In this document: positions 1 through 48,388 of the stretch, one piece after another
How positions within the stretch are numbered: position 1 is the stretch's first letter
Layout of the letters: each line of letters begins with the position of its first letter
IMG/VR virus record: IMGVR_UViG_3300034190_002865
Coordinates: 1 to 48,388 of that record
Reading direction: 5' to 3' (one strand)
Length of the DNA stretch: 48,388 nucleotides
From: a virus
Translations under genes and position numbers: made by a program
The notes under the pieces: generated by a model
Databases searched by the model: none
Seen by the model: the letters and a program-made list of their open reading frames with translations, nothing else
Told to the model about the DNA's origin: nothing

Positions 1-959
1 GCAATGATCTTTGGGAATCGGCATGGGCTGTTACCACGGCTTACAGTCTGAATGACTATAGAAGACCTACCTCAGCCAACGCGAATGGGCATTTTTATAT
101 AGTAACTACAGCCGGAACCTCTAGCGGGTCTGAACCTACTTGGCCTACGGCCCACAATGGGACAGTCGTAGACGGGACTGTTACATGGACAGAGGTAGGA
201 GAGTCGGTAGGTATTTCGGTCGGTGCAGAGCAGCAAGTAAGCGTCTCTAAATATCGTGGAGAAGATGCAATATGTTCACTCCTCAATAATTCTAATGCTA
301 ATATAGAGCTGACCTCTTCCAGGCTTGTAGGCGAATCAGCTGCGCTACTTAATGTTTCAGGTTCAAACTGTGAAATAATCATGGAGAACTGCCTTGTAGC
401 AGGGGATGTTGAGTTAAATGCAACAATGCGTTTCACAGGAACTAACAACCTGATCACTTCGGACACTTTGAGTCAAGTACCTGATCATGAGAGTACTAGG
501 TGGTCTAACACTAATGATGCCTTTGATTCCGGCAAAGGTATTGATTTCAGCGATACAGCTAGGGCAGGTGCAACATCACAAGTGCTAGATGACTATGCCG
601 AGGGTACCTGGACACCTACAGTTACAGCCAGTACAAACTGTTCAGTACCGGCGATCACAACAGCAAGGTACACTAAAGTCGGCAAGTTAGTGTTCTGTGA
701 GATAGAGGGAACTGTAACGGTCACAGCAGGAAGCGCAGACACGAACTTTAAGTTCACAGTCCCTTTCGATATGGCTAACGCGAGTACAAGTGCTCCTGCA
801 GGAACTATCTATGTAAGTTGGGGCGGAGTCGGTATAGGAGTTGTCACTGACTGGACTGGAGGCAATAGCACAGAAGCCGGGTTAAACGTTCCTGCAACAT
901 TTGTTGGCGCTACAGGCTCTCAGAGCTTTTCTGGCGGCTTCACATACACCTCAACATAG
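1..959 (+). CDS. Tailspike/receptor-binding protein, C-terminal part (continues from window end)
   Basis: The frame beginning at base 3 is open from the left edge to a TAG at 957-959, so this is a 3' gene fragment and the internal ATG at 381 is not its start. Near the edge it carries a small module (about nt 14-205, ending PTWPTAHNGTVVDGTVTWTE) resembling one in the large fibre encoded at 8124-11699. The last about 120 residues start with EGTWTPTV, a C-terminal beta-rich domain also present in the tailspike at 45364-47601. Joined to the gene starting at 47618 through the shared gcaat ends, it gives a protein of about 574 residues. Likely role: host-surface recognition or polysaccharide cleavage. 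The enzymatic activity is inferred only from the N-terminal half at the other end. Confidence 0.8.
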   Translation, partial: NDLWESAWAVTTAYSLNDYRRPTSANANGHFYIVTTAGTSSGSEPTWPTAHNGTVVDGTVTWTEVGESVGISVGAEQQVSVSKYRGEDAICSLLNNSNANIELTSSRLVGESAALLNVSGSNCEIIMENCLVAGDVELNATMRFTGTNNLITSDTLSQVPDHESTRWSNTNDAFDSGKGIDFSDTARAGATSQVLDDYAEGTWTPTVTASTNCSVPAITTARYTKVGKLVFCEIEGTVTVTAGSADTNFKFTVPFDMANASTSAPAGTIYVSWGGVGIGVVTDWTGGNSTEAGLNVPATFVGATGSQSFSGGFTYTST

Positions 960-964
960 GGAGC

Positions 965-1462
965 ATGCCGAGGGAGATGATAGACTATTCTAAAGTGATC
1001 GGAGATAATGGACACTACATGACTCAAGCCCTTTTCTACGAATTCAGGTTTCAAACTAAAAATGAGAAGCCTATATATAATCTGAAGGAGAGGGACTACA
1101 AAGGCACTCTCTCTATGTATCAGATATATATGGACAGCGACTCAGAGTATGAAGCTGCCTTGAAAATCTTAAACTCCTGGAAGCACTGGGAGATACTGTG
1201 TGACCGTAACTGGTTCTTGCCTCACATAGAGAAGTGGCGGGAAGAGAGGGATATCAGAGAAGCTGCTCTAGGAAAGGCAACCCTTATTGATCAGGCCAGA
1301 GATGGTAATGTAACAGCTGCTAAAGCCTTATATGATCAGTCTGGTAAGCGTAAGGCAGGTAGGCCTTCTAAAGATGAAGTAGAAGGGCATAAGAAAAAGC
1401 AAGCCGATATAGACAGTAAAGTCTCTAATATTTTAGATAGAATGGCTAAACATGACGGGTAA
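965..1462 (+). CDS. Small terminase subunit (probable)
   Basis: A 165-residue protein directly upstream of, and overlapping by 11 bases, the large terminase, which is the usual position for the DNA-recognition subunit of the packaging motor. The C-terminal third is strongly charged with a GRPSKDE segment and a lysine-rich helix, and the middle (EAALGKATLIDQARDGNVTA) resembles the helical core seen in small terminases that end with a short large-subunit-binding tail. The start is uncertain: an AGGGAG lies only one base before the ATG at 965, and another GAGGGAG abuts the ATG at 977. Function is called from position, length and charge rather than a diagnostic motif. Confidence 0.7.
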   Translation: MPREMIDYSKVIGDNGHYMTQALFYEFRFQTKNEKPIYNLKERDYKGTLSMYQIYMDSDSEYEAALKILNSWKHWEILCDRNWFLPHIEKWREERDIREAALGKATLIDQARDGNVTAAKALYDQSGKRKAGRPSKDEVEGHKKKQADIDSKVSNILDRMAKHDG

Positions 1463-2999
1463 GGTTGCTAAAAGAAATCTAGACCATGTTAGAGAAAAGG
1501 CAGAAAAAGACCTCCTATATTTCTCGCACTTGGTCACGCCTATGCGAGTCTACGGGCAAGTTCACGAGGACCTTTTTGAGTGGTGGACAAGAGACCTCAA
1601 GAGAAGTAATCAGTTAGCATTGATACCACGGGGACATCAGAAGTCTCACTGCGCAGCTGTTAAGGCAGCCTGGGACATAACCAGGGACCCTACTATCCAG
1701 ATACTCTATGTATCTGCCACAGCAGAACTAGCCACGGCTCAGTTATACGCTATCAAGAACATACTAGAGTCAGAGGTATACAAGACCTTATGGCCAGATA
1801 TGATCCATCCTGAAGAAGGTAAGAGGGAGAAGTGGACATCAACAGAGATAATTGTAGACCATCCTCGACGGAAAAGAGAGGGCGTACGTGATAACACGGT
1901 TGCTGCAAGGGGTGTTACATCTAACATTACTGGTCTGCATTGCGACGCTATATATCTTGATGACCTTGTCGTACCTAATAATGCATATACTGGCGAAGGA
2001 AGGGAGAAAGTCGGAAGATTATACTCGCAATTAGCCTCAATCAAGAATCCTGGTGCTCAGACAACAGTTGTCGGTACGAGATATCATCCTGATGACTTGT
2101 ATAACACACTATTGAATATTAAGCAGGATCTCTATAATGAGGAAGATGAGTTTATTGGCCGTGAATCGACTTACGAATTATTTGAAAAAGTTGTTGAACA
2201 GGATGGCGTGTTTCTGTGGCCTAGATCAAACCGCAGTGACGGTAAAGCGTTTGGCTTTGACAGACGCGAGCTTGAGCGCATTAGAAGTGAGTATGTTGAT
2301 ACTGCTCAGTTCTACAGTCAGTACTATAACAACCCAAACGATCCTTCTAATGCACGGATAGACAAGTCTAAGTTTCAATACTTTGACCATAAACATATCC
2401 GACCTGATCAAGGCAGATGGTATTATAAAGACAGAAAACTTAATCTCTTCGCAGCGATAGATTTTGCATTCTCTCTATCTAAAAAAGCGGATTTCACTGC
2501 GCTAGTAACGGTAGGTGTGGATAGTGACGGGAACATCTATGTTCTAGATATTGACAGGTTTAAGACGGACAGGATAGCTGTATATTTTGAGCATATCCTT
2601 TCAGCTCATGAGAAGTGGGGCTTTAGGAAGATAAGGGCTGAGTGTACAGTAGGCCAAGCAGCCATTGTTAGAGAGCTTAAAGAAAGCTATATTAAACCTC
2701 ACGGGGTTAGTCTTAGTATAGACGAGTACCGTCCCACTCGGCATGAAGGGACAAAAGAGGAGAGGATGGCATCTACCTTAGAGCCTAAGTACGATAACTT
2801 GGCTATGTGGCATTACAAAGGCGGCAACTGCACCCTCCTCGAAGAAGAACTTATCATGGCTAAACCGGCACATGACGATATTAAGGATGCTCTAACCGCA
2901 GCGATAGACATTATTGTAGCTCCTAAGAGAAACCTCAATAGACAAAAGAAGACTAACGTATTATACCACAGCAGGTGGGGCGGAGTAGCACATACATGA
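1452..2999 (+). CDS. terL: Large terminase subunit (packaging ATPase/nuclease)
   Basis: This 515-residue protein drives DNA into the procapsid and cuts the packaged end. The ATPase half shows a Walker-A-like loop ALIPRGHQKSH (about residues 56-66), an SAT coupling motif (88-90) and a Walker B strand AIYLDD (166-171). The nuclease half begins with AIDFA (D337) followed by ADFT (347) and ends with a further acidic cluster HDDIKDAL (about 477-484), the RNase H-like metal-binding set. Length fits T7-like terminases. It overlaps the small terminase upstream and the portal downstream (ATGA overlap), so the three are translationally coupled. The packaging mode cannot be deduced reliably from this alone. 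Confidence 0.95.
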   Translation: MTGKVAKRNLDHVREKAEKDLLYFSHLVTPMRVYGQVHEDLFEWWTRDLKRSNQLALIPRGHQKSHCAAVKAAWDITRDPTIQILYVSATAELATAQLYAIKNILESEVYKTLWPDMIHPEEGKREKWTSTEIIVDHPRRKREGVRDNTVAARGVTSNITGLHCDAIYLDDLVVPNNAYTGEGREKVGRLYSQLASIKNPGAQTTVVGTRYHPDDLYNTLLNIKQDLYNEEDEFIGRESTYELFEKVVEQDGVFLWPRSNRSDGKAFGFDRRELERIRSEYVDTAQFYSQYYNNPNDPSNARIDKSKFQYFDHKHIRPDQGRWYYKDRKLNLFAAIDFAFSLSKKADFTALVTVGVDSDGNIYVLDIDRFKTDRIAVYFEHILSAHEKWGFRKIRAECTVGQAAIVRELKESYIKPHGVSLSIDEYRPTRHEGTKEERMASTLEPKYDNLAMWHYKGGNCTLLEEELIMAKPAHDDIKDALTAAIDIIVAPKRNLNRQKKTNVLYHSRWGGVAHT

Positions 3000-4756
3000 G
3001 TGGCAAGGTAGCAGAATTAGAGAATATTCTAACTAGAGAACAGTTAGCTACAGCTATTACGGAGTTATATTCAGACTCACGTAATCAAAATGCTCCTTGG
3101 AGAGCAGAGACACAAGAATTAAGAGACTTTTTATTCGCTACAGACACAAGGAAGACTAGTAACGCTAAACTTCCTTGGAAAAATTCAACAACTCTTCCAA
3201 AATTAACTCAGATTAGAGATAACTTACATGCAAACTACATGTCAGCGCTATTCCCTAATGATGATTGGTTGAGATGGGAAGGATATTCTCCAGAAGATGA
3301 TCATGGAGATAAAAAAGAAGCTATTCAAGCGTACATGGGCAACAAGATACGTGAAAGCAAGTTTATAACTGTTATGTCACGACTTGTATACGACTATATC
3401 GATTATGGTAATGCTTTTGCAGACGTAGAATATGTTAAAGAAATGCGCGTAGACCCTGTTACAGGGGATGATATCCCTGGGTATATTGGGCCGAGGCTAG
3501 TACGGATTTCCCCCCTAGATATTGCCATTAACCCGGCAGCTGTATCTTTTGAGGGTACCTACAAGATGACACGTTGCGTAAAGACTTTCGGTGAGCTAAA
3601 GGCAGACGCCCAAGACCATCCAGAGAAGCAGTATTACCTGGATGCATTAGCTAAAGCTGAGAAAGTAAGATCTGCAGCTATCAATGGACACTATAGCGCT
3701 GAAGATTTTGAAAAAGCCAGCGGCTTCTCAATAGATGGGTTCGGTAGCTTGCAGGCTTATTTTCAATCCCCTTATGTGGAACTCCTAGAGCTAGAAGGGG
3801 ACATACACGATCCAGAGACTGGAGAGCTACTACGTAATCATGTAATCACAGTCCTTGATCGCTCGCATGTAATCCGTAAAGAGATTATCCCTTCTTGGCT
3901 AGGAAAAGGCAGCAAGGCACATGTTGGGTGGAGACTACGTCCAGATAATTTATATGCTATGGGTCCTCTACATAACCTAGTAGGCATGCAGTATCGGATA
4001 GATCATCTTGAGAATCTTAAGGCAGATGTGTTTGATCTTATCGCATTCCCTCCACTAAAGATCTACGGAGAAGTAGAACCATTTGACTGGCAGCCAGGCG
4101 CAGAGATACATCTAGACGCTGAAGGATCTGATGTTCAAATGTTAGTGCCAGACACTACAGCTCTTAATGCAGATATGCAGATAGATATTTTAGAGAGACG
4201 TATGGAAGAACTAGCTGGAGCTCCTAAGCAAGCTATGGGTATTCGTACTCCTGGGGAGAAGACAGCATTCGAAGTACAGTCATTAGAGAACGCAGCAGGT
4301 AGAATCTTCCAAGAGAAAGTGAATAACTTCGAGATTAATCTTCTTGAACCTATCTTAAACTCTATGTTGGAGGTGTCTAGAAGAAATATAGATGCTGCTG
4401 ATATTGTTAGAGTTCTCGATGATGATCTAGGCGTTTCTAAGTTTATCTCTATCACTAGAGAAGACATCACCGCTAAGGGCTCCCTAAGGCCCATAGGAGC
4501 TCGTCACTTCGCTGCTAGAGCACAGCTGGTACAAAACCTTACGGGTATCTTCTCAAGTCCTGTAGGGCAAATGATAAGCCCTCACGTATCATCGAAGGCT
4601 ATGGCCCAATTAGTAGAAGATGTTCTAGGGCTCAAGAGATTTGATCTTGTGAGAGATAATGTAGCTATTATGGAGCAAGCAGAGACTCAAAGACTGGCCT
4701 TACAAGCCCAAGAAGATGTTGAAGTAGAGCAGCAAATGCCGGTAGAAGGTATATAA
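2996..4756 (+). CDS. Portal (head-tail connector) protein
   Basis: A 586-residue protein following the terminase, with the length, composition and position of T7-type portals that form the dodecameric channel at the capsid vertex. The ATG at 2996 overlaps the terminase TGA as ATGA, with CGGAG about 10 bases upstream; an in-frame GTG at 2975 is less likely. The central part has the helical segment NLVGMQYRIDHLENLKAD and the loop GAPKQAMGIRTPGEKTAFEV, typical of the portal stem and crown of podoviruses. The C-terminal tail is glutamine- and glutamate-rich and may contact packaged DNA or core proteins. Identity rests on pattern, size and synteny. Confidence 0.9.
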   Translation: MSGKVAELENILTREQLATAITELYSDSRNQNAPWRAETQELRDFLFATDTRKTSNAKLPWKNSTTLPKLTQIRDNLHANYMSALFPNDDWLRWEGYSPEDDHGDKKEAIQAYMGNKIRESKFITVMSRLVYDYIDYGNAFADVEYVKEMRVDPVTGDDIPGYIGPRLVRISPLDIAINPAAVSFEGTYKMTRCVKTFGELKADAQDHPEKQYYLDALAKAEKVRSAAINGHYSAEDFEKASGFSIDGFGSLQAYFQSPYVELLELEGDIHDPETGELLRNHVITVLDRSHVIRKEIIPSWLGKGSKAHVGWRLRPDNLYAMGPLHNLVGMQYRIDHLENLKADVFDLIAFPPLKIYGEVEPFDWQPGAEIHLDAEGSDVQMLVPDTTALNADMQIDILERRMEELAGAPKQAMGIRTPGEKTAFEVQSLENAAGRIFQEKVNNFEINLLEPILNSMLEVSRRNIDAADIVRVLDDDLGVSKFISITREDITAKGSLRPIGARHFAARAQLVQNLTGIFSSPVGQMISPHVSSKAMAQLVEDVLGLKRFDLVRDNVAIMEQAETQRLALQAQEDVEVEQQMPVEGI

Positions 4757-4757
4757 C

Positions 4758-5018
4758 ATGTATAGTGTTTGGACCAAAGGGGCGTCTACCGATAAAGAAA
4801 AGAATGAGTTTAGGTTACAGGTTGCTTCTGCCCAACCCGTGATAAAGAGATTATTGGAACTGGCTGAAAGTGAGTACCGTTCTTCTGTCCAAACTATGAA
4901 TGACAGAGGGGCGTATGACAGCCAATCTTGGCCTTTCCTCCAGGCTGATCTTCTGGGAGAACAAAGGGCTTATCGTAAGTTGATCAAATTATTAGAGAAT
5001 ATTCTAATAGAGGAATAA
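4758..5018 (+). CDS. Small conserved-position protein between portal and scaffold
   Basis: An 86-residue, mostly helical, charged protein packed one base after the portal stop and one base before the scaffold gene start. No recognised domain, signal peptide or membrane segment. Small genes at this position in T7-like phages are often of unknown function. The tight spacing supports translation in the structural operon. Confidence 0.75.
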   Translation: MYSVWTKGASTDKEKNEFRLQVASAQPVIKRLLELAESEYRSSVQTMNDRGAYDSQSWPFLQADLLGEQRAYRKLIKLLENILIEE

Positions 5019-5019
5019 A

Positions 5020-5778
5020 ATGACTGACCAAGTTACCACTGAAGAAAATAAGTCCATATTCGACGGACAAGCCAAAGACCTAACGGCAACCCCAGCAGGT
5101 GCGACAAACACTCCTGAGGTGAAACCAAGTCAACCTGATTATAATCAGATATTTGCTGACCAGCTCAAGAATATAACAGATGACAATGGAGAGCAGAAGT
5201 ACAAAGATGTTCCCACTGCTTTAGAAGCCCTACGATTTACTCAGCAACATATTCGGACTCTCGAAGATGAGCATAAAGAGTTAAGAACTAAGGCTACGGC
5301 ACAGGAGACGATGGACAAGGCTCTTCAAAACATGTCTGCCCAGCAAGCACCAGAGACGACAAAATCTGAGGGAGTTAACGCGGACGAGATAGAAAACATA
5401 GCACTAAGTGCTTTAGACAAGAGGGACAAGGTATTGCGAGGACGCTCTAATATGGAGCAGGTCAATAACGCACTAGTAGAACAGTACGGCGGTGACGTTG
5501 AGAAGGCTAAACAAGCCTTTGCAACTAAAGCCTCCGAAGTTGGACTATCAGTAGACGATATGGTCGCCCTTGCAGCAAAGTCTCCTACAGCAGCTTTAGC
5601 TTATTTCGGTACTAAGACCGACCCTAAGCCAGGTGCTACCAAGAGCAGTATTAATCCTCAAGCCACTCTAGAGAATAGAGAAGGGCCGATAGATTATACT
5701 GCTAGATATTTATCTTCCAGTAGCCCTGCCCTATCTAAATGGCGGGAAGCTGGCTCAGATCTCAATAACGGGAATTAA
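5020..5778 (+). CDS. Capsid scaffolding protein
   Basis: A 252-residue, acidic, helix-rich protein immediately before the major capsid gene. It has a disordered N-terminus rich in T, P and E, a coiled-coil-like middle (LRFTQQHIRTLEDEHKELRT, about residues 71-90) and a C-terminal segment with basic residues, the usual layout of scaffolding proteins that nucleate the procapsid and are removed before packaging. No protease gene accompanies it, as in T7. The call is from composition and synteny. Confidence 0.85.
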   Translation: MTDQVTTEENKSIFDGQAKDLTATPAGATNTPEVKPSQPDYNQIFADQLKNITDDNGEQKYKDVPTALEALRFTQQHIRTLEDEHKELRTKATAQETMDKALQNMSAQQAPETTKSEGVNADEIENIALSALDKRDKVLRGRSNMEQVNNALVEQYGGDVEKAKQAFATKASEVGLSVDDMVALAAKSPTAALAYFGTKTDPKPGATKSSINPQATLENREGPIDYTARYLSSSSPALSKWREAGSDLNNGN

Positions 5779-5783
5779 TAACC

Positions 5784-6749
5784 ATGATTACAACTAGTAC
5801 TAACACTGCTTTTATCGAAGCAACTCAGTATTCCCAGTTCATCTTACGAAACCTACATGACGGCTTGCTTCCAACAAACCTTTATCGTAACGTTTCTGAC
5901 TTTGGTTCTGGTACTACTTTAAACATTAAAACAATCGGTGAAGTGACTCTTCAAGATATCACTGAAGATGAATCATTCACGTATAACCCAATCGAATCAG
6001 GAAACGTTCAGTTAACTATTACTGATTATCCTGGCGATGCGTGGTACATCACTGATGAAATGCGTCAAGACGGTGCTCAAATTGAAGCGTTGAACTCTGC
6101 TCGTAGCGAGTCAGGTAAACGTGCTTTACAAGAGCATATCGAAACTCGTTTCCTAGCTACTTTGAATGCTGGTCAAACTGCTTCAGACAACAACTCTGTA
6201 AACTCTTTCTCTCATCGTCATCGCGCTAGCGGTACTAACCAGACTTTGGTTGAAGATGATATGATCGAAATGCGTCTAGCATTTGACAAAGCTAACGTAC
6301 CTGTTGGTGGACGTGTAGCTGTTGTTGATCCAGTTGTTGCTGCAACTCTTGCTAAGCAATCTCTTTTAGTTAACAACCTTGATGCAGTCGGCGAAGGCTT
6401 CAGTCTTGCTAAAGATGGCTTCCATCGCGATCACCAGTTTGTAACTATGTTACACGGCTGGCAAGTATGGACTTCAAACTTCTTACCTACAGCAACTGCT
6501 GAGACCTTGACTTTGTTCGACGGTTCTTCTTCAGCCTCTACTTCAGGTATCTGTAATATCTTCATGAGTACTGCTGATGATAATACTAAGCCTGGTATGC
6601 TAGCATGGAGAGCTCTTCCAAGTGTTGAGACTCAACGTGATGTAGATAAGCGTCGCGATAAGTTCACTATGGCCGCTCGTTTCGGTCTTGGTGTTCAGCG
6701 TATCGATACTTTAGGTATCGTTATCTCTTCAGCTACAGCAACTGAATAA
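5784..6749 (+). CDS. Major capsid protein
   Basis: A 321-residue protein at the expected place after the scaffold gene, with features of T7-supergroup capsid proteins: a short N-terminal arm, GSGTTLNIKTIGEVTLQDI (beta-rich E-loop region), a long spine helix around RSESGKRALQEHIETRF, and a C-terminal RFGLGVQRIDTLGIVI strand pair. Codon usage is clearly different from neighbouring genes (mostly CGT, GCT, GGT and CTT rather than AGA/AGG), as expected for the most abundant protein. The ribosome-binding site is weak by eye (GGGAATTAATAACC before ATG), odd for such a gene. Confidence 0.93.
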   Translation: MITTSTNTAFIEATQYSQFILRNLHDGLLPTNLYRNVSDFGSGTTLNIKTIGEVTLQDITEDESFTYNPIESGNVQLTITDYPGDAWYITDEMRQDGAQIEALNSARSESGKRALQEHIETRFLATLNAGQTASDNNSVNSFSHRHRASGTNQTLVEDDMIEMRLAFDKANVPVGGRVAVVDPVVAATLAKQSLLVNNLDAVGEGFSLAKDGFHRDHQFVTMLHGWQVWTSNFLPTATAETLTLFDGSSSASTSGICNIFMSTADDNTKPGMLAWRALPSVETQRDVDKRRDKFTMAARFGLGVQRIDTLGIVISSATATE

Positions 6750-6768
6750 TTGATTAGGAATATATAAT

Positions 6769-7260
6769 ATGAGCTTTGAAAATAGCGCCGGTCTTGGCGT
6801 AAACAATTCTTACGGCATTCGTGGAACACAAGATGGAATCGTAGGCGGCGGTAAGCTTCCTGTATCAGGTTCTATTGACGAAATGGTTGTATATATCACA
6901 GCTGCTGACTTTGGCGCTGATGAGACTTTCGACACACGCTTCACATTGCCTGCAGGCTCAGTACCTTTAGACGCTTTGTTTGAAGTTACTGAAGCTTTCA
7001 CACAAACTGGTGGTACTACTAGCTTAACGCTAAACGTAGGTACTAACGGTTCTGAAGCTACTAACGGTTTTACAATTACAGATGCTGCTACTAGCATTGC
7101 AGTTGTAACTGAACTGGATGCTGTTGGTGACGGTACTTGGGCTAACTTAGCTCTAGCTGCTGACACTGCAGTAGGCGTTTCACTTGTTGCTGGTGGTGGT
7201 ACTATCACTTCAGTAGACGGTGGTGCGGCTAAAGTTGTTATCCGGTACCGTAAGGTCTAG
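6769..7260 (+). CDS. Capsid decoration or minor head protein (probable)
   Basis: A 163-residue, beta-rich, Thr/Gly/Ala-rich protein directly after the capsid gene and followed at once by a strong terminator. It shares the capsid gene's optimised codon choice (CGT, GGT, GCT), which points to high-copy production. There are no cysteines, signal peptide or membrane segment. The repeated GTNGSEATNGFT and VDGGAAKVVIRYRKV strands suggest a jelly-roll or immunoglobulin-like fold. A decoration or head-fibre role is inferred from position, expression signals and composition. Confidence 0.72.
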   Translation: MSFENSAGLGVNNSYGIRGTQDGIVGGGKLPVSGSIDEMVVYITAADFGADETFDTRFTLPAGSVPLDALFEVTEAFTQTGGTTSLTLNVGTNGSEATNGFTITDAATSIAVVTELDAVGDGTWANLALAADTAVGVSLVAGGGTITSVDGGAAKVVIRYRKV

Positions 7261-7268
7261 GTAGATTG

Positions 7269-7295
7269 TTGGGGAGGAAGCTCCCCTCTTTCATT
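7269..7295 (+). terminator. Rho-independent terminator after capsid/decoration genes
   Basis: Perfect 6-bp stem GGGGAG (7271-7276) and CTCCCC (7281-7286) with a GAAG tetraloop, followed by TCTTTCATT. It lies 10 bases after the decoration gene stop. Its likely effect is to set a high capsid:tail transcript ratio. Confidence 0.85.
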
Positions 7296-7313
7296 ATTAA
7301 TTTAAGGTGAAAC

Positions 7314-7613
7314 ATGACAGCATTACCATTAACAGGTACTTTAACCTCAGAGAATACAACTACCCCTGCATTCAGTTTTACAGGAAGTGTTTGTGTGCTT
7401 ATAGAGAGTGGTGAAGGTGAAGTACAAATTCAAAGATCTCTACGTAATTCAGATTTCAAAGTCCTTACTGACACCCAAGGAAACAAAGCCTTGTATAATG
7501 TACAGGATGATGTCGCGTTGAATGCCGAAATAGCTAACTCTAGTTCTTCAGTCTCTTATCGACTAGAGGCACTGAATGTAGAGTCCCCTATCAGTTACAC
7601 AATTTGCAAGTAA
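7314..7613 (+). CDS. Small beta-rich virion-associated protein, unknown
   Basis: A 99-residue protein preceded by AAGGTG seven bases before its ATG, the first gene after the 7.27-kb terminator. The sequence is beta-rich (FSFTGSVCVLIESGEGEVQIQ) and ends with a predicted strand pair. It resembles the small stabilising or head-completion proteins of podoviruses only in size and position; no family is recognised. Confidence 0.72.
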   Translation: MTALPLTGTLTSENTTTPAFSFTGSVCVLIESGEGEVQIQRSLRNSDFKVLTDTQGNKALYNVQDDVALNAEIANSSSSVSYRLEALNVESPISYTICK

Positions 7614-7625
7614 GAAGGTAAGGAA

Positions 7626-8120
7626 ATGCTAGTATCAAGCATAACAAAACAGGCAGATGATATTTTAAAAATGTTGTCTGATTCCGATAAGCTTTCTAAA
7701 GTTGTGAAACAATTAAAGAAGGCTGAGGATGGAGCTCTACAGGCTCGTCAGGAGCTGTGTAAGGCAAAGGACATAGGTAAAGCTAAAGAAGCCGCTAAAA
7801 AGGCTCAGATCGAAGCTGAGGAGCTTCTAGAGACATCTAAGAAAGAGGCTAAAGATATTGTCTTGCAAGCTACACAAGCTGCGAAGATAAGCCTTGAAGA
7901 AGCTAAGGCCTCATTATCTGATGTAAAAAAGAGATACTCTGAAGTAGAAAAATTAGAATCAATCCTCTCGAAGAGACTTAAAGAACTAGAGAAGAAAGAA
8001 ACTAGTGTTATTAAGAAAGAGGAGCAGGTTAAAGAAAAATTAGCTGAAGCTTCTGACATTAAGGCTGATTATCAGAAACAAATTGAAGAGCTGAAATCAC
8101 GTTTAACCGGGATCGTATAA
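7626..8120 (+). CDS. Coiled-coil protein, Lys/Glu-rich
   Basis: A 164-residue protein made almost entirely of charged heptad-like helix (KKAQIEAEELLETSKKEAK; KRLKELEKKETSVIKKEEQ). AAGGTAAGGAA precedes the ATG. No membrane span, so despite looking like ATP-synthase stalk proteins it is probably soluble. Between a head-protein gene and the large fibre it may be a rod-like structural element or an assembly chaperone for the fibre. Function not recognised. Confidence 0.78.
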   Translation: MLVSSITKQADDILKMLSDSDKLSKVVKQLKKAEDGALQARQELCKAKDIGKAKEAAKKAQIEAEELLETSKKEAKDIVLQATQAAKISLEEAKASLSDVKKRYSEVEKLESILSKRLKELEKKETSVIKKEEQVKEKLAEASDIKADYQKQIEELKSRLTGIV

Positions 8121-8123
8121 CCA

Positions 8124-11100
8124 ATGGTTGCCAGCGTAGCTAACTTAATAAGACCGATTGATATAGGTACTGCATCTCTTACAGCTGCTGCCGTAGCCGG
8201 AGCTGATCAAGCAATGATCAGTCTAGCTACTCCAACGGCTACAGGTATTGATGGATCTGGAGGGTCTTCTTTTTTCGAGAATACTACAACAGCCACGGTA
8301 ACCGACGACTGGTATGCTGCATGGGGGGCTTTCTCTAGTCCAGCCAGTGTGGACATGTCTCCAGATGGTTGCGCCTTTGTCTGCCATTTTAAAGTGTCTC
8401 AATCAAGTTTTAACAATATTAAAGGGTTTCGACTGTGCTTAAGATCGGGATCAGGCACCTCTAACTGGGGTATCTGGGAGTACGCCCTGACGTCTGCTGG
8501 GAGGGACGGCTTTTTCCACCCATTTATGGCTGAAGGGACTCCAGATAGTACGGTAGGTACATTTGACAATACAGATGTGACTGGTTTTTGTTATCAGGCA
8601 CAAGCAGAGGATACGGGTGTTTACGCCTTTGCAGGTAACGTTGATCAGTTAGTATTTATTGACGAGTTCGCCGAATTTGGCGATACAGGGGGAGCAGCAA
8701 CTGTTGAGATGGAGGATTACTACGATCTTTGCGAAAGATTCTCAACTGAAGACTACAGGACAATGCTTGCAACTAAGGCAGGTCCCACTATTGAGTTTGG
8801 GTTCGGGGTTCGGGTAGTCTCGGACGACTACGCAGCTGCTGGGACGGGTGAGGGATTAGCATTTAAATCGGCAGACAGTATCGGCTATCCGTCAATGCCA
8901 TTAAACTTTTTTAGGTTCGAATCGATTCCTCCTGCTTCAGGTAGCCATGTCTTTGTAAACTTTTCTGCTGTAACAAATTCACCGGACTATAACCTTGTTC
9001 TGGATGGGTCGGCGGCTAGCAGCTCTCTTGACATTACGTCAGGACTATTTGCTGGAGTTAATGATGCCGAAATAAGTGGCGCTAACTTAACAATGTCCGG
9101 GTGTACGTTAGTAAGTCCGGCGACATGTGAGATAGCTGACGGAGACCTTGATCTCTCGATAACAGACAGCACATCTGCTATTGATTTTACATCTGACCTA
9201 GTTAGTGGTTCAGCTATCTCTACAGACTCTGACATTGATATCACTTTTGCTGAAACAGATTTAAGCGACATAGTCTTAGGTCTTACAGCATCTAATACCG
9301 TTACGGTTAGCCCTACAACTGGCTCTGGTACTTACGATTTATCTGGATTGACTACAACCGGAACTGTGAACCTAGATAACTCAACTGCAAATGATACAAC
9401 AGTTACTCTTCCTGCTGGGACAAGCAATACAGTTGAAAGCCCTACAGCAGGAGGAGGAGACATCACAGTTGATTCTCCTGCAGTTACGTTCACGTTTAAT
9501 TCAGATACAGCTACAACGCTGATACGATACTTTGAGGATGACTCTCAGACTATTGTTGATTCGGCTACAGGCACTACCCTTGCTTACGAATATCCAGACA
9601 CTGACCCTGTTGATGCTGATTTTGTGAAACAGGGATATGTTCCAGTTAATCGCCAAGATGTGGTACCTAGTGACGGAGGGACTCTTGACATTCTTATGGA
9701 TTTCGATGAGGCTTATAACTCTAGCCATGCATTGACTATTACAAGCGAATACGACTATGTTCGAGCAACTAAGGTCCTTACTATCAACTCGGATCAAGAG
9801 GCTCTTGATGTTAGATCTTCTCTAGCTGATGTGATTAGGACTAATTCTAGTTACTACAACACGCCGCTATTAATGGTTGCTATTCCAGGGCTTACCCGTG
9901 TAGATTTAGTAGACGGCACAACCATTACCTCTATGGCCACCTGGAAAGGTGCCGGTATGGAGATGTTTGACTCTGCAGATGCCTTAAACCCTGTAGAGAA
10001 GTGGTTCTCTATCAAGTCAGTAGGGGGTATTACTGGAGCTACAACTCATTACAGACAGACAGACTCAGGCAGTTCTTCGGCCATAACCCTCACCAGCAAT
10101 GTTGTGAATGAAGCTTTCCAGTATTGGGATGACCCTAACCACGATGGAAGTACAGCTGATGGGTATGATTACTCTGACTATATGGTGATTAAGTCTTTCT
10201 TAGCGGGAAGTAAGCAAGGGCGTGTCGATGTCTTGGCTAACTCTGGCTTAAGCGCACTAAATTCTAACCTGTTTACAGTGCCCTTATCGAATGAGTCTCA
10301 TGACTACTCTGGAAGTGATCCAGGAATAACTGCAGATATTACCCTTGTCTCTGGGAGTACCGTAGGAGGTGTAGCCTTCTCATATGAGATTGTAGATGGA
10401 GGGACCAATACAGGTGAGGATATTGCAGACCAACTTAATTACAATGCTGCCAATAACCCAAACACAGTAATACCTGGTGGAACAGGCCTGACTTATTTCG
10501 AGTTAGGGGATATGGTTATCCATAATGCAACAGCAGTGGAGACTGAGAGAAGTTATGAGGAGGGCACAACCCCTTCGTATGTTGGATTCTATGCTTCTAG
10601 AGGTGGTAGCGATCATCCAGATTTCACAAGGTTTCAAGGAGATAATGGTACTTACTATACTCCCGCCATTACAGCTAATATTTCAATAACCGGTATGCCT
10701 ACTGCAGGGGCTAATATTCTTCTTCAAGTTTCAAACGAGACAGCTAAAACTTCTAGTGACTGGGCAGCATCAACAGCCTACTCTTTGGGGGATAAGGTTC
10801 TTAGAACTTCAGGTGTTGGGGTAGAAGAGACTGGCGGACTTTACATGGTGTGTACCGTTGCTGGAACAAGCGGCGGCAGTGAGCCTACGTGGGACACCGC
10901 TGTTGGTAATACAACTACAGACAACACAGTGACCTGGACAACATACGCTGTACTTTATGAAGATTCAGATCCTGGGGCAGCTGGATACTCTAGCTCATAT
11001 ACTAACCTAGAGGAGTTCTCTTCTGGAGATACCTACCGTATAAGGTTTTCCGAGTTAGATGGAAGTACTAGTTTTAAAACATACGAAACCACGGGGCTAG

Positions 11101-11699
11101 TCTCCTCAACAGGGTTCACTGCTGTAGTCTCTGCATCTTCTGATACGGTATACGCTTTGAATGCGGTCGACGGTTCTAGTGCAACAGTTACTAATAAATT
11201 CTCTCCTGACTATTCTAATAATGAGATAGATTTAGACACTAATTCGGACTATGCTGTAACTGAAGCTTTTGCATACTATTGTTATGAGCTAACAACTACA
11301 GCTGGAATGTATTATGTTTGGGGAGGAGTGACCGGGATTGATTCTGGAAATTATCGAAATAATGTTGATGTTTTCAGTATCTTCTTCGACGAAACTGCAG
11401 GGTTTGTCAAGCAGACGGATTCAGCTAGGTGGTTTAGAAGTGATGGTACACGTCCTGCACGTGACCCTACCACTGGAGGAAACGGGATAGAGATTAATTG
11501 GCGGAATCCAGTGTATGCATATGATGGTGGAGGTGGAGGCTACAGCTCAGCTGACAGGTCTAGGGACGACTCTATCAAATCAAAGACCGACAGTCTTACA
11601 TTCACTACGGCTGGGCAAGTAGATTCAAACATCAAATATGTAAATGATGTTGAGGTGGATGGTGCGGGGACTACTGGCGATCCCTGGGGGCCTGCATAA
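8124..11699 (+). CDS. Large fibre / adhesin-like virion protein
   Basis: A 1191-residue secreted-looking but signal-less beta protein, rich in Thr, Ser, Gly and Asp. The N-terminal about 280 residues appear globular (with Trp/Phe and paired Cys). Residues about 285-460 are short repetitive beta strands of right-handed-helix or immunoglobulin type. Residues about 876-945 hold a small module (STAYSLGDKVLRTSG ... SEPTWDTAVGNTTTDNTVTW) also found in the tailspike crossing the window edge. The protein ends with DGAGTTGDPWGPA, and its stop overlaps the next ATG. Probably a head or tail fibre that contacts host surface glycans; no enzymatic motif is visible. Confidence 0.82.
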   Translation: MVASVANLIRPIDIGTASLTAAAVAGADQAMISLATPTATGIDGSGGSSFFENTTTATVTDDWYAAWGAFSSPASVDMSPDGCAFVCHFKVSQSSFNNIKGFRLCLRSGSGTSNWGIWEYALTSAGRDGFFHPFMAEGTPDSTVGTFDNTDVTGFCYQAQAEDTGVYAFAGNVDQLVFIDEFAEFGDTGGAATVEMEDYYDLCERFSTEDYRTMLATKAGPTIEFGFGVRVVSDDYAAAGTGEGLAFKSADSIGYPSMPLNFFRFESIPPASGSHVFVNFSAVTNSPDYNLVLDGSAASSSLDITSGLFAGVNDAEISGANLTMSGCTLVSPATCEIADGDLDLSITDSTSAIDFTSDLVSGSAISTDSDIDITFAETDLSDIVLGLTASNTVTVSPTTGSGTYDLSGLTTTGTVNLDNSTANDTTVTLPAGTSNTVESPTAGGGDITVDSPAVTFTFNSDTATTLIRYFEDDSQTIVDSATGTTLAYEYPDTDPVDADFVKQGYVPVNRQDVVPSDGGTLDILMDFDEAYNSSHALTITSEYDYVRATKVLTINSDQEALDVRSSLADVIRTNSSYYNTPLLMVAIPGLTRVDLVDGTTITSMATWKGAGMEMFDSADALNPVEKWFSIKSVGGITGATTHYRQTDSGSSSAITLTSNVVNEAFQYWDDPNHDGSTADGYDYSDYMVIKSFLAGSKQGRVDVLANSGLSALNSNLFTVPLSNESHDYSGSDPGITADITLVSGSTVGGVAFSYEIVDGGTNTGEDIADQLNYNAANNPNTVIPGGTGLTYFELGDMVIHNATAVETERSYEEGTTPSYVGFYASRGGSDHPDFTRFQGDNGTYYTPAITANISITGMPTAGANILLQVSNETAKTSSDWAASTAYSLGDKVLRTSGVGVEETGGLYMVCTVAGTSGGSEPTWDTAVGNTTTDNTVTWTTYAVLYEDSDPGAAGYSSSYTNLEEFSSGDTYRIRFSELDGSTSFKTYETTGLVSSTGFTAVVSASSDTVYALNAVDGSSATVTNKFSPDYSNNEIDLDTNSDYAVTEAFAYYCYELTTTAGMYYVWGGVTGIDSGNYRNNVDVFSIFFDETAGFVKQTDSARWFRSDGTRPARDPTTGGNGIEINWRNPVYAYDGGGGGYSSADRSRDDSIKSKTDSLTFTTAGQVDSNIKYVNDVEVDGAGTTGDPWGPA

Positions 11700-12016
11700 T
11701 GCCAAGTTCTTGGGGAGATTCTTGGGGAAGTTCTTGGGGAGATTCTTGGGGAACTGTCTCGGGGGGGCTGGCTGCTGATAACTATTTCGATAAGCTGGGC
11801 GAGCTTGGCTACTATGGAGCTTTTTCAACAAGACAGATGAATTATCTCTATGATGAAGGACTAACAGCAGGAAGCAATGTAAAAAGAATGAACGACAGGT
11901 TGGTGCAACTGGGATATACCGGAAGTACTATGGATATGATGAAACAAAAAGCTGATGCAGAAGGATACCTTTCTGTTACAGATATGATGAAAAAGACAGG
12001 TATGATACCAGCATGA
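11699..12016 (+). CDS. GDSWG-repeat small protein
   Basis: A 105-residue protein whose first 20 residues are a tandem SSWGDSWG repeat, followed by a folded part with two similar segments (FDKLGELGYYGAFSTRQMNY and VQLGYTGSTMDMMKQKAD). SWGDSW-type repeats are common at the start of short phage structural genes next to fibres and tail adaptors; their role is unknown. Its ATG overlaps the stop of the large fibre, and its end overlaps the next gene by 4 bases, so it is made in step with those virion proteins. Confidence 0.78.
   Translation: MPSSWGDSWGSSWGDSWGTVSGGLAADNYFDKLGELGYYGAFSTRQMNYLYDEGLTAGSNVKRMNDRLVQLGYTGSTMDMMKQKADAEGYLSVTDMMKKTGMIPA
11705..11752 (+). repeat. Two tandem 24-bp repeats (four 12-bp subunits)
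   Basis: The unit agttcttggggagattct followed by tgggga occurs twice without interruption. Each 24-mer is itself two diverged 12-mers. It encodes the GDSWG repeats and is in frame, so copy-number change would lengthen or shorten the protein without a frameshift. Confidence 0.95.
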
Positions 12017-13290
12017 CAACACAACATTCAAGTATAACAGATCCAAACATACACGAGCCTAAAGGGGTATCTACAGCTTCTTTGGGAACTGTGTACACAG
12101 CTGACGGGGTAGGGTCAGGTACCTGGACTTCTAGCGGTAGCGATAAAGAGGTCTTGATCCAGTCTTTGAGCGATCTACCGACGCCTTCATCTGGGGTGAT
12201 TACTCTCGCCTCTGACACAGTATACCTTATAGATGGGGCGATAGATATAGGGGCTAACAGATTCTCTTTATCCGATAAAGTTACTGTGAGGGGGCTCGGA
12301 GGACAGCACTCCAGTATCACAAGTTCTACTACTGGAGCTATTTTCACTTCATCTGCTGACTTCCATCTTGACAGTTTCAAATTAACAGCTCCAGCAGCTA
12401 CAGTTTTTTCATGTACTGGGGGAGGGTATGAATCTGCGCAGGTTTCTCAATTTACGGTCAATTCCTGCCTATCTGTGGGAACTTTCACTAACTGGTACTC
12501 ACTTTTCTGGGATAAAGGTGCGGTGGTCTCTACGACAACTGGGATGTCGTTTTCAGGAACATGTAACATCCTTATAATGAATCTTGTAAGCTTCCTGAGC
12601 GGATATTCTACCGCAGTGGACCTCAATACCGCTACTTTCAATACATGTACTTTTAATCGTTGCGGGTTTTCAAATGCCTCTGCTACTTCACACATAGATA
12701 TTGCTGCTTCCTCCGCCAACATTAACTCCGGAAAGACAGGGAGACTTATCTCTTGCTCTTTCGTGACTGGAGCTACGAACATTGTAAATAATTTCTCGGC
12801 TGGGGATATCCGATGGAACTCTTTCCACAACACGAATCTACCGAATACTGTTAAAAATGCTCAAGCCTACATGCATGTGGCTAATACTACAACAATAAGT
12901 GGAGGGGATGGAGATGCAGGTAACCCAAAGCTTATAGATGGATCTACTGACTGGGTTGCATACCACGAGGATCAATTTACTGTCAGTACCGCAGGGAGGC
13001 TCACGTATATAGGAATTGAGGATACAGAGTTCACAGTCCAGGCCAATGTAAGCGGCACATGCTCTTCCAGCACTCAGACTTTCTCTTTCTATCTTGCTAA
13101 GAATGGCACCCCCATAACAGCGTCCAGGACTGAAAGAGAGTTCTCTTCCACAGCTGTAGGCAGTCCAGCCCCTTGCATTACAATAGTGTCTTTGAGCACT
13201 AACGATTATCTTGAAGTGTATTTAGAGAATAATACTGGCACAATTAACTGGGACAGTTCTATTCTTAACATTGTTATAGGTGAGGGATAA
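12013..13290 (+). CDS. Beta-helix virion protein with C-terminal jelly-roll-like domain
   Basis: A 425-residue protein opening with HSSITDPNIHEPKGVSTA, a motif I know from the N-termini of phage virion proteins that attach to the tail. Residues about 60-280 are a parallel beta-helix-like run of short strands (ITLASDTVYLIDGAIDIG ... TCTFNRCGFSN), and the last about 140 residues (TVSTAGRLTYIGIEDTEFTV ... FYLAKNGTPI ... DYLEVYLENNTGT) look like a C1q/TNF-like jelly roll. It lies between fibre and tail-adaptor genes with stop/start overlaps. A tail-attached receptor-binding or appendage role is likely. No catalytic residues identified. Confidence 0.78.
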   Translation: MTTQHSSITDPNIHEPKGVSTASLGTVYTADGVGSGTWTSSGSDKEVLIQSLSDLPTPSSGVITLASDTVYLIDGAIDIGANRFSLSDKVTVRGLGGQHSSITSSTTGAIFTSSADFHLDSFKLTAPAATVFSCTGGGYESAQVSQFTVNSCLSVGTFTNWYSLFWDKGAVVSTTTGMSFSGTCNILIMNLVSFLSGYSTAVDLNTATFNTCTFNRCGFSNASATSHIDIAASSANINSGKTGRLISCSFVTGATNIVNNFSAGDIRWNSFHNTNLPNTVKNAQAYMHVANTTTISGGDGDAGNPKLIDGSTDWVAYHEDQFTVSTAGRLTYIGIEDTEFTVQANVSGTCSSSTQTFSFYLAKNGTPITASRTEREFSSTAVGSPAPCITIVSLSTNDYLEVYLENNTGTINWDSSILNIVIGEG

Positions 13291-14042
13291 TGGCTAAACT
13301 AACCTTAATCGAGATTGTCCAGGACATCGCAAACGACCTGGACACAGACAATGTGAACAGTATCAGCGACACTGTTGAGTCAGTGCAGATAGCTCAAATA
13401 GTCAAGACATCTTACTTCGAGCTAATGGCTAGCCGTAACTGGGCACATTTAAAAAGAACAGTACAGATGTCTAGTGTCTCCGACCCCGATAGGCCTACGC
13501 ACTTGCAACTCCCAGAAGGGACAAAAGAGGTCATTGCCTTTTCATACAATAAGATTACAGCGGAAGACCCTACAAGGGATCGCTTCAGCCTTATAGAGTA
13601 TGTGGAGCCTGAGGAGTTCCTAAAAGATGTAAGTTTTAGGAATATGAACCTGGCAGAGATAACTAAGGTTGTAGACTTCGGTGGAGCACCTATCTATATA
13701 TACAACGATAGACAGCCCAGCAAGTACACATCTTTTGACGATGAGTACATTGTTCTAGACTCGTATAACAGCGCTCTAGAGACAACCGTACAGAACAGTA
13801 ACACACAATCACTGATATACTTCGATCCTATCTGGTCTCACATAGATAGTGCAATACCTGACATGCCAAGTGAAGCTTTTCCATTACTGGTGGAAGAAGC
13901 TAAGTCAACAGCATCTGTGGTTCTTAGGCAGGTCAGTAATGCTAAAGCAGAGCAGAAAGCTCAAAGACAGAACAGATGGCTTTCTAGGAAAGATTGGAGA
14001 GTTAAGGGCGGAGTAAGGTATCCAAATTATGGCAGAAAATAA
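13290..14042 (+). CDS. Tail tubular protein A / head-tail adaptor (T7 gp11-like)
   Basis: A 250-residue protein with the N-terminal helix-rich start typical of podovirus adaptors (IVQDIANDLDTDNVNSISDT) and a conserved-looking FELMASRNWAHLKRT segment (about residues 45-60), followed by a beta domain and a basic helical C-terminus. It precedes the nozzle gene as gp11 precedes gp12 in T7. The adaptor ring docks under the portal and links it to the nozzle. Its ATG overlaps the previous stop (TAATG). Confidence 0.85.
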   Translation: MAKLTLIEIVQDIANDLDTDNVNSISDTVESVQIAQIVKTSYFELMASRNWAHLKRTVQMSSVSDPDRPTHLQLPEGTKEVIAFSYNKITAEDPTRDRFSLIEYVEPEEFLKDVSFRNMNLAEITKVVDFGGAPIYIYNDRQPSKYTSFDDEYIVLDSYNSALETTVQNSNTQSLIYFDPIWSHIDSAIPDMPSEAFPLLVEEAKSTASVVLRQVSNAKAEQKAQRQNRWLSRKDWRVKGGVRYPNYGRK

Positions 14043-14217
14043 GAAGTTTTTAACAAGGCCTGGTAAAACAGGAACAGATTTTACTGTCTACCTTGAAGGT
14101 GGAGGTGAAGTTCCTAAAATATTATCAGGCGTATACACGTCCGTAAGAGAAGCTAAGAAGTCTATAGACCTTTACCTATTAACGAGAAGAACTTATGCCA
14201 CAAGCACCAGTAAATAA
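14029..14217 (+). CDS. Small protein between adaptor and nozzle genes
   Basis: A 62-residue basic protein overlapping the adaptor gene by 14 bases and the nozzle gene by 23 bases. It contains YLEGGGEVPKILSGVYTSVREA, like an insert or short beta hairpin with a helix. No known domain. The double overlap supports translation, and the position suggests a virion or assembly role. Confidence 0.65.
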   Translation: MAENKKFLTRPGKTGTDFTVYLEGGGEVPKILSGVYTSVREAKKSIDLYLLTRRTYATSTSK

Positions 14218-16645
14218 GGAATACAGGACATTTGTCCAGGGCCTCATTACTGAAGCAGGTCCATTAACGTTCCCAGAGAATGCATCTAAGGATGAGAATA
14301 ATTTTGTCTTAAATAGGAAAGGTTATCGCTCAAGACGACTAGGACTTGATTACGAGAACAGTTACCAGAAAAACAACCTTTCCAACACTTTTTACGAGGT
14401 AGAAGACCCAGATTCACTCGTAAACCCAAAAAGTCCGTTTTTTTCTCTAGAGGGGATGCAAACATCTTCGGTGAGCTCCTATCTTTGGAGAAACATCAAT
14501 GAAGATTCTTCTCTGGTTTTCTCTGTATTCCAATGCGGTAACTGTTTCTACATCCATGACGCGACCAAAAGCAGCTTTTCTGGCGAAGTACTAGATGCGA
14601 ATATACCATCAATCCCAGAGTCTGAGCCAGCTACTCCGCTAGTCTTGGAGGGCGATCCTACCTCTCCCGCAGACTACGCTGTGAGTAACGGTAGACTAAT
14701 TATTGTCAACGGGGAAGAGCACGGGTACCTTATAGAATACACTCCGGAAAGTGACGAGATGTTTACGATCATTCGGTTTGCCCTTCTTGTAAGAGATTAC
14801 TGGGGGGTAGATGATGGTCTTTCTCCGGTCGACAGACTCTTCAGTGATGTAGAGACCTCGAACCCGGACATGTGGAACAAGAAACTATATAACCTCTATA
14901 ACCAAGGCTGGACAGGGGGGCCTATAACTAATTTTAGGTATAGTTACTCACAAAGACTTCCTTCCGCTACGGATAAGTTCTCTGTCGGGATAGACACTAC
15001 AGATGATTTAAAATTTAATCCTGATTTCTACCAGGATAGTCCTTCTGGGAGTAGTGAAGCCCCGAACGGGACTATTGTCTTGGATGTTTTTAACAGAGGG
15101 TACTCCAGGACTCTTGGGATATACTCCCCGCTAGAGCCTTTAAGTAATTGGGTGTACGGGCTCGACGAAGGAAGGTCATGGACATCTAGCAACATTTATG
15201 GAAGTTTTAAAGTTATAAAAGATGTTATTTTCACCGAAGATGATGACCTCATTTCTCCAAAAGATAAGTCCATAGGCGGCATAACATCGGTAGCCAGTTA
15301 CTCAGGGAGACTCTTCTATTCTACGACAGAGACATCTGTATTAGCTAGCGACGCTAATTCTCCCAACCTCAACACTCTTATTTTTTACTCTCAGGTAGTG
15401 AAGGGGAAAACAGAGGTAGGGAAGTGCTATCAAGAGGGTGATCCATCTTCTTTCGATAGCTCAGACATTCTAGCGACTGATGGCGGGTTCTTATCGATAC
15501 CTGAAGTCTCCATAGTTCATAGACTGATAACCCTTGGAAAGTCTTTGGTTGTTATAGGCAGTAACGGTGTTTGGTCGATTTCTGGGGGAGAGGGAGGATT
15601 CACTGCAACCTCTCAACAGGTAAACAAAGTATCATCAGTGGGGGCCCTAAGTAAGTCCAGCATAGTTGTTACCGAGGACAAAATAGTTTTCTGGGCCGAT
15701 AGCGGGATATATGTTGTCTCTATAGACAATATCTCTTTAGCTCCAGTTATACAGAACCTAACTGAAAGAAGTATTCAAAGTTTTTTCGACACGATACCTA
15801 TACTGGGAAAGGAACAGGCACAGGGGGTCTATGACCCTGCTAGGAGAATTATCCAGTGGATCTTTAATGACGAGGAAAGTTTTTCTAGTAGTTCAAATTG
15901 GGGCGAGTATAATAGACAACTAAACTTCGATACCTCGTTAGGCGCTTTCTATTTATACTCTTATGGGAGTATAGGGGAGACAGGGCCATATGTGGCCTCT
16001 ATAGTTATAGGGCCGGACTATATCTCTTCAGTGAAAGAGATCTCTGTCCTAGCTGAAGAGGACGAGGTACTTATAGGCTCTGAGAGGGTGGTCGTGAATA
16101 TCAATGTCAAAGATAGTTCGGACTCTAAAACTAAATACCTTTCTATAGACCCTAGCGACTCTTCTCAATATACCTACACGTACTCGGAACTGAACAACCC
16201 AACCTTTCTGGACTGGGAGTCCGAAGACAATGTGGGTGTGGACAGTCCGGCCTTTCTCCAAACAGGTTATGAAATAGCAGGAGATACTCAGAGACGTAAG
16301 AATGTGAAATACATCACCACCCATATGGAGAGGACTGAAAGTGGTTTCAGTGTTGATGGGGCGCCCTTGACTCCAAGCTCATGTCTAATGAAGGCTTATT
16401 GGGATTTTGCAGATACGTCTGCGTCGGGGAAGATATCCTCACCTCAACAGATATACAGACTATTGAGACCTTACATTGCTTCAGGATCAGTAGACGAGTT
16501 TGAATACGGACAGTCTGTAATAACCACTAAGAACAAGGTTCGTGGTAGAGGGAGAGCCTTAAATCTAAGGTTTGAAACAGAAGCTGGTAAGGACTGCATC
16601 CTGTATGGATGGGGGTCTGAAATTTCAGGAAATATAGGGGTTTAG
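14195..16645 (+). CDS. Tail tubular protein B / tail nozzle (T7 gp12-like)
   Basis: An 816-residue, beta-rich protein that starts with the classical nozzle signature YRTFVQGLITEAGPLTFPENASKDENNFVL (given here only as a pattern at residues 8-37) and continues YRSRRLGLDYE. A beta-propeller-like middle (VASYSGRLFYSTTE; SGRL-type strands; VIGSNGVWSISGGEGGF) matches nozzle proteins such as T7 gp12 and P22 gp10. Length agrees with the family (about 790-1000). It caps the tail channel beneath the adaptor and is the attachment point for tailspikes. Confidence 0.9.
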   Translation: MPQAPVNKEYRTFVQGLITEAGPLTFPENASKDENNFVLNRKGYRSRRLGLDYENSYQKNNLSNTFYEVEDPDSLVNPKSPFFSLEGMQTSSVSSYLWRNINEDSSLVFSVFQCGNCFYIHDATKSSFSGEVLDANIPSIPESEPATPLVLEGDPTSPADYAVSNGRLIIVNGEEHGYLIEYTPESDEMFTIIRFALLVRDYWGVDDGLSPVDRLFSDVETSNPDMWNKKLYNLYNQGWTGGPITNFRYSYSQRLPSATDKFSVGIDTTDDLKFNPDFYQDSPSGSSEAPNGTIVLDVFNRGYSRTLGIYSPLEPLSNWVYGLDEGRSWTSSNIYGSFKVIKDVIFTEDDDLISPKDKSIGGITSVASYSGRLFYSTTETSVLASDANSPNLNTLIFYSQVVKGKTEVGKCYQEGDPSSFDSSDILATDGGFLSIPEVSIVHRLITLGKSLVVIGSNGVWSISGGEGGFTATSQQVNKVSSVGALSKSSIVVTEDKIVFWADSGIYVVSIDNISLAPVIQNLTERSIQSFFDTIPILGKEQAQGVYDPARRIIQWIFNDEESFSSSSNWGEYNRQLNFDTSLGAFYLYSYGSIGETGPYVASIVIGPDYISSVKEISVLAEEDEVLIGSERVVVNINVKDSSDSKTKYLSIDPSDSSQYTYTYSELNNPTFLDWESEDNVGVDSPAFLQTGYEIAGDTQRRKNVKYITTHMERTESGFSVDGAPLTPSSCLMKAYWDFADTSASGKISSPQQIYRLLRPYIASGSVDEFEYGQSVITTKNKVRGRGRALNLRFETEAGKDCILYGWGSEISGNIGV

Positions 16646-16650
16646 TGTAA

Positions 16651-17028
16651 ATGGCGGCTGGTGCAATCATACAAATAATAGGGCTAGCGATAGCGGCAGG
16701 GTCTGCTGTAGAAGCTAGGAAGGAACAGAGGGCGGCTGTCAAGCTACAGCAAAAACAAGCCTCGGGTAAGGCGAATTTAGAGCGGAGAAGAATGGTAAGA
16801 GAGGCGCGAATAAGAAGAGGGGAAATAGAGGCCCAGGCCCAGTCCTCCGGCACTGGGGGAGGCTCCAGTGCTTCCGCAGCTTCATCAAGCATAGGAAGTC
16901 AGTTAGGGTTTAATCTTAGTCAATCATATGCGACTCAAGGCCTGTCTTCAGACATTGCTGGGAAGCAGCAAAGGGCCCAGGATATCTCTGCGTTCGGACA
17001 GGCTGCAAGTTCTTTTTTTCTTATATAG
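16651..17028 (+). CDS. Internal virion protein A (gp14-like, small ejection protein)
   Basis: A 125-residue protein with an N-terminal hydrophobic segment (IIQIIGLAIAAGSAVEA) followed by Lys/Arg/Gln-rich helix and a low-complexity SGTGGGSSASAASSS region. This matches the small ejection proteins of the T7 group that form the first part of the trans-envelope channel. It is the first of three internal virion genes in a row. Called from layout and position. Confidence 0.78.
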   Translation: MAAGAIIQIIGLAIAAGSAVEARKEQRAAVKLQQKQASGKANLERRRMVREARIRRGEIEAQAQSSGTGGGSSASAASSSIGSQLGFNLSQSYATQGLSSDIAGKQQRAQDISAFGQAASSFFLI

Positions 17029-17042
17029 TAGAGATATTTCAA

Positions 17043-20000
17043 ATGACCACAGATAACCTGGGGATAACAGAACTTGAGGACAAACAGATTGCAGCTATAT
17101 CGGCTGGCGCCGATAGTGACACAGTGAGGTCGCTGTCTCCTGTAGGGTCTGATGTACCTGAAATGATAGATACTCAAGAGGTGGACTCCTCCTTCTATGA
17201 TGATGAGGGACTACTCTCTGACGAATCACTATATGAACCTGAGTCTATTAAGATGAGTGACGCGGGGGCAGCTAAGAACTCTTTATATGGAGTGATGGCT
17301 ACTGGAGACTCAGAGGGACTGGATGACAAGTACTACCGAATGTATGACTACTTCAGGGCCTATGGCCGCTCTCCTGAATATGACGCTATAGCGGACGACG
17401 TTAGGAAGTTCGAAGAGCAGTCAATGAGAGTAGCTCTATTTGATATAGCCTCTCAAGGTGATGTAGAGGCCACTCAGAGGGCTGTAGAGGCTGCTCCTGA
17501 GGTTTTAGATGAAAGGTCAGACGTTAGGGTAGCTGCACTAGAAAACACCGCTGTGGACTTCTCAGAAGACATCGGGACTGAGGAAGCTACATCTGCAAGA
17601 GTAGGGTATATAGATAAACTTAATCAAAGAACAGAGTTTGATAAGACCTTCAATAGGATATTAGACAGGGCAGTGGCTGAGGCGAGCCTAGATCTAGAGG
17701 ACTATGCACTGGATACAATAGATCAGGCAGTCTTAGGTGAGCAGATCTTTGGACTCTCTAACGTAGGTACCGATATCTTAGGGGAGAGCTATACCCTTCT
17801 AGGGGGTACAATGCTACGAGACCTGGCTACACACCTTAATAATACTCCTATTGAGCATAGAACTGCTGAAGCCGAGAAGATTGTTGACTCAATTGTAAGA
17901 CATTCAGGAGTAGCCACCAATAATGATGTTGTCAAGGTTTTCGCTCTCGAGACGCTTAGAGACTTCTACGAAGCTCCTGGAAACGATATCCCATTTGATA
18001 GATGGATGGGAGACGTGATAGGGGTGACAGAGGTCGCTGCTTTCCTGCCAATCTCTTTCACACTTAAGGGTGCAAGAAACCTGTCTAAAGCTCTTAAAGC
18101 TCCGTCAAGAATACTAAAAACTAGTAGCCTTCAAGGTGACTTACAGAAAGCTAACCCAGTTGTATCAGCCAACATTACTGGACAGTCTATTGAAAATGCC
18201 CAGGTAGCGAGAGATCTGGGAACTACCCCTGCTAATGAACTAGGAAGAATAGTACCTTCCATGCTAGATGATACAGAACATCTTATAGAAGGCGCTCCTG
18301 AGGCTGTAAGGGATGTCTTCAAGGTCACTAAGACAAGGTCTCAGGAAGTAGACGATTTTATTGTAAACACATTCAACTACAGTGATGCTGATTACATTAA
18401 GAAGCAGAAAAATATAGAAAGGGCGGTGCAGGGTGATAACTATCTAGCACAGATAAGTCCGGCCAACATAGCTATTACACGGCATGAGAATCAGAACTCA
18501 TTGATTGTCAGGGCAGTGTATGGACAAGGTGATGAGATTCCCATGTCTTTGTCAGAGGCAAGGAAGACTTCTTCAAGAATCACCCAAGCATTTAGAGAGA
18601 ATGAAATCAATGTAAGCAACCCCCCTGTTATCCTTACTAAAGAGCCTGGGGTAGGCACCTGGAGACCCTACAACAAGGCTACAGATGTAGATGCCGATGA
18701 ATTCAGAGTGGCTGTTGACATGGTCTCCCCTATGAGGCAAGCGGATATAGCTGGAGAAGAAGTATTAGGGTCTGGCAATACAAAGGCAGTGGGAAGGCTT
18801 GGTCGATACCTCTTAATGGACCCGCAGTCATGGGTTAACCGTACACTCCTCTCAGCAGCAAGAATAGCTAGCGATGCTAAGATGAATCAAACTCACGATC
18901 TTCATAAGTTAGCCGCACCTTTCTTCACACTTAATAACCGAAGTAAGAGGAAGGTAATCAATCTCCTTCAAGAAGGTGAAGAACAGCAGAAAGTTTTTAA
19001 CTATAGGGAATTAGAGTCTAAGGCTTACTCAGACAATGAGATCAATGCGTACTTCTCGAAGAGATTCCTAGACGATACTGTTTATCGGATCAAGAACTTA
19101 GATTCCAGAAAGAAACTTCAAGACGAGGGATGGCAGGGGTTGACCATTGTTGAAGCAGATGGCAGGGCAATAAGCAACGCTTTCACAGAAGTCTCAGAAG
19201 AAGTTGTCCGATTGAATGCCAAAAGCATCTATGACCCTTACCAAAAGAGATCCATAGGTGTTACTGATGACACCTTCTCAGATCTTAGATCTCGGGGACT
19301 GATGGTAGGGAAGGTTAAACACAAGATAGATGTAGGGAACGAGGAATACACATACGTTGTGGCTAAGAACTCTGATACGCATGAGCTTCCTCAGAATGTT
19401 CTACAGTATCGAGTAGGGTATAACTACCGGGTGAATAACGACCCTTACTTTATAGACGAAGTGTCTACGAAAAGTGTGAACGGTAACGCTGGCCAGAAGT
19501 CCAGCAGGACTGTTAAAGTTGCCAGGAATAATGTAGAGGCGAGACAGGCCGTAGACTCTCTTGCTGCGAAAAACCCTAGTAACAAGTACTCTATACGTAT
19601 AGACAGGTCTATCAATAGCTCTGACAGCGCCCTTAAAAGTGACATAGAGTCTCTTGATGGCTCTGGAATGAACATGTGGTACTCCAAGAGAGGAGAACGT
19701 TTGACTCGATGGGATGGGTCTGAATCTCAGTTGGAGGACCCTGTGAAGGCTATGAACAACATGATCTCTTCTATCTCCAATGTGCAGGCTCATGGAGAAT
19801 TACTAGAGAATGCTGTTGTAAGGCATAGAAGAACATACGGACACCTCGAGGTAAAAGGATCTCCCTTATGGGAATGGGATAACGCTAAGAACGATTGGCA
19901 CTTTGACAAGGTTACGGCAAAGGAAGCAGGTAGGCCAGAGATCAAAGCAGCGTTGGCTGAGTACGAGTATATTGAGAACCTTAAGTATGTTCCTACTAAG

Positions 20001-21863
20001 ATAGATAAAGAGTGGAGAGACCTTTTAGAAGATATCGACGCTACTATAGGTAGGGCAGGTAATGAGAGCGCCTCTAAGATATCTAAAGGGTTTCTGTTAG
20101 ATGTCATGTCTAAGTCAACCCCTGGCCAAGTTACTAGAGCAGGCACCTTTGCGCTGACCATCGCGGTACACCCTCTCAGACACATCCTACTGCAGTCTAC
20201 GACTGGTTTACACCTTATGGGTATCGACCCTAAGGCTACGATCAAGGCAGGTATGGAGACTTCTGTGATGGCCATGAGTATGGCTACATGGCAGAAGCCT
20301 GGACTCTTCAAGGTCGCTAAGAAGATGGCCAATGGTCTGGGGTATTCGGATGAAGAATGGACAGAGCTTTTCACAGCCTTTAGAAAGTCAGGGAAGGCTT
20401 ACGCTATTGACTCTAACGTCGCTATTGGAGAAGCTGAGTTCAAGTGGGCAAGGAACATGCCAAAGTCAGCCGCTGGAGACGCTCTACAGCTCGCAGAGAA
20501 TGTAGCTAAGTCTCCATTCACTCTTGGTAAGGCTATCGGGTTTGACACAGGGGAGCTCATGAACCAGATGTTTTCTTGGTTGTTTGCAGTTAAGCAGTGG
20601 AAGAAAGCTAACCCTGGTAAGAACTTCAGTAAATCTAAGATGGCTCAGGACCAGATCAATGCCAGCGCTAGGAACTTCTCAGTAGATATGACTAAGACTT
20701 CCGCTTTTGGGTACCAGCAAGGCGCTTTCGCCTCAATGACTCAGTTTATGGCGATCAACCAGAAGATGGCTCTTAAGGCTCTAGGGATTGACCAAACTCT
20801 TAAGGCAGGCTCTAAAGAGCACTTCGCCTTTGTTGGAGGGCTTCTGGCCATGTATGGTGCAGCAGGGCTAGGGCTTCAAGAGGTATACGACTCATGGAGT
20901 AAAGAATCAGGACTAGACATAGACCCTACCCTTGACTCTCTGATGTACGGAGGCTTTGCACAAGCTCTTGTCGATTCGGCACTTGACCTTACTTTTGACA
21001 ATACTAGAGGGACCAACAAGACTGCGTTCAGTTCATCGTTCGCCCCTACTTCAGGTATTATAAACTTCGCTCCTGACTTTGTCAAGAACATTTGGGAGGG
21101 GAACCTCCTAGAGGCTATGGCAGGGCCTTCTGGCAACACCTTGCCTCATCTAGCGGATGCAGCCGGATATATGGCTGACCTTTGGTACCTAAGAGATTCA
21201 TACGACTCTCCAGATATCGCTATCAAAGCTTTCCAGAGAGCTACTGAACAGTTCGGCGCATTCTCAGGACTCTATAAGCTCAACTTAATGATGGCCTATA
21301 AAGACCAATTCGATAAGATGTACATTGTTGGTAGTAATGGGAGGCCTACGGTAGAGGCTAGAGGAATGGGCGAGATATGGATGAAGGGGCTTCTGAACGT
21401 ATCTACCCGTGGAGAGCAGGAGTTTTATAACGACTACCTAGCAGAGTTCAGGGATTTAAACTCATCAGGTAAGAAGTTCACAGCTCAGGTGGACAAGGAT
21501 GCTAAGCACATCGCTAAGTATTGGTATGAAACACTTGCTACAACCTCAGACCCTATAGAAGCTATGGAGAAGATAAGATCTATCACCTTCGCTCTTCATG
21601 GAGGCAATAGGAATTATGGACATGCAGTGATGAAGAAGGCGCAAAGCCTTGTATCGCTCAACCCTCAGTTTGATTCATTCGTAACAGATCTCTTCAAGAC
21701 TAAATCAGTATTTGATGCTGACGCAAACTTTGTTAAGATGAGAAATGCAGTAAACAATAGTCACGCTCTTGATCCCGCCCAGAAGGAAAGAGTTGTGAAG
21801 AATATCGAAGCTCTGGAGACCTCTGTCTCTGAAGGTCGAAGAATATTTAACGAGAACTTTTAA
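17043..21863 (+). CDS. Large internal virion / ejection protein (gp16-like)
   Basis: A 1606-residue protein, the largest in the window, mostly alpha-helical with no signal peptide. Two moderately hydrophobic segments near residues 1029-1060 (AGTFALTIAVHPLRHILLQS) and 1260-1285 (FAFVGGLLAMYGAAGLGLQE) could insert in the host membrane on ejection. Size, helical content and position after the nozzle and small ejection gene match the channel-forming internal core protein of T7-like phages. I see no lytic transglycosylase motif at the N-terminus, unlike T7 gp16. The gene order puts it before the 607-residue internal protein, the reverse of T7 gp15-gp16. Confidence 0.85.
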   Translation: MTTDNLGITELEDKQIAAISAGADSDTVRSLSPVGSDVPEMIDTQEVDSSFYDDEGLLSDESLYEPESIKMSDAGAAKNSLYGVMATGDSEGLDDKYYRMYDYFRAYGRSPEYDAIADDVRKFEEQSMRVALFDIASQGDVEATQRAVEAAPEVLDERSDVRVAALENTAVDFSEDIGTEEATSARVGYIDKLNQRTEFDKTFNRILDRAVAEASLDLEDYALDTIDQAVLGEQIFGLSNVGTDILGESYTLLGGTMLRDLATHLNNTPIEHRTAEAEKIVDSIVRHSGVATNNDVVKVFALETLRDFYEAPGNDIPFDRWMGDVIGVTEVAAFLPISFTLKGARNLSKALKAPSRILKTSSLQGDLQKANPVVSANITGQSIENAQVARDLGTTPANELGRIVPSMLDDTEHLIEGAPEAVRDVFKVTKTRSQEVDDFIVNTFNYSDADYIKKQKNIERAVQGDNYLAQISPANIAITRHENQNSLIVRAVYGQGDEIPMSLSEARKTSSRITQAFRENEINVSNPPVILTKEPGVGTWRPYNKATDVDADEFRVAVDMVSPMRQADIAGEEVLGSGNTKAVGRLGRYLLMDPQSWVNRTLLSAARIASDAKMNQTHDLHKLAAPFFTLNNRSKRKVINLLQEGEEQQKVFNYRELESKAYSDNEINAYFSKRFLDDTVYRIKNLDSRKKLQDEGWQGLTIVEADGRAISNAFTEVSEEVVRLNAKSIYDPYQKRSIGVTDDTFSDLRSRGLMVGKVKHKIDVGNEEYTYVVAKNSDTHELPQNVLQYRVGYNYRVNNDPYFIDEVSTKSVNGNAGQKSSRTVKVARNNVEARQAVDSLAAKNPSNKYSIRIDRSINSSDSALKSDIESLDGSGMNMWYSKRGERLTRWDGSESQLEDPVKAMNNMISSISNVQAHGELLENAVVRHRRTYGHLEVKGSPLWEWDNAKNDWHFDKVTAKEAGRPEIKAALAEYEYIENLKYVPTKIDKEWRDLLEDIDATIGRAGNESASKISKGFLLDVMSKSTPGQVTRAGTFALTIAVHPLRHILLQSTTGLHLMGIDPKATIKAGMETSVMAMSMATWQKPGLFKVAKKMANGLGYSDEEWTELFTAFRKSGKAYAIDSNVAIGEAEFKWARNMPKSAAGDALQLAENVAKSPFTLGKAIGFDTGELMNQMFSWLFAVKQWKKANPGKNFSKSKMAQDQINASARNFSVDMTKTSAFGYQQGAFASMTQFMAINQKMALKALGIDQTLKAGSKEHFAFVGGLLAMYGAAGLGLQEVYDSWSKESGLDIDPTLDSLMYGGFAQALVDSALDLTFDNTRGTNKTAFSSSFAPTSGIINFAPDFVKNIWEGNLLEAMAGPSGNTLPHLADAAGYMADLWYLRDSYDSPDIAIKAFQRATEQFGAFSGLYKLNLMMAYKDQFDKMYIVGSNGRPTVEARGMGEIWMKGLLNVSTRGEQEFYNDYLAEFRDLNSSGKKFTAQVDKDAKHIAKYWYETLATTSDPIEAMEKIRSITFALHGGNRNYGHAVMKKAQSLVSLNPQFDSFVTDLFKTKSVFDADANFVKMRNAVNNSHALDPAQKERVVKNIEALETSVSEGRRIFNENF

Positions 21864-21865
21864 TT

Positions 21866-23689
21866 ATGGCTGGAATATTTGATCCAACAATACAACAAGG
21901 CTCCTCTATGTCTGGGGAATCTTTTGTCCCTTCTCCAGTAGGTGGGGCAGGCGAGATAACCCAGGCTGCCTTAGGTCTGTATGGGACTGCTGTTACAGCT
22001 AGGGCTGAGCACAAGATTAATAAGACCCAACAAGATTTCTTACAAGGGACTGCGGATAATCGTCGAGACAAGGCTGAGATAGCCAGTTTAGAGGATGTGA
22101 GCCCTACCGAGGGAGCTGCTTACCAGGATGCCCGCTCTAAGATAAACTCCCTTAACGCGGCCATAAAAAATAGAGCTATCAACCCGTCAGAAGCATTGAC
22201 GCGGATAGAGAGTGCGAAGAAACAGGCTAAGGCATTGGCTCCTTCTTTCTCCTCTCAAATTGACAGGCTCTCCGGTAGTGGAGGCGGTGGGAGTGCATCC
22301 TTTGATGAGGAGACATCACAGTTGATTGGGGAAGTAAACATCATGAGGGACGAGGCAGCCAAAGCTTTCCTTGACCCTGATAATCCTAGGCATGTAGCGC
22401 AGATAGCAGAACTAAAACAGACTGAGCGGAGGGCTAAGCTCCTTTCTAATCAGCAAGAGATCTTTGGGATAGAGGCGTCAGGGCAGATCAATAACATGAT
22501 TTTTGCTAATATGGATGTCGTTGACTCTCAACTGAATCACGCCATTAACTTGTCTGGAAGTGTTGACAATATACCTCGTCAAGATCTTAACCAGATGATC
22601 ACACATCTTACCTCTTTCACTGGGAACGGTGCCAGGAATAAGTATGCCAGGATGATAGCACAGGCTAAGGTGGATATAGGTCTTATCCCTGACAATGTCC
22701 AGAACAACCAAGTTAAAATGCTACAAGGTTGGGCGGAGACTAAGATCAAGCAGCTAGATGGGTCAGTCCCTAAAGAAGTTTCAGACAACTACTTAACGGC
22801 ATCTAAGAACAATGCTTGGCTTAAGATCAAAGACACTTCACCAGGACTTTTTGATGCAATGGTCATGGGATCTTCTGTACCTGGCGATTCGGTTACAGGT
22901 GTTGCACTTAATGAGGTTCTTGGAGGTGATGTGGCAGTCTACATGGAGAACCTGGGAGTCGGTGATCTTAGTCGCCTCTCGAAGTCTGGGATAGTTCAGT
23001 TCTCTAATAGTAACCCCAAGGATATTCAGAATCAGGCTGCGCTAAACTTTGAGAAGTCCTTAGACTGGATAAAAAACAATAGTTCTACAGCCTCTCCTGC
23101 TCTTGTTGACGGGCACTTTAACTTGGTCAATAACCAGATACAAGCTATTGACCTAAGCCCTTCTGAGTTCTCTCCTAAGGTTTTCACTGCCATGATGGAT
23201 CATGTCAATTCTCCTGAGGTTACAGACTTCATGAATAAGGCGAACCCGGAGCTTATGGAGCAAGTGAAGAGTAACACTGAAGAGATGATACTCTCCTTTG
23301 TTGATAAGAACTTATCTGTTGCTATCGCCAATGACATGGCCGAAACATTTAGTGCTAGAGGGAGACGAGGAGCTTTCCTCAAAGACTTTATCACCCCTAC
23401 CATAGATGATAGAGGTCAGTTGAAATTCCTAATGAATACAGGGATAGCGGACGAGAGGAGCAAGAGGAAACTAGAACAAGAAGTTAAGAGATTGACTCGA
23501 AAGTATTCTCCTGTTGTAAGTAAGGTCGGATACACTTTAACCAATATAAGTGATCAAGTTACTAGAGAAAATTCCAGGGAAGTTTTAATAGCTACTATGC
23601 AAGATGCGTTCTCAAGTGCGGGTGTACCTCTACGAGAGAGTGCATCAGCTCTCACTAAGATTAACTCTAGAGGACGTGTAGTTGAATAA
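21866..23689 (+). CDS. Internal virion protein (gp15-like)
   Basis: A 607-residue, soluble, largely helical protein starting two bases after the large ejection protein. Residues about 30-130 are coiled-coil-like (AEHKINKTQQDFLQGTADNR), then a Gly-rich linker GSGGGGSAS (about 135), then a globular helical part. This layout fits internal core or ejection proteins. No visible ribosome-binding site upstream, so it is probably coupled to the previous gene. Its last 8 bases overlap a TTG-initiated small gene. Confidence 0.78.
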   Translation: MAGIFDPTIQQGSSMSGESFVPSPVGGAGEITQAALGLYGTAVTARAEHKINKTQQDFLQGTADNRRDKAEIASLEDVSPTEGAAYQDARSKINSLNAAIKNRAINPSEALTRIESAKKQAKALAPSFSSQIDRLSGSGGGGSASFDEETSQLIGEVNIMRDEAAKAFLDPDNPRHVAQIAELKQTERRAKLLSNQQEIFGIEASGQINNMIFANMDVVDSQLNHAINLSGSVDNIPRQDLNQMITHLTSFTGNGARNKYARMIAQAKVDIGLIPDNVQNNQVKMLQGWAETKIKQLDGSVPKEVSDNYLTASKNNAWLKIKDTSPGLFDAMVMGSSVPGDSVTGVALNEVLGGDVAVYMENLGVGDLSRLSKSGIVQFSNSNPKDIQNQAALNFEKSLDWIKNNSSTASPALVDGHFNLVNNQIQAIDLSPSEFSPKVFTAMMDHVNSPEVTDFMNKANPELMEQVKSNTEEMILSFVDKNLSVAIANDMAETFSARGRRGAFLKDFITPTIDDRGQLKFLMNTGIADERSKRKLEQEVKRLTRKYSPVVSKVGYTLTNISDQVTRENSREVLIATMQDAFSSAGVPLRESASALTKINSRGRVVE

Positions 23690-23951
23690 CATAACTGACG
23701 ACCAAGATGAGAGAGTTGAGAGACTGATACATCTTGCAGAGACAATCATTAAGGGTTGTAGAGAAAGCAATGAAGGGCATCAGGAAGAGCATAGGTGGAT
23801 AAGGGCAGAGATGTTAGCTGCTGAGGCGAAAGCTTCTTTCTGGATGTCTGTAGCTAACAAGGTAGTTTCTGGAGGAGTGTGGGCAATAATGGTAGGCATG
23901 TTCAGCGCCGTTGTCTTCACTTTACATTCCTTTTTTAGTGTTAAAATTTGA
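23682..23951 (+). CDS. Small coiled-coil, C-terminal membrane protein (holin- or XhlA-like candidate)
   Basis: An 89-residue protein beginning with TTG, well supported by AGAGGA seven bases upstream. Residues 1-60 are charged helix (DERVERLIHLAETIIKGCRE ... EHRWIRAEMLAAEA) and residues about 63-85 form one membrane span (GGVWAIMVGMFSAVVFTLHSFF). This resembles XhlA/holin-associated proteins. As the last gene of the late arm before the terminator it is well placed for lysis timing. It could instead be a virion membrane protein. Confidence 0.75.
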   Translation: MNNITDDQDERVERLIHLAETIIKGCRESNEGHQEEHRWIRAEMLAAEAKASFWMSVANKVVSGGVWAIMVGMFSAVVFTLHSFFSVKI

Positions 23952-23976
23952 CAGATTTCCCCAGTTTATAGTAGGC

Positions 23977-24017
23977 AAAAAGAAAGGGCGGCCCCGTAAT
24001 GGAGTCGCCCTTTTTAG
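23977..24017. terminator. Bidirectional terminator between the convergent arms
   Basis: Perfect 8-bp stem AAAGGGCG (23983-23990) and CGCCCTTT (24006-24013) with a run of T on the right for the plus strand and AAAAAGAAA on the left, giving a T-rich tail for the minus strand. It separates the late rightward arm from the end of the leftward replication arm. Confidence 0.92.
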
Positions 24018-24032
24018 TTTACTTCTTACTAA

Positions 24033-24212
24033 CTACTCTGCTGTATCGACTTCAGCTGCAGTTTCCTCAGTTGCTTCTATAGGGGCTGCCTCTCGGTAGT
24101 CTCGGACCATTTTATATACATCCTCTAAAGTCTTAAAGTACTTCTCCGCTTCTTCAGGATCATTCTTCACTAACACCTTATACTCTTCTAATAACGCTTC
24201 TGGGGTAAACAT
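24033..24212 (-). CDS. Small acidic protein, last gene of the leftward arm
   Basis: A 59-residue ORF (MFTPEALLEEYKVLVKNDPE ...), acidic and helical, ending in a Glu/Ala/Thr-rich tail. Its start overlaps the end of the upstream 64-residue gene region, with GAGG in AGAGGAAGTGT before the ATG. No domain recognised. It is the final gene before the bidirectional terminator. Confidence 0.7.
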   Translation of the reverse strand: MFTPEALLEEYKVLVKNDPEEAEKYFKTLEDVYKMVRDYREAAPIEATEETAAEVDTAE

Positions 24213-24213
24213 A

Positions 24214-24408
24214 TTACACTTCCTCTGGGGTTAATTCTTCTGGATCTTCAAATAGCTCTAAGACCTTCTCAGTGTCCACTGGTTCAATCTTATTCAGTAA
24301 CTCTAGTGCTAGGGTCACTTCACCCTTAACGTACTCAGAAGGCTCTGAGATCGTTGCTAGCTGTTCTATTATATCCTTTATAAAGACTATCTCTGTTGCT
24401 GTTAACAT
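24214..24408 (-). CDS. Small acidic helical protein
   Basis: A 64-residue protein (MLTATEIVFIKDIIEQLATI ...), acidic, two predicted helices. I choose the ATG at 24408 because AGAGGA lies 9 bases upstream; the in-frame ATG at 24417 abuts that sequence. It follows the endonuclease gene closely. Unknown function. Confidence 0.75.
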   Translation of the reverse strand: MLTATEIVFIKDIIEQLATISEPSEYVKGEVTLALELLNKIEPVDTEKVLELFEDPEELTPEEV

Positions 24409-24413
24409 GTAAA

Positions 24414-24827
24414 TCATTCCTCTAACCAATCTTTAGGTATTTTCTTATCGGAGTACTTCCACACTACACCTTTGAAGACCCCTCTTCCTCCGCCATTGCA
24501 GATATCCGCATAAGTCGTCTTACTGCCTTTTCTGATCTTAGATTTTGAATTACTAAAAACAAAGCGGATATCGAGATGAGGGTACTGATTACGGATAAAG
24601 AGATGCTTAAGACGATCATCGTAGACCCATATTCCTTTTCCTTCTATAAATATTTCTTTACCTGATTTAGTAATTATTTTAAAATCAGGGATGTATGTTC
24701 TCTTAGTGGCCGGGACAGTGTACTGCAGCTTATCTTTTTCATAGGTAAAAGCAGTCTTAGTTTTATAGAGATAGGCTGCAATATCCTTCTCTAGTCCAGA
24801 CCTATATTTGTTGCTTGTTTTCTTCAT
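24414..24827 (-). CDS. Holliday-junction-resolving endonuclease I (T7 gp3-like)
   Basis: A 137-residue protein matching phage endonuclease I, which resolves branched DNA and degrades host DNA. The metal-binding set is visible: E13 (RSGLEKD), D48 (YIPDF), E62 and K64 (FIEGKG). T7 endonuclease I uses E20, D55, E65 and K67 in the same order. Length matches (T7 is 149). It is the penultimate enzyme of the leftward replication module and overlaps the preceding zinc-type gene by 26 bases. Confidence 0.93.
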   Translation of the reverse strand: MKKTSNKYRSGLEKDIAAYLYKTKTAFTYEKDKLQYTVPATKRTYIPDFKIITKSGKEIFIEGKGIWVYDDRLKHLFIRNQYPHLDIRFVFSNSKSKIRKGSKTTYADICNGGGRGVFKGVVWKYSDKKIPKDWLEE

Positions 24828-25020
24828 ATTCTGAGTGCATCTCGCATACGCCTATAGGCTCTACCTGAAGTTCTAGACCTGTCCTTAGCTGGCAAATAAA
24901 CTGCCCCTCCCCTTCATCAGTTGTGTCTAGAGATGATCTAGAGCAGTTAGAGCACATCTTCGTACTATCTACATAGTTGATACTAGCTTTTACCCTACTC
25001 AGGAACTCTGGACCATTCAT
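24802..25020 (-). CDS. Small cysteine-rich (zinc-type) protein
   Basis: A 72-residue protein with CSNC and later GVC/EMH plus another Cys, a plausible zinc-binding arrangement. The second ATG (25020) is preferred because AACAGG lies 8 bases upstream. It overlaps the endonuclease start. Small Cys-rich proteins sit between exonuclease and endonuclease genes in several related phages; function unknown. Confidence 0.72.
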   Translation of the reverse strand: MNGPEFLSRVKASINYVDSTKMCSNCSRSSLDTTDEGEGQFICQLRTGLELQVEPIGVCEMHSEYEENKQQI

Positions 25021-25022
25021 AT

Positions 25023-25229
25023 TCATAACCTGTTACAAGAACCTAGATTTCTTCTTTGATATTGAGAAAGAGTTCGTTTGTCATGGGAGTCGGTGATGAC
25101 CCCTATTTCGATCTCTTCGACCTCGCCACCAGCCGCTATAAAATCTTCCGTATCATTTTTTATTTGCTCTCGAAGATTGCTTCTCATAATCTGCGATGAC
25201 TCTTCTATTGTACCGTCGTATTGGTGCAT
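25023..25229 (-). CDS. Small acidic protein overlapping the exonuclease end
   Basis: A 68-residue protein (MHQYDGTIEESSQIMRSNLR ...), charged, without a recognised domain. AGGA is 7 bases before the ATG. Its first 25 bases overlap the exonuclease 3' end in another frame, typical of this tightly packed module. Confidence 0.68.
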   Translation of the reverse strand: MHQYDGTIEESSQIMRSNLREQIKNDTEDFIAAGGEVEEIEIGVITDSHDKRTLSQYQRRNLGSCNRL

Positions 25230-26044
25230 ATATCCATCCTGTCACTTGGCGGTAACCATCTTTGATCCTTGTGCTCAAGCATCCAAAGTAGTCTGCCGTT
25301 CTCGATAATGAATTGTTCAGCGTAACTACCAAACCGTTTAAGGTATTCGGGAAAAACCACATCATAACATTCCAGCTCACTAGCTGCGTCATCGACACGA
25401 TTAATAAGTTTTGAAGACTTACCCACCCCAAATAGACCGGGAATATTGTCAGTAGAATCACCGGTAAGTAGTTGTTTATAGAACGATCTAAGTCCTGTAA
25501 GTTCATCTGTCCACCACATTTCTTTTTCTTTAATTTTATTTCCGGCTCCCCATGAGTAGTGATACCCAGGAACCATGTTTAGGTCTTTGTCTCTTGAACA
25601 TATTACTGTACTTGCTATCTCGGACTCGTACATAAATCCAGATCGATGGTCCTCCCAGTCACCAGTGTTACAGGCCGACTTAACAACTGAGTAGTCCTTA
25701 TACTGCTCAATAGCTAAGGCATCGTCAGCCTCCATCCCATGTACCTCTATAGCCCCTCTATGATCCTTTAAGAAGTTCCTTATCTGTTGGTAGTAGTGAG
25801 GTTTCTCTTTACCTTTCCTATTCCCCTTGTAGGGCTGTATAGTGGCTACCTCGTATCTGAAGTTTGACTTGTCATCAGAGGTAAGATATAGCTGATAAGA
25901 GTCCGCTCCTGTGGCTTCCATAATCCCAGATATTCTCGATTGAACTCTTGCCTGGATAAACGGCCAAGGCTGGATAACCCCTTCACTGTCAGTACCATTC
26001 CCGAACTCCCACTGGAATATATCTGCATCAATTAACGCTTTCAT
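25205..26044 (-). CDS. 5'-3' exonuclease (FEN/T7 gp6-like)
   Basis: A 279-residue flap-exonuclease-type protein that removes RNA primers and degrades host DNA. Metal ligands are visible: DAD in MKALIDADIF (D6, D8), MEADDALA (about 103-110), SRDKDLN (about 148-154) and the helix-hairpin-helix TGDSTDNIPGLFGVGKSS (about 193-211). These are the PIN/FEN acidic clusters followed by the H3TH motif. It lies between small unknown genes and an SSB-like gene in the replication operon. Confidence 0.92.
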   Translation of the reverse strand: MKALIDADIFQWEFGNGTDSEGVIQPWPFIQARVQSRISGIMEATGADSYQLYLTSDDKSNFRYEVATIQPYKGNRKGKEKPHYYQQIRNFLKDHRGAIEVHGMEADDALAIEQYKDYSVVKSACNTGDWEDHRSGFMYESEIASTVICSRDKDLNMVPGYHYSWGAGNKIKEKEMWWTDELTGLRSFYKQLLTGDSTDNIPGLFGVGKSSKLINRVDDAASELECYDVVFPEYLKRFGSYAEQFIIENGRLLWMLEHKDQRWLPPSDRMDICTNTTVQ

Positions 26045-26294
26045 CTTCGCCTTCTTTATCAGGGAACTTAGAGAAGAAGAGTGTCCCCACGGCTATCCAT
26101 CCTTCATGATCGTGGTATATAGTAGGCTCCTCCTCCTTAGTCAGTGTCCCTTTGATCCACCTCTTCTGGTAAGAGAGTTCATGACTGAAGTTATAAAGTG
26201 CCTGGGCCTTGGTGAATCCAGTTGCCCTGCACCGTACTTCATATTTATAGAAGTACTCTGGATTCTTAGCTCTAGGCACCTTTAGGTAACTCAA
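26028..26294 (-). CDS. Hypothetical protein of replication operon
   Basis: An 88-residue basic protein (NPEYFYKYEVRCRATGFTKA ...) overlapping the exonuclease start by 17 bases. The start is uncertain: TTG at 26294 or GTG within GTGCCTAGA just downstream, both without a good ribosome-binding site. It may be read by coupling from the upstream gene, whose stop lies inside this start region. No domain recognised. Confidence 0.65.
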   Translation of the reverse strand: MSYLKVPRAKNPEYFYKYEVRCRATGFTKAQALYNFSHELSYQKRWIKGTLTKEEEPTIYHDHEGWIAVGTLFFSKFPDKEGEDESVN

Positions 26295-26487
26295 TATTGC
26301 TGTTGTTTACAGTAACACCGTCAGTTCTAACGTAATTAGCAAAGACTTCTAAGGCTGTTTCTATAACATTCTGGTCTATTCTGTTATCATTCCCAGCTTT
26401 AAAAATACTAGCTATCCCCTGCGCTACTGCTTCTACTGAGGATGCATCAACTTCAGTCCCGATCTTAATACCTATATTATCTGACAT
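26272..26487 (-). CDS. Small protein, unknown
   Basis: A 71-residue acidic protein (MSDNIGIKIGTEVDASSVEA ...) with a well-placed AAGGGGA before the ATG, which overlaps the SSB-like stop as TAATG. No known domain. Confidence 0.75.
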   Translation of the reverse strand: MSDNIGIKIGTEVDASSVEAVAQGIASIFKAGNDNRIDQNVIETALEVFANYVRTDGVTVNNSNIELPKGA

Positions 26488-27080
26488 TAGTACTGATCCC
26501 CTTCAGCCAACTTCTTAGCCAATTCTGTTTCATCAAAGTTAAGAGCATTCTGTAATTTCTCTTTCTTGAATTCTGGCATACTCTCGAACATGTCTAGGTC
26601 AGGGTCATCCATAGTAAAGGCGTAGGTATTGTTCTCCAACTCCTTGACATCCATGCCGAATGGTACTGAACCTACAGCTGCTTGTCCTCGGATCTTAGCA
26701 TACCCTTTATCATTCGATACTACGGTGACCATGCATGGGGCTGACAATAATTTAGAAAGATCTGATACTCCTTCTCGGTATGTGTCTCCAAGCAATGACT
26801 TGGCCCGTGCTACAAGCGTAGATGCTCTACCTGTCTTAGTGTCTTCCCAGTCTTTGTTAGTAAGGTCCTCACTTACTAAGAAAGGTCGACCATCTTCCAT
26901 AGTGTGGTTTACAAGTTCATAGGTGAACTCTAACTTCCATGCTGACTCGATAGGTTTCCCTTCATATACAAACCCAGGCTGATGACCTAGATCAGTAATA
27001 CCTAATAGGCGAGCTACATGCGTACCTTGTTGCGGTTGTTCTTTAGCTTTAGTTACAGGTTTGCGCGCTGAAAATGTCAT
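26487..27080 (-). CDS. Single-stranded-DNA-binding-like protein
   Basis: A 197-residue protein with a beta-rich core (VARLLGITDLGHQ ... WKLEFTYELVNHTMEDGRPF ... CMVTVVSNDKGYAKIRG) and an acidic C-terminal tail (DDPDLDMFESMPEFKKE). This arrangement matches phage OB-fold ssDNA-binding proteins of the gp2.5 or DUF669-like type, where the acidic tail contacts polymerase and helicase. It is encoded next to the exonuclease and DNA polymerase genes. The family call is by pattern. Confidence 0.78.
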   Translation of the reverse strand: MTFSARKPVTKAKEQPQQGTHVARLLGITDLGHQPGFVYEGKPIESAWKLEFTYELVNHTMEDGRPFLVSEDLTNKDWEDTKTGRASTLVARAKSLLGDTYREGVSDLSKLLSAPCMVTVVSNDKGYAKIRGQAAVGSVPFGMDVKELENNTYAFTMDDPDLDMFESMPEFKKEKLQNALNFDETELAKKLAEGDQY

Positions 27081-27081
27081 A

Positions 27082-27276
27082 TTAATTTAATTCCAATGTT
27101 TTAGGTAGTTCTTTGTTGTGTACTTGCAATAGCCAGTCAGCTATTAATTTGGCATCTCCGTCTATACACCTGCATTCTAGATCTTCTTCAGGATCTACCA
27201 TGAACAAGATATCTTTCTCCGGTATATATTCTGCCAATCTCCTCCCTCTGAAGAGGATCTGTGGGTTGGGGGTCAT
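27082..27276 (-). CDS. Small protein, unknown
   Basis: A 64-residue protein (MTPNPQILFRGRRLAEYIPE ...) whose ATG overlaps the preceding stop as TAATG. Beta-alpha composition with two Cys (LECRC). No domain recognised. Confidence 0.72.
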   Translation of the reverse strand: MTPNPQILFRGRRLAEYIPEKDILFMVDPEEDLECRCIDGDAKLIADWLLQVHNKELPKTLELN

Positions 27277-27737
27277 TAAAGTTCCTCGATATCTGCTTCA
27301 ATTGCTTTTGGCGCTACTCGTCTCACTGCCTCAAAGATGTAATATTCAGATTCTTGTTTAAGAGCTTTCCTGGCTGCTTTAATAGCGTCTTCTAGAGTCC
27401 TGTGGTTTCCTAAGTACTGGTTGTTCCGTGTGTCTATAACTACAAACTTTTTATCGTCTTGTAAATTTAACATTAATTTATTCATTTCAGCCCCTTCTTG
27501 TACTTTTAATATAGTTGGTGTTGTTATAGGTAGTATATCTAATTCCGATGATCTAAGAGGACTTCTCCAATACGTTCCTTTTTCTGTATAACTTAATAAA
27601 CACTCTACACCATTATCTCGCTTGTGCCAAACATTAAAAGGGTATCCCGGATGCCCTGTACGGATCACCCTGGTCACCTGATCACCTCTTCTTGTCTGTA
27701 GGAGGTGTGGACGGCCTGTGTAGTCTTCTAGATTCAT
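27276..27737 (-). CDS. Hypothetical protein downstream of DNA polymerase
   Basis: A 153-residue protein. The ATG at 27737 is favoured (AAGGA 9 bases upstream) over an ATG at 27746 that abuts it. The N-terminal 75 residues are beta-rich and aromatic (TGHPGYPFNVWHKRDNGVEC), while the C-terminal 70 (KFVVIDTRNNQYLGNHRTLE ...) look like a separate small alpha-beta domain, so it may be a fusion of two small early proteins. Function unknown. Confidence 0.72.
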   Translation of the reverse strand: MNLEDYTGRPHLLQTRRGDQVTRVIRTGHPGYPFNVWHKRDNGVECLLSYTEKGTYWRSPLRSSELDILPITTPTILKVQEGAEMNKLMLNLQDDKKFVVIDTRNNQYLGNHRTLEDAIKAARKALKQESEYYIFEAVRRVAPKAIEADIEEL

Positions 27738-27772
27738 TCTTCTCATTCCTTACATATTGAGACTAGAGGTCG

Positions 27773-29647
27773 CTAGTGAGTCTCTGCCCAACTCATGCCC
27801 ACTTTAGCTTCTGCGTCTAACGGGATATTCATGTTGTAATACTTCCCCGCATCTTGTATACTTCTGACCGCCGCATCACAATAAAGTTCAATAGTCCTCT
27901 CATTGTCCAGCACTTCTGATTGCCCTTCATCATGCATGTCCAGAACCTTATATGCCTCGATCTGACGGTGTTTCACTTCATCCCATAGTAACACACAGCT
28001 GCGCTTCATGACGATGGCTCCTGAGTGTTGTAGGAGCGTATTGGGGGCCTTGGATCTGGCTATACGCCCTGAGTCGTCTCTACGCATCCAGACCTTCCTT
28101 CCATCAAGTCCTTTGAGAAATCCTTTTCCAGCTGCTCTTTTAACAGTTGAGATGAATTTCTCAAGCGGAGGTAGCTCTGAGAAATATCTTGCTTTAATGT
28201 CTGCTCCATCACTCGCATCTCCTCCAACGATGCTTCCCATCTTTTTGTCTCCCGCTCCATAAATGAGAGCGTAGATGAAAGTTTTTGCTGCATCTCTTGT
28301 AGGTAGCCCAGCTCTTTGCTGATTGAATGAATGTATGTCTCCATCTAGTATCTCCGATGTAAACTCTTTATCGTTTAAATAATGGGCAAGCATTCTTAAC
28401 TCCAGACCAGATGCATCATGCCCTACCATCTTATGCCCATCCCTAGGTATAAATAGAGATCTCATCTGAGTGCCGTAAATATCTTTTTGTTTAGAGATAT
28501 CCCAGATCAATGACCCTTCTTTGTCAGAATTTGCTTTAGGAACGTTAACAACTGTATGATGCCTAAACCTGTGAGTAGGAGTACCGCAACTGTTAGCACC
28601 AGCAGAGAGTACATGAATATCGCTATCCATTCTACCATTCTTTAACCATCCTTCGATCTGTGATCGTCTGTGTCTCCAAGTGATTCTATTCTTAACCTGT
28701 CTTGGTACATCTCCATCAACTCCGTCAAATGCTCCCTCAAGCTTAGGAGATGTTCTCTCTCTTGTTTTTTTAGAGAAGTTCCATGAATCTGGCATCCATC
28801 CGCTGTCGAGCAAGAACTGTTTAACTTTCTGTACACTTCCAAGATCAAAGTCATGGAACATAATTCGGTTAAAAGGTCCGAGGATGTAATCTCTTCCTTC
28901 ATAGGCTTCCTCTATATATTTCAAGACTTGCTTGGAATGTCCCCCTGTCTTCAGGAAAGGCCTCTTAACCTCTGCCCCTATTCGCTCCAATTCTCTAGGT
29001 AGCTTAGGAATAATTTCATCATCAATCTTTTTGATTCTAGCGGTAAGATCGAGAATAAATCTATCAGCTCTTCCTCTGTCAAACCGGATACCTCGATGTT
29101 CTTGTTGAGTAATAATATCTGCAATCCTATGCTCAAGCTCAAGTGATTCGTCTGAGAATCCATCTAGTTCTCCGGAAACTGAATGATAGACGAGGTTATT
29201 GATACCCACGTCCTCTCTACAACGTCGTAACATAGCGGGACTGAATACACTCCAGTCCTCGTGCTCAGGCTTACTCTTGCCGAGTCGATATCCCCAAGCT
29301 TCAAGGCTGTGAGGTCCACCTTTACCGGTATAACCGGGTGGTCTGGGACGATCTGGATGTGCAAGACGTGACATAACCAAAGTGTCAGTAATCTTAACGG
29401 ATTCATTTGGGCTCCAACTGGTTCCTGAGAGTTTCTTCAAAAGAGGAAGATCGTAGTTCAAGATATTGTGCCCAACTAATTGAGTTGCCTTCGAGAGCAC
29501 AGTCTCTAAAAAAATCAGATAAGAGCTCCCGCTGTCTATCGTCCATTCGTATATCTCCCCTGTGTCTATGTCTTTGGCGATTATGCACCAAATCTTGGTC
29601 GCTTCCTCATAAAGACCGTTAGCCTCTATATCAAATACTAGTCTCAT
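27773..29647 (-). CDS. DNA polymerase, family A (T7-like, with 3'-5' exonuclease)
   Basis: A 624-residue replicative polymerase. Proofreading domain: D6 and E8 in VFDIEA, GHNILNYDLPLL (59-70) and CREDVG (D146). Polymerase domain: motif A DASGLELR (411-418), motif B RDAAKTFIYALIYG (451-464) and motif C HDE (572-574). It is slightly shorter than T7 gp5 (704) and shows no obvious thioredoxin-binding insertion. GGAG is 7 bases before the ATG. It is encoded just after the primase-helicase and a 62-residue gene, with overlaps, in the leftward operon. Confidence 0.96.
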   Translation of the reverse strand: MRLVFDIEANGLYEEATKIWCIIAKDIDTGEIYEWTIDSGSSYLIFLETVLSKATQLVGHNILNYDLPLLKKLSGTSWSPNESVKITDTLVMSRLAHPDRPRPPGYTGKGGPHSLEAWGYRLGKSKPEHEDWSVFSPAMLRRCREDVGINNLVYHSVSGELDGFSDESLELEHRIADIITQQEHRGIRFDRGRADRFILDLTARIKKIDDEIIPKLPRELERIGAEVKRPFLKTGGHSKQVLKYIEEAYEGRDYILGPFNRIMFHDFDLGSVQKVKQFLLDSGWMPDSWNFSKKTRERTSPKLEGAFDGVDGDVPRQVKNRITWRHRRSQIEGWLKNGRMDSDIHVLSAGANSCGTPTHRFRHHTVVNVPKANSDKEGSLIWDISKQKDIYGTQMRSLFIPRDGHKMVGHDASGLELRMLAHYLNDKEFTSEILDGDIHSFNQQRAGLPTRDAAKTFIYALIYGAGDKKMGSIVGGDASDGADIKARYFSELPPLEKFISTVKRAAGKGFLKGLDGRKVWMRRDDSGRIARSKAPNTLLQHSGAIVMKRSCVLLWDEVKHRQIEAYKVLDMHDEGQSEVLDNERTIELYCDAAVRSIQDAGKYYNMNIPLDAEAKVGMSWAETH

Positions 29648-29819
29648 CTAGTAGCTCCGCATCATCTTTATAGACTATATTTCTATACCCTTGTACGTCC
29701 CTCACCATGTACGAGAGATCATCTTCTTCAAGTATGATGAACTCTCTCCCTATATGGTCGAGATACCACATCATGGGGTCTCTGCAATCTATTATCCGTA
29801 TCTTCTTAGTGTTTGACAT
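29631..29819 (-). CDS. Small protein between primase-helicase and polymerase
   Basis: A 62-residue protein (MSNTKKIRIIDCRDPMMWYL ...) overlapping both neighbours (14 bases with the helicase end, 17 with the polymerase start). Acidic, with a short DCRDP start. Unknown function, possibly a replisome accessory by position. Confidence 0.68.
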   Translation of the reverse strand: MSNTKKIRIIDCRDPMMWYLDHIGREFIILEEDDLSYMVRDVQGYRNIVYKDDAELLDETSI

Positions 29820-31563
29820 TCCGGTACCCGTTAGGTTCCTCAGTTTGCATCATCCTTCCAGTCTTATCATCGAAATATAAGAACCCGGAAGACCCTGTCC
29901 TACCTGTAAATCTACATTTAAGAGTGTGTATCTCTGAAGTGTTGGCGCACATAGGATCTGAGTGCTGTTGATCTCTTGACAGTCCTAATACGTCCCAGGA
30001 CAGTTGTTTGATTGTTGCTGAACCCCTAAGGTCATCTAGGCTTGGTACTGCACCTTGCTCGAAGGTTTTGCGGGATGCATCTGATTTTTTTAAGTGAACG
30101 ACAAGAAAGATGATAGCCCCTGTTTCTTTAACCAGCTTAGCTAGCCTAGTCATGATAGTGTCGATTCTTTCTCTCTCGCCACCTTCACTGGCGTACTCAG
30201 AAACTATGATCGAAAGATGGTCAAGAAAGATAAACTTATGACCAGTGGAAGTAAAATACCTAAGCTTGCTAAAGAGATTATCGTCATCCATACCCCCGAA
30301 ATAATCGTACATGGTAAAGCGACCACTTCCGAAAATATCTTGGAAGGCCTGTTCTTCAACTTCTTCTGAGACTTTGACATCTGGGAGGGTTATCCTTTTG
30401 CTGAGGTGGACTGAAAGCATTCCGCCGATAGTATCAGACACATCTTCTTCTAAAGCTATGTCGGCAATCTTCTCGTCTGTTGTATTAAAGTAGTGGTATT
30501 TAAGTTCTCGCAGGAATTGTGTTTTACCAGATCCTGAGCCAGCAGTGATAGTCACTATGGTTCCGGGCCTACAGCCGTAGGTTTTCTGGTTTAAGGTGGG
30601 CATTGTTGGTGGGTAGGGGTAACATGTTGTGTTGTCTGTACTTTTATAGCGGTCCCAGCAATCCTTAGCGTTAAGTATCCCGTCCGGTTGATACTTTCTA
30701 GCATTGGTTAATACAGCCCATTTAAGGTCTGTAGACTTACCAGCCTTAAGCATTTCATTGGGGTCTTTCTCTGAGAGCTTGGTAGTATAGACCTTACCAG
30801 CAAGCATCTTACAGATGTCCTGGGTAGCTGCTCTGCCAGGTTCATCTTGGTCAAAAACTAATATGATTTGTTCATACCCATTGATGATGTCGAAGTTCTC
30901 TGAGATGGCCTTGTGCGCTCCCTTAGCGCCGGTAGGTATAGAGACTACGCAAGGCTCCCACTCAATACTAGAGTTCTCCTTGAGCGCTTGGTATACTGAC
31001 ATTGCATCTAATTCTCCCTCAGTAATAAAGAGTTTAGATCCAGATGACTTGATCTTATCTATTCCAAATAATTGATTTGATTTAACTGACCCGACACTTA
31101 AGAACTTCTTATCTTTAACTGTTCTTTGTTTGAAACCGGTGAGGTTTCCTTCGAGGTCATAGAAAGGGTATAAGTGATATACAGGGGTGACTCCATCACG
31201 AGTATCTACGCCAACTCTAACACCGAAGTGCTCGCACGTAGAATAAGATAGCTTACGATCAGCTAACTCACGTACTGGATGTACTAGACATTCGTCTAGG
31301 TTTGAAGGAGTTTCTCTGTAGGTATTACCGGTAGCAACCTTAGGTAGTCCATGAGCGGACTTTGTATCGGCGTCATTGTAATGACTGTTGTACGGGTCTT
31401 TAGTGTAATACCCACATGAGAAACAAGTTGCGTCCTTACTCCCACTATCTTGTTGGTAGATAGTGAAAGCGTCACTGCTGGGACAGCGAGGACATGAAGT
31501 TTGTTCAACCACCTTTCCAGGTTTCTTATTGCCATTAGTCCCAGGCTTATTCATATAGCTCAC
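29806..31563 (-). CDS. Primase-helicase (T7 gp4-like)
   Basis: A 585-residue bifunctional replication protein. The N-terminal zinc finger uses C24, C27, C47 and C50. The TOPRIM primase centre shows ITEGELDAM (E182) and VFDQDEPG (238-240). The RecA-like helicase has Walker A AGSGSGKTQ (341-349), an acidic LEED, FIFLDHLSIIV (Walker B region) and FLVVHLKKSD with a later DLRGSATIKQLS motif. Length and domain order match T7 gp4 (566). It heads the replication block after a sigma70-like promoter at 31677-31704. Confidence 0.95.
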   Translation of the reverse strand: MSYMNKPGTNGNKKPGKVVEQTSCPRCPSSDAFTIYQQDSGSKDATCFSCGYYTKDPYNSHYNDADTKSAHGLPKVATGNTYRETPSNLDECLVHPVRELADRKLSYSTCEHFGVRVGVDTRDGVTPVYHLYPFYDLEGNLTGFKQRTVKDKKFLSVGSVKSNQLFGIDKIKSSGSKLFITEGELDAMSVYQALKENSSIEWEPCVVSIPTGAKGAHKAISENFDIINGYEQIILVFDQDEPGRAATQDICKMLAGKVYTTKLSEKDPNEMLKAGKSTDLKWAVLTNARKYQPDGILNAKDCWDRYKSTDNTTCYPYPPTMPTLNQKTYGCRPGTIVTITAGSGSGKTQFLRELKYHYFNTTDEKIADIALEEDVSDTIGGMLSVHLSKRITLPDVKVSEEVEEQAFQDIFGSGRFTMYDYFGGMDDDNLFSKLRYFTSTGHKFIFLDHLSIIVSEYASEGGERERIDTIMTRLAKLVKETGAIIFLVVHLKKSDASRKTFEQGAVPSLDDLRGSATIKQLSWDVLGLSRDQQHSDPMCANTSEIHTLKCRFTGRTGSSGFLYFDDKTGRMMQTEEPNGYRNVKH

Positions 31564-31676
31564 TCTATTATTTAATAAGTAGTTACATAGTTATCTTGAA
31601 GAAGAGTAAGGAGAGAAGTATACAGTCTGACTCTGTTCTCTTATCTCTTTCTTATTTCTAGTGTACTATGTTACGT

Positions 31677-31704
31677 AAAATACGTTTGACATTTTATTTG
31701 TCAA
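31677..31704 (-). promoter_or_regulatory. Sigma70-like promoter with palindromic -35
   Basis: On the minus strand TTGACA (31704-31699), 16-bp spacer, TATTTT (31682-31677), about 115 bases before the primase-helicase ATG. The -35 forms one half of a perfect inverted repeat TTGACA-N7-TGTCAA (31686-31704), and ACGTA-AAA-TACGT overlaps the -10 side, so a repressor could bind here. Confidence 0.55.
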
Positions 31705-31736
31705 TAAGTTCTCATTTCTATTACTTGGCTTTTGTT

Positions 31737-31820
31737 TTATATGTAATAGATGAATAAACTTAACTTATCTGACCAATAGGCCATAATAGAGTTCAACCGA
31801 TTTAGTAATGAATTAGTCAT
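31737..31820 (-). CDS. Possible 27-residue peptide
   Basis: An ORF reading MTNSLLNRLNSIMAYWSDKL ..., with AAAAGGA 7 bases before its ATG. It overlaps nothing on its strand once the upstream gene ends at 31841. The C-terminus is hydrophobic (LSLFIYYI), so it may be membrane-associated. The good ribosome-binding site is the main support. Confidence 0.4.
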   Translation of the reverse strand: MTNSLLNRLNSIMAYWSDKLSLFIYYI

Positions 31821-31840
31821 GATATTGATATCCTTTTCAG

Positions 31841-32014
31841 TTACTTGAAATCGATCACGACCATAGGTAGTAACTGGTCGATTTTCTTTTCGTAATGTGG
31901 ATGATAAATTTGAACGATTTTCCAATCTAGATAGATAGAGTGCATCTCATCCTTATGGGTGTTAGCCATTTGGATGAACATCTTCTGCCATTTTTCTGGT
32001 CGAGTATCATACAT
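31841..32014 (-). CDS. Small protein, unknown
   Basis: A 57-residue protein (MYDTRPEKWQKMFIQMANTH ...). The ATG at 32014 is chosen because GGGAGGAG lies 7 bases upstream; in-frame upstream ATGs lack this. A TATAAT on the same strand (about 32037) lies just before it, and a long hairpin overlaps that position. No domain recognised. Confidence 0.7.
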   Translation of the reverse strand: MYDTRPEKWQKMFIQMANTHKDEMHSIYLDWKIVQIYHPHYEKKIDQLLPMVVIDFK

Positions 32015-32036
32015 TGGTATGCTCCTCCCTCGTATT

Positions 32037-32089
32037 ATAGGTGTACTGCTCATATGTCCTCACTGAAGAGATATGAGGTGTACACCTAT
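32037..32089. repeat. Long two-part inverted repeat (hairpin)
   Basis: ATAGGTGTAC (32037-32046) pairs with GTACACCTAT (32080-32089), and inside it CTCATAT (32049-32055) pairs with ATATGAG (32071-32077), leaving a 2x2 internal mismatch and a 15-base loop: 17 perfect pairs. GGTGTACACC is itself a palindrome. It sits just upstream of a small leftward gene. It could be an RNase III site, an operator or an mRNA stabiliser. There is no T-run, so it is not an ordinary terminator. Confidence 0.85.
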
Positions 32090-32163
32090 CCGCTAGGCAT
32101 GTCCGTCCCATGAATACTAAGGCTATACTGCAACCTGACCGATTGGAAATTTATCTTACGAAC

Positions 32164-32415
32164 CTACGTTAATGCATACCACAGTGCCGAGGCGAAAGCT
32201 GAAACCTTAGCCGCCATTGCTTTTACTAATGTATAGAAAGTTGTTGTGGTTACCCATCCAATTAATTTAGAGCCGCCGAAAAGCATAGCTCCTGTTTGCC
32301 ACCCAGATAGTTGCCATATAGCAACGTCTCGAGCATCGTATTCCCATACTTTCAAGGCACTAAAAAAGTGGCCCCACCAAGCACGGGAGAATGTTTTAGG
32401 TTTTACTTCTTCCAT
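32164..32415 (-). CDS. Small aromatic membrane-associated protein
   Basis: An 83-residue protein beginning at the ATG at 32415 (AGGA 5 bases upstream). Rich in Trp, Phe and Thr, with hydrophobic stretches (WQTGAMLFGGSKLIGWVTTT and ALWYALT-type ends), so probably membrane-bound or amphipathic. No family recognised. It lies among several small membrane proteins in the leftward arm. Confidence 0.7.
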   Translation of the reverse strand: MEEVKPKTFSRAWWGHFFSALKVWEYDARDVAIWQLSGWQTGAMLFGGSKLIGWVTTTTFYTLVKAMAAKVSAFASALWYALT

Positions 32416-32498
32416 AACAGTCCTAATGTAGGTAATTACCGTTAATGTCAAGACGTTTATTGGGATAGAAAGTCTCAACGTTTTTATTAATTTTTCTT

Positions 32499-32669
32499 CT
32501 AGTATTGGTATGTACTAGAGAGTACCTCATTATAAGAAATGAGCCTTTTGCAAGCTCCCATAAGATGGGGGTTGCGTGAGTGGGCCAGCCATATGACATC
32601 TAATGTCTCCCTATGGTTTGGTTTACTAAGGGGGTTTAAAAGAGATGAGATGGTATCAAGGAGAATCAT
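32499..32669 (-). CDS. Possible small protein, unknown
   Basis: A 56-residue reading (MILLDTISSLLNPLSKPNHR ...) open from the ATG at 32669; an in-frame ATG at 32693 would add 8 residues. The start overlaps the 29-residue ORF in another frame and has only a weak GAAG upstream. The opposite strand is also open here, so the coding frame is uncertain. Confidence 0.45.
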   Translation of the reverse strand: MILLDTISSLLNPLSKPNHRETLDVIWLAHSRNPHLMGACKRLISYNEVLSSTYQY

Positions 32670-32745
32670 TATCTTCGTCGTCGGACATCTCATCTTGAGA
32701 ACCTCTAGCCCTTCTCAAGCTTTTACTAGTGCATTGTTTTCTCAT
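32656..32745 (-). CDS. Possible 29-residue basic-acidic peptide
   Basis: MRKQCTSKSLRRARGSQDEM followed by SDDEDNDSP: a basic half and an acidic half. It starts 4 bases after the stop of the 57-residue gene, which favours coupled translation, but the ribosome-binding site is poor. Function unknown. Confidence 0.4.
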   Translation of the reverse strand: MRKQCTSKSLRRARGSQDEMSDDEDNDSP

Positions 32746-32748
32746 AGA

Positions 32749-32922
32749 TTATAGGCACCCATAGTCATTCATAATTTTAGCAGCACCCATAGACTGGTTT
32801 TCTAAGGATGTTGAGTTAACCATAGCTTCCATAGCGTCCGCCATATCTCTGGCATCTTTAATGAAAGAGGTGATCTTTCCTGGCGAAACAGTTTTTGCGA
32901 AAGATTCTACTTTGTTAGACAT
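32749..32922 (-). CDS. Small soluble helical protein
   Basis: A 57-residue protein (MSNKVESFAKTVSPGKITSF ...) with a strong GGAG six bases before the ATG. It has Met-rich amphipathic helices (DARDMADAMEAMVNSTS) and no membrane segment. Unknown function. It lies immediately after the lipoprotein gene. Confidence 0.78.
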   Translation of the reverse strand: MSNKVESFAKTVSPGKITSFIKDARDMADAMEAMVNSTSLENQSMGAAKIMNDYGCL

Positions 32923-32935
32923 AGTATTCTCCTGC

Positions 32936-33181
32936 TCAGATTAATAGTCTCTCACAATACTCAACACCTTCGTAGAGGTACGCATAAGTATTGTCCAAAG
33001 CCACTTGAGGAGACATCTCTGCTTCATCAGGAGGCCCTGTAGAGTTAGTTACACCTTTTTCTTTAGAGACTGAGGTGTTGATACTTCCAGTGAGCGGTGT
33101 GCAGCTGACTAAGAAAACAATAGCTGCTATGAACACTAAAGCATATAAAGTCTGTGGATTGATCATACTTAAAACACTCAT
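32936..33181 (-). CDS. Lipoprotein (outer-spanin-like candidate)
   Basis: An 81-residue protein with AGGA 7 bases before its ATG. Residues about 8-26 are a signal sequence ending in a lipobox-like FLVSC, so cleavage before Cys27 and lipidation are likely. The rest (TPLTGSINTSVSKEKGVTNS ... YAYLYEGVEYCERLLI) is short and polar. It could be the outer-membrane spanin subunit for lysis, or a superinfection-exclusion lipoprotein. No inner-membrane spanin partner is obvious next to it, although the 116-residue membrane protein at 36318-36668 is a candidate. Confidence 0.75.
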   Translation of the reverse strand: MSVLSMINPQTLYALVFIAAIVFLVSCTPLTGSINTSVSKEKGVTNSTGPPDEAEMSPQVALDNTYAYLYEGVEYCERLLI

Positions 33182-33228
33182 TGTATAATCCTGTTAATTG
33201 GTTGAGAGTACATCCCCAACCACCACAA

Positions 33229-33301
33229 GAATTATACTTACAGATCGGACTCAACCGATAGGCTCTCCCGTAAACGTACGGCACCTGGCTAAGTATAATT
33301 C
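33229..33301 (-). ncRNA. 73-nt structured element closed by a 12-bp stem
   Basis: GAATTATACTTA (33229-33240) and TAAGTATAATTC (33290-33301) are perfect 12-bp inverted repeats. Between them the minus strand folds into two hairpins: CCGTA/TACGG with loop CGTT, and ATCGG/CCGAT with the T-arm-like loop TTGAGT. The total length of 73 is tRNA-like, but no anticodon arm or D arm is seen. It starts the gene-free stretch on the leftward transcript. Confidence 0.6.
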
Positions 33302-33477
33302 AGTTAGGGGCTGGGAACAGTTTATTTCTTTACAGCAGCCGTAAATGGACAGCACTGTGAGGGTATTAATCTTGGCCGCCTCTAGCCCTACCTCTATTTG
33401 TCGTTAGTTGCAACGAGGAACGAGAACCTGTCTGTCAGCAGTGGTTACTATAATCTGCTATTTTATATGTTTCATTA

Positions 33478-33547
33478 GGCCATTTCAGGAATCAAACCTG
33501 ATACTCTAGGGTCAAAGCCTAGCGTCTTAGTATTAGACTAGATGGCA
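33478..33547 (-). tRNA. tRNA-Gln(UUG)-like gene, degenerate
   Basis: A 70-nt cloverleaf on the minus strand: acceptor TGCCATC/AATGGCC (five central pairs, end pairs mismatched), U8-A9, D arm GTCT-AATACTA-AGAC, anticodon arm CTAGG-CTTTGAC-CCTAG (U33, anticodon TTG), four-base variable loop, T arm TCAGG-TTTGATT-CCTGA. Unusual points: the D loop lacks the GG pair, the T loop lacks C56, and no CCA is encoded. It may be a diverged functional tRNA, a decaying one, or a tRNA mimic. Confidence 0.6.
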
Positions 33548-33628
33548 GTACGTGACAGGGCTCGTGGACATTAAGACCTACAGGATTATCACGCTGTGTA
33601 GGTTACATTATACCTACTACATTTATTG

Positions 33629-33697
33629 AGCTGGAGTTATCTACAACCACCAGTGCCTCTCATCATTTAGAGGTCGCCTAGTAAGCGATAGCCAGCT
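33629..33697 (-). ncRNA. Second tRNA-like cloverleaf, strongly degenerate
   Basis: Minus-strand fold with acceptor AGCTGG/CCAGCT (six pairs), U8-A9, D arm TCGC-TTACTAG-GCGA, anticodon-like arm CCTCT/AGAGG with an 8-base loop AAATGATG (if U33 is the T, anticodon GAU), then a short irregular T region (GGTT/AACT) without the TTC loop. The D loop shares TACTA with the Gln-like element and also lacks GG. Too irregular to call a tRNA with confidence. Confidence 0.4.
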
Positions 33698-33832
33698 TTA
33701 AGGTGTTACTGATAAGAACCTGGTACCACCAGGGATTCCACGCAGCTGTATGCCTAGTCACGAGAAAATAGGACTCCTTTCAACATACTCTAGCAATAGC
33801 GGGGCAGGGAATCGAACCCTCTTTATATCTTA

Positions 33833-34309
33833 TTAGGGGTGTTTCTGATTCATTATTTCAGATTCAATCAACTCTCCTAGAGAAGGTTCTTCACATGCGT
33901 CTACGTCATTGGTGTGAACGTCTTTATAAGATACACGAGTTACTTCATCTCTAAGAACTTTATCAACAGTAGACAGCTGTTGTTCTTCATCTGTAACGGA
34001 CTGACTCTCTGTTACAGGGCTTGGGGCTATGTCGTCAGAGGAGGATACCTCCGAATCCTCGGGAAACCCCGTCCCGCACTGTCGATCATTGGTCGATGAT
34101 CCGTTCTCCTTGACAGTTACAGTGGGACGGGGTTTTATTTTAGCAGCCAATTGCTCACCGTAGTTATGCACCAGTGAGGCTAAATACTCAATTCCGTGGA
34201 AGACTCCCGAAGAGGAATATACAGCAAAATACCCGAGATATCTAACACCTCTCTTCAAATACTTAATAAAGAAATCATTGTCGATAGCAGGCCAGTTATT
34301 AGTGTTCAT
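33833..34309 (-). CDS. Hypothetical protein with acidic C-terminal tail
   Basis: A 158-residue protein (MNTNNWPAIDNDFFIKYLKR ...). The start at 34309 is preferred to the longer frame because it follows the upstream gene end closely; AAGG is 11 bases upstream. Residues 1-65 are aromatic and helical and could be membrane-peripheral. Residues about 70-158 are low-complexity, Ser/Glu/Asp-rich and probably disordered. A strong GC-rich inverted repeat (34064-34135) lies inside the coding region. Unknown function. Confidence 0.7.
   Translation of the reverse strand: MNTNNWPAIDNDFFIKYLKRGVRYLGYFAVYSSSGVFHGIEYLASLVHNYGEQLAAKIKPRPTVTVKENGSSTNDRQCGTGFPEDSEVSSSDDIAPSPVTESQSVTDEEQQLSTVDKVLRDEVTRVSYKDVHTNDVDACEEPSLGELIESEIMNQKHP
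34064..34135. repeat. GC-rich inverted repeat within a coding region
   Basis: AAACCCCGTCCC (34064-34075) pairs perfectly with GGGACGGGGTTT (34124-34135). The stem continues with CACTG/CAGTG after a one-base bulge, and the loop contains a smaller GATCAT/ATGATC hairpin. On the plus strand it is followed by TATTTT, as in a terminator. On the minus strand the sequence after it is GGGGTTTCCC, less terminator-like. Confidence 0.88.
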
Positions 34310-34625
34310 TAATTCTATTACCTTTTTTAGAGTTTCGTGGGTGTATTCCACACAAGCGCTTGACAACAGCCTCTTTCTCGTTCCAGTGCTTAGGCTCTTT
34401 CATCTCATACCTGATAGATGCCAAAGCATTCCTAGATTCCCGGAGGCGTTGCAGTTCTATCTTATCTATCATTACGTTGTCACCTACATCGTTAATGTGA
34501 GCAAGATACTTCTTCTCGGAAGAGATAAGATTATCATAGTTCTTTATATCTATGACTTTTAGATTCAAATTGATCGGGTCTAAGAAACCTAAGACCTTAA
34601 GAAACGCGTTTAAGAGTTTTGTCAT
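34299..34625 (-). CDS. Hypothetical protein
   Basis: A 108-residue, charged protein (MTKLLNAFLKVLGFLDPINL ...) with an amphipathic N-terminus and a helical QRLRESRNALASIRYEMKEP segment. AGG precedes the ATG by 7 bases. It overlaps both neighbouring genes slightly. No family recognised. Confidence 0.72.
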   Translation of the reverse strand: MTKLLNAFLKVLGFLDPINLNLKVIDIKNYDNLISSEKKYLAHINDVGDNVMIDKIELQRLRESRNALASIRYEMKEPKHWNEKEAVVKRLCGIHPRNSKKGNRINEH

Positions 34626-34821
34626 TTCTACGCCTACTGATTATGTGTTTATATTCTTCTTCAGTTATAGTTCTCTTGCCGTTCTCCATTAGCAAGTCTT
34701 CACCGAAGCGTTTTTTGTTCTTGTGAGGAACAGACACTAGAGCCTTCTTAGCTAGCCCTCTTATAGTAGAGATAAGCTTAGACTTAGGTATGAGGATGTA
34801 GGACTGATTTGATTTTAACAT
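34597..34821 (-). CDS. Small basic protein
   Basis: A 74-residue, Lys/Arg-rich protein (MLKSNQSYILIPKSKLISTI ...) with GGAG five bases before the ATG. It ends in a highly basic tail (ISRRRNDKTLKRVS), suggesting nucleic-acid contact. Unknown function. Confidence 0.75.
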   Translation of the reverse strand: MLKSNQSYILIPKSKLISTIRGLAKKALVSVPHKNKKRFGEDLLMENGKRTITEEEYKHIISRRRNDKTLKRVS

Positions 34822-34912
34822 TAACTCTCCTGACGTTGTTTTTACTGAGTGAAAGATTCATTAATATAAGATACCCTATATCAAAGATACCTTAGGGTAA
34901 TAAATCTCATGG

Positions 34913-35206
34913 CTATTCTTCCAACGTGTTAAGGAAGTAGACCGTAACTAAAGGGAAAGCCACTGCAAAGAAGGCGAAGATTGCATTCGTCATTCCTGCA
35001 AAGTCGGCTCCAAAAGCCCATACTAGGAAGACATATACAACTTTAGGCCATAACCCTGTATGTGCCAGGAAACTAAGTAATGCTGATGACACCAAGGAAG
35101 TGACAATCATGTTTCTGATACCGGGCTTAAGCTTAGTCCTCCCCCCTTCTTTCCCTGAGGAGCGTCCCTGCTCCATAGATGTTTGCCTTCTTTGATTGTT
35201 ACTCAT
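34913..35206 (-). CDS. Two-span membrane protein, holin candidate
   Basis: A 97-residue protein with a basic, Ser/Gly-rich N-terminus (about 30 residues) followed by hydrophobic segments at about 33-50 (MIVTSLVSSALLSFLA), 53-67 (KVVYVFLVWAFGAD) and 70-93 (MTNAIFAFFAVAFPLVTVYFL). Two or three membrane spans in a protein under 100 residues, encoded near the endolysin, fit a holin. An inverted repeat TACCCTA/TAGGGTA follows (34870-34900). Confidence 0.7.
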   Translation of the reverse strand: MSNNQRRQTSMEQGRSSGKEGGRTKLKPGIRNMIVTSLVSSALLSFLAHTGLWPKVVYVFLVWAFGADFAGMTNAIFAFFAVAFPLVTVYFLNTLEE

Positions 35207-35209
35207 GAT

Positions 35210-35845
35210 CTACGCAACCTTCTTAGAAGACAAGAGGTCGTTGACTGCTTTATCAAACACCTTCTGTTCTTTCTTAGTTCGGGTAAAAGAGGTGTGGCCG
35301 TTACTACATCCAGGGCATTCAGTTGTCATAAGAGGGACGCCCTCATACGAGCAGTTATACCAAGCATTGTCGTCCTCATGATTTGCTATAGGGCTTATAC
35401 CCCTTTCCTCGCAGAGGCGCTCCCAGGAGCCCATATCTTCTCTCATCACGGATTGGACCAATGTATGGAAGCTTATAGAACTCCTAGTAAGGTTAATCAC
35501 AGGGCACTTTGACCTTATCTTATCAAAGTCTTTGTCGGAGACATTGTACACATTAAAATTGGCGCTGGAGCATTGCCTAGTCTCTATAATCTCCGTTAAT
35601 TTATCACGGATTCTAATAAAGGCCTCTTTTTTAGAGGGGTACGTAGGAGTAAATTCTCCGCCAAACCTCAGATTTTTAGGGGTACTGATCTGACCAGAGA
35701 AATACTTAGAAAACACTTTAATCTGCTTTCTAATATTTTTCTGGTCTAGCCTATCCATATCGTGATCGTCTATGTATGCCGAGACTGCTATCATGTTACA
35801 TGATTGGATCTTTTTTAATGGCGTTTTTTCTAGAAATGAGAACAT
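35210..35845 (-). CDS. Hypothetical protein with CxxC
   Basis: A 211-residue soluble protein (MFSFLEKTPLKKIQSCNMIA ...) ending with TTECPGCSNGHTSFTRTKKE, a half zinc-knuckle, and containing six further Cys. Its first 16 bases overlap the end of the endolysin gene. No recognised domain. The location between endolysin and holin candidates may mean a lysis-associated role, but nothing in the sequence proves it. Confidence 0.75.
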   Translation of the reverse strand: MFSFLEKTPLKKIQSCNMIAVSAYIDDHDMDRLDQKNIRKQIKVFSKYFSGQISTPKNLRFGGEFTPTYPSKKEAFIRIRDKLTEIIETRQCSSANFNVYNVSDKDFDKIRSKCPVINLTRSSISFHTLVQSVMREDMGSWERLCEERGISPIANHEDDNAWYNCSYEGVPLMTTECPGCSNGHTSFTRTKKEQKVFDKAVNDLLSSKKVA

Positions 35846-36306
35846 TGAGATGAACCTCGATTACATCTGTTGAAGAAGATATGTTTCCCTATAGTGTTAG
35901 AGACTTTGGTACGATTCCAAGGTTTACCCTTTCTTTTGGAATAGTATGCTTCAGTCGTCATATAATATAAAGAACCGTCTGATATGTCCCCACCAGACCT
36001 ATAGATCATGTGATCCATTGCCTTTTGAAAACATCTGTGCCAAGCTATTATCTCTAAGATGTTGTTACGATACATCTTGTAGATATAATCTTCCCAGAAT
36101 AAGGGGTCGGTTGGAATACCCTTTAAATGTTCGCCATACCAGGAGAATTGGAAAGATTGTGTTATTACTCCGCAGTAATCGTCAGCGTAGTTATCGCTAG
36201 CTACTCTATTCGCTACCACATCAAGTACCCACCTCTGGCCAAGGGAAGATTCTCCCCTGGCCTCGAAGAATAGATTAGCAGCATGGCAGAATATCTCTCT
36301 CTCCAT
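35830..36306 (-). CDS. Endolysin, SleB-type cell-wall hydrolase
   Basis: A 158-residue protein matching the SleB/Hydrolase_2 family of peptidoglycan hydrolases: LFFEARGESSLGQRWVLDVV with the catalytic-type Glu15, then NRV, then CGVITQSFQFSWYGE, the family's second conserved block. There is no signal peptide, so it would need a holin. Unusually for a T7-like phage, the lysis enzyme is not the amidase gp3.5 type and lies in the leftward arm, away from the late structural genes. Confidence 0.88.
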   Translation of the reverse strand: MEREIFCHAANLFFEARGESSLGQRWVLDVVANRVASDNYADDYCGVITQSFQFSWYGEHLKGIPTDPLFWEDYIYKMYRNNILEIIAWHRCFQKAMDHMIYRSGGDISDGSLYYMTTEAYYSKRKGKPWNRTKVSNTIGKHIFFNRCNRGSSQCSHF

Positions 36307-36317
36307 ACTGCCAAAAA

Positions 36318-36668
36318 CTATTGCTCCGATTTGGTGGGTTCGGAGTTTCCCAAGCCATCGCTCTCGCTGATAGCATTCTTATGATTTTCCATGAGCCGAT
36401 CAGCCCATCGCTTAGCAGCGTTCAACTTTTGAAAAAAGAATCCATCAGGTTCTACATTATCCGTATCCTCGCTCGCCGTTACCGGCTTTGTTGGAGGAAC
36501 AGGGACAACTTCTTCCTGGATACCGTCACTTACTTGAGACACAGTTTCTGTCTCTGGAGTAGGCTCATCAGCTCGAGCATGATTGTAATACGTAAGTCCG
36601 GCGACAAGAGTAGCGAAAATTACAAGTGTTTTTACAGCTAGTTTATTTTTAAACAGATTCTTTAACAT
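36318..36668 (-). CDS. Single-span membrane protein, possible inner spanin or lysis accessory
   Basis: A 116-residue protein directly upstream of the endolysin, with AGGA 8 bases before the ATG. The N-terminus is a basic signal-anchor (KNKLAVKTLVIFATLVAGLT), followed by a periplasmic tail that is Pro/Glu-rich (about 33-75) and then helical (FFFQKLNAAKRWADRLMENH). The topology fits an inner-membrane spanin, but no coiled coil is strong. Confidence 0.72.
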   Translation of the reverse strand: MLKNLFKNKLAVKTLVIFATLVAGLTYYNHARADEPTPETETVSQVSDGIQEEVVPVPPTKPVTASEDTDNVEPDGFFFQKLNAAKRWADRLMENHKNAISESDGLGNSEPTKSEQ

Positions 36669-36719
36669 TTTTTAATTCCTATATTATTTAGAGGGTGAAG
36701 CGGTGACATACAAAGTAAA

Positions 36720-36760
36720 ACACCACAAGACATGAGACATTATCTCATCTCTTGTGGTGT
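36720..36760 (-). terminator. Terminator hairpin on the minus strand
   Basis: ACACCACAAGA (36720-36730) pairs with TCTTGTGGTGT (36750-36760), continued by ATGAGA/TCTCAT after one mismatch, giving 17 pairs and a 5-base loop. On the minus strand it is followed by TTTACTTT, consistent with termination before the lysis genes. Confidence 0.8.
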
Positions 36761-36769
36761 CTTTGAACA

Positions 36770-36800
36770 GCCCCCATAGTGGAACGGCACTATAGGGGGC
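36770..36800 (-). terminator. Second hairpin of a tandem terminator pair
   Basis: GCCCCCATAGTG (36770-36781) pairs with CACTATAGGGGGC (36788-36800) with a single bulged A and a 6-base loop. It is reached first by leftward transcription and stacks just before the hairpin at 36720-36760. No T-run of its own. Confidence 0.72.
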
Positions 36801-36901
36801 CATATTTAACAAAATACTCGGAACCTTAATATAGCCTCAACCATAAGGGAGGCAGTGTTGGCAGTTCTGTGCTAGATCTCCCAAGCGGTTGGGTAGCTTC
36901 G

Positions 36902-37579
36902 CTAAGAATTTTTATCCATCTTATTAAGCCTGGACTGGTGATCCTCTTGCGATTCATTTGGTCTTTTCTTTCTCGATGGTTTATTAGAGGATGACGAGTT
37001 ACCGCCAGAATCTTTATATGCCATCACCTGATCCAGTTCGTCTGTATTTATGGCCAATCCATACTTATTAAGATCCTCCTTATTCATGTAACCTGTAGAC
37101 GCCCCTTTAGGGTGGTCGGGGAGGTTCATTTTCTCTCTCAGGGTAGGGCGTTGCTTCTTTACTCCTAAGAATTTGTCAGAAAGTGAAGATCTCCAGCTCC
37201 CGTCTACGTCTTGGAGTATTTCATCCTGAACATAGAAGATATCTTGGGAACTTATCTCATAGAAAAAGGGTTCAGTGTAACCGTAAGGACACCTTTCAGC
37301 ATTCTTAACTTCTTTCTTTTCGGCGTCTAACCATGTTTGTACTTTCTTTAACTCGGCATAAAGGAGTTCTAAATCCTTCACAGCATTACTTATCTTTTTT
37401 TCAACTTTTTTCTTCTCGTTGTCAAGACATCTCCAGTTTTTCCAGGGACTCCAGAGCAACATAAGTTGAAAAGGAGGTACACAAGTAATAAAGGTGTACA
37501 CTAAGAACCCGCCCCAGGTTCTTCGCTGCAGCCATACCTCGCCGTTATTAAAGCACTGTTTTCTTACTCTTCTTCTCAT
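36902..37579 (-). CDS. Membrane-anchored coiled-coil protein, unknown
   Basis: A 225-residue protein with AGGAG before its ATG. A very basic N-terminus is followed by one hydrophobic span (about 23-45, GGFLVYTFITCVPPFQLMLL), then a coiled-coil-like stretch (KKKVEKKISNAVKDLELLYA), a middle domain with NLPDHPKG, and a low-complexity Lys/Ser/Asn C-terminus. Topology by charge: N-terminus inside. Its pair with the 530-residue gene upstream and the tandem terminator behind it suggest a two-gene unit. No family recognised. Confidence 0.75.
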   Translation of the reverse strand: MRRRVRKQCFNNGEVWLQRRTWGGFLVYTFITCVPPFQLMLLWSPWKNWRCLDNEKKKVEKKISNAVKDLELLYAELKKVQTWLDAEKKEVKNAERCPYGYTEPFFYEISSQDIFYVQDEILQDVDGSWRSSLSDKFLGVKKQRPTLREKMNLPDHPKGASTGYMNKEDLNKYGLAINTDELDQVMAYKDSGGNSSSSNKPSRKKRPNESQEDHQSRLNKMDKNS

Positions 37580-37600
37580 AATTATCTCCTATTACAGAGG

Positions 37601-39193
37601 CTAGCCAGTTTTCAAGTGGCCTTGCTTGTTTTCGCTTTCATTAAGTAGTGGTATTACTTCAGCTCCTGAGATAATCATTTGCCCTAGTTCTTGGTCGTAA
37701 GTTTCAGGCACTTCTATCAGCATATTAGGAAGCTTCTTCCAAGCCTTCTTCAATGCCAGATGATAAACCTCATCTTGAGAATGTCCAGATACGTGTTGCG
37801 AATTCATAATGGTCTTATAAAGTTCGCCGCTATCTTGGTTAGACTCTTTGGGTTGCACGGACTTGCTCACCGTAGTAACTGTGTCGGCTACTATTTCTTG
37901 TGGTGCAGGACCGCAGACCTCCTGCATCATCGCTGGTGATGGTAATAACAAGGGCGATTTTCTACAAGATACTGGCAGATCTGATGGTTTCAGAGATGTA
38001 GCCTTCTTGGCCCTACGTTTAAAGTCGTCGAAATTCTGTTTAGGAGGCCATGTAAGGGCAGCAAATGCCCGTAAAGACTCCTCATCTATTTCATTGTTAC
38101 GGTAGGCAGCATACATGCAGATGTAGCGGTTCCACTGCATATCTCCTAGAATGGTAGTCCTCTTAAAGTACCTCTCTCTAGGGGCGAAGAACCCTGCCTT
38201 AGTTCCTTCATATCTTGAACCGATAAGTAAACCTTCACTAGTATTCCATGCAGGCATGTAATCTACATGAGCGTTAAACTTATCCATTGAGTACAGCCAT
38301 CCAAGATAGTTGGCTTTTTCCCAGTAATCTGTAGACTCTTGAGTTTCTTCAGGAATGAGCTTTTCTATGGCTGTCATCCTGTTGTACTTAAACTCATATG
38401 CATGATGATTATACATAGTCTCCTGGTACCGCATATACTCAGAACTACCTTCATGTGTATAACAGTAGGTATAATGCTTAGGAGCTAGTTCACGTTGCTC
38501 CCGATAGAATCGCGTCAACTCAGCTACAGTTTCTTGGTCTTTAACTGCCAAGAGGCGACGCTCTTCCTCTTCATCACGGGAGTAATTACTCTTAAGCTGT
38601 TTAACAATCAATTGCTTGACACTGGGAGGTCGTAGTCCCTTCCAGTCTATTCGCGCTAACAGATCTCGGGTGTCTTTTCTAGGTCGGTAGTTTACGCAGA
38701 GGTCACTCTCCCCTGTCTGTAACCTACCTGAAGCCTTTCTTGACGCCGAGGAGGATGCCATTCGTTCCACCCTTAGGGATCTCTCACTTTCAGTCTCTGA
38801 CAAGTAACATACTCTGTACTTTTCAGGGATTCCAGAGAAAGACTTAAGCCATATCTTTAGTCGATAGTTATGGTTCTGAGCTAAGTCTATTTTTCCTGGT
38901 TGTTTTCCCACATCCAGGGTAAAGGGAGGGTCTTCCTCTTCAATCTCTTCCGATATAGCCCCCTTATAGCTGCCCATAGGGGTAACTCTTATATCCCCTA
39001 CTAATTGTTTCTTAACTTCCTCGGAGAGAGTCTCTAGCATAAATCCTACAGATCGTAGGCCTGTCTCGGGCACATATTCAGGAACCGGGCTTGGCTTGGC
39101 CTCCCCGGCCTTCTTGAATCTTCCAAGAAAGATGATATTATCTTGCTGAGACTTATCTGTCTTAACATCTTGGTCTTTTGTTTTCACAGGCAT
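37601..39193 (-). CDS. Large unknown protein, 530 residues
   Basis: The ATG at 39193 is chosen because ACGGAG lies 5 bases upstream, whereas the ATG at 39214 has no ribosome-binding site. The protein is soluble and charged with no signal or membrane segment. A central part (about 200-390) is rich in Tyr, Trp and His (HYTYCYTHEGSSEYMRYQET; NHHAYEFKYNRMTAIEKL; DYWEKANYLGWLYSMDKF) and looks folded. The ends are low-complexity. I do not recognise a family. It is the largest leftward gene outside replication and follows an 850-base structured leader. Confidence 0.82.
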   Translation of the reverse strand: MPVKTKDQDVKTDKSQQDNIIFLGRFKKAGEAKPSPVPEYVPETGLRSVGFMLETLSEEVKKQLVGDIRVTPMGSYKGAISEEIEEEDPPFTLDVGKQPGKIDLAQNHNYRLKIWLKSFSGIPEKYRVCYLSETESERSLRVERMASSSASRKASGRLQTGESDLCVNYRPRKDTRDLLARIDWKGLRPPSVKQLIVKQLKSNYSRDEEEERRLLAVKDQETVAELTRFYREQRELAPKHYTYCYTHEGSSEYMRYQETMYNHHAYEFKYNRMTAIEKLIPEETQESTDYWEKANYLGWLYSMDKFNAHVDYMPAWNTSEGLLIGSRYEGTKAGFFAPRERYFKRTTILGDMQWNRYICMYAAYRNNEIDEESLRAFAALTWPPKQNFDDFKRRAKKATSLKPSDLPVSCRKSPLLLPSPAMMQEVCGPAPQEIVADTVTTVSKSVQPKESNQDSGELYKTIMNSQHVSGHSQDEVYHLALKKAWKKLPNMLIEVPETYDQELGQMIISGAEVIPLLNESENKQGHLKTG

Positions 39194-39396
39194 GTATTCT
39201 CCGTTGATACTCATAATGGTTGGTTAATGTATTCAGTTACAAACTTAATTCTACCTTAGTCTACATAGTTTCAAGCATGATTCCTAACAGGAGAAGAATG
39301 GTGTCCAACCCTGTACCGGGCGACTAACGCGCTGAATACTCGAAATTTTCTTTACTTATCTTACTTTTTCCCATCTATACACCCTTAAAACACACG

Positions 39397-39413
39397 GTAG
39401 GATTTAAACCTAC
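39397..39413 (-). ncRNA. T-arm-like hairpin
   Basis: Minus strand GTAGG-TTTAAAT-CCTAC: 5-bp stem and 7-base loop as in a tRNA T arm. I could not build an acceptor, D arm or anticodon arm around it, so it is recorded as a hairpin only. Confidence 0.4.
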
Positions 39414-39476
39414 TGCCACAGTTCATTTGTACACCGGTTATCAGGGGCATCTTCTTACCGAGAGTGGCCACCCTGG

Positions 39477-39495
39477 AGCAGGGATCGAACCTGCT
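39477..39495 (-). ncRNA. T-arm-like hairpin with canonical TTCGATC loop
   Basis: Minus strand AGCAGG-TTCGATC-CCTGCT: 6-bp stem with a textbook T loop. The upstream 50 bases lack a U33-containing anticodon loop (the nearest stem encloses AGGAAACAAA) and lack a matching 5' acceptor, so a complete tRNA is not supported. Confidence 0.45.
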
Positions 39496-40028
39496 ATCGA
39501 CTGTTTGTTTCCTCAGTTGATGTTATCGTGATCAGTTAAAGGTGATGTGGTCGTACAGCGACTAAGATGTAATCGCTACTCAGTTAGCGTGATCCATTAA
39601 TACCTGTTTTTGGATAGGATGCGTAGAAGAAACTTAGGTATAATCGGCTTTTGAGGCTCAAACGGCTCACTGATAAGCCACCTTCTCTATTACACTCTAA
39701 GAGAGTTTTACACTTCCCTATACTATCCCACTTGAAGTTAGCCCGAAACCCTTACAGGGCAATACAGGACGTCTCAAGGGGTATCTAGATCAGAGGGACT
39801 GAGATTTTAATAGTTAAACCATCAGGATACTCTCTTATCTGGAAAGTCCTAATGTACAGCTGTATTTTTGTAGGGGTTGGACGGTCTCCGTGTATTGGTG
39901 TTTCACGCTCACCGTAGTAACCTGGCAGACTTTCTCAGCTCGATGAATGATGATGGCCTTGAAAATCTTTTATACTCTTCCCGCTAGTTTCCTCATGTAT
40001 GAAAGGAAGGTCACGCAAGAGTCTATCA

Positions 40029-40076
40029 GTACGATAGCTAATAAGCCCAGGTTAGTAGGCTTATCGGTTATCGTAC
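40029..40076. repeat. Long hairpin at the 3' end of a membrane-protein gene
   Basis: GTACGATA (40029-40036) pairs with TATCGTAC (40069-40076), and ATAAGCC (40041-40047) with GGCTTAT (40058-40064); 17 of 19 stem positions pair on the minus strand, with a 10-base loop. It spans the stop codon of the gene ending at 40068. No T-run follows, so RNase III processing or mRNA protection is more likely than termination. Confidence 0.85.
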
Positions 40077-40442
40077 TTCAATAGATGTCCCATGACGGAC
40101 AACTGTTATAGGTACTCTGTATTTATTTGATAGTTCAGCAATATCTTCCATTTCCGTCTTTTCTATTCCATAGCACATCAGTTTCTTATCAGTGTTTTTA
40201 TAATGACTGACTAATGTCCCAGCAGCGCACACCGATAAGTCTAGCGCAGAGACAAGGAAAATAGTCACTTTTGAGTCATACATTTCTGCAATATCACCTA
40301 AGTACACATCATATATGTCAGGGTCTTCCTCTTCCTTATCTACAAGATTCTTCCAGAGGAATGATAATGTATATATCACGACAATAGAGGTAAAGGTAAT
40401 TATAAGGAATAGTGCGGTGTTAGGAGCCATAGTTGAAGGCAT
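40068..40442 (-). CDS. Single-span membrane protein with cytoplasmic domain
   Basis: A 124-residue protein starting at the ATG at 40442 (AAGGGGA 8 bases upstream). Residues about 9-30 form a membrane helix (LFLIITFTSIVVIYTLSFLW). The rest is a soluble alpha-beta domain (YDVYLGDIAEMYDSKVTIFL ... YRVPITVVRHGTSIEVR). Unknown function. Confidence 0.75.
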   Translation of the reverse strand: MPSTMAPNTALFLIITFTSIVVIYTLSFLWKNLVDKEEEDPDIYDVYLGDIAEMYDSKVTIFLVSALDLSVCAAGTLVSHYKNTDKKLMCYGIEKTEMEDIAELSNKYRVPITVVRHGTSIEVR

Positions 40443-40455
40443 GAAGTGTATCCCC

Positions 40456-40698
40456 TTATCGACGCTTAGTAGCATACCAAGCATTGTCTTTTTGGTTAAG
40501 ATGGAATTTATATTGAGAAGTGTCTAGATTTAGATCATCCTTAGTGACCTTATCTTGGAAACTTACAGTGTTATCCCCAACATGGGTTATCTCTGCCTCG
40601 ATAATACCACTATTTTGGCAATAATAACTGTCAAGTATAATGAGAGTCGCCCCCACCACTGGTAACTGTGAAGGCGAGTTAAGTTGTTCCAACGTCAT
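40456..40698 (-). CDS. Small soluble beta-rich protein
   Basis: An 80-residue protein (MTLEQLNSPSQLPVVGATLI ...) with AGGGG 8 bases before the ATG in the context GGTTACTACTATG, shared by another gene in this arm. The body (AEITHVGDNTVSFQDKVTKD) looks like a small beta barrel. Unknown. Confidence 0.72.
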   Translation of the reverse strand: MTLEQLNSPSQLPVVGATLIILDSYYCQNSGIIEAEITHVGDNTVSFQDKVTKDDLNLDTSQYKFHLNQKDNAWYATKRR

Positions 40699-40709
40699 AG
40701 TAGTAACCC

Positions 40710-40901
40710 CTATTTAGTGAATACAATTGAGAGTGAGAGAAGAGCTATAGATATAATTATCCATACCGAGTTAGTAAATCTTATTGAACCCTCTAGATGT
40801 TTGTCTAATAGCTCCGATTTTGAGCTTGAAGCTTCCAAGCTGTTTAATGATTCTTCCTTTCTCTTCTTGCTTAGCTTGGCTTGGTGCTGGTCTACCTGCA
40901 T
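40710..40901 (-). CDS. Tail-anchored small membrane protein nested in another gene
   Basis: A 63-residue protein starting inside the gene at 40771-41022 in a different frame, with AGAGG six bases before its ATG. Residues 1-38 are charged coiled-coil-like helix (QAKLSKKRKEESLNSLEASS), and residues about 41-61 are a membrane span (FTNSVWIIISIALLSLSIVF). The overlap of about 130 bases recalls nested lysis genes, but the partner is soluble. Confidence 0.65.
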   Translation of the reverse strand: MQVDQHQAKLSKKRKEESLNSLEASSSKSELLDKHLEGSIRFTNSVWIIISIALLSLSIVFTK

Positions 40902-41022
40902 AGTACGCCTCTACAAGTTGAACGTCAGCCAGGAGTTCGCCTAGCTCTTTTTCAACACGTTGGATTGTTTCAGTGGGGGATAATCGGGGTTTGGAAGGTC
41001 TATAGAATGGGGAGCGACTCAT
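40771..41022 (-). CDS. Small soluble coiled-coil protein
   Basis: An 83-residue protein (MSRSPFYRPSKPRLSPTETI ...). The ATG at 41022 has AAGGAG 7 bases upstream and overlaps the previous stop as TAATG, so the longer frame beginning at 41121 is rejected. Helical (QRVEKELGELLADVQLVEAY) with a basic C-terminus. Unknown. Confidence 0.75.
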   Translation of the reverse strand: MSRSPFYRPSKPRLSPTETIQRVEKELGELLADVQLVEAYYAGRPAPSQAKQEEKGRIIKQLGSFKLKIGAIRQTSRGFNKIY

Positions 41023-41240
41023 TAAGACACTCCTTTTCGGAAAGGTGGGGAACATTGTACTTGAAGCTCGCCGTTTAGGATAGGCAAGGGGAAGGTTGTT
41101 ACAGGCTGCCCTGTAGCGCAAGAACCTGAGTGATATCCTATTATCGGTAGGGCAGATAACAAGACAAGTATTGCACCTGTAACAAGCACAACATCGCTTA
41201 TCGGTAGGGTTCGTTTCTTAATCGGGGTTTCAGTAGCCAT
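41022..41240 (-). CDS. Small membrane or exported protein
   Basis: A 72-residue protein (MATETPIKKRTLPISDVVLV ...) with one hydrophobic segment (VVLVTGAILVLLSALPIIGY) and two Cys beyond it. A TTG two codons upstream (41246) has better spacing from AAGGA (8 bases) than this ATG (14), so the start is ambiguous. Unknown function. Confidence 0.7.
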   Translation of the reverse strand: MATETPIKKRTLPISDVVLVTGAILVLLSALPIIGYHSGSCATGQPVTTFPLPILNGELQVQCSPPFRKGVS

Positions 41241-41260
41241 ATTCAAAATGTAATTCCTTA

Positions 41261-41407
41261 TCAGTCAATTAGTAGAGCGATTCCGCCAGCATAGAAGAAA
41301 ACTATACATGCAGTCCCAAGTATTTTGATTGTTTTATTCCTATCTTCTTGTGCCCATAGAAGCGCCAAGAAGAACGACATTGATCCAAGCTTTAATATAG
41401 TTTCCAT
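41261..41407 (-). CDS. 48-residue two-span membrane protein
   Basis: METILKLGSMSFFLALLWAQ followed by EDRNKTIKILGTACIVFFYA and GGIALLID. GAGAGG lies 7 bases before the ATG. Two short hydrophobic segments are separated by a charged loop. Small toxin-like or holin-like topology; function unknown. Confidence 0.72.
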   Translation of the reverse strand: METILKLGSMSFFLALLWAQEDRNKTIKILGTACIVFFYAGGIALLID

Positions 41408-41437
41408 TTCAATACCTCTCCGTATTGTCTATCTAGT

Positions 41438-41728
41438 TTAACAACGTTTACCGCAACCTGAACATGTTGTTCCGATTGTTACTATTGATCCTTGGCAATA
41501 AGGGCATACCCCTGTTACGGGTTTGAACTTTTTACGACGCTCACGATCAATATCATTATGCTTCCGTCTATTCTTTTCAGAAGTGCTAGACTTAGCTGAC
41601 AAGCACACCATATCTTTAGGATAGAAAGGCTCTTTCTCTCCCCAATATTCCTTACACCCATCGCAGGTGCATTCGTTAGAGTGGTGTAACGTTTTCAATT
41701 GTCTTGACCGGTTTGCGGAGTTCATCAT
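41438..41728 (-). CDS. Double zinc-ribbon-like small protein
   Basis: A 96-residue basic protein with CTCDGC near residue 20 and CPYC ... CSGCGKRC at the end, two Cys pairs suited to zinc binding, separated by a Lys/Arg-rich linker (EKNRRKHNDIDRERRKKFKP). GAGG is 8 bases before the ATG. Probably binds nucleic acid or a host protein. Confidence 0.78.
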   Translation of the reverse strand: MMNSANRSRQLKTLHHSNECTCDGCKEYWGEKEPFYPKDMVCLSAKSSTSEKNRRKHNDIDRERRKKFKPVTGVCPYCQGSIVTIGTTCSGCGKRC

Positions 41729-41738
41729 AGTAGTAACC

Positions 41739-41984
41739 TCAGTACCTAGTTGGCAGATCGATCATGTTGTGACCGAACTGTTTGATAAAAGCGTGCCTGT
41801 ATTCATGAATACCTATTTCTTCTACAGGTAGGAAGTAATTAATGTTATTAGTATTATCGCCATAAAACTTTAGCATCGCTTTGACGGCCTTTTCGCTAGT
41901 AGCATGTGCTATCTCTATAGATATTCCGCCCGCCCGCTCTCTTTTTACAAAGGCATATTGTTTGGTAGCGTTTATATTACTCAT
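41739..41984 (-). CDS. Small protein, unknown
   Basis: An 81-residue protein (MSNINATKQYAFVKRERAGG ...) without membrane segments or recognised motifs; AGG is 11 bases upstream of the ATG. It is the first gene after the terminator at 42017-42048. Confidence 0.7.
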   Translation of the reverse strand: MSNINATKQYAFVKRERAGGISIEIAHATSEKAVKAMLKFYGDNTNNINYFLPVEEIGIHEYRHAFIKQFGHNMIDLPTRY

Positions 41985-42009
41985 AACATTAGTTACCTGT
42001 TAAAGGGGA

Positions 42010-42048
42010 TAAAGAAAACCCCCAGCACCTGCAAAGACGCTGAGGGTT
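42010..42048 (-). terminator. Rho-independent terminator on the minus strand
   Basis: Stem CCCTCAGC (42046-42039) with GCTGGGGG (42026-42019), extended by AA/TT, 12-base loop, then TTTTCTTTAT on the minus strand. It follows the 241-residue early gene and would limit its read-through to the rest of the arm. Confidence 0.88.
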
Positions 42049-42078
42049 GTCCTCTCAAGATAAAGCATTAAGGGGGGT

Positions 42079-42804
42079 TTATGCCACTTGAGAAAGCTCT
42101 TTACTAGAAAGAGATAGAGAGGCGTCTGGGTCACCTGACTTGTCTTGCAACATCTTCGCCGCCATCTTGAGCATAGACACACGCTCATTTAGCTTAGCTT
42201 CGATAGCTTTGATCTCTTCAAAAACTTCTAATAGGATTGGATCGTCTTCCCCTGTTAGGTTTTTGATCTCAGTCAACGCATTTCCCACTGAGTTAGCATG
42301 TGTTTGATAGACATCAAACGATTCGTTCGCCGCTTTAGATGTTTTAGTTTTAGCAGGGCTTTCCGACGCCTTTGCCAACACTAATTCATCATTGATAGCT
42401 TTAGCCTCACCAGCATGTAACCGTGCTAGGTATGCCGCACGTTGAGTGTCATCAAGTTTATTGTATAAAGACTTTGACTTGATACACGAAACAACAGTGC
42501 CTGTATCATCCTTCTTAATCTTATACACTAAGCCTTGAACATGGCGTCCAATACGTTTAGCTCTATCAGCCATTGACGCGCTACCATTACTAATAAGATT
42601 ACTTACCAGCTTCTTGAATAGAGCACTGTCATGGTTGTTCGCTTCCATATGTTTGAAGCATGACCATAAAGCAGTTGAAAAGTTGGTAGTGTTGTGTTTT
42701 AAATCTTGACCTATGAACGTACTTACTAAGTGCTCATAATGTGCAAGTGTACCGACTTTAGGTGCTTCTTGTTTGTTGTTGGTGTTTTTAGTGTTGTTCG
42801 ACAT
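42079..42804 (-). CDS. Early protein of unknown function, 241 residues
   Basis: A soluble, helical protein (MSNNTKNTNNKQEAPKVGTL ...) with GGAGG nine bases before the ATG. Residues 15-125 form a folded helical part (HYEHLVSTFIGQDLKHNTTN; NNHDSALFKKLVSNLISNGS), then a Lys/Ala/Ser linker and a coiled-coil-like segment (EEIKAIEAKLNERVSMLKMA). Codon use is richer in GCA/GCT and CGT than its neighbours. Isolated by its own leader and a strong terminator, it is probably made early and in quantity. Confidence 0.82.
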   Translation of the reverse strand: MSNNTKNTNNKQEAPKVGTLAHYEHLVSTFIGQDLKHNTTNFSTALWSCFKHMEANNHDSALFKKLVSNLISNGSASMADRAKRIGRHVQGLVYKIKKDDTGTVVSCIKSKSLYNKLDDTQRAAYLARLHAGEAKAINDELVLAKASESPAKTKTSKAANESFDVYQTHANSVGNALTEIKNLTGEDDPILLEVFEEIKAIEAKLNERVSMLKMAAKMLQDKSGDPDASLSLSSKELSQVA

Positions 42805-42936
42805 AGTGTTAACCCTCCAAGGCTAAGACATAGATTTTATAAGGTAGGCGAATAGATAATTCTATTCTTTAAGCTATCGCAAGTTATAGGCAAGGGCTTA
42901 AAGGATAGAACTAAAGAGATATTACACGCTAGTCTC

Positions 42937-43032
42937 TCAATCATCATAGTAGTAAACGTTGGTTAGTTCACATACCATGTAATGATCTCCTAAACTAGCG
43001 TATAGTTTAGTTAATGAGTGATTAACAGTCAT
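42937..43032 (-). CDS. Possible 31-residue leader peptide
   Basis: MTVNHSLTKLYASLGDHYMV followed by CELTNVYYYDD. An internal Met (at MVCEL) has TAGGAG 8 bases upstream, which is better placed than anything before the first ATG, so the true product may be only 13 residues. Tyr-rich end. Low confidence. Confidence 0.35.
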   Translation of the reverse strand: MTVNHSLTKLYASLGDHYMVCELTNVYYYDD

Positions 43033-43046
43033 ACTATTACCAACTG

Positions 43047-43109
43047 TTAATGCTCTTTCTCCAAGCATAGAGGGCAAGATGTTGCCTTATTGCTAAGTCT
43101 ACCCACCAT
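43047..43109 (-). CDS. Possible 20-residue CPLC peptide
   Basis: MVGRLSNKATSCPLCLEKEH, with TAGGAG 12 bases upstream. The start region repeats that of the next tiny ORF. CPLC could be half a zinc site. Support is only the start context. Confidence 0.3.
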   Translation of the reverse strand: MVGRLSNKATSCPLCLEKEH

Positions 43110-43317
43110 GTAATGCTATGGCTCCTAGACTCTGGGCTGATTAACGTCGCCCCTTAGCGACTCCGTCTAATAGAGTAGAATATATAAGGCCGATTCAAGT
43201 GGCCCATCAGTATCTAATATGAGTTAACAGTGATCAGATAAAGACAGTTAATATATACTCCCTACTATCAAAAGGGATACTGCATTGTTATGTTAGTGAT
43301 TACTTACTAACATGTGG

Positions 43318-43569
43318 TTAGTCTATCTTGTGTCTACTCGGTAATCCTTTCTCACGATAGGATACCTTATCTGTAGAGATATACATTTGATTAACCTTGC
43401 ATTGCTTTACTTGCATTGCTTTACTTGCTCTTATCCTAGACTTACCGCCAAACTTAGGAACTGGTCGTCCTCTAAGTTCATTGACTAAAAACTCTCTTTC
43501 TTTGCCCGATAGAGGTCTGTTTAACTTAGCCTCTACCATCTTTACACGTTCCATTATACTAACAAACAT
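43318..43569 (-). CDS. First leftward gene, small basic protein with altered C-terminus
   Basis: An 83-residue protein with GAGG 7 bases before its ATG; the first gene after the control region. Residues 6-50 (MERVKMVEAKLNRPLSGKER ...) are helical and basic. A 14-bp tandem duplication at 43397-43424 shifts the frame: without it the protein would end at RASKAMQG, so the last about 30 residues (VKQCKVNQMYISTDKVSYRE ...) are newly gained. Function unknown; probably an early regulator or host-takeover protein. Confidence 0.7.
   Translation of the reverse strand: MFVSIMERVKMVEAKLNRPLSGKEREFLVNELRGRPVPKFGGKSRIRASKAMQVKQCKVNQMYISTDKVSYREKGLPSRHKID
43397..43424. repeat. 14-bp tandem duplication inside a gene
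   Basis: TTGCATTGCTTTAC occurs twice in succession, followed by TTGC. Because 14 is not a multiple of 3, gain or loss of one copy changes the frame of the leftward gene. Confidence 0.95.
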
Positions 43570-43671
43570 ATAACAACCTCAAGCCTTTAAAAGAGATAAT
43601 TACTAACTATACAGTAAATATATAGTGAGCGATAAGAACAACGTAATTAATAAATGATTACATGAATAACT

Positions 43672-43690
43672 ATTGCATGGTGTGTGCCAA
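43672..43690 (-). promoter_or_regulatory. Sigma54-type (-24/-12) promoter for the leftward arm
   Basis: Minus strand TTGGCACACACCATGCAAT: TTGGCAC at -24 and TGCA at -12 with exactly 10 bases between GG and GC, matching the sigma54 consensus YTGGCACGRNNNTTGCW except at three less conserved positions. It would start transcription near 43660, about 90 bases before the first leftward gene. Confidence 0.45.
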
Positions 43691-43766
43691 CTTTAGAAAG
43701 TGTATATAAATCAATGAGTTACGTGTAATAGTGTATGTATGTACAGTACGTGTAATGGTACAGTAA

Positions 43767-43815
43767 GTAACACAACATGTAACAATAGGTAACACAGTAA
43801 CACAATGGGTAACAC
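43767..43815 (+). repeat. Five GTAACA(C) iteron-like repeats
   Basis: Copies begin at 43767, 43779, 43789, 43797 and 43809 (spacing 12, 10, 8 and 12), all in one orientation; four are GTAACAC and one GTAACAA. They could be binding sites for an initiator or regulator. Confidence 0.75.
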
Positions 43816-43984
43816 ATGATAGTATTGTCGAGGTAATAGCATGGTACACAATACAGAGTATAAGAGGGTAGATAGTTATAACTAATAAGCATATGTATTG
43901 TGTCTATAAAGAGAAGGGACAATACCGTAGCGAGGTAGCAGTGTGAGTGAGAATGTTAAGGTGAATGTGTTTCATAATACAAAT

Positions 43985-44003
43985 GAGAATGATTATCATT
44001 ACC
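43985..44003. promoter_or_regulatory. Fur-box-like operator
   Basis: GAGAATGATTATCATTACC matches the 19-bp Fur consensus GATAATGATAATCATTATC at 16 positions and contains the perfect palindrome AATGAT-T-ATCATT. It lies between the repeats and the rightward promoter. Confidence 0.6.
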
Positions 44004-44006
44004 TAG

Positions 44007-44041
44007 TAAGTACTAACTGGGGCAGTAAGTAAGTACTAACT
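44007..44041 (+). repeat. Two 12-bp direct repeats
   Basis: TAAGTACTAACT at 44007-44018 and 44030-44041, start to start 23 bases, about two helical turns, so proteins could bind on the same face. AGTAAGC nearby (about 44071) may be a partial third copy in reverse. Confidence 0.85.
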
Positions 44042-44185
44042 ATAGTGGGGTAGAAGGGGGGAAGGGGGTAGTGCTTACTATATGCATTTCAACTCATTAT
44101 TTTCTAACAAAAATTACCATAACCGACTTTCCCTAGAATTAATTAAAAATAATTTAATATTTATTTGAACGTTCTTTAAAAAAAG

Positions 44186-44211
44186 TTGTCTAAGAGATCA
44201 TTAATTATAAT
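44186..44211 (+). promoter_or_regulatory. Possible rightward promoter
   Basis: A perfect TATAAT (44206-44211) with TTGTCT upstream (44186-44191) and a short 14-base spacer, 24 bases before the first rightward ATG. The -10 is strong but the spacing is unusual, so an activator or an alternative -35 may be involved. Confidence 0.45.
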
Positions 44212-44234
44212 GATTAAAGAAAAGAGAGAAAGGT

Positions 44235-44360
44235 ATGTCTAAGAAAACAAAAGAGATAGCTAAGAGAAAGAGAAAGAATACCACTAAGAAAGATATTCCT
44301 GGTAAAGGGATGGCTAAGAAAGCAGCAGAAGCAATAGAGAAAAGAAAGAAGATGCTTAAG
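44235..44360 (+). CDS. 41-residue highly basic peptide
   Basis: MSKKTKEIAKRKRKNTTKKD followed by IPGKGMAKKAAEAIEKKKEDA. It is the first gene of the rightward arm, with AGAAAGG just before the ATG. About 40 percent Lys/Arg, so likely nucleic-acid-binding. Unknown function. Confidence 0.7.
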
Positions 44361-44407
44361 AGTATTTAGAAAAACTTATAAGAAGATTACGGGGAGTACC
44401 GTTTAGT

Positions 44408-44644
44408 ATGGGCGATGTAATAGATTTTACAGGACTAGAAGTAATAGATGAATCTTCCAATGATATCTTAGGGATGGCTAAGGATCATTTCTCTGACCTA
44501 CTTATTGTAGGATGGGATACGGATGATAAGCTCTCTTTGAGAACATCTATCGATGATTTTAAGGAAGTGATATACCTCCTTGAGCAAGCGAAGTTCACAC
44601 TTCTTAATCGACAGCATAACATACCTCCCACGGAAGATTACTAA
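44408..44644 (+). CDS. Small acidic protein
   Basis: A 78-residue protein (MGDVIDFTGLEVIDESSNDI ...) of a type common in small marine-phage gene sets, with a beta-alpha pattern (LLIVGWDTDDKLSLRTSIDD) and a helical end. GGGGAG lies 11 bases before the ATG. Function unknown. Confidence 0.75.
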   Translation: MGDVIDFTGLEVIDESSNDILGMAKDHFSDLLIVGWDTDDKLSLRTSIDDFKEVIYLLEQAKFTLLNRQHNIPPTEDY

Positions 44645-44647
44645 CCA

Positions 44648-44959
44648 ATGCCCAGTTCAAAGAATTATGTCAGAGACTACAAGCAAGAGAGGAAAGCTCA
44701 CTTGGAGAATGGCGGTCTAGAGACAGACAAGAAGAGAGCTAAGGCTCAGAGAGAAGCTAAGAAGGCTGGTAAAAGAACTACTGGCGATGGTAAGGATGCA
44801 GGACATAAGAAATCTCTTAAGTCTGGAGGATCATCCTCAGCCTCTAACCTTAAGTCACAGGATAGAAAGTCTAATAGATCAGCAGGTGGTAAGTCTGGCA
44901 GTAAGGCAGGTAAAGCTGCTGGAGCCAGGAAAGGCCATAAATCGAGAAAGGCGAAGTAA
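44648..44959 (+). CDS. Basic HNH-like protein, probably degenerate
   Basis: A 103-residue Lys/Gly/Ser-rich protein. The pattern GHKKSLKSGGSSSASNLKSQ followed by DRKSNRS lines up with the core of small phage HNH proteins (DH..PLS.GGSN...NL.......NRS), but the usual acidic residue before His is Gly, so cleavage activity is doubtful. The C-terminus (GKSGSKAGKAAGARKGHKSR) is histone-like. It may bind DNA during packaging or replication. Confidence 0.7.
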   Translation: MPSSKNYVRDYKQERKAHLENGGLETDKKRAKAQREAKKAGKRTTGDGKDAGHKKSLKSGGSSSASNLKSQDRKSNRSAGGKSGSKAGKAAGARKGHKSRKAK

Positions 44960-44961
44960 TT

Positions 44962-45360
44962 ATGAGTATTCCAGTACTTGGTCCAATACTTAATGTGGTG
45001 ACAGAGGGCATGTCCTTCTGGAGAGACACTAAAAGAGCTAAGCACAGCATGAAGATGGCAGGTATTGAAAACCGTACTCGTCTTCTATTGTCTGAGCAAG
45101 AAGCTAACCATGAGTGGGAGATGAAGGCTTTAGAGACATCTTCTAAGACGCTCAAACACCTTTCTTTCTTTTTCTTTGCTGGCCCTATCCTTATTACTGT
45201 TGTCAACCCTACGTACGGCTCTACCATCTGGGTAAACCTTCAAGCAGTGCCAGAAGGGTTCATGCAAATATATTATGCTATTACAGGCTCTATATGGGGT
45301 GTAGCAGCGTTAAAAGATCACGGTGTAAGTCTAAAAGGCTTACTAGGAAATAAGAAATAG
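44962..45360 (+). CDS. Holin candidate (gene-transfer-agent three-span type)
   Basis: A 132-residue protein. Residues 1-65 are a charged helical domain (RDTKRAKHSMKMAGIENRTR ... EWEMKALETS), followed by hydrophobic segments at about 66-82 (LKHLSFFFFAGPILITVV) and 104-119 (IYYAITGSIWGVAALKD). This layout, helical head, hydrophobic pair and basic tail, matches the 3TM holin family found beside tail genes in marine phages. It lies immediately upstream of the tailspike, two genes from the HNH-like gene. Confidence 0.72.
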   Translation: MSIPVLGPILNVVTEGMSFWRDTKRAKHSMKMAGIENRTRLLLSEQEANHEWEMKALETSSKTLKHLSFFFFAGPILITVVNPTYGSTIWVNLQAVPEGFMQIYYAITGSIWGVAALKDHGVSLKGLLGNKK

Positions 45361-45363
45361 ATA

Positions 45364-47601
45364 ATGGCTAAGATAACTTTAGACGATACCGTATCTGGAT
45401 TCTCCAACACTACTATTAATAGTAACAGTGATAAGATTGAGACAGAGTTAAACAATAAGGTATTATACAGAGACAACCCATCTGGAGAAGCTAACCAGAT
45501 GGAGAACCTATTAGACATGAACTCTAATAGGATCATTAACCTTCCTAATGCAACTACCTCATCAGAGCCAGCTACGTATGGGCAGCTTCTGAACTCTGCA
45601 ACAATCAGTGTGTACAGCGGGACTCTAAGGGAAGAATTTTCTGCTACCGAAGGACAGACAGTATTCACCCTTACTTTGGGGGAGTATGTTGTAGGGGCTA
45701 ATAACCTTTCAGTGTATGTCAATGGCGTTAGGCAAAGGACTGCGGAGTATATTGAGACATCTTCAACAGTATTCACCTTCTTAGAGGGGCTAGATGCATC
45801 CGACAGCTGTGTGGCGATAATCAATGAACAGGTAGAGACAGGGGAGGTGGTTACTGCGGGCAATACAACTATCACTGTCAACGGAGTAACTACCAATGTA
45901 AGCTCCTATATCAATAATAAGTATGCTACAGACTATGCAGATTTAAGAACTAAATTAGGTAATGGGATTTTTTCTGACGGAGACCATGTAACTCTAACGG
46001 ACGAGAAGATTGCCGGAACGTTCGCAATACGAACCAGGATTGCAGAGAGCGACAACACCGGGACTATTATCACTGACGGAGGCTCTCTTTGCGCTCATAG
46101 GATATATGACGGCCATCTGAATGTTCAGTGGTTTGGTGCAGTTGGCGATGCTATTACAGATGATAGCACGGCTATCCAAAGAGCAATAGACGAGGTAGAG
46201 TCTGGAGAGATCCCAGGGGTAGTGCTAATTCCCAGTGGGACGTATCTATGTGATACGGGACTGGTAGTGGACACTTCCATAACATCTATAAAAGGTGATG
46301 GAGCGGTTCTACAGTTTACAAACCTTGCTGTCAACGGAGACGCTATCACCTTAACCTCCGAGGTTAACGGGTATGCCGGAGGCGGTTATTACACCGCTAC
46401 GAACTATATCGAAGGTGTTAGGTTCAAGGGGAGAGAGGGGGCGAGTGAAGGTGCGGCACCTCTTCCCGGACAAGAGCTAAATTGCTTTAAGATAGAGCGT
46501 GGCGTAGCTCAGATTATGTTCGGGTATGAGATAAGAAATTGCGTTATCAATAACTTCACAATCTCGATTGAGCTTGGGGACGAGGCCTGGGGAACAACCT
46601 TTAGAAATTGTAATTTCGCTTTCAACCAGACGAATTATTATGCCCCTTTAGGGGTAGCGGCGTCAGGGGCTAAATTTCTTTTCGATGCATGTATCTTCCA
46701 AAACGGTAAGACTTGCTTCAATATTGAGAACCAGCAGGGCACGACATACGTATCTAACTCCAATATAGAAGCCATGACAGACAACTTCTTCTACCTAAAT
46801 GGAGGGGAATTTTATATCTCAAACTGCCATATCGAGCAGGCTGGCGGGCATACATCGAGCTACTTTTTTAGACGAGATAGCGCATCTAATCCTGGAGCTA
46901 TCTCTTATCTCTCGTTGAGCAATTCATTACTAATTGTGAAGAATACAAGAACCTCCCCGGTCTTTGATATCTCCAGCACCGTCTCTTGGAAGATAAGCGG
47001 CGGAGACATCTTAACAGGGACATCCACATATACAGGGTCTTACTTCGAATCAGATGGGACTGGCGGAGGTGGGGGCAGCCTCTCCATCATCGGGACTCAT
47101 TTTGAAAAAGGGGTGGGAGTCCCAGATATTTTTGGAGGACTTGACTCTGCTATAGATGTTACAGCGATGTGGAACAAAACACCTAGTCAGGCAAACTGTA
47201 TATACTTTCCCGCATTTCCAGCTCCTACTGGAACAGCCACCCTTACCAGCTCCGAACTGGATAGATATGATGAAGGTACATGGACGCCCACACCAGTGTC
47301 CTTAACAGTAACTGGCTCTCCTATATATACAGCTAGTTATACCCGTATAGGGAACACTGTGTTTGGAACATTGACGATAGATCCAAATGGCGGGACAACG
47401 GCATCTACAGCAGGGACGACCAGGTTTACCGGCGTCCCTTATACGATAAAGACAGGGGAAGGTTTTGCAGCCTCGTGCATTACTGATACAACTCTTGATC
47501 AAGGGTCTGGGAGAGTTGAAGGGTCGTCAGTATATCCTCCTACATGGTCAGCCGACTCTTTAAAGAGGTATGTCACTTTCCAATATACGGCAGACGCATA
47601 A
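45364..47601 (+). CDS. Tailspike with pectate-lyase-like beta-helix
   Basis: A 745-residue receptor-binding protein. Residues 1-60 (ITLDDTVSGFSNTTINSNSD ... MNSNRIINLPNATTSSEPAT) are a tail-attachment start of the T7-fibre type. Residues about 90-160 are a beta linker. From about 255 (VQWFGAVGDAITDDSTAIQR) begins a pectate-lyase-superfamily beta-helix extending to about 590. The C-terminal about 115 residues begin EGTWTPTP, shared with the protein at the left window edge. It probably binds and may cleave a host polysaccharide; catalytic residues cannot be assigned by eye. Confidence 0.88.
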   Translation: MAKITLDDTVSGFSNTTINSNSDKIETELNNKVLYRDNPSGEANQMENLLDMNSNRIINLPNATTSSEPATYGQLLNSATISVYSGTLREEFSATEGQTVFTLTLGEYVVGANNLSVYVNGVRQRTAEYIETSSTVFTFLEGLDASDSCVAIINEQVETGEVVTAGNTTITVNGVTTNVSSYINNKYATDYADLRTKLGNGIFSDGDHVTLTDEKIAGTFAIRTRIAESDNTGTIITDGGSLCAHRIYDGHLNVQWFGAVGDAITDDSTAIQRAIDEVESGEIPGVVLIPSGTYLCDTGLVVDTSITSIKGDGAVLQFTNLAVNGDAITLTSEVNGYAGGGYYTATNYIEGVRFKGREGASEGAAPLPGQELNCFKIERGVAQIMFGYEIRNCVINNFTISIELGDEAWGTTFRNCNFAFNQTNYYAPLGVAASGAKFLFDACIFQNGKTCFNIENQQGTTYVSNSNIEAMTDNFFYLNGGEFYISNCHIEQAGGHTSSYFFRRDSASNPGAISYLSLSNSLLIVKNTRTSPVFDISSTVSWKISGGDILTGTSTYTGSYFESDGTGGGGGSLSIIGTHFEKGVGVPDIFGGLDSAIDVTAMWNKTPSQANCIYFPAFPAPTGTATLTSSELDRYDEGTWTPTPVSLTVTGSPIYTASYTRIGNTVFGTLTIDPNGGTTASTAGTTRFTGVPYTIKTGEGFAASCITDTTLDQGSGRVEGSSVYPPTWSADSLKRYVTFQYTADA

Positions 47602-47617
47602 AGAATAAGAGATTGAT

Positions 47618-48388
47618 ATGGTAACTAAAGTAAGAGGTTCTGTAATATTTTCCAGAACCGTATATGCAGATGATTTTAATGCGATAGGTAATGGAACTGC
47701 TGATGATACTGCAGCTTTGCAAGCAGCACTCAACGAGGTAGAGGTAAGAGGCGGCGGAGCAGTCTTGTTAGACCCTTCAAAAACATACGCTATTTCGTCA
47801 AGCCTGACAATAGGTGCGACAGGGCAAGAGTCATATCTTTGTGGAGAAGGGTCTAAAAACTCCAGTACATTACTGGCCCTCTCCGCCTTCACAGGTGGAA
47901 TGGTTGTTGTTGCTCAGGGCGGAGTACGGAATCTGAACTTTACAGGTGCTGGTGTTAATACATCAGGACATGTTGGGATAACATTAGGCACTGCCAGTGT
48001 AACTAATCCGTTGATACATATTGAGAACGTTCTTAATAATGGTGGCTTGTACGACTTCATTAAGACAGTGTATGAATATGACAGAGCTGTATTTCACAGG
48101 ATCACATCAGAGGTAGGTATTGGACATGCAGTGATGGATCTCCAGACTGGAGGGTCTTATGCACATGCAGCTAATCCTAAGATTACAGGAATATCTTTCC
48201 GTAATTCAGATTTCTCTCCTGCAGTAGGTACAGCTAAGAAGTATGGTATCATCCTCAAGAGATCAGAAGGTGCTGAGATTTCAGGTGCCATGTCTAACTT
48301 CGACAGGGGACTTTACTTAAATGGTGAAAACAGAGAGGTCGATGTTAACGATCTTATCTGTCTAGACCTAAGGTCCACAGTTAGCAAT
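47618..48388 (+). CDS. Second tailspike, N-terminal part (runs to window end)
   Basis: 257 codons open to the last base, beginning MVTKVRGSVIFSRTVYADDF with AAGAGATTGAT before the ATG. From residue about 17 it has the pectate-lyase-superfamily start ADDFNAIGNGTADDTAALQA and then beta-helix repeats (GITLGTASVTNPLIHIENVL). There is no separate attachment domain, so it probably binds to the nozzle through a partner or through the first tailspike. Its last codon AAT overlaps the first complete codon of the open frame at the left edge, giving one gene across the ends. Confidence 0.85.
   Translation, partial: MVTKVRGSVIFSRTVYADDFNAIGNGTADDTAALQAALNEVEVRGGGAVLLDPSKTYAISSSLTIGATGQESYLCGEGSKNSSTLLALSAFTGGMVVVAQGGVRNLNFTGAGVNTSGHVGITLGTASVTNPLIHIENVLNNGGLYDFIKTVYEYDRAVFHRITSEVGIGHAVMDLQTGGSYAHAANPKITGISFRNSDFSPAVGTAKKYGIILKRSEGAEISGAMSNFDRGLYLNGENREVDVNDLICLDLRSTVSN

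What the first reader, a model, noticed from the sequence alone, without database searches (positions are those of the whole stretch)
33229..33832. Array of tRNA-like and hairpin RNA elements between two leftward genes
Within 600 bases without a protein gene there is a 73-nt element closed by a perfect 12-bp stem, a 70-nt Gln(UUG)-like cloverleaf, a second cloverleaf of 69 nt, a 5-bp CCTGG/CCAGG hairpin and a free T-arm. Both cloverleafs have U8-A9, a 7-base D loop containing TACTA and no GG, and no encoded CCA. Shared departures from the standard tRNA form suggest a related set rather than chance decay. They could be diverged tRNAs, decoys for tRNA-cutting defence enzymes, or RNase P/Z processing signals in the transcript.
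Basis: partly seen in the sequence, partly recalled or inferred. Interest (0 to 1): 0.72.

Follow-up and report, generated by a model that had tools for sequence, protein, structure and literature searches.

The report
tRNA-derived noncoding RNA in a phage
A gene-free stretch of a phage genome holds one tRNA-like RNA, a leftover tRNA arm and a long hairpin; in related phages the same kind of gap carries RNAs that imitate a tRNA with its pieces in swapped order, a design known from bacterial Y RNAs but here found without the usual partner protein.

Summary
Partly confirmed. The window is a 48.4-kb Zobellviridae-like phage record. On the minus strand its 643-nt noncoding stretch 33190-33832 holds a real but aberrant tRNA-Gln(UUG) (44 bits), a lone T-arm, and a perfect 12-bp stem (8 of 3000 shuffles) inside a ~25-bp hairpin just before the next gene. 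The 'second cloverleaf' is near background and prefers another fold.

Relatives give the context. Several carry similar T-arm-rich gaps in the early genes, with almost no ordinary tRNAs. In GX1 (PQ867844) and some IMG/VR phages these contain tRNA-like modules in circularly permuted order (T-arm, capped acceptor stem, D-arm, closed by an 'anticodon' stem). The best scores 47.0 bits with a permuted-tRNA model; one covaries across three phages (6 pairs changed on both sides; covariation score reached by 0/500 shuffles). This is the architecture of the bacterial Y RNA YrlA: two modules match RF02553 below its cut-off, and no Ro60/TROVE gene was found. The window keeps only what looks like a decayed copy.

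Most likely: tRNA-derived structured RNA of the early transcript, cut free at the hairpin, presenting a tRNA elbow to a host tRNA-binding protein. Function is inferred. New variant of a known kind.

The parts
33190..33832 (-). Noncoding region A: about 643 nt between the 177-aa gene (33833-34366) and the 81-aa lipoprotein-like gene (32936-33181), all transcribed leftwards
   Evidence: ORF list; whole-region fold z -1.85, 0 of 20 shuffles as stable; gaps of similar size upstream of primase in GX1 (L004 5598-6360), L006 (5535-6110), L016/L113 and L111
33806..33820 (-). Free T-arm (AGGG TTCGATT CCCT) just after the stop codon of the upstream gene, followed by CCCCGC-TATT-GCTAGAG; read as a decayed copy of the permuted module of L006
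   Evidence: the 28 nt after it align with the same position in L006 better than all but 72 of 20,000 shuffles; acceptor and D-arm pairing are lost
33719..33733 (-). Small hairpin CCTGGTGGTACCAGG followed by TTCTT (weak terminator-like)
   Evidence: close to the chance number of such sites
33629..33697 (-).
   Evidence: 1.1% of region shuffles hold one of the same grade; MFE not a cloverleaf, z -2.3; no Rfam tRNA hit up to E 10
33477..33547 (-). tRNA-Gln(UUG)-like RNA, conventional order, no G18G19, U73, acceptor 5/7, no encoded CCA
   Evidence: (44 bits), fold
33212..33318 (-). Terminal hairpin, about 25 bp of helix (10 bp, 1x1, 3 bp, 3x3, 12 bp) ending about 31 nt before the lipoprotein-like start codon; contains the 73-nt element 33229-33301
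   Evidence: same place and similar helix plan in GX1, L111, L113; long hairpin also in L002
39215..40067 (-). Noncoding region B, about 850 nt, with two T-arms (39478-39494 and 39397-39413); some relatives also have a T-arm-bearing gap further upstream of primase
   Evidence: weak fold signal overall, z -0.94

Best explanation
Region A is a tRNA-derived structured noncoding RNA carried in the leftward transcript, upstream of the primase gene, of a Zobellviridae-like phage. In relatives it carries one or more tRNA-elbow modules in circularly permuted order (T-arm, short capped acceptor hairpin, D-arm, all closed by the 'anticodon' stem that joins the rest of the RNA), the architecture of the tRNA-mimic module of bacterial Y RNA YrlA; in GX1, L111 and L113 it ends in a long hairpin with a tRNA-Pro-like, CCA-bearing tip. 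The window has a conventional-order tRNA-Gln-like RNA, what looks like a decayed permuted module (the lone T-arm) and the terminal hairpin. Shown by sequence: the elements, and the permuted fold with its covariation in relatives. Inferred: RNase III (and RNase P where an acceptor and CCA remain) cuts the RNA free at the terminal hairpin, and the elbow is offered to a host tRNA-binding factor (PNPase, TruB or DusA by analogy with YrlA, RNase P, or a tRNA-targeting defence nuclease). The elbow and closing stem are kept while the acceptor shrinks from 7 bp to 4, 2 or none, which argues against a role in decoding.
For: tRNA-Gln 44 bits. T-arm-rich gaps in relatives, T-arms there nearly all on the strand of the flanking genes, while ARAGORN finds almost no tRNA in these loci. 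The GX1 module L004 5857-5923 scores 47.0 bits, E 1.7e-10, with a model of tRNAs permuted in silico from phages outside the group, mostly T5; 0 of 1000 shuffles of its flanks reach its descriptor score; its MFE is the permuted fold. GX1, L111 and L113 module P1: 91.7% of cells paired, 6 pairs changed on both sides (shuffled mean 2.7, 1/500), covariation score 0.529 against 0.245 (0/500), slid versions at most 0.10. YrlA matches 39.3 and 31.8 bits, against 14.0 for T5 with its tandem tRNAs. Terminal hairpin z -3.1 in the window and -6.1, -4.8, -4.9 in GX1, L111, L113, -6.1 in L002; double changes TA to CG and GC to AT in its acceptor between GX1 and L111. Window T-arm flank resembles the L006 module, 72/20,000 shuffles.
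Against: The window itself holds no recognisable permuted module: only T-arm matches and no YrlA match. YrlA scores are far below Rfam's cut-off of 69, and no TROVE/Ro60 gene was found in the window or ten relatives. Tandem tRNAs can score up to 31.4 bits with the permuted model, and the YrlA model rings below cut-off in 13 of 14 control genomes, so weaker hits rest on covariation or flank tests, not on score. Module MFE folds of L104 and GX1 P1 are not the permuted shape. Nucleotide similarity between the gaps is slight, so orthology of the regions rests on position and architecture; no comparable terminal hairpin was seen in L006. Covariation rests on three sequences. Expression and processing are untested.
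Confidence: 0.55

Rival explanations
1. Decaying tRNA array: the phages once carried ordinary tRNAs; tandem duplication and deletion left halves, T-arms and one nearly intact tRNA-Gln, without present function.
For: The window's lone T-arm, loss of G18G19 and C56 and two open acceptor pairs in tRNA-Gln, and the near-background second cloverleaf look like decay; tandem copies followed by loss of the outer halves is a simple origin of permuted order (inference).
Against: In relatives the permuted module is kept by compensatory changes and GX1 module P2 is nearly perfect; decay alone would not do this. The D, anticodon and T stems of the window's tRNA-Gln are intact.
Confidence: 0.25
2. Decoy or sink for tRNA-targeting host factors (anticodon nucleases, or RNase P, TruB, DusA): the phage makes tRNA-shaped RNAs that cannot be used in translation.
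For: The elbow is kept while acceptor and anticodon parts vary. Phage tRNAs that evade tRNA-cutting defences are documented (PMC10264068, PMC11555353; [quoted passage not shown]
Against: The permuted modules have no anticodon loop, so they would not bait an enzyme that reads the anticodon; no interaction was tested.
Confidence: 0.25
3. Processing signal only: the hairpin and tRNA-likes are RNase III and RNase P/Z sites that split the transcript and set the 5' end of the lipoprotein-like mRNA.
For: A long helix ends roughly 31 to 38 nt before the next start codon in the window, GX1, L111, L113 and L002; in GX1, L111 and L113 an acceptor with A73-CCA sits within it.
Against: Does not explain several hundred nt of noncoding RNA with multiple modules, nor the capped acceptor of the permuted modules.
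Confidence: 0.2
4. A functional codon-supply tRNA-Gln surrounded by meaningless sequence.
For: 44-bit tRNA with an intact UUG anticodon loop.
Against: U73 instead of the G73 known for glutamine tRNAs, no G18G19, mismatched ends of the acceptor; ARAGORN found no tRNA-Gln in the relatives' loci.
Confidence: 0.12

Closest known systems
Bacterial Y RNA YrlA (Rfam RF02553), tRNA-mimic module
   Same: Order T-arm, capped acceptor stem, D-arm, closed by a basal stem; tRNA-like T- and D-loops; L113 39.3 bits and GX1 31.8 bits
   Different: Below Rfam's cut-off of 69; conserved Ro-binding basal stem not recognised; no TROVE/Ro60 gene found; embedded in a gap of several hundred nt instead of a 90-150 nt RNA; acceptor hairpin varies from 7 bp to none; the window itself has no match
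T5 tRNA-like stable RNAs (rna1, rna2, rna3; annotated in AY543070); T4 stable RNAs C and D (from memory)
   Same: Phage-encoded tRNA-like RNAs of unknown function in a tRNA-rich region
   Different: T5 has about 20 ordinary tRNAs beside them; here ordinary tRNAs are almost absent
GOLLD and ROOL ornate large RNAs (PMC12286853)
   Same: Large phage noncoding RNAs often near tRNAs
   Different: No Rfam match to either in the window or in the ten relative loci scanned
MALAT1/mascRNA-type tRNA-like at the 3' end of a long noncoding RNA
   Same: A tRNA-like with a potential RNase P site at the 3' end of the RNA (GX1, L111, L113)
   Different: Analogy only; the one mascRNA match, in L111, is 17.5 bits, E 1.1

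Membership tests
tRNA (RF00005), element 33477-33547 | Cloverleaf scoring above the Rfam cut-off | tested here: met
   44 bits, cut-off 29; ARAGORN tRNA-Gln(ttg)
tRNA (RF00005), element 33477-33547 | G18G19 in the D-loop, C56 in the T-loop, complete acceptor stem | tested here: not met
   D-loop AAUACUA, U56, two acceptor mismatches (sequence; alignment)
tRNA (RF00005), element 33477-33547 | Processed, CCA-ended and aminoacylated | not testable with these tools
   No expression data
tRNA (RF00005), second cloverleaf 33629-33697 | Covariance score above background | tested here: not met
   Not listed up to E 10; 1.1% of region shuffles give the same grade
YrlA (RF02553), modules of relatives | tRNA-mimic module: T-arm, capped acceptor, D-arm in permuted order | tested here: met
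YrlA (RF02553), modules of relatives | Score above the family's cut-off (69 bits), which includes the basal Ro-binding stem | tested here: not met
   39.3 and 31.8 bits at best
YrlA (RF02553), window | Any match to the family | tested here: not met
   No match at E up to 10 in the window record
Ro60/Y RNP system | TROVE/Ro60 protein encoded with the Y RNA | tested here: not met
   PF05731 absent from the window and ten relatives; several records are fragments; a host Rsr is not excluded
GOLLD / ROOL | Match to the Rfam models | tested here: not met
   None
tmRNA | tRNA-like domain plus tag reading frame | tested here: not met
   ARAGORN finds no tmRNA; 18.8 bits against a cut-off of 47 for the L113 3' tRNA-like

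The most novel reading that the evidence does not exclude
A clade of Zobellviridae phages has adopted the YrlA-type permuted tRNA elbow as a recurring module of large noncoding RNAs, without Ro60, capping or deleting the acceptor stem so that the RNA presents only the tRNA elbow to a host tRNA-binding enzyme during infection; the window carries a variant in which the permuted module has decayed and a conventional tRNA-Gln-like RNA is present.
Probability: 0.3. Interest if true: 0.72.

Novelty: new variant of a known kind. Interest (0 to 1): 0.45.

Why it matters
Permuted tRNA mimicry is known from YrlA Y RNAs, which tether a Ro60 relative to PNPase. Covarying modules of that design in a group of phages with no detectable Ro60 suggest that the elbow mimic works on its own or with a host partner, and give a phage system for asking which enzyme it binds. 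It also explains why tRNA finders report almost nothing in phage noncoding regions that are full of T-arms.

Tried and rejected
Nucleotide search of the region in GenBank phages: no match. The 177-aa neighbour found no relatives. GOLLD/ROOL, tmRNA or other Rfam families: no credible match in the window beyond tRNA. Anticodon-loop intron reading with ARAGORN intron modes: only low-threshold, inconsistent calls. Permuted module in the window: not found; the window's descriptor hits (14.2 and 15.65) lie far from region A and at a level that shuffles reach. DNA patterns CGACCAACCRAGTGTCCTGC and TACCANNRTMTAAAATATGATT gave no new relatives: the contigs of L111, L016 and L131 again (L149, L150, L152) plus apparently coding chance matches L148, L151, L153. 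Three Zobellviridae Vibrio phages (MG592660, MG592578, OX241572): no permuted module; the weak model hits coincide with annotated tRNAs. Ro60/TROVE gene: absent. The GTGCC...GGGAGA hairpin shared by window and L002 is 16 of 23 identical, which by my own estimate is not significant without the positional constraint. A prophage attachment-site reading of the free T-arm was not pursued: only a weak PHROG integrase match (E 0.0056) was seen, in 35210-35845.

Full report
What the window is. The window is a whole IMG/VR virus record of 48,388 bases. Terminase, portal, major head, tail, internal virion, DNA polymerase and primase/helicase genes are recognised, and the best GenBank relative by primase is phage GX1-k141_326647, PQ867844, family Zobellviridae, 56% identical. 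The finding lies in a gap without protein genes, 33190-33832, between genes that are transcribed leftwards, about 1.7 kb upstream of the primase gene.

Checking the elements. A tRNA-Gln(UUG) at 33477-33547 on the minus strand is found by ARAGORN and by the Rfam tRNA model at 44 bits. D, anticodon and T stems are perfect, but the acceptor has five of seven pairs, the D-loop AAUACUA lacks G18G19, the T-loop has U at position 56, and position 73 is U where glutamine tRNAs normally have G (established knowledge). The 73-nt element 33229-33301 has the 12-bp stem described; 8 of 3000 shuffled regions have one as long. It is the top of a longer hairpin of about 25 bp, z -3.1. The free T-arm at 33806-33820 is real. 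The second cloverleaf at 33629-33697 is not convincing: it is not listed for the Rfam tRNA model up to E 10, shuffled regions give one of the same grade in 1.1% of cases, and the strand prefers an irregular hairpin.

Relatives. Primase-based scans of IMG/VR gave closer relatives (L002/L098, L005/L006/L100, L016/L113, L111, L010/L102, L012/L104, L105, L106/L112, and the more distant L130 and L131). Several hold long noncoding gaps upstream of primase. These loci hold many T-arms, with few exceptions on the strand of the primase and its flanking genes, yet ARAGORN reports almost no tRNAs there. Nucleotide similarity between the gaps is slight.

Permuted modules. Reading the GX1 gap by eye showed a T-arm followed by an acceptor 3' strand, a four-base loop, an acceptor 5' strand, U8-A9 and a D-arm, with the anticodon stem closing the whole. 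I tested this in four ways. First, a descriptor search: the GX1 module (20.8) and the L006/L100 module (19.4) score above the best value in 187 Mb of shuffled clade sequence (18.7); with the T-arm held fixed and flanks shuffled, none of 1000 reach the GX1 score, 5 of 1000 the L006/L100 and the L111 scores, 11 of 1000 the L104 score and 18 of 1000 the L102 score. Five of 36 T-arms examined thus fall at 0.02 or below. Second, a covariance model built from 15 tRNAs of phages outside the group, mostly T5, cut and rejoined in permuted order, scores the GX1 module at 47.0 bits, E 1.7e-10, and modules of L130 31.6, L100 29.5 and 28.7, L113 25.2 and L111 23.3. As a control, tandem tRNAs of T5 reach 31.4 bits by joining neighbours, so only the GX1 score stands clearly on its own. 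Third, the module P1 shared by GX1, L111 and L113 shows covariation: 6 pairs changed on both sides against 2.7 in shuffles (1 of 500 as high), score 0.529 against 0.245 (0 of 500), and slid controls at most 0.10. Only three sequences are available, and relatedness can inflate the shuffle comparison; the slid controls keep relatedness. Fourth, the single-sequence MFE folds of the GX1 module P2, of L111 P1 and of the L100 module show the permuted shape, and that of L113 does so with a short acceptor; those of L104 and GX1 P1 do not.

Known counterpart. Rfam's YrlA model (bacterial Y RNA, RF02553) matches the L113 module at 39.3 bits, E 4.6e-7, and the GX1 module at 31.8 bits, while T5 reaches 14.0. 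YrlA is described as having a basal stem and a tRNA-like domain resembling D, T and acceptor arms; it is modified by DusA and TruB, and its tRNA-like domain binds PNPase while the basal stem binds the Ro60 relative Rsr (PMC8394870). YrlA has been reported in phages (PMC7765460 citing Sim and Wolin 2018), and some jumbo phages carry a TROVE protein (PMC7824862). The modules here fall below the family cut-off of 69 bits, the basal stem is not recognised, and no TROVE gene was found. They therefore work like, or at least look like, the YrlA tRNA-mimic module but are not filed as YrlA.

The 3' end. In GX1, L111 and L113 the gap ends in a hairpin of about 25 bp with a tRNA-like tip whose acceptor, A73 and CCA resemble tRNA-Pro (established knowledge of tRNA-Pro ends; L111 scores 30.0 bits with the tRNA model) and whose anticodon loop is replaced by a larger structured insert. 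Between GX1 and L111 the acceptor has two double changes and the outer helix one. Folding z-scores are -6.1, -4.8 and -4.9. The window (z -3.1) and L002 (z -6.1) have a comparable long hairpin in the same place, with a different tip; the hairpins end roughly 31 to 38 nt before the next start codon. No such hairpin was seen in L006. I read this hairpin as a processing point (RNase III, and RNase P where the acceptor is present); that is inference.

The window's place in the family. The 28 bases after its free T-arm (CCCCGCTATTGCTAGAG...) align with the same position of the L006 module (CCCCGCTAATGCTGGG...), a score reached by 72 of 20,000 shuffles. The window has lost the pairing, so the free T-arm is best read as a decayed permuted module. 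The window thus has one conventional tRNA-like RNA, one remnant and the terminal hairpin; its own copy could not be tested for covariation because no relative close enough was found.

Mechanism. Shown: the elements, and in relatives the permuted fold and covariation, among genes transcribed towards the primase. Inferred: the RNA is released by processing at the terminal hairpin, folds into a tRNA-derived structure and offers a tRNA elbow to a host factor. The acceptor stem ranges from 7 bp (GX1 P2) to 6 (L006, L104), 4 (GX1 and L111 P1), 2 (L113) and none (L130) while T-arm, D-arm and closing stem remain, which argues that the elbow, not charging or decoding, is what matters. Rivals are a decaying tRNA array, a decoy for tRNA-targeting factors and a pure processing signal; they are not mutually exclusive.

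Verdict. For the window alone the finding is modest, a noncanonical phage tRNA with remnants, for which T5 gives precedent. The wider set, YrlA-like permuted modules in phages without detectable Ro60, is a new variant of a known kind.

Noticed in passing
window 39215-40067 (-): A second noncoding stretch of about 850 nt with two T-arms (39478-39494, 39397-39413), upstream of a 537-aa gene (37601-39214) with no Pfam or PHROG match.
   Followed up: partly
L002 1578-1738: A 160-nt nearly perfect long hairpin between small genes upstream of primase; the stretch 1480-1760 folds with z -8.7.
   Followed up: no
L111 about 7830-7880, L113 about 7650-7700, L131 about 6935-6990: Shared motif: hairpin CTGGT...ACCAG (GTGGT...ACCAC in L131) followed by TATAAAATATGATT-like sequence and a strand that can pair with the hairpin loop, a possible conserved pseudoknot in phages with quite different primases.
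   Followed up: partly
L010 64-140 and L012 458-531: A 77-nt stretch 74% identical between two phages in noncoding region B, with TCTAGTGGATACTAAAAAGT in common.
   Followed up: no
L113 1502-1576: A tRNA with an 8-nt anticodon loop (ARAGORN anticodon aacg); the Rfam tRNA model gives 39.3 bits at what appears to be the same place in its record.
   Followed up: no
L105 3719-3789 and about 3982: An ordinary-looking tRNA-Trp; a nearby T-arm at 3982 follows a D-arm-like hairpin directly, without an anticodon arm.
   Followed up: no
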